Source: Aurantimicrobium minutum (lineage in GTDB: Bacteria; Actinomycetota; Actinomycetes; Actinomycetales; Microbacteriaceae). From it: DNA of 64,000 nucleotides. The translations under genes were made by a program, and so were the position numbers. Positions 1-64,000 of this stretch are shown here, one piece after another; the stretch's first letter is position 1; every line of letters begins with the position of its first letter. The DNA is taken from positions 186,001 through 250,000 of the forward strand of contig NZ_JARXVT010000003.1 in NCBI RefSeq assembly GCF_029892845.1, given 5' to 3'. The notes below the pieces were generated by a model. The model worked only from the letters and a program-made list of their open reading frames with translations, had not been told where the DNA came from and made no database searches.

Positions 1-1144
1 CGATGATCTCGCTCGCACCTTCAACCTCAGAGAGGACGTTGGTGTGAGTGACAGCGTTGCGCTTGCTGATCTGGAACAAAGCGATGATGACACCAGTCAC
101 GAGGACCGCATCAATCAGAATTCCGAATGGACCAGTTCCTGCGATCCACGCAGCGAATGCACCCACAATGGCAGCTGCAGGAAGCGTCAGGAACCATGCG
201 CCCACAACGTGGCTTGCTTTGCTCCAACGAACTGTGCCGCCCTTACGACCCAGCCCGGCACCGATAACGGAACCAGAAGCTACCTGAGTGGTGGAGAGGG
301 CGAAGCCAAGGTTGGTCGACGCCAGGATGGTGACACCGGTTGCGGTTTCAGCGGCAAGACCCTGTGCAGGCTTGATCTCAGAAAGACCAGTTCCCATTGT
401 CTTGATGATGCGCCAACCACCAAAGTATGTACCGAGTGCAATAGCGAAAGCTGCTGCGATCATGACCCAGAGTGGAACGCCACTGTCCTTACCCAGCACT
501 CCAGCTGTAATCAGCACCAGAGTGATAACACCCATGGTCTTCTGAGCATCATTAGTACCGTGCGAGAGAGCAACAAGTGAAGACGAGAAGATCTGGCCGG
601 TACGGAAGCGAGAACGGCCAGTGCCAATTCCAGTACGCGCACGTTCAGCCTGTGAACGAGCGGTGATGATGTAGGCCAGCTTGGTAGCCAGATAAGCGGC
701 AACACCTGCAATCACGGGAGCAAAGAGCGAAGGAAGAATAACCTTCTCAACAACCTTGACAAAGTTCACTGCGTCAAAACCTGCACTGGCAATAGCGGCA
801 CCAATCAGGCCGCCAAAGAGCGCGTGCGAGGAAGAGGAAGGAAGTCCAAGAATCCAGGTGGTGAGGTTCCACAGGATTGCTCCGCACAAACCAGCGAAGA
901 TCATTTCCACCTTGATGGTGATGTCTTCATTGATGAGGTCAACCGAGATGGTCTTAGCCACTGCGGTGGAAAGGAACGCACCTACAAGGTTCAATACTGC
1001 AGCAATGAGTACTGCTGTTCGAGGCTTGAGAGCACCAGTAGCAATCGGGGTTGCCATGGCGTTTGCTGTGTCATGGAAACCGTTGGTGAAGTCAAAGAAA
1101 AGCGCGAGTGCTACAACGAGCACGACGACGAATAGAGGATCCAC
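1..1144 (-). CDS. pit: PiT-family inorganic phosphate permease (C-terminus cut by window edge)
   Basis: Low-affinity phosphate permease of the PiT family, an inner-membrane ion-coupled symporter. The first 381 codons are visible; the C-terminus lies beyond base 1. The N-terminal hydrophobic helix is followed by the family signature GFHDTANAMAT around residues 20-30, and hydrophobic segments continue throughout. I place the start at a GTG (1142-1144) because AAAAGG lies 6 bases upstream (1151-1156). The 271-base gap to the divergent hydrolase gene must hold its promoter; I saw no convincing Pho box. Family assignment is secure. Whether it carries phosphate alone or a metal-phosphate complex cannot be told from sequence. 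Confidence 0.9.
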   Translation of the reverse strand, partial: MDPLFVVVLVVALALFFDFTNGFHDTANAMATPIATGALKPRTAVLIAAVLNLVGAFLSTAVAKTISVDLINEDITIKVEMIFAGLCGAILWNLTTWILGLPSSSSHALFGGLIGAAIASAGFDAVNFVKVVEKVILPSLFAPVIAGVAAYLATKLAYIITARSQAERARTGIGTGRSRFRTGQIFSSSLVALSHGTNDAQKTMGVITLVLITAGVLGKDSGVPLWVMIAAAFAIALGTYFGGWRIIKTMGTGLSEIKPAQGLAAETATGVTILASTNLGFALSTTQVASGSVIGAGLGRKGGTVRWSKASHVVGAWFLTLPAAAIVGAFAAWIAGTGPFGILIDAVLVTGVIIALFQISKRNAVTHTNVLSEVEGASEII

Positions 1145-1415
1145 AAGGGCCTTTTCTGTGTATGTGACGCTACGAAATGGTGTTGAAACAAAGTTTGGAG
1201 AATCTTCACGTGGAGTTGAGGGGAAATTCAACTTCAGTTGATAGTGACATCTCTGAACTGCCTGAGCAACAAGTCTCTTGAACAAAGTTAAGGAAATGCG
1301 TGGATTAAGTTAAATCTCACGTCACAACCCTCGACAGACGCTGGAACGTTTGAGCCTATCCTGTCATCCAATTCCGTTTTAGACACGAACTGGAGCTCGA
1401 CCGTAGCATGGGGTT

Positions 1416-2309
1416 ATGACTGCACAGCTGCCCCTCAACAGTGTTGAACTCGAAGCTCAAGGGATTACCTTGGCTCAGCAGCTCCCTGACCGTGCCACGC
1501 GCGGAACAGTTGAGGTCGGTGGCTATCAACTCGCCACCATCACCATCGAGGCAGTTGGCCCATACAGAGGTACAGCACTGCTGGTCCCTGGCTATACCAG
1601 CTCAGCAGACACGTTCAATGGTTTACTTCAGCCTCTATATCAGCGTGGCTATAAAGTCGTCGCTTTCTCCCAGCGAGGACAGAGCCTGTCTGAAGGCCCT
1701 GACAACACTGACGGCTATGCATTAGAACGCCTGGGCGCAGACATCCACGACATCATTGGCAAGCTTGAACTCGGTAACGATGTTCACCTGTTGGGCCACA
1801 GTTTCGGTGGTGTTGTCTCCATCGAAGCTGTTCTTCAGGACCACTCCCCTTTTGCGAGCTTGACCATGTGGAACTCAGGCCCCAGAAATATGGGTGGCGA
1901 CCTGTTAGAGCAGCGCTATGGTCTTCTGGAGCACGGTCCTCGTGCGTACTACGTCGGCAGCCAGCTCGCTGCAGGTAAAAATCCCGAGGCAGATATCAAG
2001 GGCGAGCTCAACGTTATTGAGCAGTACTACTACGACCGCCTCATGTCCACCAACCCTGCCCAGCTTGAAGCTGGGATCAACATTCTCATTGACCAGGTTG
2101 ACCGAACTGTTGAGCTGTCGCGCACTGGAATTCCCGTTCTTGTGTCCCACGGCGCCAACGACGACGCCTGGCCTATCGAGATGCAGCGAGAAATGGCTGA
2201 GCAACTGGGAGCTGATTACTGGGTTGTGGCGAATGCAGGACACTCAGCTCACGCTGACCGCACTCACACCTCAGCACAGCTGCTCGCCACCTTCTGGGAC
2301 GAGCACTAG
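1416..2309 (+). CDS. alpha/beta hydrolase
   Basis: A 297-residue alpha/beta-hydrolase-fold protein without a signal peptide, so probably cytoplasmic. The nucleophile elbow GHSFGG sits near residue 128, an oxyanion-hole region LLVPGYTSSA near residue 55, an acidic stretch SHGANDDAW near 245, and the likely catalytic His in NAGHSAHAD near 275, giving a complete Ser-Asp-His set. It has the length and layout of lysophospholipase or monoglyceride-lipase-like enzymes, but the substrate is unknown. It is transcribed alone, divergent from the phosphate permease, and ends 3 bases before the convergent ZIP transporter stop. Confidence 0.8.
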   Translation: MTAQLPLNSVELEAQGITLAQQLPDRATRGTVEVGGYQLATITIEAVGPYRGTALLVPGYTSSADTFNGLLQPLYQRGYKVVAFSQRGQSLSEGPDNTDGYALERLGADIHDIIGKLELGNDVHLLGHSFGGVVSIEAVLQDHSPFASLTMWNSGPRNMGGDLLEQRYGLLEHGPRAYYVGSQLAAGKNPEADIKGELNVIEQYYYDRLMSTNPAQLEAGINILIDQVDRTVELSRTGIPVLVSHGANDDAWPIEMQREMAEQLGADYWVVANAGHSAHADRTHTSAQLLATFWDEH

Positions 2310-2312
2310 CGA

Positions 2313-3044
2313 CTAGGCCAGTTGGTGAATAACCAAGCTGGTCAAGAAACCGAGAGTGGCAAGCAGGCCCGTGTAGTTGTGAGCCTTGCGGAATGCGTCC
2401 GGGATCATGGTGTCGCTGATCATGGCCAGCATCGCACCAGCCGCTAGAGACGTAATGAAGCCGGTGAGCTCAACAGGAGCATCAGCCAAGATCGTGAAGC
2501 CCAACAGGCTGGAGATCGCCGCAGCGAGAGCAATGCCTCCCCACAGAGCGAAGACGAAGCGTGGTTTCCTTCCCGCAGCCTTGAGCTCGGCAGTGCTGGA
2601 AAGACCTTCGGGCAGGTTCGAAATGATGACCGCGGTCAGAATCGGAATACTGACTCCCTGACCTCCGAGCATGGACAGGCCCAAGACCATGGACTCGGGC
2701 ACACCGTCGAGCAATGCTCCCACGGCAATACCCGTGCCGGTTCCGGGGCCTTCTGCTGAACCTTTTTTGTTTCGAGCATTGAGACGATCAAGCAGGACAT
2801 TCACGCCCACATAAACAATCGCCCCTACAGCAAAGCCGGAGACGGTCGGCCAGAGGCCAGACTCGGCCATAGCCTCACCGACCAAGTCAAAGGCGAGTGC
2901 CGAGATGAGAACTCCCGCACCAAAGGCCATCACGCTGGCCACGACCCGTGAGGGCACTTTCACAAACCATGCGATGAGCGCACCCACGAACAGGGCTCCA
3001 CCAGCCAGCAGACCTGCGCCTGCTGCGGTGAGCCACTCGTTCAT
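2313..3044 (-). CDS. ZIP-family divalent metal transporter
   Basis: A 243-residue polytopic membrane protein of the ZIP family (zinc, iron or manganese import). About seven hydrophobic helices are visible. The helix with SNLPEGLSS is the ZIP metal-site helix (the family usually reads HNxPEG; here Ser replaces His), and GMLAMISDTMIPDAF-like residues near the C-terminus carry further acidic positions. The His-rich cytoplasmic loop common in ZIPs is replaced by a short basic/Gly loop near residue 90-100. Metal specificity cannot be assigned, and loss of the canonical His could alter it. The start lies 9 bases downstream of the helicase stop, so the two are probably cotranscribed. Confidence 0.8.
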   Translation of the reverse strand: MNEWLTAAGAGLLAGGALFVGALIAWFVKVPSRVVASVMAFGAGVLISALAFDLVGEAMAESGLWPTVSGFAVGAIVYVGVNVLLDRLNARNKKGSAEGPGTGTGIAVGALLDGVPESMVLGLSMLGGQGVSIPILTAVIISNLPEGLSSTAELKAAGRKPRFVFALWGGIALAAAISSLLGFTILADAPVELTGFITSLAAGAMLAMISDTMIPDAFRKAHNYTGLLATLGFLTSLVIHQLA

Positions 3045-3053
3045 GGTTACAGG

Positions 3054-5171
3054 CTAGGCGTACTGAGACGCTATTGCACGAGTAAGGATGTGAACCAGAG
3101 CATCGAGCTGGATGGAATCCTGCGAGCCTGCTTCAATCTCTTCACCCTCGAGGGCACGAGCAGCAAGTCCACGCTTACTGTCGATGAGCTCGGCAATCTT
3201 CGCGTCAATGGTCTGGGCAGCGATGATGCGCCATGCGGTAACAGGCATTTCCTGACCAATACGGTGAACACGGTCAATTGCCTGGGTCTGCTCAGCAGAG
3301 GTCCAGGACAGTTCTGCCAAAACAACGTTGGAAGAAGCCTGCAGGTTCAAACCAACACCAGCTGCGGTGAGTGAACACACGGCAACCTGAACGGACTCGT
3401 CCTTGTTGAAGGCATCAATGGCATCCTGGCGAGCAGAAGTGGTCTGGTCACCACGAATGGAAACAGACTTGATGCCCTGGGCCGCAAATGCACGCTCTGC
3501 AGTGTCCATCACGTCGATGTGCTTGGCGAAGAAGACAACCTTGCCCACTGAACGAGCAAGCTGAGCAGCATAGTCAGAAGAAAGTCCTGCCTTGGCCTGA
3601 CCAATCTTGCGCACCATGGTGAAGACGTTCTCACCAGTCTTCTGACCCTTGGATTCGTCCAGCTCCTGCTGGGCAACCATACGGATGAGCTCTGTGGTGG
3701 AACCACGGAAGTTACCGGTGACGGTGAAGCGGTTGTAACGCTCGAGCAGACGCTTGGCCAGTTCAGCTTCAGCAGCCTTGATTGAGTTACCGAGTTCATC
3801 ATCGAGTTCAACGGGCAGGTCAACCACTCGCTTAGCAGGAAGGTCCTTGGCCACGTCAATCTTGCGGCGACGAACAATACCCATCGAGACCACAGTGTCA
3901 CGGGCAGAGGCATAGAAGCTCTGGTCGGCGGGGGTGAGACCGATTGCTTCAAGCTTGGCAGTGAGCTCTGCCGAGGGCTTCTCGCCGTCAATCCAGCCGA
4001 GGAACTTCCAAATAGCTCGGAAGTCGTCAATGTCGTTGATCAGTGGCGTACCGGTCAGCGCAATACGCAGGGGGTTGTGGCCTGGAGTGCGCGCCACGAT
4101 GCGGTCTGCGAGTGCAAGTACGTGCTTGGAGCGCTGAGAAGCGAGGTTCTTGATGAAGTGTGCTTCGTCAACAACCATGCCCTTGAAGCCCATCTGGCCA
4201 ATCCAGGAGAGGTGGCGGTCCAGGACCTCGTAGTTCACGATGAAGACATCTGCGAAAGCGTCGACGTCAGTTCCGTCACCGTGAATAACCGTTGCCTTGC
4301 GGCCAGGGATCCAGCGCTCAACTTCACGCGCCCAGTTCATCTTGACCACGTTAGGAACGATGGCAAGCAAAGGGAAGGCGTTTGCAACAGACGCCGCAAT
4401 GAGCGACTGTGCCGTCTTTCCTAGACCTGGCTCATCGGCGAGGAGGAAGGTGCGGTGACCTTCCTTCACACTCTCAATGAAGCGAATCTGGTGTGGCATG
4501 AGTTCGCGTCCCTGAGGAGAGAAGCGATCAAACTTGGGAACAGCAGGCATCTCCATACACGCAGAGCCGCCGCCGGCACCAGTCTCAAACGACTTGAACA
4601 AGGGGCCAAGCAGCTCCCAGTTCGACAAACGCATGACAGGAACAGAACCCGTGGTGGGCTTAGAGAAGTCAGGCTCCAGGAACGGGCTGGACTTCAGACG
4701 AGCCTTCACAGAAAGCGGAAGAACCTGCTTCTCTGCAAGTTCAGGAGCGAACTCCTGAACAGGCTTGGCCTGCTCGGTGGTGATGATGAGGTCTTCGGGG
4801 TTGATCTCTGCGCCGGATTCAACCAGCCAGTCCCGGCGCATTTTCTGCGCTACAGGACTGGTTGCGTGGTCTACTTCGAGCAGCTGGATCAGCGACGTGT
4901 CGCGGGCAGCAGTCTTAGCGAGGATGGTGGCAACACCATCGAGGCGCTTGAGCTGTTCTGCACGTGAAGAATCAGTCAACGCAGCGTCACCCTTGACGCG
5001 TGCGCGCTCTTCACGCACGAGGAAAGCAATGACCTGGAACTTGGTGCGGTTGGTGGGACCAACCTTCTTACCAGTCTGAGCTTTTGCTTCTACCTCACGC
5101 ACCTTGCGAGCGAGGATAGGGATGAGCCCCGAGTTATCGAGGGTGTTACGACGAGTGCCGGTACGGGCCAC
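3054..5171 (-). CDS. SNF2-family DEAD/DEAH-box helicase
   Basis: A 705-residue superfamily 2 ATPase of the SNF2 group, resembling bacterial SMARCAL1/HARP-like proteins that act on branched or single-stranded DNA. Residues 1-215 form a basic N-terminal region without a recognised domain. The ATPase core follows: Walker A ADEPGLGKT (245-253), DEAH box in VVDEAHFIKN near 340, and LTGTP. The C-terminal helicase lobe contains LNLQASSNVV and the SNF2 hallmark AIDRVHRIGQ near residue 640. The start is a GTG with GGAG 5 bases upstream. No restriction, methylase or other defence gene is adjacent, so a role in repair is the simpler inference. Confidence 0.85.
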   Translation of the reverse strand: MARTGTRRNTLDNSGLIPILARKVREVEAKAQTGKKVGPTNRTKFQVIAFLVREERARVKGDAALTDSSRAEQLKRLDGVATILAKTAARDTSLIQLLEVDHATSPVAQKMRRDWLVESGAEINPEDLIITTEQAKPVQEFAPELAEKQVLPLSVKARLKSSPFLEPDFSKPTTGSVPVMRLSNWELLGPLFKSFETGAGGGSACMEMPAVPKFDRFSPQGRELMPHQIRFIESVKEGHRTFLLADEPGLGKTAQSLIAASVANAFPLLAIVPNVVKMNWAREVERWIPGRKATVIHGDGTDVDAFADVFIVNYEVLDRHLSWIGQMGFKGMVVDEAHFIKNLASQRSKHVLALADRIVARTPGHNPLRIALTGTPLINDIDDFRAIWKFLGWIDGEKPSAELTAKLEAIGLTPADQSFYASARDTVVSMGIVRRRKIDVAKDLPAKRVVDLPVELDDELGNSIKAAEAELAKRLLERYNRFTVTGNFRGSTTELIRMVAQQELDESKGQKTGENVFTMVRKIGQAKAGLSSDYAAQLARSVGKVVFFAKHIDVMDTAERAFAAQGIKSVSIRGDQTTSARQDAIDAFNKDESVQVAVCSLTAAGVGLNLQASSNVVLAELSWTSAEQTQAIDRVHRIGQEMPVTAWRIIAAQTIDAKIAELIDSKRGLAARALEGEEIEAGSQDSIQLDALVHILTRAIASQYA

Positions 5172-5321
5172 TTGGTCTCCATGACTAAAGAAACGATGAC
5201 ATCACGAACAAGCTGTGCTTGCGTCATGCCCCAAACTGCACCTCCCCCAGAAGGTACCTCGCGCATCACGCGTTAGCGCCGGCGACAGTAGAAACGAAGG
5301 TTGTGGTGCAGATTTAGTCTA

Positions 5322-5678
5322 CTACTTCGGAGCTGGCGTCTTAATCAGGAAGCCACCGAGGAAGAAAGTGGCAGCTGCAGCTGTCTGAAGAAGCATCCAC
5401 CATTGGATTCCTGGAGTAATTCCATCTGTCAAGCGAACAACAGGATTCCAATAAATCGCAATCATTAAGAACAGTGGAAGAAAGATCCACTTCTTGGGAT
5501 TAGCCCACTGCCAGGTGAATATCGCAAGGATGACAGCCAAGATGCTGACCACGAACAAGATCGTGATGTACCACTCGGAGCCGTAGAGACCCATACCGAT
5601 AAACATTGCAGTAACTCCCGCAAGTCCAGGCACGATGCCAGGACGGATGAGCTCAGGTTCTGCTTGCTTTTTTGTCAT
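5322..5678 (-). CDS. small four-helix membrane protein, DUF6804-like
   Basis: A 118-residue integral membrane protein with four hydrophobic segments (about residues 13-32, 36-58, 64-83 and 91-112) and short charged ends. The middle motif YWNPVVRL recalls the NP(L/V)(F/V) motif of DUF6804-type proteins, which is the best guess but unproven. Function unknown. It is followed 9 bases later in the genome by the desaturase stop and shares its strand, so it may be transcribed from the desaturase promoter. The 150 bases between this gene and the helicase start hold no supported gene. Confidence 0.6.
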   Translation of the reverse strand: MTKKQAEPELIRPGIVPGLAGVTAMFIGMGLYGSEWYITILFVVSILAVILAIFTWQWANPKKWIFLPLFLMIAIYWNPVVRLTDGITPGIQWWMLLQTAAAATFFLGGFLIKTPAPK

Positions 5679-5687
5679 GTAAAAAGT

Positions 5688-6782
5688 TTAGCGACGACGC
5701 ATGCGGTCGGCTTCAGGACAATCGAATGGATCGCGAGCTGCTAAACCAACCTTGTTGAGATAGCCAATGACGATTCCGTAGGAACGCATCAGCGTGGTCT
5801 CCGTATAGGGAACACCCTCTGTTGCACAGTGCTCCTTCACAATCAGACGAGCTTTGCGCAGATTGGGTCGAGCCATGCTGGGGAACAAGTGGTGTTCGAT
5901 CTGATAGTTCAGTCCACCCATGAATGCTGTGGTTCCAGCACCCTTGATGTTGCGAGAAGTCAGGACCTGCTTGGTCATGAAGTCCACGCGGTTCTCTTTG
6001 GGAATCATGGGCATGCCCTTGTGGTTCGGGGCAAAGGATGCACCCATGTAGACGCCAAAGACCGCGAGCTGAACACCCAGGAAGGCAAAGGCCATGCCGA
6101 GGGGAAGGAAGATGAAGATCACAGCAACATAAGCGCTCAGGCGCAGAGCAATCAACGTGAGCTCAACAGCGCGACCTTCAAGGCGTTCCTTTTGGAACAA
6201 GGTCAAGATGGAGCGGAAATGCAGGTTGATGCCCTCGAGGGTGAGCAGAGGGAAGAAGAGATAACCCTGGCGTTGGGTAATCCAGCGCAGGAAACCCTTT
6301 TGCTTGGCAGCATCTACTTCTTGAAAAGAGATGGTGTCCCACTCGATATCAGGGTCTTTCCCCACGGTGTTGGGGTTGATGTGGTGCTTGGTGTGCTTGT
6401 TCATCCACCACGCGTAAGAAATGCCGACCACAGCAGTAGCCAGGATGCGGCCACTCCAGTCATTGAGCTTGCCTGAGGCAAACACCTGACGGTGGGAAGC
6501 CTCATGAGTAATAAAGGCGAATTGGGTCAGCAAAATACCCAAACCAGCAGCGATGAGGAGCTGGAACCAGGAATCTCCGATGAGCACAAACCCGGTAATC
6601 AAACCGCCCAGGGCCAGAGAAAGGCCCACAAACAAGGTGATGTAGAACACGGGACGCTTACGCATCAAGCCAGCTTGGGTCACTGCCTTCATGAGCGCTG
6701 CATACGAGCTTGTGAGCGGCTTACGGTTGGGATCTTTCGGCTCAGTTGAGCGGAGAGGGCCAAGGGTAGAGCTAAGAGACAT
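5688..6782 (-). CDS. membrane fatty acid (acyl-lipid/acyl-CoA) desaturase
   Basis: A non-haem di-iron membrane desaturase that inserts double bonds into acyl chains and so tunes membrane fluidity. All three histidine boxes are present: HEASH (about residues 93-97), HTKHH (130-134) and QIEHH in NYQIEHHLFP (about 295). QxxHH in the third box is typical of front-end (delta-5/6-like) or acyl-CoA desaturases. Paired hydrophobic hairpins flank the boxes. I start at ATG 6782 because AGAAG is about 9 bases upstream; a GTG three codons earlier has no such site. The gene has its own promoter with two dyads (6800-6852). Regiospecificity is inferred only. Confidence 0.88.
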   Translation of the reverse strand: MSLSSTLGPLRSTEPKDPNRKPLTSSYAALMKAVTQAGLMRKRPVFYITLFVGLSLALGGLITGFVLIGDSWFQLLIAAGLGILLTQFAFITHEASHRQVFASGKLNDWSGRILATAVVGISYAWWMNKHTKHHINPNTVGKDPDIEWDTISFQEVDAAKQKGFLRWITQRQGYLFFPLLTLEGINLHFRSILTLFQKERLEGRAVELTLIALRLSAYVAVIFIFLPLGMAFAFLGVQLAVFGVYMGASFAPNHKGMPMIPKENRVDFMTKQVLTSRNIKGAGTTAFMGGLNYQIEHHLFPSMARPNLRKARLIVKEHCATEGVPYTETTLMRSYGIVIGYLNKVGLAARDPFDCPEADRMRRR

Positions 6783-6799
6783 TGTCGCCACTTCTGGAT

Positions 6800-6814
6800 A
6801 AGTCAGGTCGACTT
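6800..6814. promoter_or_regulatory. second inverted repeat in desaturase leader
   Basis: AAGTC-N5-GACTT, a 5-5-5 dyad with the same geometry as the AGTGC-N5-GCACT dyad in the promoter spacer; the two centres are exactly 30 bases (about three helical turns) apart. It falls just downstream of the predicted transcription start. It may be a second operator half of one regulator or a different site. Confidence 0.35.
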
Positions 6815-6824
6815 CACAGCCGGC

Positions 6825-6852
6825 GAGATAGTGCGTAATGCACTTAGTTCAA
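6825..6852 (-). promoter_or_regulatory. desaturase promoter with dyad between -35 and -10
   Basis: On the minus strand TTGAAC (6852-6847) and TATCTC (6830-6825) are spaced by 16 bases, a good sigma-70 type promoter for the desaturase. The spacer is almost filled by an inverted repeat AGTGC-N5-GCACT (6830-6844), the classic position for a repressor site. Predicted transcription start near 6818, giving a leader of about 35 bases. The -35 element abuts the copA stop codon. Confidence 0.55.
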
Positions 6853-6853
6853 T

Positions 6854-9085
6854 CTAGCGTGCGAAACTGCGAAGACGCAGTGAATTGAGCACAACGAACA
6901 AACTCGAGAATGCCATGGCTGCTCCCGCCAACATGGGGTTCAGGAATCCCAGTGCCGCGAGCGGAATCGCGGCGACGTTATAGGCGAAGGCCCAGAATAG
7001 ATTTCCCCGAATAATTCCGAGGGTTCTGCGGGAAAGTTGAATGGCATCCACGGCTGCAGACAAAGTTCCACGGACCAAAGTGATGTCGCTGGCGGCGATA
7101 GCCACGTCTGTTCCGGTCCCCATCGCAATGCCCAGATCGGCCTGTGCCAGCGCGGCAGCGTCATTGACACCGTCACCGACCATGGCCACACGCTTGCCTT
7201 CAGCTTGGAAGCCCCTGACTACATCAACCTTGCTTTCAGGACTTGCTCCAGCAATCACGCGAGAAATACCCACTTCTGCGGCAATCGCGCGGGCAGCTTC
7301 TTCATGATCGCCTGTCAGCAAGACAACGTCCAGACCGAGTTCACGAAGGCGAGAAATAGCCAGAGCAGAATCTTCCTTGATGGTGTCGGCGACAGTGATG
7401 ATGGCACGAACTCGGCCATCCCAACCTGCTAAGACAGTGGTTGCCCCCGTTGAGCGAGCAGAAGACAGCACCTCACGCTGCACAGAAGAGAGCTCGAGGG
7501 AATTCTCTTCCATCCACCCTTGGGTTCCCACCGAAAGAGTGACGCCTTCAACAACACCGCGAACACCGCGCCCAGCGACAGAGCGAAACTCTGTCACTGC
7601 AGGAAGCGGATCGTGCCGATCAGTAGTGACGTACAACACAATGGCTTGGGCAATCGGGTGTTCTGAGCCGCTTTCTAACGAAGCTATGCGCTGCAGTGCC
7701 GCTGACTTGTTTTCATCGTCAACATAAACATCTCTCACCGTCATCTTGCCGGTGGTGACCGTTCCCGTTTTATCGAGAACAACGGTGGTGATGCGGGAAG
7801 AACTCTCAATGGCATCTGGGCCGGAAATGATGATGCCCATCTGTGCTGCTCGTCCCGTGCCCACCATCAACGCAACAGGAGTAGCAAGCCCGAGCGCACA
7901 TGGGCACGCGATAACAAGGACCGCAATACCTGCTGTGAATCCGACGGCCAGTGGAGCACCAGCTATCACCCACCCGATGACAGTAACTACAGCGATACCC
8001 ACCACGATCGGCACAAAGACGGCAGAAATTCGGTCAGCAAGTCTCTGCACAGCAGCCTTATGGAGCTGTGCATCTTCAACGAGTGCCGCCAACTGAGCAA
8101 TGCGAGTGTCCTGGCCAACCTCCGTGGCACGAACGACAAGTTTTCCGTCCAAAGCAATAGTCGAGCCTGTGACACGGGAAGTGGCAGTGACCTCTACAGG
8201 AAGACTTTCCCCCGTGAGAGCGCTTTCATCAACAGCCGCTTGACCCTCGAGGACAATGCCGTCCGTGGCAATGATTTCCCCAGGGCGAACGACAAAGACA
8301 TCCCCCACACGAAGTTCAGATGCAGGAATTCGTTCTTCAACGCCGTCAACTACTCGAGTGACTTCTGTTGCTTTCAACTCCCCCAGTGCACGCAGAGCCT
8401 CACCCGCAGTGCGTTGGGATTTCTCTTCGAGGTAGCGCCCGAGCAAGAGGAAGGTGGTGACCCCAGCAGCAGCTTCGAAATAGATGTTGTGGGTGGGATC
8501 TGCCTGCCAGGCAAAGAGTTCCATGCTGTGGTGCATGTGGGGATCCCCAGCAGCTCCAAAGAAGAGGGCATAGACAGACCAGCCGTAGGCAGCAAAAGTC
8601 CCCAACGTAATCAGGGTGTCCATCGTCAAGGTGCCGTGACGAAGATTGATAAATGTCGCCCGGTGGAAGGGAAGACCACACCAAAACACGACGGGAGTGG
8701 TGAATAACAGTGAGATCCACTGCCAATAGGTGAACTGCCAGGCTGGAACCATCGCGAGCACAATGACAGGGATAGTCAAGAAGATGGAGATGACTAAGCG
8801 CTCGAGCAACGTTACTTTGCCCGCTTTGCCTTCTTCTAATTCAGCTTCGTTGGGCTTGGCCGCCTGAGGCAATGTTGCGGTGTATCCAAGCTTGGTTACC
8901 TGCTGTACCAGTTGCGCTTCGCTGACAGTTGAGGGAAATTCAACCTTGGCGCTGTGCATTGCTAAGTTCACGGCAGCGGTCACACCAGGAAGTTCGTTGA
9001 GGCTTTTCTCAACACGGGCAACACAGCTCGAGCAGGTCATCCCCTCAACACCCAAGACGATGGTGGATGTGGTCTGGCTAGCCAT
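6854..9085 (-). CDS. copA: copper-translocating P-type ATPase (CopA-like)
   Basis: A 743-residue P1B-type ATPase that exports copper (or silver) across the cytoplasmic membrane. One N-terminal heavy-metal-associated domain carries GMTCSSC (Cys18, Cys21). The transmembrane metal site is CPCALGLATP, the phosphorylation site DKTGTVT, the nucleotide-binding HP motif is in SEHPIA, and the hinge is GDGVNDAAAL. The downstream helix with NPMLAGAAMAFSS fits the Cu+ class (P1B-1) rather than Zn/Cd. The start ATG has GAGG 5 bases upstream. No csoR or copper chaperone gene is adjacent; a TCTGG-N5-CCAGA dyad lies 31 to 45 bases upstream of the start codon. Confidence 0.92.
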   Translation of the reverse strand: MASQTTSTIVLGVEGMTCSSCVARVEKSLNELPGVTAAVNLAMHSAKVEFPSTVSEAQLVQQVTKLGYTATLPQAAKPNEAELEEGKAGKVTLLERLVISIFLTIPVIVLAMVPAWQFTYWQWISLLFTTPVVFWCGLPFHRATFINLRHGTLTMDTLITLGTFAAYGWSVYALFFGAAGDPHMHHSMELFAWQADPTHNIYFEAAAGVTTFLLLGRYLEEKSQRTAGEALRALGELKATEVTRVVDGVEERIPASELRVGDVFVVRPGEIIATDGIVLEGQAAVDESALTGESLPVEVTATSRVTGSTIALDGKLVVRATEVGQDTRIAQLAALVEDAQLHKAAVQRLADRISAVFVPIVVGIAVVTVIGWVIAGAPLAVGFTAGIAVLVIACPCALGLATPVALMVGTGRAAQMGIIISGPDAIESSSRITTVVLDKTGTVTTGKMTVRDVYVDDENKSAALQRIASLESGSEHPIAQAIVLYVTTDRHDPLPAVTEFRSVAGRGVRGVVEGVTLSVGTQGWMEENSLELSSVQREVLSSARSTGATTVLAGWDGRVRAIITVADTIKEDSALAISRLRELGLDVVLLTGDHEEAARAIAAEVGISRVIAGASPESKVDVVRGFQAEGKRVAMVGDGVNDAAALAQADLGIAMGTGTDVAIAASDITLVRGTLSAAVDAIQLSRRTLGIIRGNLFWAFAYNVAAIPLAALGFLNPMLAGAAMAFSSLFVVLNSLRLRSFAR

Positions 9086-9115
9086 GGCTACCTCATTCCT
9101 TCATCATCCATAACG

Positions 9116-9130
9116 TCTGGTGGTTCCAGA
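9116..9130. promoter_or_regulatory. TCTGG-N5-CCAGA inverted repeat upstream of copA
   Basis: A 15-base dyad with 5-base arms lies between the terminator of the upstream gene and the copA start codon, where a metal-responsive regulator could bind. It does not look like a CsoR site. Short arms make chance occurrence possible. Confidence 0.25.
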
Positions 9131-9151
9131 GTATTCCTCCCTCACACAAGA

Positions 9152-9179
9152 AAACACCGCCCCCGAAGGGGCGGTGTTT
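9152..9179 (-). terminator. intrinsic terminator after the Gly/His-rich protein gene
   Basis: A perfect 12-bp stem (AAACACCGCCCC paired with GGGGCGGTGTTT) closes a CGAA/TTCG tetraloop. On the minus strand it starts 12 bases after the stop codon of the upstream gene and runs into TTTTCTT. It separates that gene from copA. Confidence 0.9.
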
Positions 9180-9191
9180 CTGTCAGAACGA

Positions 9192-9689
9192 CTAGTTGGT
9201 CGTTGCGGGAGCAGGTGCAGTGGTGGGGTAACCCTCAGGAATGATGTCGTTACCGTTTGCATCATGCTCGTGTGGAACGTTGCCAGGCATGGAGCCATCA
9301 GCTTCGAGACCACCCTGTGGTCCGCCGGCCATCTCGCCCTTGGGGCCGTGACCGCGCTTGCCTTCATGGCCTTCGCCGCCACCTTGAGGACCGCCTTCGC
9401 CCAGTTCCATGTGCGCAGGGGGCTGACCTGCAGCCTGTGGCCCTCCACCAGCATGACCGATCACGTTGGCGACAGCAATGCCGCTTCCGAATACACCAGC
9501 TAAGAGAGCAACGCTTGCTGCAGAGATACCGATGATCGCACCGGTGCCGAGGCGACGCTTGGAGCGGGCTTCAGCGATGGGTGTTACCGGAGTTTCGGTT
9601 TCTTCAGCTGCAGCTTCGGGGGTGTACTCAGCAGGAGTCTGAGTTGCCTCTGCGTTGTCGAGGTTGTCGTTGTTGTCGTTCTTTGGCAT
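9192..9689 (-). CDS. membrane-anchored Gly/His/Pro-rich protein, function unknown
   Basis: A 165-residue protein with an acidic, low-complexity cytoplasmic N-terminus (about 45 residues), a KRR stop, one hydrophobic helix (about residues 48-72), and a Gly-, His- and Gln-rich outer tail that includes GHEGKRGHG, HMELGEGG and HEHDANG clusters. I choose the second ATG (9689) because AAGGAGG is 7 bases from it but only 1 base from the first. The His and acidic clusters and the neighbouring copA hint at metal binding outside the membrane, but this is inference. No family is recognised. Its promoter region carries three 11-bp direct repeats (9755-9787). Confidence 0.75.
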   Translation of the reverse strand: MPKNDNNDNLDNAEATQTPAEYTPEAAAEETETPVTPIAEARSKRRLGTGAIIGISAASVALLAGVFGSGIAVANVIGHAGGGPQAAGQPPAHMELGEGGPQGGGEGHEGKRGHGPKGEMAGGPQGGLEADGSMPGNVPHEHDANGNDIIPEGYPTTAPAPATTN

Positions 9690-9754
9690 CTGCATGCCTC
9701 CTTACGTTCGTTTTGTGTGGTGGCCTTGTGGCCGGTAATTACACACTGGAGAAC

Positions 9755-9787
9755 GAAGCTATGAGGACACTATGAACGGGTTATGAG
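9755..9787. promoter_or_regulatory. three tandem 11-bp repeats (TATGAR-N5), probable response-regulator site
   Basis: TATGAG (9760), TATGAA (9771) and TATGAG (9782) recur at exactly 11-base steps. Read on the minus strand they are CTCATAA-N4-TTCATAG-N4-CTCATAG, the 7+4 geometry of OmpR/PhoB/PhoP family direct repeats. They end 65 bases before the start codon of the Gly/His-rich protein gene, just upstream of a possible TGTGTAATTA extended -10. The last repeat overlaps the stop codon of the next gene. Confidence 0.5.
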
Positions 9788-11289
9788 AGAGCAGAGAGTT
9801 TTGCCTGGATTTTTCTCTCAAGAAAACGCTGCTGAGCTGTGGCCACAATCTTGTTGGCCATGCCGTTGAAGATGATGCCATGCGCAGGAAGAATCGAAAG
9901 CCAATACAGGCGGCCGCCAAGCCCACGTGGGAAGAAGATGGCGCGCTGCGTGTAGTGAGAAGTTCCATCAGGCAGAGCATCTGCAGTGAGCTCCAGCCAG
10001 GCCAGGCCAGGAACTTTCATCTCCGCACGCAGGCGCAGGAAGTTGCCGTGATCGATGCGCTCCACGCGCCACCAGTCCACGGCCTCCCCCACACGAAGCT
10101 TCTCGGGATTGCTTCGTCCGCGACGTAAACCAACGCCTCCGACGAGCTTGTCGGCAAAGCCGCGGGCTGCCCAGGCAATGGGAAGTGAATACCAACCGTT
10201 ATCCCCACCAATCCCCTCGATGACAGCCCAGAGGTCCTCAACTGGTGAGTCACAGTCACGTTCTTTGAGGTCAATATAGACACGGTGACCAGCCCATTCA
10301 GGGTCACTCGGAAGAGGGTCGCTGGGAGCGCCATCGACACTGGAGTTCTGCCAACTCGTCTCCAACTCCCCTTCTTTCATTCGCTCAAGAGCGAGATGGA
10401 CCGCAGTGCGATAAGGCAATAAGCCTTCTGGCGGTGGCGGAATGATCGAATCGATATCGTGCTCATTCATCACGCAGTCGTGTTGAAGTGAGGCAATGAT
10501 CGGCACGGCGAGCGCACGTGGAATGGGCGTGACGAGGTTGACCCATTGACTGGCTAAGTAGGGGGTGAGAACGGGCAGTCGAAGGATGGCACGTTCTTTC
10601 ATCCCTGCTTCAACGGCATAGCCGTTCATCATTTCGGAGTACTTCAGAACTTCTGGCCCGCCAATGTCGAGCGTGCGATTCACACTCGCAGGAAGATCCG
10701 CTGCCTTGATCAAGTAATACATCACGTCACGAACGGCAATGGGCTGAATGAGGTTGCCCACCCACTTGGGTGCCGTCATGACGGGAAGCACATCGGTGAG
10801 GTGCCTAATCATTTCAAAGCTTGTGGATCCAGAGCCAATAATCACGCCGGCTTGCAAGGCGACAGTGGGGACTCCGGAATCAAGAAGTATCTCACCCACT
10901 TCTGCCCGTGATCGGAGATGCTTGGAGAGTTCACCCGTGGCGGGGTGGAGACCTCCCAGATACACAATCCGGGAAAGTTTGTTGGTTTTGGCTGCGTGAG
11001 CGACGTTCCTGGCGCCGGTGAGTTCTTTAGCCTCAAAGTCACCTTTTTGCCCCATGGCATGGACCAAGTAGTAGAGAACATCGATGTCGACACATGCCTG
11101 GTTGACTGCCTCTGCATCCAGCAGATCACCTTCGACAATCTCTACCTGAGCGCGCCACGGCACGTCCTTGAGCTTGTCGGCAGTGCGGACCAGCACTCGA
11201 ACGCTGAAGCCCGCTTCAAGGAGACGTGGAACTAGGCGCCCACCGATATAGCCGGTTGCACCGGTGACCAGTGCTCTGCGAATCGACAT
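9781..11289 (-). CDS. SDR-family NAD(P)-binding protein with DUF2867 C-terminal domain
   Basis: A 502-residue two-domain protein. Residues 1 to about 300 are an atypical short-chain dehydrogenase fold: glycine motif TGATGYIGGRL at residues 8-18, then DVLYYLVHAMG and the NmrA-like pattern of a sugar or flavin epimerase relative. The remaining 200 residues (from about PEWAGHRVYID) match the DUF2867/polyketide-cyclase-like domain found in YbjT-type proteins. There is no signal peptide. Function unknown; such proteins are proposed to act in envelope or redox metabolism. It is divergent from the secreted nuclease gene, with only 53 bases between the start codons. Confidence 0.82.
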   Translation of the reverse strand: MSIRRALVTGATGYIGGRLVPRLLEAGFSVRVLVRTADKLKDVPWRAQVEIVEGDLLDAEAVNQACVDIDVLYYLVHAMGQKGDFEAKELTGARNVAHAAKTNKLSRIVYLGGLHPATGELSKHLRSRAEVGEILLDSGVPTVALQAGVIIGSGSTSFEMIRHLTDVLPVMTAPKWVGNLIQPIAVRDVMYYLIKAADLPASVNRTLDIGGPEVLKYSEMMNGYAVEAGMKERAILRLPVLTPYLASQWVNLVTPIPRALAVPIIASLQHDCVMNEHDIDSIIPPPPEGLLPYRTAVHLALERMKEGELETSWQNSSVDGAPSDPLPSDPEWAGHRVYIDLKERDCDSPVEDLWAVIEGIGGDNGWYSLPIAWAARGFADKLVGGVGLRRGRSNPEKLRVGEAVDWWRVERIDHGNFLRLRAEMKVPGLAWLELTADALPDGTSHYTQRAIFFPRGLGGRLYWLSILPAHGIIFNGMANKIVATAQQRFLERKIQAKLSALS

Positions 11290-11342
11290 GTCCTGACTCT
11301 ACGCCTGGAAGCTTGGTAGCTTCTATATACGGGGAGGGAAAA

Positions 11343-12335
11343 ATGCCGACTAAAAAACGCCTGTGGCTCAGTGGCGTCATCGCTGTCCTGATTCTCCTGC
11401 CCATTGTTTCTGTGGGCTCTGCCTTCAACGCTGTGCAGTCCATGCAGACGGTGGGCACCGTTGAATCTCTCGAGCAGGCACTCTATGGAACAGAAGTTCC
11501 AGTTGATATTGCGATCCCGACAGAAACCGCCTCCGCCACCCCGGATGTTCCGGCAACACAAACTGCCCAACTGGGCTCCACTAGTGCCACCTCGTTCTTG
11601 TCATTGCTCGACCAACTCGCTACCGACGATTCCCCAGGAACTCACACCGGCTACAACCGGGACTACTTCAATGCGTGGGTTGATGCCGATGGCGATGGCT
11701 GTAATACCCGTGCTGAAGTTCTCATCATGGAGTCACAATCAGCGGTGACGACCCGTGGTCGATGCACGGTCAGCACTGGCCAGTGGGTTTCGGCCTATGA
11801 CGGCGCTACTTTGACCGATGCTGGTGATCTTGACATTGACCACTTTGTTCCCCTCAACGAAGCCTGGGGTTCTGGTGCTTATGGCTGGGATAGTGCGACT
11901 CGGGTGAGCTTTGGCAACGACTTAGGCTATGACGCCTCTTTGCTCGCCGTGACCGCCAGCTCTAACCGCTCCAAAAGCGATCAGGATCCTGCGCAGTGGA
12001 TGCCAACCAACCACAGCTACTTCTGTGACTACGCAGCAACGTGGGTTGCAGTGAAGTGGCGCTGGAGTTTGACTGTTGATTCTCTGGAACGACTCACCCT
12101 GCAATCAATTCTCAATGGCTGCTCCACGGTGAGCATCACCGTTCCTGAGAAAGCAGTGGTGACCGCAGGGACGGTTTCTGAACCCGTTGCCCCGGTCAGT
12201 GATGGGGTTCTCGACACCAACTATGGAACCTGTTCTGTGGCGCAAGCTAATGGCGCAGGTCCCTACTACCAAGGCGTGGATCCTGAATATGCCTGGTATC
12301 GCGACCGCGACAAAGACGGCATTGTCTGCGAATAG
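11343..12335 (+). CDS. secreted HNH-type nuclease (DUF1524) with excalibur domain
   Basis: A 330-residue exported protein. An N-terminal KKR and a hydrophobic helix (residues 7-30) form a signal peptide or anchor, followed by a Thr/Ala/Pro linker (50-80). The DUF1524/GmrSD-type HNH nuclease domain has DIDHFVPLNEAW at 164-175, with the conserved Asn/Asp pattern NRSKSDQDPAQWMP at 208-221. The C-terminal 40 residues form an excalibur calcium-binding domain with Cys297 and the ending DRDKDGIVCE. The start ATG is chosen because GGGAGGG lies about 5 bases upstream. It probably degrades extracellular DNA for nutrients or defence; the preferred substrate is not visible. Confidence 0.85.
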   Translation: MPTKKRLWLSGVIAVLILLPIVSVGSAFNAVQSMQTVGTVESLEQALYGTEVPVDIAIPTETASATPDVPATQTAQLGSTSATSFLSLLDQLATDDSPGTHTGYNRDYFNAWVDADGDGCNTRAEVLIMESQSAVTTRGRCTVSTGQWVSAYDGATLTDAGDLDIDHFVPLNEAWGSGAYGWDSATRVSFGNDLGYDASLLAVTASSNRSKSDQDPAQWMPTNHSYFCDYAATWVAVKWRWSLTVDSLERLTLQSILNGCSTVSITVPEKAVVTAGTVSEPVAPVSDGVLDTNYGTCSVAQANGAGPYYQGVDPEYAWYRDRDKDGIVCE

Positions 12336-12350
12336 GACTTAACAGAACAA

Positions 12351-12378
12351 GGGCCCGACCTCCGAGGAGGTCGAACCC
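12351..12378. terminator. bidirectional terminator between convergent genes
   Basis: CGACCTCC pairs with GGAGGTCG around a tight GA-containing loop, extended by GGG/CCC. It lies between the convergent nuclease and Cys-rich peptide genes; on the minus strand it is followed by a T-rich run (CCCTTGTTCTGTT). Confidence 0.7.
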
Positions 12379-12397
12379 TTGTGCGCTGTGTTTACGC

Positions 12398-12496
12398 TTA
12401 CTTTCCGCCGCAGCACGCGCCGCCGCAGCAGCCGCCCTCTTCGCCGCCACCGAGGGTAGCGGAAGGGGTCTCAAGCTTGATGTTTGCGGTTGCCAT
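12398..12496 (-). CDS. 32-residue Cys/Gly-rich peptide (CCGGACC tail)
   Basis: A very short gene supported by a strong ribosome site (AAGGAG, 5 bases before ATG 12496) and its own downstream terminator. The peptide has a 15-residue leader-like start (MATANIKLETPSATL), a Gly/Glu hinge and a tail GGCCGGACCGGK with two Cys pairs. Two adjacent Cys pairs suggest metal binding or modification of a ribosomally made peptide. No modifying enzyme lies next to it; the nearest genes are a secreted nuclease (convergent) and an SMR efflux gene upstream on the same strand. An upstream in-frame ATG (12589) lacks a ribosome site. Function unknown. Confidence 0.65.
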   Translation of the reverse strand: MATANIKLETPSATLGGGEEGGCCGGACCGGK

Positions 12497-12621
12497 GTGG
12501 TCTCCTTCAGATAAGGGGTGACCGTCGGGGCTTTCGCCTGACCGGTCGAGGTCTATATCCAGTGTGCGCTTGTTTTCTCTGAACGTCAACGTCAGATGTG
12601 GGTATGTCGCCGAGAGCTTAA

Positions 12622-12954
12622 TTACCCGTGTGAGCTACCCATCTCCAGAAGCACAACACCAATAATGATCAGAGCAAGTCCCAGGAAGCCCCAGGCGTTG
12701 AGGTTTTCTTTGAACAAGAAGATGCCCATAATGGCAACCAGCGCGGTTCCCACTCCAGCCCAGATTCCATAGGCAACACCCATGCTCAGGCCTTTAGACA
12801 GGCCTAGCCCTAAGGATGCGAAGGCAGATAGATAGCCGACGAAAACAAAGATGGTCGGTATGACTTTGGTGAAACCTTCACTCATCTTGAGTGCAAGTGT
12901 TCCCACCACCTCGGAGACAATCGCGAGGGCAAGAAGTAAGTATGCAACAACCAT
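12622..12954 (-). CDS. small multidrug resistance (SMR) efflux protein
   Basis: A 110-residue protein with four transmembrane helices, the usual SMR length. The essential membrane Glu (Glu15, matching EmrE Glu14) lies in AIVSEVVGTLALK, and the second and third helices carry GVAYGIWAGVGTALVAIMG, the family signature (split here by position: about residues 58-76). Proteins of this type dimerise and exchange protons for cationic compounds or guanidinium. It begins 9 bases downstream of the IclR-type regulator stop, so it may be cotranscribed with it. Substrate unknown. Confidence 0.9.
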   Translation of the reverse strand: MVVAYLLLALAIVSEVVGTLALKMSEGFTKVIPTIFVFVGYLSAFASLGLGLSKGLSMGVAYGIWAGVGTALVAIMGIFLFKENLNAWGFLGLALIIIGVVLLEMGSSHG

Positions 12955-12963
12955 GAGTTCAGC

Positions 12964-13749
12964 CTAACTTGCACCGTGAATACGACGACTGAGCTCGTGC
13001 GCAGTGGTCGTCATTTCCGGCAGGAGAGAGTCGATTCGCTCTTTGAATGCATCTGGAGTGTTCAATCCAGCTGCCGAGAAGGTCACGGCAATACCTGCCG
13101 CCGGCCAACCAATGTGGTCCTTCACGACGACTCCTACTGACGCCAAACCCTCCGTGACCTCTCCACGCTCCAGGGAATAACCCTGGGTCGCGGCATCAGT
13201 GACGAGTGCTTTGAGCTCGCGGTAGGTGCGGGGTCCCGTGCTCGCCACTCCTGCACGCTGAGTAAAGACGATGCTGTCGGGATACAGCGCACGTAGCTGT
13301 GCTGCGGGCAGCGCCGAGAGCAGGGCGCGACCAGAAGCAGTGAGGTGCGCTGGAAGACGAACACCGACGTCAGTAACAAGGCTGGGTCGACGTGGCGCAC
13401 GTTCTTCCACGACGTAGAGAACATCAGTGCCGTGCAGCACCGCAAGGTGAGCAGATTCTCCGATGTGGTCCACCAGCTTTGCCAGCAGGGGTGCACCCAG
13501 TCGAGTCAGGGGCTGTTGGCGGGTATATGCAGAGGAAAGTTCAAAAGCGGCGGGGCCAAGGCCATAGCGGCGCTCTTCGGGGATGTGCAGGGCAAAGCCA
13601 CGCTCGGTGAGCACAGTCAGGATTTGATAGACCGAGGATCTGGGCAACTCCAGTGCGGTGGCAATAGATTGGGCTGGTACCGGGCCACGCTGGTGAGCAA
13701 GATGCTCAAGAATGCGCAGGGTTGAATCGGCTGCAGGGACTTTACTCAC
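12964..13749 (-). CDS. hutR: IclR-family regulator, probable HutR
   Basis: A 261-residue IclR-type transcription factor. The N-terminal winged helix-turn-helix (residues 8-65) includes LPRSSVYQILTVLTERG as recognition helix; the C-terminal effector domain follows, with ASGRALLSALP near 125. It is divergent from hutH and an inverted repeat lies between them, so it most likely controls histidine use, as the IclR-type HutR of corynebacteria does. The effector would be histidine or urocanate; that is inference. The name rests on position more than on sequence identity. Downstream it is followed closely by the SMR gene. Confidence 0.85.
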   Translation of the reverse strand: MSKVPAADSTLRILEHLAHQRGPVPAQSIATALELPRSSVYQILTVLTERGFALHIPEERRYGLGPAAFELSSAYTRQQPLTRLGAPLLAKLVDHIGESAHLAVLHGTDVLYVVEERAPRRPSLVTDVGVRLPAHLTASGRALLSALPAAQLRALYPDSIVFTQRAGVASTGPRTYRELKALVTDAATQGYSLERGEVTEGLASVGVVVKDHIGWPAAGIAVTFSAAGLNTPDAFKERIDSLLPEMTTTAHELSRRIHGAS

Positions 13750-13764
13750 AGCGCCAGTCTGCCA

Positions 13765-13782
13765 TGTCTGTCATCCCAGACA
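13765..13782. promoter_or_regulatory. probable HutR operator TGTCTG-N6-CAGACA
   Basis: A perfect 6-bp inverted repeat with a 6-base spacer between hutR and hutH. The core TCTGTCATCCCAGA agrees at 12 of 14 places with the corynebacterial HutR consensus as I remember it (TCTGwwATwCCAGA). Its right arm coincides with the proposed hutH -35, which fits repression. Confidence 0.6.
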
Positions 13783-13806
13783 CAAGGGGGTCTTTCACTG
13801 TATTTT
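13777..13806 (+). promoter_or_regulatory. possible hutH promoter
   Basis: CAGACA (13777-13782) and TATTTT (13801-13806) are 18 bases apart, pointing to a start near 13813 and a leader of about 23 bases. The -35 is weak, and hutH has no clear ribosome site. The overlap with the operator is the main support. Confidence 0.35.
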
Positions 13807-13835
13807 CGGGCTATTTTTTAGTGTGAAATCAGAGC

Positions 13836-15380
13836 ATGAGTTCAGTAGTCGTCGGCGCAGGTGCCGTATCCATCGAAGACGTGGTCGCAGTCGCCCGCCA
13901 CAACGCCACCATCACCCTTGATCCCACCGCACTTGCTGGCGTTGCCGCCTCCCGTGCCGTGATTGATGGACTGGCCTCTGACCCCAATCCCCACTACGGA
14001 ATCTCCACCGGCTTTGGCGCTCTCGCAACCACCTTCATTGAAACCGACCGCCGAGCTCAGCTCCAGGCATCTCTCGTTCGCTCTCACGCTGCTGGCTCCG
14101 GCCCCGAAGTGGAGCGCGAAGTTATTCGTGCGCTGATGCTCTTGCGCCTCTCCACTCTGATGACCGGTCGCACCGGTGTGCGCCCCGTGGTCGCTGAGAC
14201 CTATGCCGCTGTCATCAATGCAGGAATTACTCCCGTTGTTCGTGAATATGGATCCCTCGGTTGCTCCGGTGACCTCGCTCCTCTCTCACACTGTGCTCTG
14301 GCCACCTTGGGTGAAGGCGATGTTCGCGACGCAGAGGGTGCTCTCATGCCTGCAGCTGAAGCACTTGCGGCAGCTGGCATCACTCCGCTCAAACTCGAAG
14401 AAAAAGAAGGCCTGGCCCTCATCAACGGCACCGACGGCATGCTCGGCATGCTGGCACTGGCCATTACTGATCTCAAGATGTTGATGACCACCGTGGATGT
14501 TTCCGCAGCCATGAGCATCGAAGGCCTGATGGGCACCGACAAGGTATTCGCAGCAGACCTGCACGCACTGCGTCCCCAGGTTGGCCAGGGACAGTCAGCA
14601 ACGAACCTGCGCTATATCCTCGCTGACTCCCCCATCGTGCACTCACACGCAGGCCCCGAAGATGGCCGCGTGCAGGATGCGTATTCTCTTCGCTGTTCAC
14701 CCCAGGTTCACGGTGGTGCGCGGGATACGATTTCTCACGCCGAGATGGTGGCAGGTCGCGAACTGGCATCTGCCGTGGACAACCCCGTACTGACCGTAGA
14801 TGGTCGCGTGGAGAGCAATGGAAACTTCCACGGTGCTCCTGTGGCGTATGTGCTCGATTTCCTCGCCATCGTTGCAGCTGACGTAGCCTCGATGAGCGAA
14901 CGCCGCACAGACCGCTTCCTCGACCGCGCACGCAACCAGGGCCTTCCTCCCTTCCTCGCCCACGAAGTCGGTGTCGACTCTGGCCTCATGATTGCCCAAT
15001 ACACCGCAGCTGGTTTGGTTTCAGAGATGAAGCGCCTGGCAGTTCCCGCCTCTGCCGACTCCATTCCTTCCAGCGCCATGCAGGAAGACCACGTTTCGAT
15101 GGGTTGGCATGCGGGACGCAAACTGCGCAAGGCAGTCGATGCGTTCTCCCGCGTGATCGCCATTGAACTCATGACTGCAGCCAGGGGCATTGATCTGCGC
15201 GAACCTCTCAAGCCCAGCCCCATTACTGGTGCAGTCATTGCCGAACTGCGCAGCAACGGCGTTGCCGGCCCCGGCGCAGACCGCTTCCTCTCCCCCGAGA
15301 TTGAAGCAGCAGCAGAACTCACTCTGAGTGGACGCATTGCAGCGGTCGCTCAGTCCGCAGCCACTACCCCACTGATCTAG
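13836..15380 (+). CDS. hutH: histidine ammonia-lyase
   Basis: First step of histidine catabolism: deaminates L-histidine to trans-urocanate and ammonia using an autocatalytic MIO group. The protein is 514 residues, the normal length. The MIO tripeptide sits in [14 protein letters not shown] and reads Cys143-Ser144-Gly145, where many family members have Ala-Ser-Gly; Ser and Gly, which are essential, are kept. YGISTGFG at 54-61 supplies the active-site Tyr, and the central helix has the expected [13 protein letters not shown]. First gene of hutH-hutU-hutI; the hutU start is 31 bases downstream with a strong ribosome site. Confidence 0.96.
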
Positions 15381-15411
15381 TCAACACGAAGAATTAGCCA
15401 AGGAGAACATC

Positions 15412-17070
15412 ATGACCTCAGGACCTCGCACCGTTCGCGCAGCTCGCGGAAACAAGCTGACCGCTAAAAACTGGCAGACCGAAGCCCCCATGCGCATGCT
15501 CATGAACAACCTCGACCCTGAAGTTGCTGAGCACCCCGAGAAACTCGTGGTCTATGGCGGCACCGGTAAGGCTGCCCGCACATGGGAAGCATACGACGCC
15601 ATCGTGCGCACCCTCGAAACTCTGGAATCCGACGAGACCCTCCTGGTTCAGTCGGGAAAGCCTGTGGGCGTTTTCCGCACCAACGAGTGGGCCCCTCGTG
15701 TCCTCATCGCTAACTCCAACTTGGTGGGTGACTGGGCAACCTGGCCTGAGTTCCGCAAGCTCGAGGCAGAAGGTTTGACCATGTATGGCCAGATGACTGC
15801 TGGGTCCTGGATCTACATTGGAACCCAGGGCATCCTGCAGGGTACTTACGAAACCTTCGGTGCCGTTGCACGCCAGCACTTTGGTGGCACCCTCGCTGGA
15901 ACGCTGACGTTGACCGGTGGATGCGGTGGCATGGGTGGTGCACAGCCTCTGGCTGTCACCATGAATGATGGTGTTGTTCTCATCGTGGATGTGGATGCCT
16001 CCCGTCTCGAGCGCCGCGTTGAACACGGCTACCTCGACGAGATGACTCATGACCTCGATGACGCGATTGCTCGCGTTCTCGCCGCGAAGGAATCAAAGAC
16101 TCCACTTTCTGTGGGCATCGTGGGTAATGCTGCTGACGTGTTCACTGAGCTCCTGGAGCGCAAAGTTCCCATCGACATCGTGACCGACCAGACCAGTGCT
16201 CACGACCCTCTCTCCTACCTCCCCGAGGGTGTCTCTGTTGAAGAATGGCACGCCAAGGCAGAAGCAGATTCCGTCTGGTTCACCGATCACTCCCGCGCAG
16301 CCATGGCGAAACAGGTCAAGGCCATGGTTGAGTTCCAGGATGCTGGCGCCATCGTCTTCGACTACGGCAACTCGATCCGTGCTGAAGCCAAGCTCGGCGG
16401 TTACGACCGAGCTTTCGAATTCCCTGGATTCGTTCCTGCCTACATCCGCCCATTGTTCTGTGAGGGCAATGGTCCCTTCCGCTGGGTTGCTCTTTCTGGT
16501 GACCCAGAAGATATCGCCAAGACTGACAAGGCCATCCTGGAGCTCTTCCCTGAGAATGAGCACCTCAAGCGATGGATCACCAAGGCGGGCGAGAAGGTTC
16601 ACTTTGAGGGGCTGCCTGCTCGCATCTGCTGGCTTGGTTACAAGGAACGCCACCTCGCTGGACTCAAGTTCAACGAGATGGTTGCTTCAGGGGAGCTTTC
16701 TGCTCCGATCGTGATTGGTCGCGACCACCTGGACTCCGGTTCGGTAGCTTCCCCCTACCGCGAGACAGAAGCAATGAAGGATGGCTCAGACGCTATCGCT
16801 GACTGGCCTTTGCTCAACGCGCTGCTCAACGCGGCATCGGGTGCAACCTGGGTTTCCCTCCACCACGGTGGTGGCGTCGGCATCGGCCGTTCCATCCACT
16901 CTGGTCAGGTCACTGTTGCCGATGGCACCCCACTGGCAGCACAGAAGCTCGAGCGTGTACTGACCAACGACCCCGGAACCGGCGTGATGCGTCACGTTGA
17001 TGCTGGTTATGAGCGTGCTGAAGAAGTAGCACGCGAACGTGGTCTGCGCGTTCCCATGCAGGAAGGCTAA
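15412..17070 (+). CDS. hutU: urocanate hydratase
   Basis: Second step of histidine catabolism: hydrates urocanate to 4-imidazolone-5-propionate using tightly bound NAD+. The 552-residue length is standard. The NAD-binding [14 protein letters not shown] is near residues 180-193, the catalytic-region Cys in [12 protein letters not shown] near 350, and [18 protein letters not shown] with [10 protein letters not shown] near the C-terminus are hallmark motifs. AAGGAGAACATC precedes the ATG. It is followed by hutI after 17 bases, so the three genes are one transcription unit. Confidence 0.97.
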
Positions 17071-17087
17071 GCCCTAGGCTCACAGTC

Positions 17088-18293
17088 ATGACCCGCACAC
17101 TCTTCACCAATATCGGATTGCTCGTCACGAACAATCCGAGCGAAGCTGTGCGCGCTGGCGGAACGAAAACTCCCATGGGGGAAATCGAGAACGCCGCCAT
17201 GATCGTGGACAACGGACTTGTTGCCTGGGTTGGCCGTGGAGTTGATGCCGAGACCGGCGGCGGTTTTGATATAGACGCAGTGGTCAATGTGCACGGAAAC
17301 ACTCTGATTCCAGGATTTGTAGATTCTCACTCGCACATTGTCTTTGCCGGCGATCGTGCCGGTGAGTTTGCTGCCCGCATGGAAGGCAAGCCCTATGCCG
17401 CTGGCGGAATACGTTCCACTGTGGCAGCGACACGTGAAGCAACAGATGAAGAGTTGCGTCACCGCCTGCACACATTGCTCGCTGAAATGCATGCTCAGGG
17501 AACCACCACCGTTGAAATCAAGAGTGGTTATGGCCTGGATGTTGCCACCGAAGAGCGTCTTGTTCGTCTGGCTCGAGAAGTCACCGAAGAAGTTACCTTC
17601 TTGGGAGCTCACGTTGTCCCCGCCGAATACAAAGACAGCCGTGAAGACTATGTTCAACTCGTGATCGGCGAGATGCTCGAGAAGTGTGCCCCTCATGCCA
17701 AGTGGATTGATGTCTTCTGTGAAGAAGGCGCATTCACTGTTGAGGAATCACGTCTCATCCTGAACGCAGGCAAGAAAGCAGGGCTTCTCCCCCGCGTTCA
17801 CGCTTCACAACTTGGCCCCGGTGAAGGAATTGCACTGGCTATTGAAGTCGGCGCTGCGTCAGTTGATCACTGCACGTATCTCACGGATGCCGATGTTGAG
17901 GCACTGGCTGCTTCGCAGACCGTGGCGACGCTGCTGCCAGGAGTCGAGTTCTCCACCAAGCAGCCCTACCCGTCCGGACGTCGCCTGATCGATGCTGGCG
18001 TCACAGTGGCACTCTCTACTGACTGCAACCCTGGCTCCAGCTTTACGTCCTCTATGCCCTTCTGCATCGCTGTGGCAGTGCGCGAGATGGGCATGACCCC
18101 CGCAGAGGCCCTCTGGGCCTCCACTGCAGGTGGTGCCCAGGCTTTGCAACGCACAGACGTGGGAAAGATCTCCGTCGGGATGCGTGCAGATATCGCTGAG
18201 ATTTCAGCCCCGAGCTATATCCACCTTGCCTACCGCCCAGGTGTTCCCCTGATTGGTCGCGTGTGGAAAGACGGAGAACTTATCGCTGGCTAA
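17088..18293 (+). CDS. hutI: imidazolonepropionase
   Basis: Third step: opens 4-imidazolone-5-propionate to N-formimidoyl-L-glutamate. It is an amidohydrolase-superfamily metalloenzyme of 401 residues. The metal-binding [11 protein letters not shown] is near residue 77-87, later ligands are in [22 protein letters not shown] and STDCNPGS, the last holding the catalytic Asp. The gene ends 14 bases inside the convergent hutG, and I see no terminator between them, so antisense overlap of the two transcripts is likely. Confidence 0.95.
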
Positions 18294-19239
18294 GCCCAGC
18301 GACAGCTTCCAATACACACAATGCTGCCAAGCGAATGGTGCGACCATCGGGAGCATCCATGGTGGCATCAATCTCGGCCAGGTCGATAGAGCGAACCTGA
18401 GGGTGCTTACCGGCTGCACGTGCAGCTTGGCGCAGTTCGTAGGCGCTTATGCCGCCAGGAACGCTGGCGGGGCAGGCTGGGGCAACAGCCCGATCACACA
18501 CGTCCACGTCGAGATCAACATGAATGGGCCCACCGGCTGATCCTGCAATACTCAGGGCCTCAGCCATGACATCTGTCATGGGACGACGCTCGAGCTCATC
18601 ACGGTGAATAACCGTGATGCCAAGCTCCTGAGCTCGGCGGGCATAACCCACCGAGTTGGCAAAGTCTTGAATACCGATCTGGACAATACGCTCAGGATTC
18701 ATTCCCGCTTCAATGAGCCTGCGCACGGGTGAGCCGTTGCTGACACCATCACGCAAGTCATAGTGAGCATCGAGGGTGATGAGTCCCGCAGTGTCGAGGT
18801 CACTACCCCACACACCCAGTGCAGAGGCGACAGTAATGGAGTTATCACCGCCCAGCGCAATCACGAGTTCGGACGCCTTCGCAGCATCTGCCATCAAGGC
18901 GATGGTGCGGGCCTCACCCGCAGGAGAATCTGGGTCTGTCACGTTGCCAAAATCAGCAACGGTGAGGTCTTCCAGATCCACAATCGCAGGATCAGCTCGC
19001 AGATTCTTATCGAGTGTTCCTCGGTCTTGCATCAGTGCAGGCGAGTAGCGGTACAGGGCTGCACGAATCGCGTCAGGGGTTTCGTGGGCGTTCGTCGCAC
19101 TTAAAGAAGTGTGAGACGCGGGGATTCCCACCAATGCAACATCGATCTTTTTCCCCGGAGCGATCTCATCTGGACGTGGCCACCCTCCAGCTCGAGGCCA
19201 GAGAGGATCAGTGGAAAGACCTGCTGGTTGGTTAGACAT
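18280..19239 (-). CDS. hutG: formimidoylglutamase-like ureohydrolase (arginase family)
   Basis: Probably the last step of histidine catabolism, releasing formamide and glutamate. A ureohydrolase fold of 319 residues with DAHYD (157-161), DLDVDVCD (242-249) and PGGIS. The first metal motif, usually GGDHS, reads GGDNS, so the His ligand of one manganese is Asn133. I chose ATG 19239 rather than a TTG 13 codons upstream: it overlaps the stop of the upstream SdpI-like gene by 8 bases (ATGTCTAA) and has AAGG upstream. The hut context favours HutG over arginase or agmatinase, but the ligand change leaves catalysis unproven. Confidence 0.82.
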
Positions 19240-19582
19240 CAGCTGCCTTAGCTGCTTTCTGTCCCTGGTATCCGGCAAAGATCACACCTGCGAGCAAAGC
19301 ACCAATTGCGACCTGCACGAGATACGAACGGTACTCAAAGGGAAGGAAAAGTGACACGATCATCAAGGTGGCATTAGCAAGAGCAGTGTCGCGCATCAGC
19401 GGGTAGGCAGCGACGTGGGCTGCCAGCCAGGTCTTGTCATTCTTTCGAGTGGCCTTGGTGCGAATACCCGCCCACGAGTTAGGGCCCAGTTTTCCCGTTG
19501 CCGCTCGAGCTATCACGGCATACAAAATAATGTCCGCCACAAGCGAGAGCGCAACAATGAGGTACTGGGTGCTGGAATCCAT
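19232..19582 (-). CDS. SdpI-family membrane protein
   Basis: A 116-residue integral membrane protein with three helices. NSWAGIRTKATRKNDKTW followed by AH is the signature of the SdpI/YhfL family, whose best-known member gives immunity to the SdpC killing factor in Bacillus. It overlaps the hutG start by 8 bases and is therefore cotranscribed with it, an odd partner for a catabolic enzyme. No sdpC-like toxin gene is in the window, so an immunity role is not implied. The transcript starts in the short gap shared with the divergent initiator tRNA. Confidence 0.75.
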   Translation of the reverse strand: MDSSTQYLIVALSLVADIILYAVIARAATGKLGPNSWAGIRTKATRKNDKTWLAAHVAAYPLMRDTALANATLMIVSLFLPFEYRSYLVQVAIGALLAGVIFAGYQGQKAAKAADV

Positions 19583-19638
19583 ACTTCTAGGCTACTGGTC
19601 AGGCGCCTGAATTTGCCGTGGTAAACTGGTATCACCGA

Positions 19639-19712
19639 CGCGGGGTGGAGCAGCTCGGTAGCTCGCTGGGCTCATAACCCAGAGGTCGCAGGTTCAAATC
19701 CTGTCCCCGCAA
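19639..19712 (+). tRNA. initiator tRNA-fMet (CAT)
   Basis: A full cloverleaf with anticodon CAT. It is the initiator form: position 1 is C and 72 is A (unpaired), the acceptor otherwise pairs GCGGGG with CCCCGC, and the anticodon stem has the three consecutive G:C pairs (GGG/CCC). GGTTCAAATCC forms the T arm. The 3' CCA is not encoded. A terminator follows 8 bases later. Confidence 0.96.
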
Positions 19713-19720
19713 CAAAAAGA

Positions 19721-19755
19721 GAAAGCCCTTCCGCTTGGAAGGGCTTTCTTGTTTC
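19721..19755 (+). terminator. terminator after tRNA-fMet
   Basis: GAAAGCCCTTCC pairs perfectly with GGAAGGGCTTTC around a GCTT loop and is followed by TTGTTTCT. It isolates the tRNA from the hisN-like gene. Confidence 0.9.
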
Positions 19756-19777
19756 TATTCGCGAGTATCGTGGAAAC

Positions 19778-20677
19778 GTGACCAGAAGCCACTACACCCT
19801 CAACGAAGACCTCCAACTTGCCCTCCAACTGGCAGATGCAGCGGATGAGATTTCTCGCGCCAGATTCTTGGCGATGGACCTTGAGGTGAGCACCAAGCCT
19901 GACAAGACTCCCGTCACCGATGCTGACCGTGCTGTTGAGCAGGCCATTATCGACATCCTCAGCCGCGAGCGCGGCGAGGACTTCATGCTGGGTGAAGAGT
20001 TTGGCGAACAAGCAGGTTCAGTTTCTGAACACCCCACTGGAACTTCTGATCACCCCCACCGTCAATGGATTATTGATCCTATTGATGGCACCTCAAACTT
20101 TTTGCGGGGAGTTCCCGTGTGGGCAACCCTGATTTCACTTGCCATAGATGGCGTTCCTGTCATCGGCGTGGTGAGTGCTCCAGCACTGGGTAAGCGTTGG
20201 TGGGGTTCCAAAGGCAATGGCGCGTGGGTAGATGAATCGCACGATCCTCTAGCGAATGTTCCCATTCCTGAAGAACTCTCTGAATACCTCGAGCAGCCCA
20301 TGGTTGCCGTTGCAGAACCACGCAAGCTGGAAGTCTCTGGCGTGAAAGATCTGGCAGATGCCAGCATCAGCTACAACTCACTCCAGCAGTGGGACCAGGC
20401 TGGCTATCTCGATGAACTCGTGGGTCTGAGCCGTAAGGTCTGGCGCACCCGTGCCTATGGTGACATGTGGTCTTACATGATGGTTGCCGAGGGCATCCTT
20501 GATGTGGCCGGTGAATTCGATCTCAAACCCTATGACATGGCAGCCCTGATGCCCATTGTGACCGAAGCTGGTGGAACCTTCACCTCAATTGAGGGTCACG
20601 GAGACATCTGGCACGGTAGTGCTTTGGCCACCAATGGTCAGCTTCACGCTGCTGTTCTTGCTGAACTAGCTCGCTAG
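19778..20677 (+). CDS. hisN: inositol monophosphatase-family phosphatase, probably histidinol-phosphatase HisN
   Basis: A 299-residue Mg2+-dependent phosphatase of the IMPase superfamily. Metal-binding motifs are LGEEFGE near residue 70, DPIDGTSNF near 105 and YDMAAL near 250. The stretch NFLRGVPVWATLI resembles the HisN histidinol-phosphatases of corynebacteria more than inositol or bisphosphate nucleotidases, so histidine biosynthesis is my best guess. The start is a GTG with no strong ribosome site. It ends 12 bases past the convergent MpaB-like stop, an overlap of the two coding regions. Alternative: inositol-1-phosphatase. Confidence 0.8.
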   Translation: MTRSHYTLNEDLQLALQLADAADEISRARFLAMDLEVSTKPDKTPVTDADRAVEQAIIDILSRERGEDFMLGEEFGEQAGSVSEHPTGTSDHPHRQWIIDPIDGTSNFLRGVPVWATLISLAIDGVPVIGVVSAPALGKRWWGSKGNGAWVDESHDPLANVPIPEELSEYLEQPMVAVAEPRKLEVSGVKDLADASISYNSLQQWDQAGYLDELVGLSRKVWRTRAYGDMWSYMMVAEGILDVAGEFDLKPYDMAALMPIVTEAGGTFTSIEGHGDIWHGSALATNGQLHAAVLAELAR

Positions 20678-21574
20678 TTTTCCTTCTGCCTTCAGGCGCG
20701 CGATTCGCACCCGTGCTGCATCCTCAGATGTGGATGAGGGCCCAAGAAGGGTTCTGAGCATCTTGAGAATGACGCCGGTCATCCAAAATGCGGGCCACCA
20801 CGGCTTCTTGAGTCCCAGGATCTGTCGGTATTCCTCAGGAATACTCGCCACCGCTCCGCCAAACATGATGCGATAGAACGGCATCATGCTGCGGCGCAAG
20901 GGTGGCTTCTTGAGGAAAGCAATAGTTTCCTCCACACGCTCGTCGTGTTTGAGCACACCATCAACATTGAACTGATGCAGGGCAGCAATGAGCTCTGCTT
21001 CAGACCGAGGTGGGTTGGCAACACCTACAAGCTCGCCTGCCTTGGACCATTCATTGACGTATTGGTCAGAGCCACCGGGGATAGATTCTCCCCACGCCTG
21101 CTGGCAACCCAGGAACGCGTCTGTGAAGACAACATGAACCCAGTAGAGCAACTCTGGGTCTCCGGCCGTGTATGGCTGTTCTACGCCCTGCGCATCGATG
21201 TAGGTGCCCTTGACGCGGTCATGGAACTTGGCCACACGAGACGATTCAGATTCAGCGAGCTTGGTGTCACCAAAGGTGACCGTAATAAGCCACTGAATAG
21301 TTCCTGCCAGGCGTCCTAGCGGATCTTCTTTGTAGCGTGACCAGTCGTGCACGCCGGCCATAGCTCCAGGATGCAAAGTCTGCATCAGGAGTGCACGAAT
21401 ACCGGCAACCATTGTGGGCATACCACCGTGCACTGCCCAGGAAGCTGATCCTGGGCCGAAGAAGCCCACGTCATCGCCAGCTTCAATGTTCTTCACCCAG
21501 TAGGGAGTTCCTGCCGTATCCCCCGAAAAGGTTTCCAGCAGGTGTGAACGAATGCTGTCGCTAAAGCGACTCAT
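20666..21574 (-). CDS. oxygenase MpaB-family protein (DUF2236)
   Basis: A 302-residue protein of the DUF2236 family, related to fungal MpaB and to latex-clearing (rubber) oxygenases, which hold a haem b ligated by His. Features are the N-terminal PGSASWAVHGG, the helix MQTLHPGAMAGV with a candidate haem-ligand His near residue 92, and WVHVVFTDAFL near 150. No signal peptide. Its start overlaps the stop of the flavin reductase by 4 bases (ATGA), so the two are translated together and may form an oxidation pair. The substrate is unknown; members are often annotated only by domain. Confidence 0.8.
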   Translation of the reverse strand: MSRFSDSIRSHLLETFSGDTAGTPYWVKNIEAGDDVGFFGPGSASWAVHGGMPTMVAGIRALLMQTLHPGAMAGVHDWSRYKEDPLGRLAGTIQWLITVTFGDTKLAESESSRVAKFHDRVKGTYIDAQGVEQPYTAGDPELLYWVHVVFTDAFLGCQQAWGESIPGGSDQYVNEWSKAGELVGVANPPRSEAELIAALHQFNVDGVLKHDERVEETIAFLKKPPLRRSMMPFYRIMFGGAVASIPEEYRQILGLKKPWWPAFWMTGVILKMLRTLLGPSSTSEDAARVRIARLKAEGKLAS

Positions 21575-22167
21575 GCGTCGAGCTTGGAGTTACTATCAAG
21601 TTTGTGCCAGGTGCGGTTGTGGTACACCAGCGGGTGAGCTGCACTGGCGTCCAGCTCTGTGCTTCCCTCCGCAGGTGACTTAGCTTCCAGCGCTTCAATC
21701 AAGAAAACGGTTGAACTTCCTGCCTTGAGCTTGTTCACGGTGCGACCACGAATCCAGGCGTGAGCTTCGGAATAGACGGTTTCACCGGTGGGGAGTTTCT
21801 CCCATGCGACATCGTCGGGGAAACGGTTTGCGCCACTGGTGGCAGCAAGTTTGGCCAAGTGCAACTGGTCAGCGCCCAGGAGATGGATAACAACAGTCTC
21901 AGACTCTGCGATGGTGGGCGTGGCAGAGGACTGTGCAGACGCAGAGAACACGAGCAATGGGGGCTCAGCACTGACAGAGAACACGCTGGTCACTGTCATC
22001 GCAACAGGACCCTTGCCAGCATCTGCGGTGACAATGGCAACACCAGCAGGGTGATTGCGGAAAGCCAGCTTGAACTCATCAGCCGAGAGCACATCAACAT
22101 CGTGAGGTGGGTCGATGATGCCATCGTGAATGATGGGCATGTTCTCTGACGGCGCATTGTTTGTCAT
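21571..22167 (-). CDS. flavin reductase-family protein
   Basis: A 198-residue flavin-binding split-barrel protein of the flavin reductase (HpaC/DszD-like) family. The core FRNHPAGVAIVTA (residues 32-44) and TVTSVFSVSAEPPLLVFSAS (58-77) are typical FMN-binding strands; the C-terminal segment LVYHNRTWHKL also fits. Such proteins supply reduced flavin to a monooxygenase or act as stand-alone FMN enzymes. Its stop overlaps the MpaB-like start. It diverges from the glutathione peroxidase gene with 46 bases between start codons. Confidence 0.87.
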   Translation of the reverse strand: MTNNAPSENMPIIHDGIIDPPHDVDVLSADEFKLAFRNHPAGVAIVTADAGKGPVAMTVTSVFSVSAEPPLLVFSASAQSSATPTIAESETVVIHLLGADQLHLAKLAATSGANRFPDDVAWEKLPTGETVYSEAHAWIRGRTVNKLKAGSSTVFLIEALEAKSPAEGSTELDASAAHPLVYHNRTWHKLDSNSKLDA

Positions 22168-22213
22168 GGTTTCTCCATTGTTTCACCTTGTGCTGCACGT
22201 TAGCCTCAGAACT

Positions 22214-22696
22214 ATGAGCCTCAACGAGATCGCACTGACCACTTTGACCGGAGAACCCACCACTTTCGGCGCTTATTCCGACAAAGTAGTGCTGGTCGTG
22301 AACGTAGCAAGCCGTTGCGGACTTTCACCGCAATACCAGCAGCTCGAAGAACTTCAGAAGAAGTATGGCTCTCGTGGCTTCACTGTGGTGGGAGTTCCTT
22401 CCAACCAGTTCCTTCAGGAGCTCAAGAACAGCGACGATATTGCCGAGTATTGCTCCACGACTTGGGGCGTCACTTTCCCCATGATGGAGAAGGCCAGTGT
22501 CAACGGCCGCAAGCGCCACCCCCTCTATGTCGAGCTGGTCAAAGCAAAAGACAGCTCAGGTAAGGCAGGCCCAGTGATGTGGAACTTCGAGAAGTTCCTT
22601 GTTCTTCCCAGCGGAGAAATCAAACGCTTCCGCCCCACCACAAAGCCAGATGATCCAGAAATCATCGCGGCCATCGAGGCAGCGCTGCCCAACTAG
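22214..22696 (+). CDS. glutathione peroxidase-type (thioredoxin-linked) peroxidase
   Basis: A 160-residue cytosolic peroxidase of the GPx family that reduces hydroperoxides. The peroxidatic residue is Cys35 in NVASRCGLSPQY, so it is not a selenoprotein. The usual PCNQF motif reads PSNQF, while Cys in EYCSTTWGVTFP can serve as resolving Cys; this pattern points to thioredoxin or mycothiol-linked reduction. The tetrad Trp-Asn is in VMWNFEKFL. The start is set at MSLNEIALTT by family length; upstream in-frame codons overlap the divergent flavin reductase gene. Confidence 0.9.
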   Translation: MSLNEIALTTLTGEPTTFGAYSDKVVLVVNVASRCGLSPQYQQLEELQKKYGSRGFTVVGVPSNQFLQELKNSDDIAEYCSTTWGVTFPMMEKASVNGRKRHPLYVELVKAKDSSGKAGPVMWNFEKFLVLPSGEIKRFRPTTKPDDPEIIAAIEAALPN

Positions 22697-22707
22697 AACA
22701 ACAAATA

Positions 22708-22752
22708 AGAAAGCCCCTGGTTTACATTCAGCAACCAGGGGCTTTCTTGTAG
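22708..22752. terminator. bidirectional terminator
   Basis: AGAAAGCCCCTGGTT pairs with AACCAGGGGCTTTCT over a 10-base loop (about 22708-22747), followed by TGT on the plus strand. It serves both the peroxidase and the convergent dioxygenase-like gene. Confidence 0.88.
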
Positions 22753-22762
22753 CAAAAGAGAA

Positions 22763-23548
22763 TTACATCTTCTCTGCTTCAGGATCCTTAACGCCTTCTT
22801 CGACGATGCCCTGTGCGAGGAGAGCCAAGCGGCGCTCTTCGAGGCGACGCTCGAACTCGGTCTGACCTGCTGCGATGAATTCATCGGTCAGCGGGTAGTT
22901 GGTGGCGCGAGGCTTGCCGTTGTACTTCTCGATGTAAGCGTCGAGCTCGGGGCCGGACTCCCATGATGTGATGAGGCAGTAACGTGGCTCGTCACCCTGG
23001 TGCCATACGGCGTGCCAGAAGCGCTGAGTGTCCACAATGAGCTGTGCACCTGCAGGAAGAGGAATACGGATCTCGGTGGAGGGGTCCAGGCGGTCTTCGC
23101 GCAGAATCATCATCGAGTCGGGGTTGTCAGAGAGGTTGAAGAAACCACGCACAATCCAGCCGGTGCCATCTGGGTTCAGACGGTTGTTGTCGTCCTGGTG
23201 CATGTTGTACAGAGCGTCAGAGTACTTGTTGGGCTGAAGCTCGATAACGCGGCAACGACCAACGTTGGAGCCAGGCTCTTCAGCACGCTTGGTGAGAATA
23301 GGTGCGAGGTTTACGTTCTTCTTGACCCAAACGCCATCCTTGTCGGTGCGAGGAGGGGTGTGGTTCCAGAAACCGTTGCACTCCATCTCACCAAAGGCAG
23401 AAGCCAAAGGTGCGAAACGGGTAACACCGGAAGACTTCCAATCGACATACTCAATGTCGAGCCATTCTTTGGGGTCTGCAGCTTGGTCGTAGCTGTCAAG
23501 AACGACATAACCAGTTTCTTCAAATGCCTTGAGGCGGTTGTAGCCCAT
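22763..23548 (-). CDS. predicted non-haem Fe(II) dioxygenase-like protein (HxD...H)
   Basis: A 261-residue cytosolic protein not assigned by me to a named family. It has the metal triad pattern of 2-oxoglutarate dioxygenases: H117-x-D119 in NMHQDDN, a distal His179 in RFWHAVWH, and Arg189 ten residues after it, the usual spacing for the 2-oxoglutarate-binding residue; PAGAQLIVDTQ before the distal His fits a beta-strand of the jelly roll. I start at ATG 23548 because AAAGGGA lies upstream; a TTG 16 codons earlier has none. Transcribed alone. It could act on a small molecule or a lipid; nothing in the neighbourhood decides. Confidence 0.65.
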   Translation of the reverse strand: MGYNRLKAFEETGYVVLDSYDQAADPKEWLDIEYVDWKSSGVTRFAPLASAFGEMECNGFWNHTPPRTDKDGVWVKKNVNLAPILTKRAEEPGSNVGRCRVIELQPNKYSDALYNMHQDDNNRLNPDGTGWIVRGFFNLSDNPDSMMILREDRLDPSTEIRIPLPAGAQLIVDTQRFWHAVWHQGDEPRYCLITSWESGPELDAYIEKYNGKPRATNYPLTDEFIAAGQTEFERRLEERRLALLAQGIVEEGVKDPEAEKM

Positions 23549-23745
23549 GAGGTGGGTCCCTTTCAACAACGAGCGCACACGTTTTAATACGCTCAACTGA
23601 GGGAAACGCTACCACTGGAGCGGGTTCGTAACCGGGATACTCACGGCGTTCTTATCCAATTCATTCTGGGGTGAGAACACGTGTCTACTCCGGCATACAT
23701 TTTCACTTGAGAACCCATCATGTGCTGCTCTTCCAGAAGTTATAA

Positions 23746-24381
23746 ATGAATGTGCACAACACAACTCGTGATGTCTCCCGCAGCACAACTGCCCAGAGTC
23801 ATTCACTTCTCGACGACATTGTTGGAATTACAGCCTCCTCACTGCTGGCAGCCATAGGTATCTTCTTGATGGACAGTGGCCATGTGGTGACCGGCGGTAT
23901 TGCCGGACTGGCTCTGCTGATTAGCTATGCCACCCCCTTTTCTTTCAGCATGGTGTGGATTGTTGCCAGCCTTCCCTTCTTGCCCTTGGCGGTGTGGAAA
24001 AAGGGCTGGAACTTCACTCTGCGGAGCTTTGTTGCGATCGTTCTGGTTTCGCTGTTTGCACAGCTCACCACCGCCAACCTTGGCCACCTCAACATTGACC
24101 CATTATTTGGCGCCGTTGCCGGCAACGTGGTTGCCAGCATTGGTGTTCTCGGGCTGTTTCGCCACCGTTCTTCCTTGGGTGGCTTCAATGTGGTGGCACT
24201 GATTGCTCAAGAGCAATATCACTGGCGAGCAGGTTATGTTCAGCTGGTTATTGACCTCGCGATAGTGGCAGGGGCGTTCTTCGTCGCCTCCCCCGTCATC
24301 GTGCTTTACTCTGCGGTGGGTGCCTTTGTTTTCAATTTCATCCTCGCCTTGAACCACCGTGAAGGCCGCTACAACGGTTAA
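23746..24381 (+). CDS. YitT-family membrane protein
   Basis: A 211-residue membrane protein of the YitT (DUF161) family, with five hydrophobic helices. The N-terminal signature GIFLMDSGHVVTGGIAGLALL and the later SLGGFNVVALIAQE (about residues 142-155) are typical repeated motifs. It lacks the cytosolic DUF2179 domain present in longer homologues. Function is unknown; the family is suspected to be transporters. It has no clear ribosome site beyond AGAAG. It faces the tmRNA gene, with a shared terminator between. Confidence 0.82.
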   Translation: MNVHNTTRDVSRSTTAQSHSLLDDIVGITASSLLAAIGIFLMDSGHVVTGGIAGLALLISYATPFSFSMVWIVASLPFLPLAVWKKGWNFTLRSFVAIVLVSLFAQLTTANLGHLNIDPLFGAVAGNVVASIGVLGLFRHRSSLGGFNVVALIAQEQYHWRAGYVQLVIDLAIVAGAFFVASPVIVLYSAVGAFVFNFILALNHREGRYNG

Positions 24382-24416
24382 ACAAAGAATCCCGCTCGAT
24401 CAAGGATCGGGCGGGA
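24381..24416. terminator. terminator between yitT-like gene and ssrA
   Basis: TCCCGCTCGATC pairs with GATCGGGCGGGA (one G:T) over an AAG loop. On the minus strand it is followed by TTCTTTGTTT, so it ends the tmRNA transcript. Confidence 0.75.
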
Positions 24417-24458
24417 GTCTCAGAACTCGTGGCGCATGATGTGATCAACTCACTGCTG

Positions 24459-24828
24459 TGGTGGAGATGGGGGGAATTGAACCCCCGTCCACTGCTGAAA
24501 TTGTGAGTCTTCTACGGGTGTAGCTGATTAGAGGCGTTCTACTTGGCTCCGACCTTTGTTACCAGCATCTAAGTCGACAAGCCCAGTCTGAGTTAAAGTC
24601 CCGCAGTGCCCTCAGGCATAACACTGCAGCAAGTCCCCTCAATGATGCCAGAACACGGAGCGGGGACGCCTCCGGTCTGACAGACTTCAGGCTCGCTTAT
24701 GCAGCGAGGGCGAAGTCGGCGCGGTTAGATTTTGCACCTATTTTTTACAGAGGTCGTTAACGAGATATCCCTGCATCCTCGACCCGCTTCTCTCCCGCTT
24801 GCAGGCAATGTCGAATCCGATCATCCCC
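24459..24828 (-). ncRNA. ssrA: transfer-messenger RNA (tmRNA)
   Basis: Ribosome rescue RNA of 370 bases including the encoded CCA. The 5' end GGGGATGATCGGATTCGACA and the 3' end with CATCTCCACCA pair to form the tRNA-like acceptor, and the T-arm GGTTCAATTCC is present. The resume codon is GCA at 24735-24733; the tag reads AKSNRADFALAA followed by TAA (24699-24697). The Ala-Leu-Ala-Ala end is the usual protease recognition signal. It lies downstream of smpB on the same strand, the common arrangement. Confidence 0.97.
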
Positions 24829-24960
24829 ATGAGAGTGCGTTGTCACATCATGCGCTGTTGAGTTGTCTAAACGAGATTGCTCTCGCTCTAGCGCGTATTT
24901 CAGCGCAGTTGAAGTGTACAACGCCCAGCTGACAAGAGTTATTCCTGAAAGCCAGGAATG

Positions 24961-25437
24961 TTATTCACCCATGTTTTTGCGAGCCGAGATAGCGCGGTCT
25001 GATTCACGCTTATCTTGGCGCTCACGAAGCGTCTGACGCTTGTCATATTCCTTCTTGCCCTTGGCAAGTGCGAGCTCAACCTTGGCGCGGCCATCTTTGA
25101 AGTACAGGGAAAGTGGTACGAGGGTGTAGCCACCCTCCTTCACCTTGTTGTGAAGTTTGAGAATCTCTTGCTTGTGCATGAGGAGCTTGCGCTTCCGACG
25201 CGGAGCGTGGTTATTCCAGGTGCCCTGGGTGTATTCAGGGATGTGCACAGCATCCAGCCAGGCTTCGCCGCCTTCAATAAAGGCGTAGCCGTCAGTTAGT
25301 GACGCACGTCCTTGACGCAGAGACTTAACCTCTGTCCCCCACAGCACAACACCGCACTCGTAGGTGTCGATGATGTTGTAGTCGTGACGAGCTTTACGGT
25401 TGGTGGCAACAACCTTTTGACCTTGTTCTTTAGGCAT
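24961..25437 (-). CDS. smpB: SsrA-binding protein SmpB
   Basis: Partner of tmRNA in rescue of stalled ribosomes. The 158-residue length is standard. The OB-fold core begins with [15 protein letters not shown] and the family motif [20 protein letters not shown] (about residues 31-50) is clear; the basic C-terminal tail ([21 protein letters not shown] region) that probes the mRNA channel is complete. It lies between ftsX and ssrA on the same strand, the usual actinobacterial order ftsE-ftsX-smpB-ssrA. Confidence 0.97.
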
Positions 25438-25496
25438 TGCACACCTCCTTCAGCTTGTTGTGCGCAAACCCTTAGTTTACGCGCCTGGAGGGGCTA

Positions 25497-26411
25497 CTAA
25501 ATCTTGAGATAGCGAGTGATGGCGAAGTTTGCCGAGATAGCTGCCAGCAAGGATCCGACAACCACCAAGATTGGAACCACAATCAAAGCCTCTGAGATTC
25601 CCACGAAGGAGGTCAGTGGAATGTTGACCGCGAGGTAGCCTTGCACGAAGAAGTGCACGATACCGATGATTGCTCCGCCAGCAAGGACGGAACCCACGAG
25701 AGCAGCAAACACACCTTCAAGAATGAAGGGGGTCTGAATAAAGCGGTTAGAAGCACCGACCAAACGCATGATGCCTAGTTCTCGACGGCGTGAGAACGCC
25801 GACAAGCGAATCGTGGTGGCAATCAGCAGGACAGCAGCAATCAACATCAATCCGGCCACACCAATAGCGGTGTAACTGGCGGAGTTGAGGATAGAGAAGA
25901 TCTGGTCCAGGTAGCTGCGCTGGTCAGTAACTGACTCAACACCCTTCTGGGCAGAGAGCGCCTCAACCAAAACAGCTGACTGCGAGGGGTCCTTGAGGTT
26001 GACCCAGAAGGTTTCGTTGAGCTGATCTGCCGTGACGTACTCAGCGACAGGGTTTCCCTTGAACTGCTCTTGGAAGTTCTTGAAAGCAGCTTCGTGGTCT
26101 TCGAAGTAGAACTTGTCAATGAAGGGAGCCAGAGTTGCACCAGAAAGTGCGTCATCAACAGCCTTGACTTCAGAAGCCGTTGCAGCTCCATCCAGGCAGT
26201 TCTCCCCTGCAGAGACATCTGTGCAGAGATAAACAGCAACCTGGGCCTTGTCATACCAATAGTTCTTCATCTGGCCGATCTGCATCTGAAGCAGAATTGC
26301 AGTACCCACGAATGTGAGAGAGATGAAGGTCACCAAAATGACCGAAACAACCATGGAGAAGTTACGACGCAAACCGTTCGCAACCTCTGACCAAATCAGA
26401 GAGAACCTCAT
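25497..26411 (-). CDS. ftsX: cell division protein FtsX
   Basis: Membrane partner of FtsE, an ABC-like complex that controls peptidoglycan hydrolases at the division site. 304 residues with a first helix (about 20-44), a large extracellular domain with a Cys pair (CTDVSAGENC) that may form a disulfide, and three C-terminal helices around RRRELGIMRLVGASNRFI, the FtsX signature. The start overlaps the ftsE stop by 4 bases (ATGA), showing translational coupling. Confidence 0.96.
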   Translation of the reverse strand: MRFSLIWSEVANGLRRNFSMVVSVILVTFISLTFVGTAILLQMQIGQMKNYWYDKAQVAVYLCTDVSAGENCLDGAATASEVKAVDDALSGATLAPFIDKFYFEDHEAAFKNFQEQFKGNPVAEYVTADQLNETFWVNLKDPSQSAVLVEALSAQKGVESVTDQRSYLDQIFSILNSASYTAIGVAGLMLIAAVLLIATTIRLSAFSRRRELGIMRLVGASNRFIQTPFILEGVFAALVGSVLAGGAIIGIVHFFVQGYLAVNIPLTSFVGISEALIVVPILVVVGSLLAAISANFAITRYLKI

Positions 26412-27565
26412 CGAACAGGCCCCACATTCTGGTCATCATTACCGGTGTTCTTTGCCCGCTGCTGAGCCTGGATTCGCAAACGCTCTGTCAAAGGCAAAGA
26501 GCTCAGGTCAACCTGAGGCTTCGTCAACGGTTCGCCCTCAGCCGAGGCTGGAGATGCATCTTGGAACGCAGGCTTGTCCAAGCGTTGAACGGGACGTGAG
26601 TCGTTCATGCCGAAGAGTTCGCTCAGGTCACCGAGGTCATCGATCTCACCGGTGTCATAGGCACTGGGAATCTCAGGAACAGCGTCCATGGTGATTTCAT
26701 CAACCTGCTCGAACACAGGAGTGGGAACCACGATGTCCGTTGTTTCAATGATCTGGGGCTGCTCTGATGCCGTCACGATGCCCTGCGGGCGCGTGGTTGC
26801 GGCCATGGCTGCAGCTGCCGCTGCAGTGTGGTCACCTGTTGAATTGATGGTGGCATCTGCGCCCACGATGGGCAGAGCTGCTGTGTTGCCATAACCAGAT
26901 TCACGTTCGTCACGAACAATTTGGCCTGCAACGAGCTCGATCACACGCTTTTGCATGCGATCCACGAAGTCAGCAGCGTGGGTGGCCATCACGATGGTGG
27001 TTCCACCAGCGTTAATGCGCTCAAGCAGAGCCATGATGCCAGCGCTAGTGGCAGGGTCGAGGTTACCGGTGGGCTCATCAGCCAGAAGAAGAGCGGGCTT
27101 GTTCACAATGGCGCGGGCAATAGCCACGCGCTGCTGCTCACCACCTGAAAGTTCGTGAGGGTAACGCTGAGCCTTGCCAGCCAGGCCCACCATCTTGAGC
27201 ACGTCAGGAACTGCTTCCTGAATGAAACCGCGAGACTTACCAATCACCTGCAAGGTGAAAGCAACGTTGTCAAAGACCGTCTTGTTGGGAAGCAGGCGGA
27301 AGTCTTGGAATACGACTCCGAGGTTGCGGCGGAAATAGGGAATCTTTCGGTTCGAGATGGAACCCAAGTCCTGGCCGAGCACGTGAATAGAACCAGAGTT
27401 CGGCTTATCTTCCTTGATCATCAGACGCAGGCAGGAAGACTTACCGGAACCGGAAGCTCCCACGAGGAAGACGAACTCTCCACGCAGAATCTCAAAATCA
27501 ACGCCGTTGAGGGCGGGACGCGAGGAACCTGCGTACTTTTTAGTGACCGTACTAAAGCGAATCAT
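26408..27565 (-). CDS. ftsE: cell division ATP-binding protein FtsE with long C-terminal extension
   Basis: ABC ATPase that drives FtsX. Residues 1-225 form the usual domain: Walker A GASGSGKSS (36-44), signature LSGGEQQRVA near 140, Walker B LLLADEPTGNLDP near 160, and the H-loop ATHAADF. About 160 further residues, acidic and rich in Ala, Thr and Pro with LDKPAFQDA and LPLTERLRIQ patches, extend beyond the normal 225-230 length. Such tails occur in some Microbacteriaceae, probably as flexible interaction regions, but I have no function for it. Coupled to ftsX by a 4-base overlap. Confidence 0.94.
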   Translation of the reverse strand: MIRFSTVTKKYAGSSRPALNGVDFEILRGEFVFLVGASGSGKSSCLRLMIKEDKPNSGSIHVLGQDLGSISNRKIPYFRRNLGVVFQDFRLLPNKTVFDNVAFTLQVIGKSRGFIQEAVPDVLKMVGLAGKAQRYPHELSGGEQQRVAIARAIVNKPALLLADEPTGNLDPATSAGIMALLERINAGGTTIVMATHAADFVDRMQKRVIELVAGQIVRDERESGYGNTAALPIVGADATINSTGDHTAAAAAAMAATTRPQGIVTASEQPQIIETTDIVVPTPVFEQVDEITMDAVPEIPSAYDTGEIDDLGDLSELFGMNDSRPVQRLDKPAFQDASPASAEGEPLTKPQVDLSSLPLTERLRIQAQQRAKNTGNDDQNVGPVR

Positions 27566-27643
27566 GACTCATCGAGCCTATGCGGGCAGCAGCCTAAAAA
27601 GCTGAAAGGCGCGGGCGTGCCGACGAACCGATAACCTTGAAAC

Positions 27644-27847
27644 ATGCGCAAGTTCTTATTCAATGCCAGTGTTCTCGGAGCCATCTTCGGCGGCTTCTCT
27701 GCGCTGCGTGCAACCTTGCGTGGCCCACGTGACTGGCGCTTAATTCTGGTCTGGCTGGGCTGGGGAATCTCAGTCGCACTCGCTGTCGCGGATGTCGTTG
27801 CAGAGAGCAAAGAAGAAGAGCTCGAAAACGAGCAGTACGACTTCTAA
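27644..27847 (+). CDS. small membrane protein, unknown function
   Basis: A 67-residue protein with two hydrophobic segments (about residues 5-20 and 31-48) separated by a basic loop (RATLRGPRDWR), and an acidic C-terminus (SKEEELENEQ). It has no strong ribosome site and may be leaderless. It lies 15 bases upstream of the VIT-family gene on the same strand and is probably cotranscribed. The reading frame is well used between two divergent promoters, which supports it being real. Confidence 0.6.
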   Translation: MRKFLFNASVLGAIFGGFSALRATLRGPRDWRLILVWLGWGISVALAVADVVAESKEEELENEQYDF

Positions 27848-27862
27848 ACGGAGACGTCAACC

Positions 27863-28588
27863 ATGATTTCGACCACTCTCAAGGGTGCTGATCCCCACGA
27901 GTATGACCACTCCCACCCTGACTTAGCTGGTGGCTGGCTTCGCGCTTCCGTCTTTGGCGCCATGGATGGTCTTGTTTCTAACATCGCCCTAATCGCCGGT
28001 ATCGGTGCTGCCGGCGCTAATTCTCAGACAGTCGTCCTCACCGGCGCTGCAGGTCTGGTTGCCGGTGCTTTCTCGATGGCTCTGGGTGAATATGCCTCGG
28101 TGAAGACCGCAAACGAACAAGTTGACTCAGAACTCGAGATTGAACGCCAAGCACATGCTCGCAACCCTGAAGGTGAAGAGAACGAACTCGTTCTGAATTT
28201 CATTGAAATGGGCATGGCAGAAAAGACTGCTCGATTTGCTGCAGCTGAGGTTCACCAGAACTCAGAACAAGCTGCTCGCATCCACATTGCGCAAGAGCTG
28301 GGCGTCGACCCAGATTCGAAGCCTTCTCCCTGGATTGCAGCAACATCGTCATTCCTCATGTTTGCCACCGGTGCTTTCATTCCGCTCATTCCCTACGCCC
28401 TTGGCTTTGAATCTCTTGCTCTAGGTCTGGGCGTGGGTGGTGTTGGCCTTTTGGTTGCCGGCGGCATCGCGGCGCGCTTCACACGCAAGTCATGGTGGAA
28501 GAGTGCACTGCGCCAACTCTTCTTTGGCGCTATCGCAGTAACTGCAACCTACTTGGTTGGTTCACTGCTGGGAGTGGGCACCCACTAG
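27863..28588 (+). CDS. VIT1/CCC1-family iron or manganese transporter
   Basis: A 241-residue membrane protein of the VIT (vacuolar iron transporter) family. The first helix carries GAMDGLVSNIALIAGIGAAG (about residues 33-52) with the conserved Asp, and the second has AGAFSMALGEYASVKTANEQ-type metal-path residues (about 68-88). The acidic cytosolic loop with EEENELV and Glu-rich helices (about 95-140) fits the metal-binding domain seen in plant VIT1. Likely exports or sequesters Fe2+ or Mn2+. GGAG precedes the ATG by 9 bases. It ends 23 bases before mutY. Confidence 0.88.
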   Translation: MISTTLKGADPHEYDHSHPDLAGGWLRASVFGAMDGLVSNIALIAGIGAAGANSQTVVLTGAAGLVAGAFSMALGEYASVKTANEQVDSELEIERQAHARNPEGEENELVLNFIEMGMAEKTARFAAAEVHQNSEQAARIHIAQELGVDPDSKPSPWIAATSSFLMFATGAFIPLIPYALGFESLALGLGVGGVGLLVAGGIAARFTRKSWWKSALRQLFFGAIAVTATYLVGSLLGVGTH

Positions 28589-28611
28589 TTTCACCGTCTA
28601 CGCTGGAGCGC

Positions 28612-29472
28612 GTGCAGCAGGAGATTATTAACTGGTTCGAGTCCGAGGGCAGAGATCTGCCCTGGCGCCAGCCTGGCTTCACACCCTGGGGTTCACTCGT
28701 TTCCGAATTCATGCTCCAACAAACTCCGGTTGCCCGGGTTATCCCCAAACTCGAAGAGTTCTTGAACCGCTGGCCCACCCCCGCCGCGCTGGCGGCATCA
28801 CCGTCTGGGGATGCTGTGCGAGCGTGGTCAAACTTGGGATATCCCCGCAGGGCACTGTGGTTACATGCCTGCGCTGTGACAATCGTAGAAAAGTTCAACG
28901 GCGAGGTTCCAAGCAACGTCGAGGATCTCCTGTCTTTGCCTGGAGTTGGCCCCTACACCGCTCGCGCCATCGCAGTCTTTGCCTACGGCGGACATGAACC
29001 TGTTGTGGACACCAACATCCGACGCGTCATTGCCCGCCACAACCAGGGCAATGCAGATCAGGGCCCACCGTCCACCACACGTGACCTTGAAGCGATGACT
29101 GCACTTCTTCCTTCACCCGAGCACTCCCCCGCCTTCAACGCCGGAATCATGGAACTCGGTGCCCTGGTGTGCACGGCACGAAACCCCAGGTGTGAAGTGT
29201 GTCCCATTGCTCGAACATGTGCGTGGAAGAACGCAGGTTATCCAGAACATGTGGGCCCGAAGAAGACCGTTCAGAAGAAATACGAAGGCAGTGACCGCCA
29301 GGCACGAGGTGCTGTCATGAAAGCGCTCCGCAACGAGCGCACCACAGTTACTGCTGCAGTTTTAGAGTCAGTTTGGGCTGATAAAGCACAGCTTGGTCGC
29401 GCCATTTCTGGGCTTCTGAAAGACGGCCTGATTGAGCTTGTCGCTGATGACAGCTATCAACTCCCGGCGTAG
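28612..29472 (+). CDS. mutY: A/G-specific adenine glycosylase MutY
   Basis: Removes adenine mispaired with 8-oxoguanine. The catalytic Glu is in EFMLQQTPV, the helix-hairpin-helix is LPGVGPYTARAI, the catalytic Asp in VVDTNIRRV, and the iron-sulfur cluster motif is C-X6-C-X2-C-X5-C (CTARNPRC, CEVC, CPIARTC). I use GTG 28612 with GGAG just upstream; the longer frame would run back 97 bases into the VIT gene. The C-terminal domain is a short helix-rich segment rather than a NUDIX-like domain, as in other short actinobacterial MutY proteins (286 residues). Confidence 0.92.
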   Translation: MQQEIINWFESEGRDLPWRQPGFTPWGSLVSEFMLQQTPVARVIPKLEEFLNRWPTPAALAASPSGDAVRAWSNLGYPRRALWLHACAVTIVEKFNGEVPSNVEDLLSLPGVGPYTARAIAVFAYGGHEPVVDTNIRRVIARHNQGNADQGPPSTTRDLEAMTALLPSPEHSPAFNAGIMELGALVCTARNPRCEVCPIARTCAWKNAGYPEHVGPKKTVQKKYEGSDRQARGAVMKALRNERTTVTAAVLESVWADKAQLGRAISGLLKDGLIELVADDSYQLPA

Positions 29473-29758
29473 TGTGGGGATTCTGAACGATGAAGAACTC
29501 CGCGTAATCGCGAAGAAACGACTCAAGAAGCAAGCAGATTTCAAGCAATACCTCTGGATATGGGCTGGGGTATCTGTTCTCCTCACCGCGATCTGGTTCC
29601 TCACTTCCCCTGGTGAATATTTCTGGCCAATCTGGGCCATCTTTGGCATGGGAGTTGGTGCTCTCTTCAGTGGAATTGATGCCTATGGCAAGAACCCTCG
29701 AGTCATCACCGAAAGTGACATCGATGCCGAAGTCGCCAGGATGAAAAAGAATTCCTAA
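29447..29758 (+). CDS. 2TM domain-containing protein
   Basis: A protein of about 103 residues: basic helix RVIAKKRLKKQADFKQYL, two transmembrane helices (around residues 34-55 and 61-80) separated by a short loop, then a charged C-terminus. It resembles the 2TM-domain proteins that often act as membrane anchors or partners of other factors, but the function is unknown. The start is uncertain: ATG 29447 overlaps the mutY end by 26 bases, GTG 29474 lies just after the mutY stop. It is followed by a strong terminator. Confidence 0.65.
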   Translation: MTAINSRRSVGILNDEELRVIAKKRLKKQADFKQYLWIWAGVSVLLTAIWFLTSPGEYFWPIWAIFGMGVGALFSGIDAYGKNPRVITESDIDAEVARMKKNS

Positions 29759-29762
29759 AGAA

Positions 29763-29800
29763 AACAGGAATGGCCCGGGAAAACCCGGGCCATTCCTGTT
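29763..29800. terminator. bidirectional terminator between 2TM gene and rbfA
   Basis: A long perfect stem (AACAGGAATGGCCCGGG with its complement) around an AAAA loop, followed by TTAATTCT on the plus strand and preceded by a T-rich run on the minus strand. It ends both convergent transcripts. Confidence 0.92.
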
Positions 29801-29806
29801 TAATTC

Positions 29807-30247
29807 TTAGTCTTCGTCAGAAGCTTCTCGAGGCTTCACATAAGGGTCTTCATCCCCTGCGTATTTCGCCTTCTTGGCAAGAGCATCGACTTCTTGATCC
29901 TGGGCTCTGGCTTTAGCCAACAAGTCATCAATCGACTTGGCGTTCTCTGGCAACGCATCGAGGATGAATTCGATAGTCGGTACCAAGCGAACAGTCAGAC
30001 CACGGCCTACTTCGCCACGAATACGCCCTGTGTTCGCCTTGAGAGCAGCAGCAGTCTCTTCACGTTCTTCGTCAGAGCCATAGACGGTGTAGAAAATGGA
30101 GGCGCTTTGCAGGTCGCCCGTCATTTTGACATCGGTGATGGTGACAAAGCCCAGACGAGTGTCTTTGATGACACCGCGTTCTAGCGCTTCGGCAACGATG
30201 ACCTTAATGAGTTCACCGAGCTTACGAGCTCGTGCGTGATCAACCAT
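29807..30247 (-). CDS. rbfA: ribosome-binding factor A
   Basis: Assembly factor for the 30S subunit that binds 16S rRNA near the 5' helix. 146 residues with the KH-like core: N-terminal ARKLGELIKVIVAEAL, then LGFVTITDVKMTGDLQSA near residues 33-50, the family signature. The C-terminal tail is acidic and charged (KKAKYAGDEDPYV). It is the last gene of the proS-nusA-ylxR-infB-rbfA block; truB, which often follows, is absent here because a terminator comes next. Confidence 0.96.
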   Translation of the reverse strand: MVDHARARKLGELIKVIVAEALERGVIKDTRLGFVTITDVKMTGDLQSASIFYTVYGSDEEREETAAALKANTGRIRGEVGRGLTVRLVPTIEFILDALPENAKSIDDLLAKARAQDQEVDALAKKAKYAGDEDPYVKPREASDED

Positions 30248-30268
30248 GATGTTCCCTTACTAGAAGTG

Positions 30269-30309
30269 AAGAGGGGCCCTGTTGTAAAAGTAACAACCTG
30301 ACCCCTCTT
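30269..30309 (-). other. hairpin between infB and rbfA
   Basis: AAGAGGGG and CCCCTCTT (8-bp stem) enclose a further GTTG/CAAC pairing in the 68-base gap between infB and rbfA. There is no good T-run after it on the minus strand, so it is more likely an RNA-stability or attenuation element than a full terminator. Confidence 0.45.
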
Positions 30310-30315
30310 GCGCAC

Positions 30316-33045
30316 TTAGACGCGGGGCTTTTCCTTGAGTTCGATGGTCTCGATCTCATCGCCCAGCTGGATGTCGTTGTACTTACCCAGACCGATACCA
30401 CATTCGAAGTCAGTCTTGACCTCAGTGGCGTCGTCCTTGAAGCGACGCAGCGACTCGATGGCCAGGCCATCGGCGATGACGATACCCTCACGGATAACGC
30501 GAGCCTTCGAGTTACGAGTAATCGTTCCGCTACGGACAATACATCCGGCAATGTTGCCGAACTTGCTGGAGCGGAAGATCTCACGGATCTCTGCAACACC
30601 GGACTGAACCTCTTCGAACTCAGGCTTGAGCATGCCCTTAAGGGAGTTCTCAATGTCCTCGAGTGCCGAGTAGATGACCGAGTAGAAGCGGATGTCGACG
30701 CCTTCACGCATGGCACGCTCACGTGCCTTGGTGTCGGGACGAACGTTGAAGCCGATGATGACTGCGTTGTCAACGGTAGCGAGGTTAACATCGCTCTCGG
30801 TAACAGCACCAACACCACGGTGGATGATGCGCAGCTGAACGCTGTCATCAACCTCGATCTTGAGAAGCGACTCTTCCAGTGCTTCAACAGCACCGGACAC
30901 GTCACCCTTGATGATGAGATTGAGGGACTCAACCTTGCCATCTTCGAGTGCCTTAGTGAAGTCTTCCAGCGAGATGCGCTTGCGAGCCTTAGCCAGCTGA
31001 GCGTTACGCTGAGCAGCTTCACGCTTCTCGGCGATCTGACGAGCGGTACGGTCGTCTTCGGTAACCAGGAAGGTGTCACCTGCACGAGGCACGGTAGACA
31101 GACCCTGAACCTGAACGGGACGTGATGGAGTTGCTTCCGCAACAGCCACACCGTTCTCGTCAACCATGGCACGAACACGACCGTATGCAGTACCTGCCAC
31201 GATGGCGTCTCCCACACGGAGCGTTCCGGACTCGATGAGCACGGTTGCAACAGAACCGCGTCCCTTGTCCAGACGAGCTTCAATCGCGATACCGCGAGCG
31301 TCCTTGTTGGGGTTTGCACGTAGGTCAAGACCAGCATCTGCGGTGAGGAGAACGGCGTCAAGCAGTTCTGTCACACCAAGACCGGAGAGAGCAGATACGT
31401 CAACGAACATGACGTCTCCACCGTATTCTTCGGCAACCAGGTTGTATTCGGTCAGCTGCTGACGAACCTTTGCAGGGTTCGCATCTGGCTTGTCCACCTT
31501 GTTGACGGCGACGACGATAGGAACGCCGGCTGCCTGAGCGTGGTTCAGTGCCTCAATGGTCTGAGGCATGATGCCGTCATCTGCTGCGACCACGAGGATC
31601 GCGATGTCGGTAACCTGCGCACCACGAGCACGCATGGCGGTGAACGCCTCGTGACCGGGGGTGTCAATGAAGGTGATGAGACGGTCGACGCCTTCGTGGT
31701 TGGCGTGAACTTGGTATGCACCGATGTGCTGGGTGATTCCACCAGCTTCGCCCGCAATGACGTTGGTCTTGCGGATGGCATCGAGCAAACGAGTCTTACC
31801 GTGGTCAACGTGACCCATCACGGTGACGACAGGAGGACGAATCTCGAGATCTTCATCTGTTTCATCTTCGAGCTCTTGGTCGAGGTCGATGTTGAACGCG
31901 TCGAGAAGTTCGCGGTCTTCTTCTTCAGGGGAAACGATCTGAATCTTAAAGCCGAGCTCTTCACCGAGGATCTGGAATGTGGCCTCATCGATGGACTCAG
32001 TAGCCGTTGCCATTTCACCAAGGTGGAACAGAACGGTAACCAAGTTACCGGGGGTTGCATTGATCTTGTCTGCGAAGTCCGCAATCGAAGCACCGCGGCG
32101 AAGCAGGATGACAGTGTTGCCATCACCACGAGGAACGCTTACGCCACCAAGCGAAGGTGCCTCGCGGAGTTCAAACTCTGCTCTTTTCGTTCTCTTCGAC
32201 TTACGTGCCTTGGACTTTCCGCCGCCACGACCGAACGCACCAGCGGTTCCACCGCCGGGACCACGGCCACGACCTGCGCCACCGCCTGCGGGGGGACGGT
32301 TAGGACCAAATCCGGGACGTGCGGGAGCGCCTGCTCCAGCACCTGCGCCAGCTCCACCAGCACCACCGGGACGGAAACCGCCACCAGCACCACCTGGACG
32401 CTGGAAACCAGTTCCTGCGCCACCTGGGCGACCTGGGCCACCGGGACGACCAGCGCCACCGGCACCGCCGGGACGAGGCATGCCACCGGGGCGAGGAGCC
32501 ATGGGGCGGGGAATGCTGCCAGGGTTAGGACCCGCGGGGCGGGTTCCCATGCCCTGTGCAGAAGCAAAGGGGTTGTTACCGGGACGTGGAGCACCCGCGG
32601 GGCGAGTACCCATGCCCTGTGCAGAAGCAAAAGGGTTGTTACCGGGGCGAGCGCCGCCAGCAGCAGCCTTAGGAGCTGCTTCGCCACCTTCTGCAGGTGC
32701 AGCTGGTGCTGCAGGAGCCTCTGCGGCAGGCGCAGGGGCTTCAGCAGGGGCCTCAGCTACTGGCTTGGGGCCAGGAGTGGGCGCTGCAGGTGCAGCGGGA
32801 GCTTCAGCAGCAGGTGCGGGAGCAGCCTTGGCAGGTGCTTTCGCAGCAGGTGCAGCTTCTCCAGCAGGAACAGGCTTCATGCCTTCTGCTTCAAGAGCGT
32901 TACGCAGCTTGCGCGCTACGGGAGGCTCAATTGTTGACGATGGTCCCTTAACGAACTCACCGAGATCTTTAAGCTTGGCTAGAGCAAGCTTGCTGTCGAT
33001 GCCGTATTCGGCAGCAACTTCGTGTACGCGTGGTTTGGCAGCCAC
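30316..33045 (-). CDS. infB: translation initiation factor IF-2
   Basis: GTPase that positions initiator tRNA on the 30S subunit. 909 residues. The N-terminal 330 residues are a very long Ala/Pro then Gly/Pro/Arg linker, including a duplicated block with [18 protein letters not shown]. The GTPase core begins near 400: [16 protein letters not shown] and NKVDKP are intact. Domains II-IV complete the protein. Start is GTG 33045 with AGGAG 4 bases upstream. The Gly/Arg/Pro-rich region makes long spurious open frames on the opposite strand. Follows ylxR in the nusA operon. Confidence 0.97.
32530..32648 (-). repeat. duplicated 18-residue block within infB
   Basis: Two near-identical DNA stretches of about 55 bases code for the block [18 protein letters not shown] in tandem in the IF-2 linker. 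They share the core CCCATGCCCTGTGCAGAAGC and differ at a few synonymous positions, so the duplication is not recent. Confidence 0.7.
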
Positions 33046-33138
33046 AATTCTCCTGTCTTAGGGCCTGAGCCCTGTTAAAACAGGACCAGACCATTACTTA
33101 CGGACGGAACTCATTTCGAGCCGCTCATTAGTTGTCCA

Positions 33139-33381
33139 TTAGCCGTTCAGCCTTTGTGTGATGGTTTCAGTGTTAGTAATGTCTGCGCGAAGTGCTCGCC
33201 CGAAAGCTCGGCGCTTCACTGCTTCATTGCAACACTCTGGTGTGGGGTGTAGCCACGCACCTCGACCTTGCGCTGAACCGGAAATATCCGCTTCAACACA
33301 GCCATCAACGTTGATAACCCGCACCAAAGCGGACTTATCTGAGCGCTGACGGCAGCCGATGCACGTCCTTACAGGTTCCAT
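33139..33381 (-). CDS. ylxR: YlxR-family RNA-binding protein (DUF448)
   Basis: A short (80-residue) protein usually found between nusA and infB; the Bacillus and Streptococcus homologues bind RNA and may regulate rnpB or transcription. The N-terminal VRTCIGCRQR and the central GRGAWLHPTPECC are the family signatures, with several Lys/Arg residues forming the RNA-binding face (KRRAFGRAL). It starts at ATG 33381, 47 bases after nusA, and is followed by a 93-base gap that contains a CCTGTT-AA-AACAGG palindrome before infB. Confidence 0.92.
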   Translation of the reverse strand: MEPVRTCIGCRQRSDKSALVRVINVDGCVEADISGSAQGRGAWLHPTPECCNEAVKRRAFGRALRADITNTETITQRLNG

Positions 33382-33428
33382 GATACCCCAGCAACGCTGT
33401 GGCGGGGGTTCCCGCCGTGCGGTGCTGC

Positions 33429-34517
33429 TTAGTCTTCGTCCATAACGGAGTCAGGCTGGATGTCGATCTTGGCACCGGTGAGCTTGGCAGCAAGGCGTGC
33501 GTTCTGGCCTTCCTTACCGATTGCCAGCGAAAGCTGGTAGTCGGGAACGAGGGCACGAACAGCCTTGGTAGCTGCATCGAGAACGAATGCGTCCGACACC
33601 TTGGCAGGTGAGAGAGCGTTCGAGACGAAGGTGGGAAGGTCGGTGGAGAAGTCAACGATGTCGATCTTTTCCTCGTTGAGCTCCTCGGTCACGGCGCGAA
33701 CGCGGCGTCCGAGCTCACCAATGCAGGCACCCTTAGCGTTGATCGCAGGGTCAGTTGCCTTAACCGCAATCTTGGTGCGGTGGCCTGCTTCGCGGGCCAG
33801 AGCAACAATCTCAACCAGGCCGCTCTGAATTTCAGGAACTTCCATCGTGAAGAGCTTGCGTACGAGCTGAGGGTGGGTGCGGGAAACAGTGACCTGTGGG
33901 CCCTTGGTTCCGCGGGTCACACTAGTGACATAGACGCGAATACGGTTTCCGTGCGAGTAGTCCTCGGAAGGAACCTGCTCTTCAGGAGGCATGACTGCCT
34001 CAACAGTGCCGAGGTCAATGAAGACCATCTTGGGGTTCTGGCCCTGCTGGATCACACCAGAAACGATGTCACCCTCGCGGCCCTTGAATTCACCAATAAC
34101 TGCTTCGTCAGCAATGTCTCGCAGGCGCTGATTGATGACCTGCTTCGCTGCGAATGCTGCGATGCGGCCGAAGTCGTCAGGAGTTGCAACGGATTCACCG
34201 ATGAGCACGCCTTCCTCGTCCTTCTCAGGAACGAAGATGGTGACGATGCCGGTCTTGCGGTCAAGCTCAACGCGAGCTTCAGGAAGCTCAGGAGCAATGC
34301 GTGGTGCACGAGGAGTGTCGGTGTCTGCAGAACCTGCACCACCACCGAGACCGGTAGCGCTCTTAGGGTTCTTCACTGGTGCAACGCGAGGCTCAGCCTG
34401 AACCATGTGCTTTTGGTAGGCGGTGAGGATGGCCTGTTCGATGATTTCTACTAACTCATCGAAGGGAATACCTTTTTCGGTTTCCATGAGCTTGAGAACT
34501 CTGAGATCGATGTCCAC
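33429..34517 (-). CDS. nusA: transcription elongation/termination factor NusA
   Basis: Factor that binds RNA polymerase and modulates pausing and termination. 362 residues, the compact actinobacterial form without C-terminal acidic repeats: N-terminal polymerase-binding domain (1-135), S1 domain with EGDIVSGVIQQG near 155, then two KH domains (about 230-345) including RTKIAVKAT and GEEGQN-like IGKEGQNARLA. The acidic end is IQPDSVMDED. The start is ATG 34517. The upstream neighbour is proS; the gene rimP, normally between them, is missing here. Confidence 0.96.
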   Translation of the reverse strand: MDIDLRVLKLMETEKGIPFDELVEIIEQAILTAYQKHMVQAEPRVAPVKNPKSATGLGGGAGSADTDTPRAPRIAPELPEARVELDRKTGIVTIFVPEKDEEGVLIGESVATPDDFGRIAAFAAKQVINQRLRDIADEAVIGEFKGREGDIVSGVIQQGQNPKMVFIDLGTVEAVMPPEEQVPSEDYSHGNRIRVYVTSVTRGTKGPQVTVSRTHPQLVRKLFTMEVPEIQSGLVEIVALAREAGHRTKIAVKATDPAINAKGACIGELGRRVRAVTEELNEEKIDIVDFSTDLPTFVSNALSPAKVSDAFVLDAATKAVRALVPDYQLSLAIGKEGQNARLAAKLTGAKIDIQPDSVMDED

Positions 34518-34642
34518 TGTGGGCCTCCTCTATTCGCACCTGTAATCCCACGCCTCCCGGCGCAGCACTCTAAGGTTACCCGACCTGCGGGCATGATGGA
34601 ACCGCGCTCCCCCAACGGGAACGTGGCAATGAATTCTTGTTA

Positions 34643-36406
34643 TTACTTGAGGTGCGTGAGCACGTCTGCAACGGGAACGCTGGTGCGCTCGTTGCTGCGA
34701 CGATCCCACAGCTCAACAACGCCGTCGGCAAGACCCTTACCCACGATGACGATGGTGGGAACACCAATCAGCTCAGCGTCACCAAACTTCACCCCAGGAG
34801 AAACCTTGGGGCGGTCGTCATAGAGAACCTCGTAGCGAGCATCTTCAAGCTCGGCCACGATCTTCTCGGCAGCTTCGAATACCTCATCGTCCTTGCCAGT
34901 GGCAATGACGTGGATGTCGAAGGGTGAGACGTTTGCAGGCCAAATCAGGCCCTTCTCGTCGTTGTTGGTCTCAGCGATGACAGCAAGGATGCGTGTCACA
35001 CCAATGCCATAAGAACCCATGGTGACGGTGACGAGCTTGCCGTTTTCATCCAGAACCTTGAGCCCCAGAGCTTCGGCATACTTGCGCCCCAGCTGGAAAA
35101 CGTGACCGATTTCCATACCGCGAGCAATCTCAACAGGACCAGAACCGTCTGGTGCTGGATCTCCTGCGCGAACATCAGATGCTTCAACAACCCCGTCCGC
35201 GATGAAATCGCGACCTGCAACAACATCGAGCACGTGCTTCTGGTCAACGTTGGCGCCGGTTACCCAAGCACTGCCATCAACCACGCGAGGGTCAACGAAG
35301 TAGCGGATCTTGGAGGTTCCTTCAGAACCCAGAACAGCACCCTTTTCTGACCAAGGACCGATATAACCCTTGACCAGGGTCTTGTTCTTGGCGAAGTCTT
35401 CTTCTGTTGCTGCTTCAACAGCTGCAGGTGAGAAGGCGACCTCAACACGTGCCAACTCAACATCACGATCGCCTGGGAGGCCAATTGAGATCAGCTCACG
35501 GGTGCCATCGAGGTGAGTCAACGCCAACACAACGTTCTTGAGGGTGTCAGCAGCGGTCCACTGGCGACCATCTGCACGAGGCTCGGTTGCGTTCAGGTGA
35601 GCAACCAAGGAATCGATGGTGGGAGTGTTCGGTGAATCAAACACGCGAGCCGCAGGCTGACCTTCAATAGGAATCGAGGCAGGAACAACCGTGGTGAAGG
35701 CTTCGATGTTGGCGGTGTAACCACCAGCTGAGCGCACGAAGGAGTCCTCACCAACTTCGGTGGGGTGCAAGAACTCTTCTGAGCGTGAACCACCCATTGC
35801 ACCGGCATCTGCCTTCACAATGACGTAGTCGAGACCCAGACGGGTAAAGATGCGCTCATAGGCATCACGCTGCGCCTGGTAGCTGTTAGCGAGTCCCTCA
35901 TCTGAAATGTCGAAGGAGTAGGCGTCCTTCATGGTGAATTCACGGCCGCGCAGGAGACCTGCGCGAGGGCGAGCCTCATCGCGGTACTTGTCCTGGATTT
36001 GATACAAGCACACAGGCAAGTCTTTGTATGAGTTGTAAAGGTCCTTCACCAGAAGGGTGAAGACCTCTTCGTGGGTGGGAGCAAGCAGGTAGTCCGCATC
36101 CTTGCGGTCCTTGAGACGGAAGATGCCATCCCCATATTCAGTCCAGCGACCGGTAACTTCGTAGGGTTCCTTGGGCAGCAGTGCAGGGAAGTGAACTTCC
36201 TGAGCACCGGCAGCTGTCATCTCTTCGCGGATGATTTTCTCAACCTTGGCTTTCACTCGCAGACCCAGCGGCAGCCAGGCAAAGACTCCAGGAGCTTGGC
36301 GGCGAATGTAGCCGGCACGAAGCAGCAGCTTGTGGCTGGTTACTTCTGCTTCAGCAGGATCTTCGCGCAGAGTACGGAGAAATAGGTGTGAAAGACGTGT
36401 AGGCAC
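34643..36406 (-). CDS. proS: prolyl-tRNA synthetase
   Basis: Class II aminoacyl-tRNA synthetase that charges tRNA-Pro. 587 residues, the bacterial form with the editing insertion (INS) domain between motifs 2 and 3 (about 225-390). Motif 1 region near [14 protein letters not shown] (about 36-49), motif 2 with [17 protein letters not shown] near 140-157, motif 3 with GSYGIGVTR near 445. Anticodon-binding domain at the C-terminus. The gene is separated from nusA by 125 bases that hold no supported gene. Confidence 0.97.
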
Positions 36407-36415
36407 GTCTCAATC

Positions 36416-37669
36416 TTAAGCCGTGGCGGCTGCCTTGGTGCGCCAGCCGAGCGCGAGCACGGCGATAACAACAAAAAGCACGAGAGTAATGGTCCACACA
36501 TTCAGCAGCCCATAACCCACAGCCGCAAGCACGAGACCCGCCAATGCACCGCCACCCGCACCCGCCAGGCTCATCACAGTGTCTGAGAAGCCTTGAACTG
36601 TGGTTCGGTCTTGTGGAGCGACTGATTCGGTGAGTAAAGCACTAGAGGCGACCGTTGCGGCAGACCAACCCAGCCCAAGCAGAATGAGGGCAAATGTGAC
36701 CGCAGCTAGCGAGTCTGGTGCAGCAAAGTTGACCAACAACGAGGCAAGCAAGATTGCTTGTCCCAGCAGGATTACTGGCTTACGACCTATGCGGTCCGCC
36801 ATCCATCCAAAGACAGGTGACAGCGCATACATTCCGGCTGTGTGCAATGAAATCGTGAGGCCAATGAGAGGAATCACTACACCGTGCAAGGCAAGGTGAA
36901 CCGGCGTCATGGCCATGACTGCCACCATCGTGGCGTGGCTCATCGCAAGTGCAAAGACAGCAACGGCGGCAGCTGGGGTTTCGGCAAGGATGCGAACAGC
37001 AGCACCGAATCCTCGGCGCGGAGCGATCTGCACTCCTCCTTCAGCAGCTGCACGTTCACGAGCTAACAACAATGGGTCTGGACGAAGAGCTGTGAGGAAG
37101 AGTATCGCTGAGAAGAGTTGAGCAATGGCTGCAATAGCAAATGCTCCAGTCAGCGGGGGTAGTCCTAGTTCTTCGCCCAGCAGGTCCCCTGGGCCCACCA
37201 AGTTCGGACCAGCAACAACACCGATTGTTGTGGCCCAGACCACGAGCGAGAGATCCCGTGCACGCGTTTCTGGTTTTGCTAGGTCAGCAGCGGCGAAGCG
37301 GGTTTGTAGATTCACTGCACCACCTGCGCCGAGTGTGAGCATGCTCGCGAGCAATAGAGGCAGGTTGTTGAGGGAGGCAGCAACAATCACCATGATTGCT
37401 CCGACAAGACCGATAGCGCCGCCTGTTGCCAGGGCGTAGCGACGCCCCACGCGGCCTGCCAAGCGAGCAAGAGGAATAGCGAAGAGCGCTGTGCCCAGTG
37501 TGGACATGGTTGCGGAGAGTCCCGCAGAGGCAGGGGAACCGCCAACTTCAGCCGTCAGGAGAGAGCCAAGAGAGAACGCGGCACCCATGCCCAAGCCACC
37601 CAGGACCTGACCGGTTGCAAGGATGCGCAGAGAGCGCTTCTGAATAGCTCCGTAGTCGACTGTGGTCAC
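36416..37669 (-). CDS. major facilitator superfamily transporter
   Basis: A 417-residue polytopic protein with about twelve hydrophobic helices in two six-helix halves, separated by a cytosolic loop near residues 200-220 (LLARERAAAEGG). Motif A-like residues RLAGRVGRRYALATGG (about 68-83) and MADRIGRKPVILLG (about 290) mark the MFS. It resembles drug or multidrug efflux permeases. Start codon ATG 37669. Stands alone between ispG-linked small ORF and proS; substrate unknown. Confidence 0.87.
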   Translation of the reverse strand: MTTVDYGAIQKRSLRILATGQVLGGLGMGAAFSLGSLLTAEVGGSPASAGLSATMSTLGTALFAIPLARLAGRVGRRYALATGGAIGLVGAIMVIVAASLNNLPLLLASMLTLGAGGAVNLQTRFAAADLAKPETRARDLSLVVWATTIGVVAGPNLVGPGDLLGEELGLPPLTGAFAIAAIAQLFSAILFLTALRPDPLLLARERAAAEGGVQIAPRRGFGAAVRILAETPAAAVAVFALAMSHATMVAVMAMTPVHLALHGVVIPLIGLTISLHTAGMYALSPVFGWMADRIGRKPVILLGQAILLASLLVNFAAPDSLAAVTFALILLGLGWSAATVASSALLTESVAPQDRTTVQGFSDTVMSLAGAGGGALAGLVLAAVGYGLLNVWTITLVLFVVIAVLALGWRTKAAATA

Positions 37670-37694
37670 GTCTAGAGGCTATACCCCAGGGGGT

Positions 37695-37790
37695 TTATTT
37701 GAAGCGACTGAAAACCACAATTCCGATGCCAATGAGCACCAGGAAGAAAATAGCCGAAAAGATGAATGGCCCTGTGAAGATAGCTTCCAT
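37695..37790 (-). CDS. 31-residue single-helix membrane ORF coupled to ispG
   Basis: A short reading frame whose ATG overlaps the ispG stop codon by 1 base (TAATG), so ribosomes ending ispG can restart here. The product has one hydrophobic helix (about residues 8-27) and ends with SRFK, a classic small membrane protein layout. No family recognised. A function beside MEP-pathway membrane proteins would be a guess. Confidence 0.55.
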   Translation of the reverse strand: MEAIFTGPFIFSAIFFLVLIGIGIVVFSRFK

Positions 37791-38938
37791 TAGGGGGTGA
37801 TGACCTGAACGGTGCCCACTTCGCTGGCGGGCATCTCTACTGCCAAGCGGTTTGCTTCCTCGATCAGAGTTGCCACAATTTCGCTCTCAGGAACGGTCTT
37901 CACGACTTCACCCTTGACGAAGATCTGGCCCTTGCCGTTACCAGAGGCAACACCGAGGTCAGCATCACGTGCTTCACCAGGTCCGTTCACAACGCAACCC
38001 ATCACAGCAACGCGCAATGGAACGGTCATTCCTTCAAGACCTTCGGTCACATCATTAGCCAACTTGTATACGTCAACCTGCGCACGGCCACAGCTGGGGC
38101 ATGACACGATCTCAAGCTTGCGCTCACGGAGGTTGAGCGACTGCAGAATCTGCAAACCAACCTTGACCTCTTCAGCTGGTGGTGCAGAGAGGGAAACACG
38201 GATGGTGTCACCGATGCCCTCGCCCAGAAGAATTCCAAAGGCGGTAGCCGACTTGATAGTTCCCTGGAATGCAGGACCTGCTTCGGTTACACCCAGGTGA
38301 AGTGGCCAGTCACCGCGCTCAGCGAGCTGGCGGTAGGCCTTGACCATGACGATGGGGTCGTTGTGCTTGACCGAAATCTTGAAGTCGTGGAAGTCGTGTT
38401 CTTCAAACAAGCTTGCTTCCCAGACGGCGCTCTCTACAAGTGCCTCAGGAGTTGCCTTGCCGTACTTCTCTAGCAAACGTGGGTCAAGCGATCCCGCGTT
38501 CACCCCAATACGAATGCTGACGCCTGCTTCTTTGGCGCGGCGAGCAATCTCGCCGACCTGGTCATCAAACTTACGAATGTTGCCTGGGTTCACTCGAACT
38601 GCAGCACAGCCTGCATCAATCGCGGCATAAACATAGTTGGGCTGGAAGTGAATATCAGCGATAACCGGAATCTGGCTCTTCTTGGCAATGATCGGAAGGG
38701 CTTCGGCATCGTCACGGCTAGGGACAGCAACACGCACAATGTCACAACCGGATGCAGTCAACTCAGCAATCTGCTGCAGGGTGGCATTGATGTTGGTGGT
38801 GGGCGTGGTGCACATGGACTGCACACTGACCTGAGCGTCACCGCCGACCAGCACCTTGCCTACCTTGATCTGGCGCGATTTACGGCGAGGAGCAAGGACT
38901 TCAGGGGTCTTGGGCATTCCCAAATTCACGGCTGGCAC
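37790..38938 (-). CDS. ispG: 4-hydroxy-3-methylbut-2-en-1-yl diphosphate synthase (IspG/GcpE)
   Basis: Iron-sulfur enzyme of the non-mevalonate isoprenoid pathway. 382 residues with the TIM-barrel N-terminal domain ([13 protein letters not shown] at 38-50) and the C-terminal iron-sulfur domain. Cys residues of the 4Fe-4S cluster are in [11 protein letters not shown] and [12 protein letters not shown]. The start is a GTG (38938) or the nearby ATG at 38917. It is adjacent to the rseP-like protease and dxr, a common cluster of isoprenoid genes. Short downstream small ORF is coupled by TAATG. Confidence 0.96.
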
Positions 38939-38971
38939 GAGGTTTAGCTTACGCGTCTCTGCTGAAGATGT

Positions 38972-40300
38972 TTAGCCAAAAATGCTGACAGGTTTGAAGA
39001 TGTCTGCATACAGCAACAGTGCGCTCATCGAGCCCAGCAGAAGCACAACCAACAGGGTGAGTGGCATTAGCTTTGCTGTATCAAAGGGACCTGGGTCGGG
39101 ACGTCCTCGCCACTTTGCAATCTTGCGACGGGCACCCTCATAGAGGGCACCTGCAATGTGGCCGCCATCAAGCGGGAGCAGTGGCACCATGTTGAAGACA
39201 AAGAGTGCGATATTCAGCGATGCCAAGATGCCAATCAGAGTGGCACCCTTGGAAACGGGATCAACAAGGTTCGTGCTGGCTACTTCCCCAGCAACACGAC
39301 CCACACCCACAATTCCGATGGGTCCATTGACGTCACGCTTACCTTCACCAAATGCCACGTTCGACACATCCACCATGCGCTGAGGCAGGTGCAGGATCAT
39401 GTTGGTCACGCCCGAGATGTTCTCTCCCATGAGCGGGAACACCGCAGTAATGGGCTGTGAAGCAAGGGCGTAAGTAGGGGCAATGCCGATAAAGCCCACT
39501 TCTTGGTTGATGGGGTTGCCTGCAGCGTCGAGGATTGGCTTGCCTTCGGCATCAACCAGAGAACGCGTAGCAAGAACGGGTGTAATGGTCAGATTCTTTT
39601 CGACACCGTTTCTGTCAACCACGATGGAAAGAGGCTTTCCGGCTGAGGCACGAATAGCGTCGGTACCGTCATTCCAGTTCGAGACTTTCTCACCGTCAAT
39701 AGACACAATGGTGTCGCCTGCCAGCAGTCCTCCGGTTACACCTGGGCCTTCAACGGTGACATCACTGCAATCTGCGGGAACGCCCTCAAGCGTGACGCAT
39801 TGGGTGACCGATGCCACGGAAGTAGTGGGTTGGGGTTGGCCAATTCCCACAAGCAAGATGGCGAACAACACAAAAGCCAAAACCAAGTTCATGAATGGTC
39901 CGCCGACCATGATGATGATGCGCTTCCAGACGGGCAAGTTATAGAAAGCACGAGTTTTGTCGAGATCAACCATCGACTCATCGCTGGCCTGACGGGCATC
40001 TTGAACGAGCTTGCCGAAGAGACGGCGAACACGATTCTTCGATTCGGTTGGCTCATCTCCCGGAGGGAACATCCCTGCCATCGAGATGTAGCCGCCGAGC
40101 GGGATAGCTTTCACGCCGTACTCGGTTTCTCCCACTTTCTTAGAGAACAAGGTTGGACCAAAGCCGATCATGTATTGACCAACACGCACGCCGAAGATTT
40201 TTGCAGGCACCAAGTGCCCGATTTCGTGCAGACCAATAGAGACCGCGAGACCCACCACAAAGATAACGACGCCGAGTACGTAAAGCCAGAAAGTATCCAT
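38972..40300 (-). CDS. rseP: site-2 metalloprotease RseP/RasP (M50)
   Basis: Intramembrane zinc protease that cleaves anti-sigma or signal peptides in the membrane. 442 residues with the zinc motif HEIGH near residue 24, at the first helix, and the second metal region MVPLLPLDGGHIAGAL near 380. A PDZ-like domain sits between (about 175-260). I choose ATG 40300 over an upstream TTG, since the helix then begins the protein. Between ispG and dxr on the same strand, a usual arrangement with isoprenoid genes. Confidence 0.93.
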   Translation of the reverse strand: MDTFWLYVLGVVIFVVGLAVSIGLHEIGHLVPAKIFGVRVGQYMIGFGPTLFSKKVGETEYGVKAIPLGGYISMAGMFPPGDEPTESKNRVRRLFGKLVQDARQASDESMVDLDKTRAFYNLPVWKRIIIMVGGPFMNLVLAFVLFAILLVGIGQPQPTTSVASVTQCVTLEGVPADCSDVTVEGPGVTGGLLAGDTIVSIDGEKVSNWNDGTDAIRASAGKPLSIVVDRNGVEKNLTITPVLATRSLVDAEGKPILDAAGNPINQEVGFIGIAPTYALASQPITAVFPLMGENISGVTNMILHLPQRMVDVSNVAFGEGKRDVNGPIGIVGVGRVAGEVASTNLVDPVSKGATLIGILASLNIALFVFNMVPLLPLDGGHIAGALYEGARRKIAKWRGRPDPGPFDTAKLMPLTLLVVLLLGSMSALLLYADIFKPVSIFG

Positions 40301-40345
40301 TAGAAAAAGATTAACCTGACCGTCTGACAATCAACCGAGAAACGG

Positions 40346-41428
40346 TTAGCCACCAATAACTTCATCCGCACGTCGACGAGCCCAACTCTCAGCATCCAGG
40401 ACTGCTTCTCGTGAGAGTGCACCTGATGCCGGTGTGTGTTCGTCCACCACACGCTGAATCGTGGTGAGGATGTCGAGGTAGCCGATTTTGCCTGCATGGA
40501 ATGCCATCACGGCCTGTTCATTGGCCGCATTGAACACTGCCGGGAAGGTAGATCCCGCGGTACCAACCTGCTTTGCCAGCCATATGGCAGGGAAAGCTTC
40601 CTCATCGAGAGGTTCGAAAGTCCAACTCTGTGCCTTTGTCCAATCCAAAGGTTCCCCCACGCCCGCAACGCGGTGAGGCCAGTCCAAGCCCAACGAGATA
40701 GGAAGACGCATGTCAGGCGGTGACGCCTGAGCGATGGTGGAACCATCCACGAACTCCACCATCGAGTGTACGATGGACTGCGGGTGCACTGTCACATCAA
40801 TTCGATCGAATGGAATGTTGAACAACAAGTGAGCTTCGATGACTTCCAAGCCTTTATTGACCAGCGTTGAAGAATTTGTCGTGACTACGAGCCCCATGTC
40901 CCAGGTGGGGTGCGCGAGCGCTTCTTGTGGTGTGACATTCACGAGAGATTCACGGCTACGACCACGGAATGGTCCACCGGAGGCAGTCAGAACAAGCCTG
41001 CGCACTTCGGCATGGGTTCCAGAAAACAGGGCCTGTGCGATGGCAGAGTGCTCAGAGTCAACCGGCACAATCTGACCTGGCTTGGCCAGATCAGTGACCA
41101 ACGTACCGCCGACAATCAAGCTCTCTTTATTCGCCAAGGCGAGAGTTTTTCCTGTTTCTAGTGCAGCAAGAGTCGGGCCAAGTCCAACAGAGCCAGTAAT
41201 TCCGTTGAGTACAACGTCGGCGCCGACAGAGCGAACGAGTTGTTCTGCTTCAACATGTCCGATTGCAATATGGCTCACGCCGAACTCTGTTGCCTGCTCG
41301 TGCAGAACCTCGCGGTTACTTCCCACGGACAGACCGACAACCTCAAAACGATCACGGTTCTCGCGAATGACATCCAGCGCCTGGGTTCCGATGGAACCAG
41401 ACGAGCCAAGAATGAGAACGCGACGCAT
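40346..41428 (-). CDS. dxr: 1-deoxy-D-xylulose 5-phosphate reductoisomerase
   Basis: Second step of the non-mevalonate isoprenoid pathway, NADPH-dependent. About 360 residues. The NADPH motif [14 protein letters not shown] starts near residue 8; the substrate/metal site includes [12 protein letters not shown] near 147 and the Met/Gly-rich [17 protein letters not shown] near 205. I prefer ATG 41428 (MRRV) because GGAAAG lies 9 bases upstream; ATG 41437 has it at zero spacing. Divergent from gabT, with about 145 bases between the start codons. Confidence 0.95.
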
Positions 41429-41573
41429 AACAGCCATCTTTCCACTGTTCAGCTCTAGCTATGTCGTTCGGATGCGAACTAATATGGAGAGGATTGCTAA
41501 CTCTGCGAAAAATCACGAATTTTTCCTACCCAACACTCACTTTCCTCAGAGCCGAGGAAGTTAGGATTGCACT

Positions 41574-42917
41574 ATGTCAAACACCTCTGCCCCCGCATCA
41601 GTTGCAGTAACTCAGGAACGTAAGGTTGTCACCGCGATTCCTGGTCCCAAGTCACAGGAAATGCACAAACGACGCGCTGAGGTAGTTCCTCCCGGCGTTG
41701 GTGCAGCCCTCCCCGTCTACATCGAGAACGCCTACGGCTCCATCGTTCAGGATGTTGACGGCAACCAGTTCATCGACTTCGCAACCGGCATCGGCGTCAC
41801 CACCATTGGCCACGCCAACGATGCAGTTGTTGCTGCTGTTTCTGAAGCAGCTGCTCACTTCACCCACGTCTGCTTCACCGTGACCCCCTACGAGGGCTAT
41901 GTCAAGGTTGCTGAGCTTCTTGCCAAGCACACCCCCGGCAACCACGCCAAGCGCACCATGCTGTGCAACTCGGGTGCTGAGGCTGTAGAGAACGCTGTGA
42001 AGATTGCCCGAAAGTACACCCGCAAGAACGGTGTTGCTGTTCTGGATCACGCGTATCACGGTCGTACCAACCTGACCATGAGCATGAACTTCAAGAACGC
42101 TCCCTACGCAACAGGTTTCGGCCCCACTGCTCCCTCGATTTTCCGTGCACCAAGCTCTTACCCTTACCGCGACGGTCTGTCCGGCGCCGAGGCAGCCAAG
42201 CGCACCATCACGTACCTCGAGAAGATTGTCGGCGCAGAAGACCTCGCTGTTGTCTTCGCTGAGCCCATTCAGGGTGAAGGTGGATTCATCGTTCCTGCAG
42301 ATGGTTACCTTCCCGCCATCCAGGAATGGTGCACCAAGAACAACGTCGTCTTCGTAGCCGACGAAGTTCAAGCAGGTATGGCTCGTACCGGTGCTTACTT
42401 CGCGTCTGAAGGTTTTGGTTTCGTTCCTGACCTCGTTACCATCGCCAAGGGCGTCGGTGGCGGAATGCCTATCGCTGCCGTAACAGGTCGCGCCGAGATC
42501 ATGGACGCGTCTCACCCTGGTGGCCTTGGTGGCACCTTCGGTGGTAACCCTGTTTCCTGCGCTGCAGCAATTGCGATCTTCAGCGAAATCGAGAAGGACA
42601 ACCTGCTCGACGAAGCTAAGCGCGTGGAGAAGACCCTCGGTGGTGGCCTCAAGAAGCTGCAGGACAAGTACCCCATCATTGGTGAAGTACGCGGTAAGGG
42701 CGCCATGCTCGCTATTGAGCTGGTCCACCCCGGCACCAAGGATCCCTATGCAGAAGCAGTTACCAAGATTGTGGCCTTCGGTGCACAGCACGGTCTGCTC
42801 CTGCTCTCGGCTGGAACCTACGGAAACGTTCTGCGCTTCCTGCCTTCGGTCAAGACCAGCGATGCCCTCCTCGAAGACGCACTGAGCGTTCTTGACGAGG
42901 CATTTGCCACTCTCTAA
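41574..42917 (+). CDS. gabT: 4-aminobutyrate aminotransferase
   Basis: PLP-dependent class III aminotransferase that converts GABA and 2-oxoglutarate to succinic semialdehyde and glutamate. 447 residues. The Schiff-base Lys is in TIAKGVGGGMPIAAV near 290; the GxGLxxxxxG-type gly-rich N-term (DFATGIGVTTIGHA near 64) and the substrate Glu-pocket residues fit GabT. AGGA precedes the ATG. No gabD or GABA permease is adjacent; it stands between dxr and the asparaginase, followed by its own terminator. Confidence 0.92.
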   Translation: MSNTSAPASVAVTQERKVVTAIPGPKSQEMHKRRAEVVPPGVGAALPVYIENAYGSIVQDVDGNQFIDFATGIGVTTIGHANDAVVAAVSEAAAHFTHVCFTVTPYEGYVKVAELLAKHTPGNHAKRTMLCNSGAEAVENAVKIARKYTRKNGVAVLDHAYHGRTNLTMSMNFKNAPYATGFGPTAPSIFRAPSSYPYRDGLSGAEAAKRTITYLEKIVGAEDLAVVFAEPIQGEGGFIVPADGYLPAIQEWCTKNNVVFVADEVQAGMARTGAYFASEGFGFVPDLVTIAKGVGGGMPIAAVTGRAEIMDASHPGGLGGTFGGNPVSCAAAIAIFSEIEKDNLLDEAKRVEKTLGGGLKKLQDKYPIIGEVRGKGAMLAIELVHPGTKDPYAEAVTKIVAFGAQHGLLLLSAGTYGNVLRFLPSVKTSDALLEDALSVLDEAFATL

Positions 42918-42929
42918 CAAGTAGATTAT

Positions 42930-42970
42930 GAGGGGTCACCGCGTCTAACGCAGTGGCCCCTCTTTTCTTG
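42930..42970 (+). terminator. terminator after gabT
   Basis: GAGGGGTCACCGCG pairs with CGCAGTGGCCCCTC (two mismatches) around TCTAA and is followed by TTTTCTTG. It separates gabT from the asparaginase gene. Confidence 0.8.
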
Positions 42971-42987
42971 TAATCAAAGGACTGACC

Positions 42988-43977
42988 ATGCCCGGAACCG
43001 GTGAAGTAACAACCTCAGAGGAACTTGCTGTCCTCGTGCGCAACGACTTTATTGAGTCACGCCATGCAGGGAGCGTCGTTGTTGTAGACCCTGCTGGCAA
43101 GGTTCTGTTTAGCAAGGGTGATCCCACCGCATTGGTGTTCCCTCGCTCTGCCATGAAGCTCTTCCAAGCCATGGGTATCTTTTCAACTGGCCTGAAGCTC
43201 TCCCCCGAATTCACTGCCCTTGCAACCTCCAGCCACACTGGTTCGGCAGCACACGTGGAACTGGTCAAGGAACTCCTCGCCACGGAAGGCTTCACCGAAG
43301 CTGACCTCAGGTGCGCAACAGAGTGGCCCGTCAACAAGGACATGCTCAAGCAGGTTTACAAAGCAAATGGCGGGGCTTTACCGATTTATCACTGCTGTTC
43401 CGGAAAGCACGCAGCGATGCTGTTGGCCTGCAAGCACGAAGGATGGCCAACCGAGAATTATCTCGACCGTGACCACCCACTCCAGGTCCGCATTCTCGAG
43501 GCCGTCGAATACCTCACGGGGGAAACCATCACCTCAACCGCAGTTGATGGCTGTGGCGCTCCGGTTCACGCCATGCCCCTGGTTGCACTGGCTTCAGGTG
43601 TCGCCAAGATGCACGCGGCAGATGAGTCCACACCGATGGGCATCAAGAAATCAGCAGACACACTCTTTGAGTCCATGCTTGCCCACCCCTGGATTGTGGG
43701 AGATCACGGCGAACCTGATGTGATCATCATGGAGGAACTCGGCTTCACTGCAAAGTCAGGTTACGAAGGGGTTTTCATCGTCTCAACCCCAGATGGAACC
43801 ACTGTTGCCACCAAAATTCTGGATGGCAACCTCCGCGTTGCACCTATTGTTGCCCTGCAGGCATTGGTTCGCGCAGGTGCACTGGAACAGACCAGGCTTG
43901 ATGCTCTCATCCCTCGCCTTCACACTGAAGTTCAAGGTGGCGGCAAGGTTGTTGGACAGCTTCAGACCACGTTCTAG
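42988..43977 (+). CDS. asparaginase of PF06089 (Rhizobium etli-like) type
   Basis: A 329-residue enzyme of the second-type (not class I, not Ntn) asparaginase family first known from Rhizobium, which acts by a conserved Ser/Lys pair. The motifs ATSSHTGS (near 80) and CCSGKHAAML (about 137-146), holding the catalytic Ser and Lys, then DGCGAPVHAMPL (about 189-200) are all present. It hydrolyses asparagine to aspartate and ammonia. AAAGGA lies 6 bases before the start. Its stop is 3 bases from the convergent Tad gene. Alternative: hydrolase of other amides. Confidence 0.85.
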   Translation: MPGTGEVTTSEELAVLVRNDFIESRHAGSVVVVDPAGKVLFSKGDPTALVFPRSAMKLFQAMGIFSTGLKLSPEFTALATSSHTGSAAHVELVKELLATEGFTEADLRCATEWPVNKDMLKQVYKANGGALPIYHCCSGKHAAMLLACKHEGWPTENYLDRDHPLQVRILEAVEYLTGETITSTAVDGCGAPVHAMPLVALASGVAKMHAADESTPMGIKKSADTLFESMLAHPWIVGDHGEPDVIIMEELGFTAKSGYEGVFIVSTPDGTTVATKILDGNLRVAPIVALQALVRAGALEQTRLDALIPRLHTEVQGGGKVVGQLQTTF

Positions 43978-43980
43978 TCA

Positions 43981-44424
43981 CTAACCCAGCACCGTGCGTG
44001 CTGTGGAGGTCACGTCCAGCACCATGCCTTCAGGCATGAAGATGGACACCACTGGCGGATGCCACGTTTTCTGCAAGCTGACGGTGGCACTGCGGCCGTC
44101 ATTTGTGACGGCCGACACTACAGAAATACCTTTGCTCTCGGTTACGGGGATGAGCTGTAAATAGTTCTCGGTTTCTGAGCGAACAGCAGAGCTTGTCAAA
44201 GTAATGCTGGCGCGGCCGTTGATCACCTGTACGTCATCCAGATTGAATGCTTCAGCTGCGGCGAGCGCAGCTCCGTCAGCCACAGTAAACAGGCGTTTGC
44301 GCTCGATATACAGGCTTGTGGCTGCAACTGTGCCAAGAACGACAGCAAGCCCAATCAATCCAGCAAAGATAATCAGAATCAGGCTGGAGCCTTCCTCATC
44401 TTCTCGGATACGCCTTGCCCACAT
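43981..44424 (-). CDS. TadG-like pilus assembly protein
   Basis: A 147-residue protein with a single N-terminal helix (about residues 12-37) in the TadE/TadG pattern: acidic start EDEEGSSLILIIFAGL, a transmembrane segment, then YIERKRLFTVADGAALAAAEAF, which matches Rv3654c/TadG-like proteins. The C-terminal half faces outside. Last gene of the operon; its ATG overlaps the preceding stop by 1 base (TGATG), with GGAG 7 bases upstream. Confidence 0.8.
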   Translation of the reverse strand: MWARRIREDEEGSSLILIIFAGLIGLAVVLGTVAATSLYIERKRLFTVADGAALAAAEAFNLDDVQVINGRASITLTSSAVRSETENYLQLIPVTESKGISVVSAVTNDGRSATVSLQKTWHPPVVSIFMPEGMVLDVTSTARTVLG

Positions 44425-44867
44425 CAGCGCACTCCATGGAATCGTGAAACAACCTGGCTGGCTTGGGATGAGACGGGAACAACAGCAGCTTGATCAAGGT
44501 TGAGCACTGCAGGAACTAATGGCATCACAACCTTGACCCCCACGCCTATACTCACCAACGACTCAGGCTCAAGGCAGCTAGCAGAGCAGGTGATGGTGAC
44601 ATCTGCTTGTTTCGAGTCCAGGCCATAATCGGCGAGCGCAAAGTCGATTGCTTGTTGAGCACGCTTGACGGCGGTGCCTTGATCAGGGGATTCGACGTAG
44701 ACGCGTGCTGCCTGCCTAGCCGCACCCTCTGTCGCTAACGTCGCGCCTTGCACAGCACCGACTGCCACAACCAAATACACCAGAGGAATCAGGAGCAGCA
44801 TTCCGGCCGTGATGAACTCAAGCGAAGCTGAGCCATCTTCTTTAGTGAAGAACTTCGGAAGCCGCAT
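44424..44867 (-). CDS. TadE-like pseudopilin/pilus assembly protein (second copy)
   Basis: A 147-residue protein with the N-terminal TadE-like pattern KEDGSASLEFITAGMLLLIP and a following helix; the outer part has SCSASCLEPES with two Cys. Start at ATG 44867 is set by GGAGGTGA about 7 bases upstream (a GTG two codons earlier is too close). It overlaps the previous tadE end by 26 bases and the next gene by 1 base, so the three are coupled. The exact role (TadE or TadF) is not decided by the sequence. Confidence 0.78.
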   Translation of the reverse strand: MRLPKFFTKEDGSASLEFITAGMLLLIPLVYLVVAVGAVQGATLATEGAARQAARVYVESPDQGTAVKRAQQAIDFALADYGLDSKQADVTITCSASCLEPESLVSIGVGVKVVMPLVPAVLNLDQAAVVPVSSQASQVVSRFHGVR

Positions 44868-45255
44868 GACCACTCACCTCCATCGAAGCTGCAGGACCCC
44901 AGAGCCCAATCATGGGAAGTGGCGCTTTCACAGTGATCACCGTTGCGGGAGCACCCATCCATTGCTGGCTTGAAACAGCGATGTCTTGGGCATATTGATC
45001 CCCCACCGCAGTTGTGATGAGTTCTTTGGTGCGCTGGACACCTTCAGCAGGGGTGGAGTCGATCAGCGCACCCCACCTCGCTCCTTCTGAGGCTGCATCT
45101 TGAATGGTGTTGCGAACATGCAGAGCGAGGCCCAGTTGAAGCACACCCAGGGTCAGGAAGGTGAGCAAAATGCCCACAAAGACAAACTCGACCACAGCCG
45201 AGCCGCTCTCGTCATTGCGCACTCTCTCGAGCACGCGTCCTAACCCTGACTTCAT
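44842..45255 (-). CDS. tadE: TadE-family pilus assembly protein
   Basis: A 137-residue protein with the TadE domain: NDESGSAVVEFVFVGILLTF near residues 13-32, one transmembrane helix, then NTIQDAASEGARWGA. In Tad systems such minor pseudopilins are needed for pilus assembly. It begins 9 bases after the Flp-like gene and overlaps the next coding region. Processing by a prepilin peptidase would be expected, but none is in the window. Confidence 0.82.
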   Translation of the reverse strand: MKSGLGRVLERVRNDESGSAVVEFVFVGILLTFLTLGVLQLGLALHVRNTIQDAASEGARWGALIDSTPAEGVQRTKELITTAVGDQYAQDIAVSSQQWMGAPATVITVKAPLPMIGLWGPAASMEVSGHAASEVLH

Positions 45256-45263
45256 GATGTGTT

Positions 45264-45452
45264 CTAGAAACTCACAACGCGTGAGATGGCCTGATCAAAG
45301 ACGGTGCCCAGAGCTGGAGCGGCAATAGCCCAGATGGCAACAACGAGTCCAGCGGTCATCAGGGTAATCAGAACCCATCCCGGAACATCTCCACGCTCAT
45401 CGCTGAACTTGGACTGAATAGCTGAGCTGATTCGAGTAATCATGCTTTTCAT
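45264..45452 (-). CDS. Flp-like pilin candidate
   Basis: A 62-residue protein placed exactly where the Flp pilin is found. The first 20 residues are basic and acidic (KSMITRISSAIQSKFSDER), then Gly-Asp-Val and a single hydrophobic helix VLITLMTAGLVVAIWAIAA, followed by a short amphipathic tail. It has the overall Flp size and helix, but the usual Glu at position +5 after the cleavage Gly is not present (DVPGW), so processing is unsure. AAGGAG lies 10 bases upstream of the start. Confidence 0.65.
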   Translation of the reverse strand: MKSMITRISSAIQSKFSDERGDVPGWVLITLMTAGLVVAIWAIAAPALGTVFDQAISRVVSF

Positions 45453-45478
45453 TTCTGTATTTCTCCTTGAGTTGTGGA

Positions 45479-46426
45479 CTAGAAGCCCGATTGAATGACG
45501 AGTAAACCGGGGAAGACGGCAAAGACGATGGTGACGGGCAAGATCAGGAAAACCAGTGGCACCAGCATGGCCACTTCTTTTTGTCCAGCGCTTTCGAGCA
45601 ATCTGCGCTTGGAATCTTCACGGGCATCTAAAGCATGTGCTTGAAGTACAGCTGACACTGGAGTTCCACGGTTGAGTGCTCCCAGAATCTGTTCAATGCC
45701 ACGGGAAAGTGCAGAAATCTTGAGCTTGCGCTCTAGTGACTGCAGGGCAGTAGCCATTGGGATACCCAACTGAACATCCAGCACAACCACACGGAACTCA
45801 TCTGTGATGTCACCATGGCCAATGGTGGCCATGCGGCGCAGAGCGTCAGGCAGTCCTTCACCTGCGGAAAGACTCAAGGATAAAAATTCCCACACCGCAG
45901 GCAATTGAGCCTCGATGCGCTTCACTCGAGCTTTTGCGGCATATCCCAAGAAATACCTCACGCTGAGAAAACCCACAAGCGCACCCATGACGGGCACGAG
46001 CACATAAGCGAGCGCACTGGGCTGTGTCATCACAGCAACAGCGCCATCAACCAGAAGCCCCGCTGCGGCTCCCCACAATCCCCAGGTAATTTGGCGGGCA
46101 CGGAACTCAGTAACCGAGAGTTCGGATCCAGCTCTGGCAAGATCAAGCTCCACGGCATCGGCCGGACCTGCGAACCGTTCCGTGACAGTCATCAAACTGT
46201 TCTTCAGTCCACGAATACCAAAGTCGAACTGTGGCAATGGAGCAGAACTCTTTTCTGTCACATCGGCATAGGCCTGCGGTGAGATATCCGCGACCAAGTG
46301 AGCAACGCGTTTCTGGAGCGATGCGCTACGAAAGCTCGGCAGTGTGGTGAGGATAATCCACACGCCCAAACCGAAGAGAGCACCAAGTCCTATCCCCCAT
46401 CCAGCAAGTGAACTCATGCCAACCAC
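45479..46426 (-). CDS. tadC: Tad secretion inner-membrane protein TadC (GspF family)
   Basis: A 315-residue polytopic protein of the type II secretion F family. Hydrophobic helices lie near residues 5-27, 125-165 and 270-310 with the central cytosolic F domain (about 170-290), including LPAVWEFLSLSLSAGEGLPDALRRM-type residues (about 190-214). It overlaps the tadB end by 13 bases. The pair TadB/TadC forms the membrane platform driven by the ATPase. Confidence 0.87.
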   Translation of the reverse strand: MVGMSSLAGWGIGLGALFGLGVWIILTTLPSFRSASLQKRVAHLVADISPQAYADVTEKSSAPLPQFDFGIRGLKNSLMTVTERFAGPADAVELDLARAGSELSVTEFRARQITWGLWGAAAGLLVDGAVAVMTQPSALAYVLVPVMGALVGFLSVRYFLGYAAKARVKRIEAQLPAVWEFLSLSLSAGEGLPDALRRMATIGHGDITDEFRVVVLDVQLGIPMATALQSLERKLKISALSRGIEQILGALNRGTPVSAVLQAHALDAREDSKRRLLESAGQKEVAMLVPLVFLILPVTIVFAVFPGLLVIQSGF

Positions 46427-47298
46427 CGCTTCTCATCAGGGAGGTATCCCACGGCAGACATGATTCGGTATGCCAGCAGGCTCACTCCGAGTCCAATCAA
46501 AATGAGCACAACACCTGCGCCCGAGTTGTAGGCCTGGGCAGCTTCTGACCTGGTGGATAACATCACCAAGACAATCCAGGGAGCCATCACGCCAATACGA
46601 GCAGCCAAACGAATCCAGCCCTGTCGAGCTTCAACTTCCTGGCGCAGTGCCGATTCAGCACGGAGGTGCGACCCGAGTGATCCAAGAACGGTCGTGATTT
46701 CAGTTCCACCAAGTTCTCGGCCCAGGCGAAGGGTCTCCACGATGCGATCGCCATTGGGGTTGGCCCATCGAGCTTTGAGATCCAGTGCGGCCAGTTCAAA
46801 GTTTCCAGAAACTTTGTAATCCTGGGCAAATAAGGCCGCAGGTGTGCTCACTGCTTTCGAAGAGAACCCTGCAAGTGAGATAACAGCATCCGGGATATTC
46901 GCTCCAGATCGAATGGCAGAAATTAACGCATCCACCACATCAGGCCATTGATTTCGCAATGCCTTGCGTGCTGAAGCACGCCTGCTTGCGGCAAACATCA
47001 CCGGAAGCGCTGCTGCCGTTCCCGCTAGAACCACGCTCAACACAGCAACTCCTGTTACTGCCCAAGCAAGAGTGCCACCAATGACTGCAAGAACAACACA
47101 CAAAGCCAACAACACTGATGACTTCATGCCTAGTTGCAAGGCGGTTTCTTTCAGACCACGCGAAAACTTCGAGGGTGTCGATACCCGTTCCACACGCTCT
47201 TTCTTGGGCCACAGCTTGCTGGAAACGATCAGAAAGATGCCCAATCCGGCGCTGGCACCCAGAAAGATTCCCAGGATCTCGATAGATGACAGTCTCAT
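46414..47298 (-). CDS. tadB: Tad secretion inner-membrane protein TadB (GspF family)
   Basis: A 294-residue GspF-family membrane protein. Helices near residues 8-28, 55-105 and 240-285 surround the F domain, with PDVVDALISAIRSGANIPDA near 115-134, a known TadB pattern. It overlaps the upstream ATPase end by 4 bases and tadC by 13, so all three are coupled. It recruits CpaF to the membrane in other systems. Confidence 0.87.
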   Translation of the reverse strand: MRLSSIEILGIFLGASAGLGIFLIVSSKLWPKKERVERVSTPSKFSRGLKETALQLGMKSSVLLALCVVLAVIGGTLAWAVTGVAVLSVVLAGTAAALPVMFAASRRASARKALRNQWPDVVDALISAIRSGANIPDAVISLAGFSSKAVSTPAALFAQDYKVSGNFELAALDLKARWANPNGDRIVETLRLGRELGGTEITTVLGSLGSHLRAESALRQEVEARQGWIRLAARIGVMAPWIVLVMLSTRSEAAQAYNSGAGVVLILIGLGVSLLAYRIMSAVGYLPDEKRWLA

Positions 47299-48509
47299 GC
47301 TGCGTCCAAGACAATACGAGGGTTGAGGTTTGTCAGTTCAAACTTGTCCATGCGTTCGGGAGCTAGGCCAGTAGCTACCAAAACGTCTTCAACGAGGTGG
47401 AAGATGACTGTCGATTCAATCTCTCCATCCACGACACGTCCTGTGGGGGCGATGATTTCGCTGACACGGCGGCGACCAAAACGATCGAGCTCACAGTGCA
47501 CAACGACATCAATACAGCTCGCCACCGTGGGCACCACGAAACTGGAGTCAATGTTGCGGCCCGCCAATAACGGCAGCGTGCAGAGCTTGGTAAGTGCATC
47601 TTGAGCGCTGTTGGCGTGAAGTGAACAGGCACCGGGAAGGCCACTGTTCAACGCGATGAGCAGATCGAGGCTCTCTGCTTCACGGACCTCCCCCACCACC
47701 AAGCGGTCTGGGCGCATGCGCAAAGCTTCTTTGATGAGGCGGCGGAGAGAGATCTCGCCTGTGCCCTCCAAGCTAGCCTGACGGCACTGCATCGCAACAC
47801 AGTCACGAGCATCGAAGTTGAGTTCAAAAGTTTCTTCCACAGTGATGATGCGATCATTCTCACGAGAAGAACGAAGCAGCGCATTGAGCATCGTGGTTTT
47901 ACCTGCCTGGGTTGCTCCACAAACGAGAATGTTCTGTCTAGCTAGGACACTCATGCGAAGAAACTCTGCTGCTTGGCGCGTGAGAGAACCGCTCTCCACA
48001 AGATGAGCCAAGTCACGCACGTTCTTGGAGAACTTTCGAATGTTCACGGCCCAGTGCTTGGAGGTGATGTCGGGAATGGTCACGTGAAGGCGTGATCCAT
48101 CAGGCAGTGATGCGTCCACAAACGGTGAGGACATATCAACGCGACGCCCAGAAGCCTGAAGCATGCGCTCAACCAGGTCGCGCACCTGTGTATCTGTGAA
48201 TGAGAGCTCGGTCAGCTCAGCGACACCATTGCGCGCAACGAATACCTCTGTTGGGCTGTTGATCCAAATTTCTTCAATGGAGGAATCTTCCAGCAGGGGC
48301 TGCAGTGCACCGAAACCATTGAGTTCAGCCATAGCGAGGAAACGAAGTTCCTCATCGTTAAGAGGGGCACCTGAATTGTGGGAACCATCCCGAAGAATCT
48401 CGTCACGAAGTAACTTCTCGAGGTCAGGATTCAGACTCGTCGAGGAAACAGCACCGTCATGTGCTTTGGCTCGAACAGCACCAACAATGCGGGAGATGGA
48501 ATCAGACAT
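47295..48509 (-). CDS. tadA: CpaF/TadA-type pilus assembly ATPase
   Basis: A 404-residue secretion ATPase that powers Flp/Tad pilus assembly. Walker A GATQAGKTTML near residue 205, Asp box, Walker B region ERLVVGEVRE-like RLVVGEVREAES near 265, and the His box LHANSAQDALTKL near 295. There is no long N-terminal extension. First gene of the operon cpaF-tadB-tadC-flp-tadE-tadE-tadG; the promoter should be in the 50 bases upstream, which hold a CCCGAGTCCGGGAGGG stretch. TadZ/CpaE and TadV are not adjacent. Confidence 0.92.
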   Translation of the reverse strand: MSDSISRIVGAVRAKAHDGAVSSTSLNPDLEKLLRDEILRDGSHNSGAPLNDEELRFLAMAELNGFGALQPLLEDSSIEEIWINSPTEVFVARNGVAELTELSFTDTQVRDLVERMLQASGRRVDMSSPFVDASLPDGSRLHVTIPDITSKHWAVNIRKFSKNVRDLAHLVESGSLTRQAAEFLRMSVLARQNILVCGATQAGKTTMLNALLRSSRENDRIITVEETFELNFDARDCVAMQCRQASLEGTGEISLRRLIKEALRMRPDRLVVGEVREAESLDLLIALNSGLPGACSLHANSAQDALTKLCTLPLLAGRNIDSSFVVPTVASCIDVVVHCELDRFGRRRVSEIIAPTGRVVDGEIESTVIFHLVEDVLVATGLAPERMDKFELTNLNPRIVLDAA

Positions 48510-48559
48510 GAAGAAATCATGCCCGTTCCATCACAACCGGCTTAGGAGTTATCCACACC

Positions 48560-49129
48560 TCACCCGAGTCCGGGAGGGGGTGGAGTTGTTGGCAACTCAG
48601 GCAAACCTGTGTTGAGCAAGGCGTTAATCATTCGATATGCCTTCTGAGGAAGGACATCCCCGGGGAAATATTCCTCGAATAATCCTTCAAGTTCTTCAAG
48701 TGTCGATAAACCGGTTATGGCAAGCAAATTAGCTATATCTTGATCGTCACGACCTGTACGTGAAGCAGCAAGCTTCATCACCAACATGACTTCAGGCGTG
48801 GTCACCTTGAAGGAGACTCCCTTGTTTTCATACAAGGTTTCCCAGGTGACGCTCTTTCCTAAAGATGGAACGAATTGGGTCGCAGCATTGTTGATCCAGT
48901 CAGGATCCCAGCCGTTGATGTCAGCAACAGCTTCTGCAGAAGGACGAATAATGTCAAAATTTATGGCACGCAGATCAACATCGCTAGTCAGTCGCCTGTC
49001 GAAATATCGAAGTACGAGTGCGGCACCGCCGATGATAAATATTTCAGCGGAAATACCGCGGCTATTGAGATCGTCAGCAAGTTCCTTGAGTCCACGAATG
49101 ATGTCATCGCGCGAAAGTGATTGAGTCAT
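48560..49129 (-). CDS. nucleotidyltransferase-like protein (DUF6036 / AbiEii-like), possible toxin
   Basis: A 189-residue protein with the minimal nucleotidyltransferase core GGAALVLRYFDRRLTSDVDL near residues 33-52: the GG motif followed by DxD (D49, D51), which bind metal and NTP. C-terminal helices carry DQDIANLLAITGLSTLEE. It resembles DUF6036 proteins and the AbiEii/MNT toxin group. Its ATG overlaps the stop of the XRE gene by 1 base (TAATG), as in toxin-antitoxin pairs. Enzyme activity and toxicity are unproven. The C-terminus is proline-rich. Confidence 0.75.
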   Translation of the reverse strand: MTQSLSRDDIIRGLKELADDLNSRGISAEIFIIGGAALVLRYFDRRLTSDVDLRAINFDIIRPSAEAVADINGWDPDWINNAATQFVPSLGKSVTWETLYENKGVSFKVTTPEVMLVMKLAASRTGRDDQDIANLLAITGLSTLEELEGLFEEYFPGDVLPQKAYRMINALLNTGLPELPTTPPPPGLG

Positions 49130-49704
49130 TAGACGCTCTCCATCGCGATAGCAGGGAACAAAACATTGTGGCGTTGGAATGCAACTGATACCTCGTCGAG
49201 GTCTGGAGTTGGACCGTAAATTCCTTCGCGCAAATGCTGTAATTCAGGAAGAAATAATTCTGAACTTTCGAGCCACGAAGGCAATGGCAAAGACTCATCA
49301 ATCAGCCAATGCTCGACTAGCGCAGCAATAGCTGCGTCATAAAGCGCCGAACCGGTAGATTCCGGGGCCACCAGCGTAAGCACAACACGGACAGCTGGAG
49401 TTTGTTTCCTCAGAGAATCACTAAACGAGATGAACTCTCGGTAGGCAGCCTGATTGTCACCTTCAGCAAGAAAAAGAGCGATACTTTCCGCTACTTCTCC
49501 TGCTGTGCTGGCCAAAGTCGGAATAGCAATCAACCTGTGCCGTGATTTCTTCAACAGCGATGAGAATCTCTCAACACTTACTCCACGTGCTCCAGTCTCA
49601 ATTTGGCTAATTGCGGCAGCAGAAGTGCCGCCAAGATCTGCCAATTTACGCACGGTAAACCCACGAGCACGTCGTGCTCGACGAAGTTCTTTGCCTGCGT
49701 CCAT
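49129..49704 (-). CDS. XRE-family regulator, possible antitoxin of the nucleotidyltransferase
   Basis: A 191-residue protein with an N-terminal lambda-repressor-like HTH (residues 3-60: LRRARRARGFTVRKLADLGG then AAAISQIETGARGVSVERF) and a 130-residue C-terminal domain of unknown fold, probably the partner-binding part. ATG 49704 is chosen because AGAGGAG lies 6 bases upstream; earlier codons overlap the palindrome and lack a site. The stop overlaps the next start. A perfect 11-bp inverted repeat directly upstream (49714-49739) suggests autoregulation, typical of an antitoxin. Confidence 0.8.
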   Translation of the reverse strand: MDAGKELRRARRARGFTVRKLADLGGTSAAAISQIETGARGVSVERFSSLLKKSRHRLIAIPTLASTAGEVAESIALFLAEGDNQAAYREFISFSDSLRKQTPAVRVVLTLVAPESTGSALYDAAIAALVEHWLIDESLPLPSWLESSELFLPELQHLREGIYGPTPDLDEVSVAFQRHNVLFPAIAMESV

Positions 49705-49713
49705 AGGAGTCTC

Positions 49714-49739
49714 CTCTGTTATCACATATGATAACAGAG
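49714..49739. promoter_or_regulatory. operator palindrome of the XRE gene
   Basis: CTCTGTTATCA-CATA-TGATAACAGAG: two perfect 11-bp arms with a 4-base spacer, lying 10 to 35 bases upstream of the XRE start and overlapping its ribosome site at the edge. The strongest palindrome of the window; almost certainly the binding site of the XRE protein. Confidence 0.75.
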
Positions 49740-49751
49740 TTTGACTGATCA

Positions 49752-49943
49752 TCACTTTTTTGACCAATCAATGCTGAGCTTTTCAATAACGTGCTCGTAT
49801 AGCGCCGCCGCCACAGCGACAGACTTGAGCTTCTTGCCCTTCTTCAGCAGCAGGAACTGGTGTGGGTACTTCTCTATAAATCCCAGAGGGTCTTTGACGA
49901 ACTGATCGTAATCAATAACTCTCTCGTTGGAATGGTGGGCCAT
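49752..49943 (-). CDS. 63-residue protein, possibly Phd-like, upstream of XRE/nucleotidyltransferase pair
   Basis: A small gene with a good ribosome site (AAGGA, 6-7 bases before ATG 49943). The charged product has DQFVKDPLGFIEKY, then QFLLLKKGKKLKSVAVAAALYEHVIEKL, faintly like the Phd/YefM pattern in which a strand with a KxGK-type turn and an ALYE helix recur. This is a weak likeness, not a family call. It ends 13 bases from the operator palindrome, so it may share regulation with the next two genes as a third component. Confidence 0.5.
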   Translation of the reverse strand: MAHHSNERVIDYDQFVKDPLGFIEKYPHQFLLLKKGKKLKSVAVAAALYEHVIEKLSIDWSKK

Positions 49944-50019
49944 GTTATTCCTTCTTCGTTGAATAACCGCTTTCGCGGCCCCCTCCTAAAAGAAAGATTG
50001 CCAGCAACCACTGACATTA

Positions 50020-50847
50020 TTAGCAGAGCTTCTGAACGACTCCAGAAACAACCAGGTTGAGCTCTGCTGGCCACTCTGAAGTTGCTTCAGCTCCACGTTC
50101 CATGATCATGTTTTTGGAAGCTGCCCACGTAATGAGCTCCTCAACGGAGTTGATACTGCTTGTATTCGCTGCGTCCTTAGCCAGGGTACGAACAAACTCG
50201 CCCTTGCCCTTCTTATTGAAGTGATTCAGCGCACGCAGCTGACCGTTTTCACCTTTGGTCACCACGCGCAGATAGACCGTGTTCTCTGCAGGTGCAACAG
50301 GGGCGAGGGCTGAATAGCCTTCAGAGCGCAGATCCAGCACGAGCCTAGGTTCTGCCTTGAGCTTCTTGGCCAACGCCTTGCTTCCTGCCTCTGCCCATGC
50401 CTTCTTGAGGCTTCCAGCGGCTAATGCAGGCAGTTTGGAGTCGAATGAGAGTCGATATGCCGGGATGGGCTCTAAAGCTCCCACGGGCCCTAGAAGCGCG
50501 GATTGGATCATCACGTTCTCTGCCAGGAATCCACGGGCCTGCTCATCGAGATTCATGGCGGCAAGGCCGTCATAGAGAACGCCGGTATAACGATCAATGG
50601 CCGGCATGGTGGGTGAGGTCTTGACCGCCTTGTTGCGGTCAACCTCTCCCATCTGCTTAGGGCTCAGCTTGAGAACTTCAGCACAGACCTTGGGCTTGCG
50701 CGCCAATGACACTGTTGCAGCCACTACGCGCTTGCGAATGGCGTTCAGCTGAGGAAACGACAGTGCCGTTTCGGCAAGAAGCTGCTCCAAAGGAGCACCC
50801 TCTCCCCCGTCGCGCTTCGTTTCCGAAGGCGGTAACAAAATCAACAT
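50020..50847 (-). CDS. yaaA: YaaA-family peroxide stress protein
   Basis: A 275-residue protein of the YaaA (DUF328) family, which in E. coli reduces iron-driven damage under hydrogen peroxide. The start LILLPPSETKRDGG (residues 2-15) and the DRYTGVLYDGLAA patch near 86, then VLDLRSEGYSALAP near 167 and LRALNHFNKKGKGEFVR near 202-218 are the family landmarks. No transmembrane parts. It lies alone between the XRE-linked genes and the atp operon terminator. Confidence 0.9.
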   Translation of the reverse strand: MLILLPPSETKRDGGEGAPLEQLLAETALSFPQLNAIRKRVVAATVSLARKPKVCAEVLKLSPKQMGEVDRNKAVKTSPTMPAIDRYTGVLYDGLAAMNLDEQARGFLAENVMIQSALLGPVGALEPIPAYRLSFDSKLPALAAGSLKKAWAEAGSKALAKKLKAEPRLVLDLRSEGYSALAPVAPAENTVYLRVVTKGENGQLRALNHFNKKGKGEFVRTLAKDAANTSSINSVEELITWAASKNMIMERGAEATSEWPAELNLVVSGVVQKLC

Positions 50848-50868
50848 GTCTGTCCCTTAAGTGCAAAC

Positions 50869-50901
50869 GCCCGCAGGAAGAGAAACTCTTCGACCGCGGG
50901 C
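50869..50901 (-). terminator. terminator of the ATP synthase operon
   Basis: GCCCGC pairs with GCGGGC, with an inner AGAG/CTCT stem, about 24 bases after the atpC stop on the minus strand; the run GTTTGC follows. It closes the atp operon before yaaA. Confidence 0.7.
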
Positions 50902-50924
50902 ATTAGCGTGTGAGAGGTTAAGCG

Positions 50925-51194
50925 TTAGCCAACCAATTCTGCGGCAGAAGCAACAACAGAAACGTTGTTGTTTTCAACCGAAAGGAAGCCACCAGCTGCG
51001 TTAGCAGTGATCTTCGAGCCGTCCTCAGCAGTGACGCGAACTTCACCACCGGCGAGAATCGCCAGCATAGGTTCGTGTCCGGGAAGGATACCGATCTCGC
51101 CCTCGCTGGTCTTGGCAACAACCATTGAGGCTGCGCCAGACCAGACTTCCTGGTCGGCAGCTACGACGCTGACCTGAAGGAGAGAAGAAGCCAT
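50925..51194 (-). CDS. atpC: ATP synthase epsilon subunit
   Basis: Rotor/inhibitory subunit of F1. 89 residues, shorter than the usual 120-140, because it ends after the beta-sandwich and lacks the C-terminal two-helix domain. Motifs: VSVVAADQEVWSG at the start, TSEGEIGILPGHEPMLAIL near 27-45. I start at ATG 51194, which lies just past the atpD stop with no gap; an in-frame codon 11 codons earlier overlaps atpD. Loss of the C-terminal helices would remove epsilon inhibition, a known variation in some actinobacteria. Confidence 0.9.
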   Translation of the reverse strand: MASSLLQVSVVAADQEVWSGAASMVVAKTSEGEIGILPGHEPMLAILAGGEVRVTAEDGSKITANAAGGFLSVENNNVSVVASAAELVG

Positions 51195-51196
51195 GA

Positions 51197-52714
<1,518 letters not shown>

Positions 52715-52737
52715 TTACCGGGTTTGGAAAGTCTGTG

Positions 52738-53637
52738 TTACTTGGCGGACGACAGGGCGTCGGCGCCACCAACGATTTCGGAAATTTGCTGGGTGATCTC
52801 GGACTGACGAGCGTTGTTCGCCAGACGGGTGTAGTCGCGGATCAACTTGTCGGCGTTGTCGCTTGCCGACTTCATTGCGCGCTGACGGCTAGCGTGCTCG
52901 GACGCAGCCGACTGCAGCATCGCGTTGTAGATGCGGCTTTCGATATAAACCGGAAGCAGTGCATCCAGAACCTTGTCTGCCTCGGGCTCAAACTCGTAGA
53001 GGGGAAGAACTTCTTCTTCACCAGGAGCTTCGACACCTTCGACAACTTCCAACGGAAGCATGCGCACAACGGTGGGAACCTGAGAAACCATGGAAACGAA
53101 ACGGTTGTAAACAACGTGGATTTCATCCACGCCACCGTCTGCGTAGTCGCGCAGGAAGCTTTCGAGAACGGAGGCAGCAATTTCCTGCGCAGTTTCGAAA
53201 ACGGGCTGGTCAGTGCCACCGGTCCAAATACGCTCAGCGGGACGCTGGCGGAAGGAGAAGTAAGCGTTTGCCTTGCGGCCAACCAGGAAGTACACAACTT
53301 CCTTGCCCTGCTCACGAAGAAGCTCAGCGAGCTGCTCCGATTCGCGCAGAACCTGTGAGCTGAACGCACCAGCAAGACCGCGGTCAGATGCAAGGATCAC
53401 AACTGCTGCGCGCTGAATCTTTTCAGGCTCGGTCGTGAGGATGTGTGACACGTTGGTGTACGTGGCAACAGCCGACACGGCGCGAGTGATCGCACGCGAG
53501 TAGGGCGTGGACTGCAGAACGCGTGCCTGCGCTTTTTGAATGCGCGAGGCAGAGATCAGCTCCATTGCACGCGTGATCTTCTTGGTCGTCTGGGCAGAAC
53601 GAATTTTCTGCCTATAGACCCGAAGTTGCGCTCCCAT
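52738..53637 (-). CDS. atpG: ATP synthase gamma subunit
   Basis: Central rotor shaft. 299 residues, normal length. N-terminal helix with [23 protein letters not shown] (residues 6-28) and C-terminal helix [38 protein letters not shown] (about 258-295) form the coiled coil; the middle has [12 protein letters not shown] near 86. Between atpA and atpD as expected. Confidence 0.96.
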
Positions 53638-53687
53638 GTCTCTCCTGTGGTTTCTCTAAAAGGTGATTGATGTCAGTGAAAAGGCGC

Positions 53688-55328
53688 TTAGCGCTTCTTC
53701 TTGACGATCTTTTCCTGATTGACTTCGTCAGCGTCGATGGCGGTGAACTCTTCCTTACCAACCGAAGCCAGTGAAGAACCGTCGCCTGCCTGGAATTCCT
53801 TCTTGAAAGCAACAACTGCCTTCTCGAGGTCTTCGACAGTCTTGTCATCGAGCACGTTGGTGTCGCGCAGAGTGGTCAGAACCTTGGTCTTGCGACCGAG
53901 GTAGTCCAGGAACTCACGCTCAAAGCGCAGGATGTCCTCAACGGGAACCTCATCGAGCTTGCCGGTGGTACCAGCCCAGATCGATACAACCTGGTCCTCA
54001 ACGGGGTAGGGGGTGTACTGAGGCTGCTTGAGCAGTTCGGTCAGACGAGCACCACGAGCCAGCTGACGACGGCTTGCGGCGTCAAGGTCGGATGCGAACA
54101 TCGCGAATGCCTCGAGTGAACGGTACTGAGCGAGTTCGAGCTTCAAGGTACCGGAGACCTTCTTGATCGACTTGACCTGAGCGTCACCACCCACACGAGA
54201 AACCGAGATACCTACGTCAACGGCTGGACGCTGGTTCGCGTTGAACAGGTCCGACTGAAGGAAGATCTGGCCATCGGTGATCGAGATCACGTTGGTGGGA
54301 ATGTATGCCGAGACGTCGTTTGCCTTGGTCTCGATGATGGGAAGACCAGTCATCGAACCTGCACCGAGCTCGTCAGAGAGCTTTGCACAACGCTCCAGCA
54401 GACGGGAGTGTAAGTAGAAGACGTCACCGGGGTATGCCTCACGTCCTGGTGGACGGCGAAGCAGCAAGGAAACTGCACGGTATGCCTCAGCCTGCTTGGA
54501 GAGGTCATCGAAAATGATGAGGACGTGCTTGCCGCCATACATCCAGTGCTGACCAATGGCAGAACCAGTGTAAGGAGCAAGGTACTTGAAACCTGCGGGG
54601 TCAGATGCAGGAGCAGCCACGATGGTGGTGTACTCCATTGCGCCAGCGTCCTCGAGTGCGCCCTTCACAGCAGCAATCGTGGAACCCTTCTGGCCGATAG
54701 CAACGTAGATGCAGCGAACCTGCTTGTTGGTGTCGCCGGACTCCCAGTTAGCCTTCTGGTTGATGATGGTGTCGATCGCAATAGCGGTCTTACCAGTCTG
54801 ACGGTCACCAATGATGAGCTGACGCTGTCCACGACCAACGGGGATCATGGCGTCAATTGCCTTGATACCGGTCTGCATGGGCTCGTGCACCGACTTACGC
54901 TGCATCACGCCAGGAGCCTGAAGCTCGAGAGCACGACGGCCCTCAATCTTCTTGATGTCACCAAGACCATCGATGGGGTTACCCAGTGGGTCAACCACGC
55001 GACCGAGGTAGCCTTCGCCTACGGGAACGGAGAGAACCTCGCCAGTGCGGGTTACTTCCATACCTTCCACGATGCCGGTGAACTCACCGAGGACAACAAC
55101 ACCGATCTCGTTCTCGTCGAGGTTCAGGGCGAGACCAAGAGTGCCATCTGCGAAGCGGATGAGCTCGTTAGCCATCACACCGGGCAGGCCCTCAACGTGT
55201 GCGATACCGTCGGCTGCGTCGATGACGTGGCCAACTTCGGTCTTCGAAGCCTTGGTGGGCTTGTAGGAAGAAACGAAGTCCTTGAGAGCGTCGCGGATCT
55301 CGTTGGGGCTGATCGTAAGTTCTGCCAT
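53688..55328 (-). CDS. atpA: ATP synthase alpha subunit
   Basis: Non-catalytic nucleotide-binding subunit of F1. 546 residues. Walker [15 protein letters not shown] near 173, [29 protein letters not shown] near 270-298 and the signature [14 protein letters not shown] near 365. Long C-terminal tail ([27 protein letters not shown] region) is usual in actinobacteria. The start is ATG 55328. Confidence 0.97.
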
Positions 55329-55386
55329 TGTGTTTTCCTTGTCTGATTCAGTCGGTTGACTGAGAGGTTTTGGTAAGTGTTACCGG

Positions 55387-56184
55387 CTATCCAGCGAGCT
55401 GGAGTCGCAGTTCTTGAATACGGGACGAAACTGAACCATCAATCACGTCATCGCCGACCTGCACGCGCAAGCCACCGATAATCGCAGGATCAATGATGAG
55501 GTTGATGTTGAGCTCGCGTCCGTAGACCTTCGCCAGGGACTTGCCCAGGCTGGTGAGCTGCGCTGCAGCAATAGGCTGCGCACTGGTCACGGTTGCAATG
55601 GAAGCGCCTGCCTGGTCCGCAACAATGTCTGCAGCGTAAGAGAGCAGGGCGCCAATGCGGCGACCACGAGGCTGCTGAACAAGCGCAGACACGATGGCAA
55701 TAGTTGCCGCCGATGCCTTGCCCTTGAGCAGCTTGACTACGAGAGCGGCTTTAGCGTCGGGGTTACCAAGCTTGGAACCTAGGCTGAGCTCGAGTTCTGC
55801 GTCGCTCGACACGGCACGAGAGAACGCGAACAGCTCAGCGTCTACAGCTTCATTCTTCTTGGAACCCGACACAGCAGCGCGGATAGCGATTTCTTCGACA
55901 CCGGCGAGCAGGTCATCCTGGCTCGACCAGCGATCAGAGACGATCTGTCCCAGCAGCTTGGACGCGGTGGCATCCAGTCCCTTGCCGAAAACCTTGCCCA
56001 GAAGGGAAGACTTGTCGGCTGCAGGAACAGCAGGGTCAGCTAGTACGGCGCGCAATTGGGCAGACTCAGCGAAGGCACGACCAGCAGCAAAGAGCTGTTC
56101 GCCCAATGCCAGGTTTGCCTTTGCTCCCAAGCCAGCAAGTGCTGCCTTGGAGCTAGTGATTGCGTGTCTGCTTGCGCTACCCAT
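55387..56184 (-). CDS. atpH: ATP synthase delta subunit
   Basis: Peripheral-stalk subunit connecting F1 to b. 265 residues, somewhat longer than the E. coli delta (177), as in other actinobacteria; the six-helix N-terminal domain is followed by an extended C-terminal section with DDVIDGSVSSRIQELRLQL. The ATG overlaps the atpF stop by 1 base, so the two are coupled. Confidence 0.92.
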   Translation of the reverse strand: MGSASRHAITSSKAALAGLGAKANLALGEQLFAAGRAFAESAQLRAVLADPAVPAADKSSLLGKVFGKGLDATASKLLGQIVSDRWSSQDDLLAGVEEIAIRAAVSGSKKNEAVDAELFAFSRAVSSDAELELSLGSKLGNPDAKAALVVKLLKGKASAATIAIVSALVQQPRGRRIGALLSYAADIVADQAGASIATVTSAQPIAAAQLTSLGKSLAKVYGRELNINLIIDPAIIGGLRVQVGDDVIDGSVSSRIQELRLQLAG

Positions 56185-56732
56185 TACTTAGCTGCCTTCT
56201 CCGAAGCTGCGAGGTCAGCAAGGAAGCGGTCAACGAGTGCCTTGGACTTCTTGTCGTCGGTGAGAGCCTCACCGATAACGCCCGAAGCCAGGTCGATGGC
56301 CAGCGAGCCAACCTCACTCTTGAGCGAAACGAGTGCGCTCTGGCGCTCAGCTTCGATCTGAGTTTTTGCAGTCGCAGTGATGCGAGCTGCCTCGGTTGAC
56401 GCGAGATCCTTTGCCTCAGTCACGATCTTGGCGCCGTCTGCACGAGCAGCGTCGCGGATCTTGCCTGCCTCAGCACGAGCGTCAGCGAGCTGCGCGGTGT
56501 ACTTAGCAAGGGCTTCCTCAGCTTCACGCTGAGCAGCATCTGCCTTCTCGATGTTTCCCTCGATAGCTGCTCCACGCGCTTCCAGCATGGCTGAAACGTT
56601 GGGGAGCACCTTCTTCCAGAAGAAGATGAGGATGATCGCGAAGACGACCGCCGACCAAACCATGTCGTACGGTGCTGGCAACAGAGGGTTTGGTGTTTCC
56701 TCTGTTGAAGCCACGATTAGTGCCTGAAGCAT
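56184..56732 (-). CDS. atpF: ATP synthase b subunit
   Basis: Peripheral stalk subunit. 182 residues, with one membrane helix VWSAVVFAIILIFFWKKVLP near residues 24-43, then a long amphipathic coiled coil rich in Ala, Glu, Lys and Arg. I start at ATG 56732 because GGAGG lies 4-6 bases upstream; the longer in-frame extension (24 codons) would overlap the gap before atpE and has no ribosome site. It ends overlapping the atpH start. Confidence 0.93.
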   Translation of the reverse strand: MLQALIVASTEETPNPLLPAPYDMVWSAVVFAIILIFFWKKVLPNVSAMLEARGAAIEGNIEKADAAQREAEEALAKYTAQLADARAEAGKIRDAARADGAKIVTEAKDLASTEAARITATAKTQIEAERQSALVSLKSEVGSLAIDLASGVIGEALTDDKKSKALVDRFLADLAASEKAAK

Positions 56733-56760
56733 GATGCCTCCGTGTCGAACGGGTAGATGA

Positions 56761-57943
<1,183 letters not shown>

Positions 57944-58030
57944 TCTCGTTTGGCTTCGTTGTCGAAACGTGGGTGATTGATCCGCAGATGGTGCGAGGGA
58001 TTACTCAAGACTTTACAGGGAAAAAGTGCG

Positions 58031-58064
58031 GCTGACCCAATCTAAAAAAGACTTACCGGTCAGC
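58031..58064. other. inverted repeat GCTGACC-N20-GGTCAGC upstream of atpB
   Basis: Two 7-bp arms (GCTGACC and GGTCAGC) 20 bases apart, within the 143 bases between the Fic gene stop and atpB start. This region must hold the atp operon promoter or the Fic terminator; the repeat has no T-run and so may be a regulatory site. Confidence 0.3.
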
Positions 58065-58086
58065 GGAATGTTCCGTCTGCGTTGGC

Positions 58087-59346
58087 CTACTGCTCCCGTG
58101 CGGGAGCCGGCGGTCCGAGACGAATTTTCTTTCCTTGCGTATCGACGCCACCCACACGATTGCTGCGTTCTGTCAACGCCACGAGAGAGAGGTACCGATC
58201 AGCAGTCCAACAGAGCAACTTACCCTTGTGGTCCTTGGTGCGGGAGAGTATTTTCGCCGCTTCAAGCTCTCCCAGTGCCCGATGCGCAGATGCCGGCGAA
58301 ACACCAAATCTGCTTGTCACAGACTCCGCAGTCAACACCGGTTCCTCTGCAAGAGTGTCAAGTATTTTGACCGTCACCGCATCACGACGCGGAGCATTGG
58401 GGACAACACCACTTTCACGCCGAAAAGAAACGAATTGCTCTGCTAGTTCTTCATCGAGTTCAGAAACGAGCTGAGCTAACTTCACAGCATTTGCTGCGGC
58501 ACGTTCCGTCGCTTCAGCAAATGCAATGACCCATTCGTCTAACAAAGCAGGTTCTTGGCGAAATCCCGTCAACCCAGAAATATATGCGTCCACATTTCCG
58601 GCAAAAACTGTGCTGATGGGAATGAGAGAGTTCCTTACCGCATCAGCTCTTCTGAGCACGGAGTGAATAAGCGCTCGACCTGTTCGACCGTTGCCATCGA
58701 CGAAGGGGTGAATGGTTTCAAACTGAGCGTGAGCAATGGCTGCCCGCACAACCGGATTCCCCTCGGTGGCGGTGATGAATTGTGCCAAGTTGTCAACAAG
58801 GCGTGGCACATCACTTTCTGGCGGCGGCACATACTGGGCCCTCAGCGGGCTCCAACCAGATCCCCCCACCCAGTTCTGTTCTGTGCGGAGCCCATATTCA
58901 AGTCGTGGCTCAATCACGTGCTGAAGCGCACACAGGTCAGCCGTTGTGATCTCGCGGGTGTGTTCCGAGAGTTCAGCGATTGCTTGTTCAGTTGCGCGAA
59001 CATTTGCCACAACATCAAGTGCGGCCTGAGTCCCCTGTTTCAACGATTCTGCGATAGCAAGTTTTTTGGGGGTGACTCGGTTACCTTCAATCCAGGATGA
59101 GGAGATGCTCTCGGAGCGGATAAGTAAATGGCTCAGGTAGCCACCACGGCTACCCACTCGCTCATCAGCGCGGGCCAAAACCACCAGTGCATCTTCTGCT
59201 GCAGATTGTGCGCGTTCACCCAGTTGAGGCAACCTCAGGCTGAGCTCGTCTGGAACATATGCCAGATAGCGCCCTGCTGCTCGATCTTTGCGACTGAGTC
59301 CACCAGTGTCTTCTGGTTGCCACAGCCTCTCTACGTAAGTACCCAT
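58087..59346 (-). CDS. Fic-family AMPylation protein with C-terminal winged helix
   Basis: A 419-residue Fic protein, class II type. The active-site loop HPFVDGNGRTGR (residues 213-224) is canonical (HPFxDGNGRxxR) and fully intact; the auto-inhibitory motif [S/T]xxxE[G/N] is present upstream as SSWIEGN (83-89), so activity is probably blocked at rest. The N-terminus (1-75) is the Fic N-terminal domain, and the C-terminus (about 335-400) is a winged-helix DNA-binding region. It sits alone between atpB and an atpI-like gene, where no such gene is expected, a sign of insertion. Target proteins are unknown. Confidence 0.9.
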   Translation of the reverse strand: MGTYVERLWQPEDTGGLSRKDRAAGRYLAYVPDELSLRLPQLGERAQSAAEDALVVLARADERVGSRGGYLSHLLIRSESISSSWIEGNRVTPKKLAIAESLKQGTQAALDVVANVRATEQAIAELSEHTREITTADLCALQHVIEPRLEYGLRTEQNWVGGSGWSPLRAQYVPPPESDVPRLVDNLAQFITATEGNPVVRAAIAHAQFETIHPFVDGNGRTGRALIHSVLRRADAVRNSLIPISTVFAGNVDAYISGLTGFRQEPALLDEWVIAFAEATERAAANAVKLAQLVSELDEELAEQFVSFRRESGVVPNAPRRDAVTVKILDTLAEEPVLTAESVTSRFGVSPASAHRALGELEAAKILSRTKDHKGKLLCWTADRYLSLVALTERSNRVGGVDTQGKKIRLGPPAPAREQ

Positions 59347-59461
59347 GGTGACTCCTGACGTAGAAAAAGGAAGCTTATATTTCTACTTTAGAGCATCTAA
59401 CCGAGAAATAGGAACACGAACCGACAGGATATTTCAAGAGCAGCGAGGCCGCTGACTGTAG

Positions 59462-59911
59462 CTAACGACTGAGGTCTGAGACGTAGGGCATGCGGGTCTT
59501 CATCACGACGACCACATCCACCACGAGCGAGGCAATGACGCCGGCGATGAGAGACAAGAACAGGGCAGTCGGGTTGATCCAGGGCTGGTCGCGCAGCGCA
59601 AGCGCTGCCACGATGAACGCCACGAACTTCAAAAGCCAGGCGCCCAGCACAATTCCGAAGAATGCCACGATGTCGAAGCGCACAGCAATCAAAATGCTCA
59701 GCGCAGTAATACCTAAGAACACCCCAGCCATAGCCGCACCAATAACTGCAGACCATGCCGCAATGGGGCCGGCAACGAGCAGGCCGATCACTCCGCCCAC
59801 CACAGCAATCGCTGCGGCGAAAGCGAAGCCATAGGCCAGCGTGCGGCGCAGCACGGGAACAGAGCTCGGAACACCGGGAGGCAGTACGCGTGAGGTTTCA
59901 GGATTAGTCAT
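59462..59911 (-). CDS. atpI-like four-helix membrane protein
   Basis: A 149-residue membrane protein with four predicted helices (about residues 25-48, 52-76, 83-106, 112-135) located just where atpI, the ATP synthase chaperone or Mg channel-like subunit, is found in actinobacteria. The sequence is typical of ATP synthase I-like proteins (VRFDIVAFFGIVLGAWLLKF) but not strong. It overlaps no neighbour; the start is 2 bases upstream of the wecA-like gene end. The Fic gene separates it from the rest of the operon. Confidence 0.65.
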   Translation of the reverse strand: MTNPETSRVLPPGVPSSVPVLRRTLAYGFAFAAAIAVVGGVIGLLVAGPIAAWSAVIGAAMAGVFLGITALSILIAVRFDIVAFFGIVLGAWLLKFVAFIVAALALRDQPWINPTALFLSLIAGVIASLVVDVVVVMKTRMPYVSDLSR

Positions 59912-59913
59912 GA

Positions 59914-61251
59914 CTACTTGTCGGTATCTTTCTCGTCTGCGAATGTGGGTTGTGAATTAGAGGATGACTTCTTGCCTGAGCCGCGGGTCACGATGCCGTC
60001 CAGTTCAATCTGACCGGTAGCTCCGGCAATAACTTCCTCGGCAGGAACTGGAACATCGTCCTCGAACTTGTTGCTGGCTGCATCTAGCGGGTCATACTCA
60101 GCCAGGACAGCGTCGTCCTTGAGGGACTGAATTGTCTTCTCCACGCGCTGGCGACGCGTCAAAGGCAGGATGGTCAGCACTGCGCTGACAATCGTTCCCA
60201 CAATCAAAAACACAATCGCGATGGCATATGGCTTCACAATGAAGAACAACAAGAAGCCGATAGAAACAACGGCAGTCCAGCTGTAAAGAATCAGTACAGC
60301 TTGCAAGTGTGAATGCCCCATGTCGAGCAGACGGTGGTGCAAATGCTTGCGGTCAGCAGTGAAGGGAGACTTACCCGCGCTCACCCGGCGCAGCACGGCA
60401 AGGGAGAAGTCAGCCAACGGGAGAAGCAGAATGGCGAACGGCAACATGATGGGTAAGAAAGCAGGAAGTAGCTGCGACTTACCTAAGCCGGTCTCGGTGA
60501 AACCGCCTGGATCAATCTGCCCTGTGACGGCAATACCGGCCACTGCCATGAGCAGACCCACCAGCATGGAACCCGCATCTCCCATGAACAACCGGGCACG
60601 GTGCCAGTTGAAGGGTAAGAACCCAGCACACGCACCCACCAGAACTGCAGCAATCAACGAAGCCAGGTTGAAATAGTTGGAGGGGCTGGTCTCACGGGCA
60701 AGCAGGTAGCTATAGATCAGGAAGACACCGTTAGAGATCAGTGAGACACCAGCAACAAGACCATCGAGGCCGTCAATGAAATTGACGGCGTTCATGACTA
60801 GAACAATGACAAAAATGGTCAGCAGGAAAGACATGGTGGGGGAACCCACCGTGATGCCGCCAATGGGAAGCGACAGAATCTGAACACCCTGCCAGGCAAC
60901 AAGTGCTGCAACACCTAACTGGGCAGCGAGCTTGATGGTCCAGTCCAAATCCCAGATGTCATCGAGAACTCCGACAACCACGATGAGAAAAGCCGCGCCC
61001 ATGATGGCCAGCACAGGACCTGGCTCTGCAAAGACAACCCGGAAAAACGGAATCTGACTTGCCACGGCGAAGGACAGCAAGATCCCGAGGAACATCGCCA
61101 CGCCACCCAAACGAGGGGTGGGGCGAGTGTGAACGTCACGCTCACGAATCTTGGGATAAAGCTTGTATTTCAGGCTCAGGCGACGAATGACATATGAGAA
61201 CCCGAAGGTGACCACTGCCGAGGCGAAGGCCATGAGCGCGAGCATGAACAC
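59914..61251 (-). CDS. wecA: undecaprenyl-phosphate GlcNAc-1-phosphate transferase-like (WecA/TagO/MraY family)
   Basis: Polyprenyl-phosphate sugar-1-phosphate transferase that starts a cell-envelope glycan (teichoic acid, arabinogalactan linker or O-antigen). 445 residues with about eleven helices. Motifs: VLDDIWDLDW near 95, NFIDGLDGLVAG near 155 (the catalytic Asp patch) and the HLHHRLL His box near 305, which points to WecA/TagO rather than MraY. A charged C-terminal tail of about 90 residues is not conserved. Follows tsaC and precedes the atpI-like gene, the usual order in this group. Confidence 0.9.
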   Translation of the reverse strand: MFMLALMAFASAVVTFGFSYVIRRLSLKYKLYPKIRERDVHTRPTPRLGGVAMFLGILLSFAVASQIPFFRVVFAEPGPVLAIMGAAFLIVVVGVLDDIWDLDWTIKLAAQLGVAALVAWQGVQILSLPIGGITVGSPTMSFLLTIFVIVLVMNAVNFIDGLDGLVAGVSLISNGVFLIYSYLLARETSPSNYFNLASLIAAVLVGACAGFLPFNWHRARLFMGDAGSMLVGLLMAVAGIAVTGQIDPGGFTETGLGKSQLLPAFLPIMLPFAILLLPLADFSLAVLRRVSAGKSPFTADRKHLHHRLLDMGHSHLQAVLILYSWTAVVSIGFLLFFIVKPYAIAIVFLIVGTIVSAVLTILPLTRRQRVEKTIQSLKDDAVLAEYDPLDAASNKFEDDVPVPAEEVIAGATGQIELDGIVTRGSGKKSSSNSQPTFADEKDTDK

Positions 61252-61254
61252 GAG

Positions 61255-61932
61255 TTAGCCCACCGCTTCAGTCGAAGGCTCGAGTGTGTCACCAATGACG
61301 TCACGGAGCTGTGCTGCGGTGACAACACCATCACGAAGAATGCGAATACCGCCGGTGCCGCGAGAAAGCGCAGTGGCATCCACGATGGTAGAAGCTAGCC
61401 CTTCGGTTGCTTCACCCCCGTCGAGATAAACCTCAACACGAGCACCCAGCTGATCATGAGCACCAGAAGCAGTTGTCGCTGCAGGTTCACCTGTGAGGTT
61501 CGCCGAAGAGACCGCAAGCGGTCCGGTTTCTGCCAGAAGTTCAAGCGCAACAGGGTGTGCTGGGACACGAACAGCAACTGTGCCGTTGGTGTCACCCAAG
61601 TCCCATGCCAGTGAAGGTTGTGCTTCGAGCACGATGGTGAGCCCGCCAGGCCAGAATGCCGCAGCAAGAGAGCGGACTTCGTCAGGAATGTTCTGCGCAA
61701 GACCATCCATCGTTGCTGCCGATGGCATCAACACAGGAGGAGGCGACTGACGCCCGCGGCCTTTGGCCTCCAGAAGCAGTTGCACTGCTTCTGGACTGAA
61801 TGCATTAGCTCCCACGCCATAGACAGTGTCTGTGGGAATGACGACAAGCTGACCCTTCGCCACGGCTTGGCGAGCAAGCCGCATGCCGGTGAGGAGTTCG
61901 GAATTATCCGAGCAGTCGTAGATGCGAGACAT
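61255..61932 (-). CDS. tsaC: L-threonylcarbamoyladenylate synthase
   Basis: Makes threonylcarbamoyl-AMP, used for t6A on tRNAs decoding ANN codons. 225 residues of the YrdC/Sua5 type without the extra Sua5 domain. The motif PTDTVYGVGANAFSPEA near residues 33-49 and KGRGRQSPPPVLMP near 57-70 are typical; AVSSANLTGEPA is near 139. In Microbacteriaceae it is part of the prmC-tsaC-wecA-atpI block. Confidence 0.93.
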   Translation of the reverse strand: MSRIYDCSDNSELLTGMRLARQAVAKGQLVVIPTDTVYGVGANAFSPEAVQLLLEAKGRGRQSPPPVLMPSAATMDGLAQNIPDEVRSLAAAFWPGGLTIVLEAQPSLAWDLGDTNGTVAVRVPAHPVALELLAETGPLAVSSANLTGEPAATTASGAHDQLGARVEVYLDGGEATEGLASTIVDATALSRGTGGIRILRDGVVTAAQLRDVIGDTLEPSTEAVG

Positions 61933-61982
61933 AACTCTGACAGTTTACGCGTCGAAGTTTAAAGCGAAGTTGGAACAGCGCC

Positions 61983-62969
61983 TTAGAGCGGCTGAACCAA
62001 ATCACGCAAGATGTCACGGGGTCCATTGCTCACTCGGAAATAGCGCCCTGTGAGGACTTGACCAAGCACAGGAACCCAGCGAATAGCCCGGTAGCGTGGG
62101 TAGGAAGAGCGTGCCTGTTGGAGTTTCAGCGACGAAGCGATCAACGACAGTGCGGATGCTGAAGCACCGAGTTCACTCGCCCGCTCAGAAAGTGACGTGA
62201 TGCGAGCCAACAGGCGAGCATTACGTTCTGCCCCTTCAGCGCGTAGCTTGGCCATGCGAGTAGAAAGTGTGTTTTTCTTCACACCAATTTGGTTGGAATC
62301 ATGTTGGCGATAGCCAATCAGTGATTCCGTCACAGCGAACTGCTCACCTGAGAGTGCAGCAACCATGGCCAGCCACTCGTCATGAACCCAGCCAGAAGGA
62401 AAAGGCGCGGCTTTATCGAAGACCGAACGTGAGAAGGCAGCAGTAGCACCGGTCACAATGTTGCGCTTGATTAGAACATCTACGGGGTGAGAAACAATCC
62501 CCGCTCGTTCTGCAGAAGAGAGTGACAACGCTTCAAAGAGAGAGTGGCCGAGTGGCTCTCCGCTGGAGTTAACCAACTGGGCATCGCCGAAGACAAAACC
62601 TGCCCCTGCTTTCAGCTGGGCAGTTTCCACTTCCAAGCGCTGCGGGAACCACAGGTCATCTTGATCTGCCAAGAAGATGTAGGGCTTGGTCGTTGCGGCA
62701 ATGGCCTGCTCGAAGTTCTTGGTGACGCCCAAGGATGTCTTGTTTGAGATCACAGTCAATTTCACTGTGCGCAGTTCAGAGCTGTGCTCAGAAAGTCGTT
62801 CCCAGGTTTGCTTGACTAGAGCAATCGTGCCGTCAGTTGAGCCGTCATCCGAGACCACGATTTCTGCAGGCAACAGCGTCTGAGCAGCCATGCTCTCCAG
62901 CTGCTCCACGATGAACGGTGCACCGTTGTAAGTGCACATTGCCACCGAAATCTCGGGCGAAATAGCCAC
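61983..62969 (-). CDS. family 2 glycosyltransferase
   Basis: A 328-residue GT-A fold transferase. N-terminal VAMCTYNGAPFIVEQLESM is the nucleotide-sugar binding part, VVSDDGSTDGT near 38-48 and FLADQDDLWFP near 95-105 hold the DxD-like metal site. The C-terminal 100 residues are basic. It resembles rhamnosyl or polysaccharide transferases and may act in envelope glycan synthesis along with the wecA-like gene. It lies between tsaC and prmC, where the two are usually adjacent, so it appears to be inserted. Confidence 0.87.
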   Translation of the reverse strand: MAISPEISVAMCTYNGAPFIVEQLESMAAQTLLPAEIVVSDDGSTDGTIALVKQTWERLSEHSSELRTVKLTVISNKTSLGVTKNFEQAIAATTKPYIFLADQDDLWFPQRLEVETAQLKAGAGFVFGDAQLVNSSGEPLGHSLFEALSLSSAERAGIVSHPVDVLIKRNIVTGATAAFSRSVFDKAAPFPSGWVHDEWLAMVAALSGEQFAVTESLIGYRQHDSNQIGVKKNTLSTRMAKLRAEGAERNARLLARITSLSERASELGASASALSLIASSLKLQQARSSYPRYRAIRWVPVLGQVLTGRYFRVSNGPRDILRDLVQPL

Positions 62970-62999
62970 AGGTCAACTCCCCTTAGGTCAGGGTTCAGT

Positions 63000-63899
63000 C
63001 TACGGGCGGGTTGCTGTGGTGTAACGGTCGCGACCGGTCAGGTCGCGATGTGTTGCAGTAGCACGCCATCCGTCTGCCGAGAGAATCTCTCGAATATCGG
63101 CGCCTTGCAATTCACCGTGCTCCAACATGAGTGCAGCACCGGGACGCCCGAGAACTAAAGCCACCTGCGACACCTGGCGCACCACATCAAGACCGTCCTG
63201 GCCGCCATAGAGAGCAAGTGCGGGGTCAAAGAGCTGAACCTCTGGGTCACGAGGAATGGCATCTACCGGGATGTAGGGAGGGTTGGACGCAATGACAGCG
63301 ACTGTGCCTTCAAGCTGAGGGAAGGTCGCTAGCAACTCTTCGCCTGCAAGGTCACCGGGTACTAGGTGAGCATTATTGCCACCCAGTGCAGAGAAGTTCT
63401 TCGACGTCCATGGAAGAGCTTCAGGGCTCTTCTCCACGGCATAGATGGTGGCGTGAGGAACTTCAGTTGCCATCGCGAGGGCAATAGCACCAGAACCTGT
63501 TCCGAGGTCTACACCAATGGGCGAAGGCTCCGCCAGAGAACGTAAGGCATCAATGGCCATTCCAGCGAGCTGTTCCGTCTCGGGACGAGGAACAAAAACG
63601 CCTGGGCCAACCTGGAGCGTCATCGACCTAAACCAGGCGACACCCAAGATGTGTTGGAGGGGTTCGCGGCCAGCGCGGCGTTCGACAAGCTGACGAATAG
63701 CAAGCGCAGATTCACCTGGCACGGTGAAGCCCGTGACCAGCTTGGAGGCGAGTTCACCGCGGCTCCAGCCCAGAATGTGACCAATAAGTAGCCCGGCATC
63801 CACGTCTGCTTCCAGAATCCCGGCAGCACTCAACTGCTCCATTGCCCACTGACGAAGATCAGTGAGGGCAATGTCGTCGGCATGAGGTGTGGAATTCAT
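63000..63899 (-). CDS. prmC: peptide chain release factor N5-glutamine methyltransferase
   Basis: Methylates the GGQ Gln of release factors RF1 and RF2. 299 residues. The N-terminal helical domain (1-85) carries the LIGHILGWSRGEL pattern, and the SAM-binding domain has GVDLGTGSGAIALA near 132-145 and the catalytic NPPY in IASNPPYIP near 209-217. Release factor gene prfA, which commonly lies just upstream, is not seen in the 101 bases left before the right edge, where I find no coding frame. Confidence 0.95.
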   Translation of the reverse strand: MNSTPHADDIALTDLRQWAMEQLSAAGILEADVDAGLLIGHILGWSRGELASKLVTGFTVPGESALAIRQLVERRAGREPLQHILGVAWFRSMTLQVGPGVFVPRPETEQLAGMAIDALRSLAEPSPIGVDLGTGSGAIALAMATEVPHATIYAVEKSPEALPWTSKNFSALGGNNAHLVPGDLAGEELLATFPQLEGTVAVIASNPPYIPVDAIPRDPEVQLFDPALALYGGQDGLDVVRQVSQVALVLGRPGAALMLEHGELQGADIREILSADGWRATATHRDLTGRDRYTTATRP

Positions 63900-64000
63900 A
63901 ATGTCTTTGAACGTAACAGAACTATGCGGGGGTGCGTGTGTGCCACATAATCAAAGAACGCTTTAGTACCACCCACTTAGTAGAGAAACAGGTTCATCGT

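Follow-up and report, generated by a model that had tools for sequence, protein, structure and literature searches.

An intact class II Fic gene with a predicted winged helix in place of a short atpI-atpB intergenic stretch in Aurantimicrobium minutum

Introduction

Several Fic proteins of known structure or function resemble the one described here. Sofic is a single-protein anti-phage system that is thought to act by abortive infection (PMC12249575), and in Streptococcus thermophilus standalone SoFic genes have been found outside defence islands (PMC11514479). CccR of Yersinia pseudotuberculosis, a Fic-HTH protein, has been reported to bind palindromes in its own promoter and to repress its own expression (PMC9755527). 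For Coxiella Fic2, DNA binding has been reported to change the activity of the enzyme (PMC10628234). In the main text of the Sofic defence paper, none of the terms 'DNA-binding', 'helix-turn-helix', 'winged' and 'wHTH' occurs.

Here we describe a Fic gene (fic) found in a stretch of 64,000 nucleotides of the Aurantimicrobium minutum genome (the window), where it lies between the ATP synthase genes atpI and atpB.

Results

The Fic protein and its described relatives

The fic gene (58087..59346, minus strand) is an ATG-started open reading frame for a protein of 419 amino acids, which was assigned to the class II Fic AMP-transferases with a C-terminal winged helix by Pfam, alignment, structure modelling and Foldseek. 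Both Pfam Fic (64.2 bits, curated cut-off 24) and Pfam Fic_N (27.1 bits) scored above their curated cut-offs. The active motif HPFx[D/E]GN[G/K]R is present within the Fic domain in HPFVDGNGRTGR (residues 213-224; 58675..58710, minus strand), and the motif [S/T]xxxE[G/N] is present as SSWIEG (residues 83-88; 59083..59100, minus strand), whose location N-terminal to the Fic core marks class II. In an alignment of 26 sequences including the window's Fic (two of them, L053 and L055, fragments), S83, E87, H213, D217, G218, N219, G220, R221 and R224 were invariant. An earlier note on this DNA had described a complete Fic gene with intact active motif and inhibitory helix, and the reading frame, the Pfam matches and the invariant columns bear this out.

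In the AlphaFold2 model (mean pLDDT 86.9) the Fic core is followed by a C-terminal winged helix, residues about 324-381 (58204..58377, minus strand), with helices 324-331, 340-347 and 351-363 and strands 368-371 and 377-381; pLDDT is 87-96 in this block and low in the last 21 residues. Pfam HTH_IclR matched residues 325-368 with 19.7 bits, under its cut-off of 22, and Foldseek matches to Fic-HTH structures backed the winged-helix reading. The model thus has the C-terminal helix-turn-helix or winged helix of a Fic-HTH protein, and fic, judged by its sequence, encodes an intact class II Fic-wHTH protein for which AMP transfer is predicted.

The protein matched the PADLOC SoFic model along nearly the whole length of that model (E 6.7e-68, 227.7 bits, residues 29-389, model positions 8-358 of 361). 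The NCBIfam SoFic equivalog NF046030 scored 59.3 bits, far under its cut-off of 550, therefore we call the protein SoFic-like rather than SoFic proper. With SoFic (PDB 3eqx and 3zcn; E. coli Sofic 9vjc) it shares the class II fold, the N-terminal inhibitory helix and a C-terminal alpha/beta domain, and Foldseek matched it to 3eqx, 3zcn and 3zec (TMq 0.65-0.68), but identity to Shewanella SoFic is just 20-22%, and whereas E. coli Sofic is followed by the antitoxin AS1, there is no room for an AS1 gene here. These structures ranked after Mycobacterium marinum Fic (PDB 7cb8), which was both the best PDB sequence match (E 4.4e-42) and the best Foldseek match (TMq 0.84, TMt 0.89), although at 28-29% identity. 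CccR can be likened to the protein by its published description, which comprises an N-terminal Fic domain with inhibitory motif, a C-terminal HTH and promoter palindromes; it differs in being a reported secreted type VI effector (PMC9755527). Coxiella Fic2 (PDB 8cil) is likewise a class II Fic protein with a C-terminal HTH, but it is reported to be a host-directed effector and has a DUF4172 N-terminus (PMC10628234), and its fold match was low (TMq 0.47-0.50).

Codon usage, proposed in the earlier note as a check, was atypical for fic: by divergence the gene ranked 39 among the 43 open reading frames of the window, to which the comparison was limited, and its GC3 was the second-lowest of the 43, which together make a mild signal.

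Position and distribution of fic

The gene upstream of fic (59462..59911, minus strand) was designated atpI-like from its position and conservation beside atpB; it has no Pfam match. Downstream lies atpB (57044..57868, minus strand; Pfam ATP-synt_A), for which we propose a CTG start at 57868, 6 nt after AGGAG. All three genes are on the minus strand, and fic interrupts the core order of the locus, both as described before. The source genome (G000; 1.76 Mb, 12 contigs) was compared with the seven other genomes of the genus and with 22 further family loci; this junction comparison leaves aside 23 order-level genomes and six additional family genomes that had an atpB match, as well as one family genome without such a match. 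A second carrier, G004, has a nearly identical Fic (98% at the amino acid level) at the same place. In the other six genus genomes and in all 22 further family genomes atpI adjoins atpB and fic is missing there. An order with fic that was ancestral throughout the family would have spoken against the earlier note; the comparisons show the opposite, the position of fic between atpI and atpB being derived.

Counted at E up to 1e-90, close relatives turned up in 14 of 199 family genomes (a figure that includes both carriers), spread over 13 of 85 genera; beyond the genus none that was found was closer than 78% (over residues 4-259). In the flanks examined, which extended up to 6 kb and in some loci were missing on one side, no atp gene was found beside any of 19 close orthologs or 73 farther homologs; the window's own atp proteins served as queries, so diverged atp genes near the far homologs could escape. 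One ortholog, L050, has a phage integrase and a TrwC relaxase as neighbours. A cargo gene for defence or a toxin would agree with the patchy spread and with this single mobile neighbourhood.

Two origins and a defence-island context were considered and rejected. For a phage origin, no close viral copy was found (best IMG/VR match 34%; five phage records covering at most 21% of the query). The 843 plasmid records that matched were each below 60% identity, and the sole one covering the whole query was at 33%. As to a defence-island context, one of five ortholog neighbourhoods, examined by ten neighbour proteins, was clearly mobile (that of L050), the others holding ordinary or unassigned genes.

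fic replaced an intergenic stretch with a conserved hairpin

Junction alignments against the empty sites of G007 and G003 delimited a tract of about 1.40 kb (58069..59471, minus strand; edges accurate to a few nt). Compared with G007, the source genome retains the end of atpI to 59472; about 1403 nt then stand where G007 has 118 nt, and colinearity resumes from 58068. The fic tract is a replacement and not a plain insertion. The stretch that was lost carries a hairpin, CCCAGAC-NNN-GTCTGGG, which is present in all six empty sites of the genus. A terminator scan found a T-rich tail on it in five of the six, the exception being G002, and the same scan found no terminator of this type in G000 or G004. 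The description of fic as an insertion, given in the earlier note, holds with respect to its derived presence, but has to be amended because about 118 nt with a conserved terminator-like hairpin were replaced.

A general terminator scan of 57700-59700 returned a single site, inside atpB, where 2.0 were expected from shuffles, and two sites at the G007 junction, where 1.3 were expected. The case for a terminator-like hairpin thus comes from its presence in all six empty sites and not from the general scan. Outside the genus such a site was found in 2 of 22 family loci, therefore it is a feature of the genus. A search for an RNA element with Rfam gave no match in 57500-59700 up to E 1. In the carriers the scans found no terminator in the interval between atpI and atpB, so transcripts of the upstream operon and of fic are expected to continue into atp, in addition to transcription from the conserved promoter block described below. 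The earlier note had treated a promoter after fic and a transcript through fic as alternatives, a choice that these observations do not bear out.

A conserved block downstream of fic and the start of atpB

From 58068 downstream the alignment of all eight genus genomes resumes, and the conserved block starts 18 nt after fic. It contains 24 nt, CCTGTAAAGTCTTGAGTAATCCCT (57996..58019, minus strand), that are invariant in all eight and, judged by this conservation, are likely the core of the atp promoter. Since no sigma-70 consensus promoter was found in 57700-59700 or at the G007 junction, the candidate -10 element TAAAGT (58010-58015, minus strand) is proposed from conservation. The place agrees with Corynebacterium glutamicum, for which atp transcripts starting upstream of atpB have been reported (PMC3917460).

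The earlier note had confined the atp promoter to the 143 bases after fic. A conserved promoter-like block is indeed found directly after the gene, but the length of 143 nt presupposes that atpB starts with the TTG at 57943, whose frame is not kept in G004 owing to a 1-nt indel. The conserved CTG candidate at 57868 widens the gap to 218 nt.

Of 30 loci from the genus and the family (L012-L041), 28 have this CTG (57866-57868), mostly 6 nt after AGGAG; L041 differs, and L028 was cut out incorrectly. Two codons ahead of the CTG there is an in-frame ATG in L038, and six codons ahead of it an in-frame TGA in L039. From the alignment the conserved CTG seems to be the start of atpB. If true, it would be unusual for an ATP synthase gene to start with CTG across a whole family; a literature search on such a start gave nothing relevant among the matches listed. 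About 75 nt around the start (57844-57920, minus strand) are near-identical in the eight genus genomes, third codon positions included, and this conservation possibly reflects an untranslated-leader or start-site element.

Selection and exchange at the locus

Between the two carriers the fic copies differ by dS 0.119 and dN 0.008. With dN/dS at 0.06, the gene is under purifying selection. The acquisition was called recent in the earlier note, which is correct only loosely: the two species share the edges of the tract, yet their fic copies have diverged to this extent.

Synonymous divergence of fic is below that of its neighbours atpI (0.378), wecA (0.711), sua5 (0.622) and atpB (0.450). Further downstream it is 0.122 in atpE, 0.057 in atpF and 0.039 in atpH; because these genes are as low as fic or lower, low dS alone is no proof of exchange. 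In steps of 200 nt the identity of the carriers is 95.5-98.5% in the fic tract, mostly 75.5-92% upstream of it (one step 97%), 83.5-93% in atpB and 96-99.5% beyond atpB. The high identity drops at the upstream edge of the tract, extends about 230 nt beyond the downstream edge and breaks near the atpB start. The lower dS of fic compared with atpI, wecA and atpB suggests that the tract was probably exchanged between the carriers by recombination. G004 and the empty-site genome G007 are 96.5-100% alike from 57956 downward, through atpB and onward, and the atpB of G000 is divergent. Such a mosaic fits repeated homologous exchange at the atp locus within the genus. G000 and G004 came out as sisters (100/100) in a tree of the orthologs, which, with 14 of its 22 inner branches open, does not name a donor of fic.

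A palindrome upstream of fic and of its orthologs

Upstream of fic lies a 33 bp palindrome, TATTTCTCGGTTAG-atgct-CTAAAGTAGAAATA (59378..59410, minus strand), in which 11 of 14 positions pair and which we propose as the fic operator. It ends 31 nt before the start codon, a place from which it can be taken to lie within the fic promoter, and it is not followed by a T-run. In this 14-5-14 form it was equalled by 3 of 500 shuffles. A free search of the fic leader ranked another inverted repeat best, one matched by 12 of 60 shuffles, so the palindrome is notable in the fixed form only. A search of the source genome with a 21-nt pattern taken from the core and right arm of the palindrome, allowing up to two mismatches, gave a single occurrence.

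Three of the 19 ortholog loci had no fic start in the available DNA and were dropped, and L138 was left out, so that the alignment had 16 rows (the window and 15 orthologs). Of its cells 82.1% were paired, as against 64.4% after shuffling and 34-53% in slid controls; as the 33-mers had been picked by a score that rewards pairing, the percentage is inflated, and the slid controls and covariation are the safer measures. The covariation score was 0.468 compared with 0.168 for shuffled alignments, and none of 500 shuffles reached it. Ten of the 14 pairs had changed on both sides, a count also reached by 18 of 500 shuffles. When the 14-5-14 form was picked freely, nine of 17 upstream regions had a palindrome that at most 5 of 500 shuffles matched, and in L050, L133, L138 and L056 the best palindrome was elsewhere. 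L138 has a strong palindrome of its own, CTAAATCCTACTTAT-gtaa-ATAAGTGGGATTTAG, 65 nt before its fic, and a second, similar one nearer the start can be seen by eye.

Palindromes upstream of distant Fic homologs

Distant homologs were collected from 73 loci, of which nine were dropped (match not near residue 1, no start codon, or short upstream DNA); the remaining 64 count here as Fic homologs, whether or not each has a winged helix. They come from Actinomycetota and from records named Chloroflexi, Gemmatimonadetes, Acidobacteria, Cyanobacteria and Deltaproteobacteria, among others. Palindromes with at least 11 of 12 pairs preceded 32 of the 64, compared with 9 of 322 other open reading frames in the same loci (Fisher p 5e-21). 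Within 120 nt upstream, 41 of the 64 had a palindrome matched by at most one of 100 dinucleotide shuffles, and 43 of 64 beat 99 of 100 plain shuffles, as against 1 of 64 stretches inside the gene.

A second sample consisted of Fic proteins with long C-termini, for which the choice of start was cruder; after removal of ten of 34 loci without the motif and one with a short C-terminus, 7 of 23 had a significant palindrome and 6 of 23 one with at least 11 pairs. The source genome encodes two more Fic genes whose C-termini are long, at G000:C2:52990-56298 (L001) and G000:C2:278606-281830 (L004). Each has its own significant palindrome, so the genome holds several such modules; the palindromes of the two differ. 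The short Fic gene of the same genome (L003) has no significant palindrome, nor has any of eight loci with Fic genes without a long C-terminus, a small control in which two loci (L245 and L247) are not clearly short Fics. The palindrome sequences differ among the Fic relatives. The two arms change together and differ between relatives, for which the simplest reading is a dimer site evolving in step with the winged helix of the Fic protein encoded next to it. Searches of the open-licence literature listed no description of operators of this type throughout the Fic-wHTH family.

Discussion

The fic gene of A. minutum is a gene of known kind, intact and conserved, that is derived at an unusual place. 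We consider it probable that it is a horizontally acquired, self-contained SoFic/Fic-wHTH single-gene module, autorepressed and probably serving defence or growth arrest, which came to lie in the atp gap. The Fic domain would transfer AMP to a cellular target; the N-terminal helix with SSWIEG would keep the enzyme mostly inactive, and its release would lead to AMPylation. The C-terminal winged helix, as a dimer, would bind the palindrome 31 nt before the gene and so mediate self-repression. The module probably acts against phages or arrests growth. Within the ancestry of one of the carrier lineages, fic would have taken the place of the terminator-like stretch that separates atpI from atpB, and so have come to lie upstream of the atp promoter block; with this block spared, expression of ATP synthase would have stayed viable, and homologous recombination in the flanks may then have moved the tract between related species.

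That the two species share the same edges could also mean that fic was ancestral in the genus and was lost from six species. We regard this as quite unlikely, because the six empty sites have the conserved hairpin in common and their intergenic regions are colinear and almost equally long, fic is absent from the site in all 22 further family genomes, and the dS of the carriers' fic copies is below that of atpI, wecA and atpB. A selected role in the regulation of ATP synthase, with Fic sensing or AMPylating ATP synthase or an energy target, or with its operator controlling atp, would agree with the common strand, with the purifying selection and with the failure to find a terminator between fic and atpB. 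It appears very improbable nevertheless: no atp gene adjoins fic in any of the ortholog and homolog flanks examined, the conserved atp promoter block is unchanged, and the palindrome, whose core pattern occurs once in the genome, precedes fic and not atpB. The comparison of the locus and the homologs gave no evidence for an action of Fic on ATP synthase.

As to the palindrome, its arms covary as those of an RNA helix would, and a strong palindrome is found in only about half of the distant homologs, as might be expected of an attenuator or terminator hairpin or of the site of another regulator rather than an operator of Fic itself. The missing T-run argues against a terminator, and the variation of the palindromes between Fic relatives is what would be expected of a site that co-evolves with its own protein. 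The two other long Fic genes of the genome have significant palindromes of their own, the short one has none, and CccR offers a direct precedent (PMC9755527). We therefore hold a hairpin or a foreign site to be rather unlikely and prefer the reading as the operator of Fic itself.

The locus suggests that a cargo gene can settle before an essential operon when it replaces only a terminator-like stretch and spares the promoter block. The operator pattern, which bears on how such toxins may stay silent, is the part worth following. It is conceivable, although at present we would not count on it, that the Fic-wHTH proteins of several phyla are one-gene modules of toxin, built-in antitoxin and repressor with co-evolving operators, in which operator binding both silences the gene and holds the enzyme safe. 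If this were true, loss of operator binding, for example upon phage infection, would at once derepress and arm the Fic enzyme, and the sensor in SoFic defence proteins would be their C-terminal domain.
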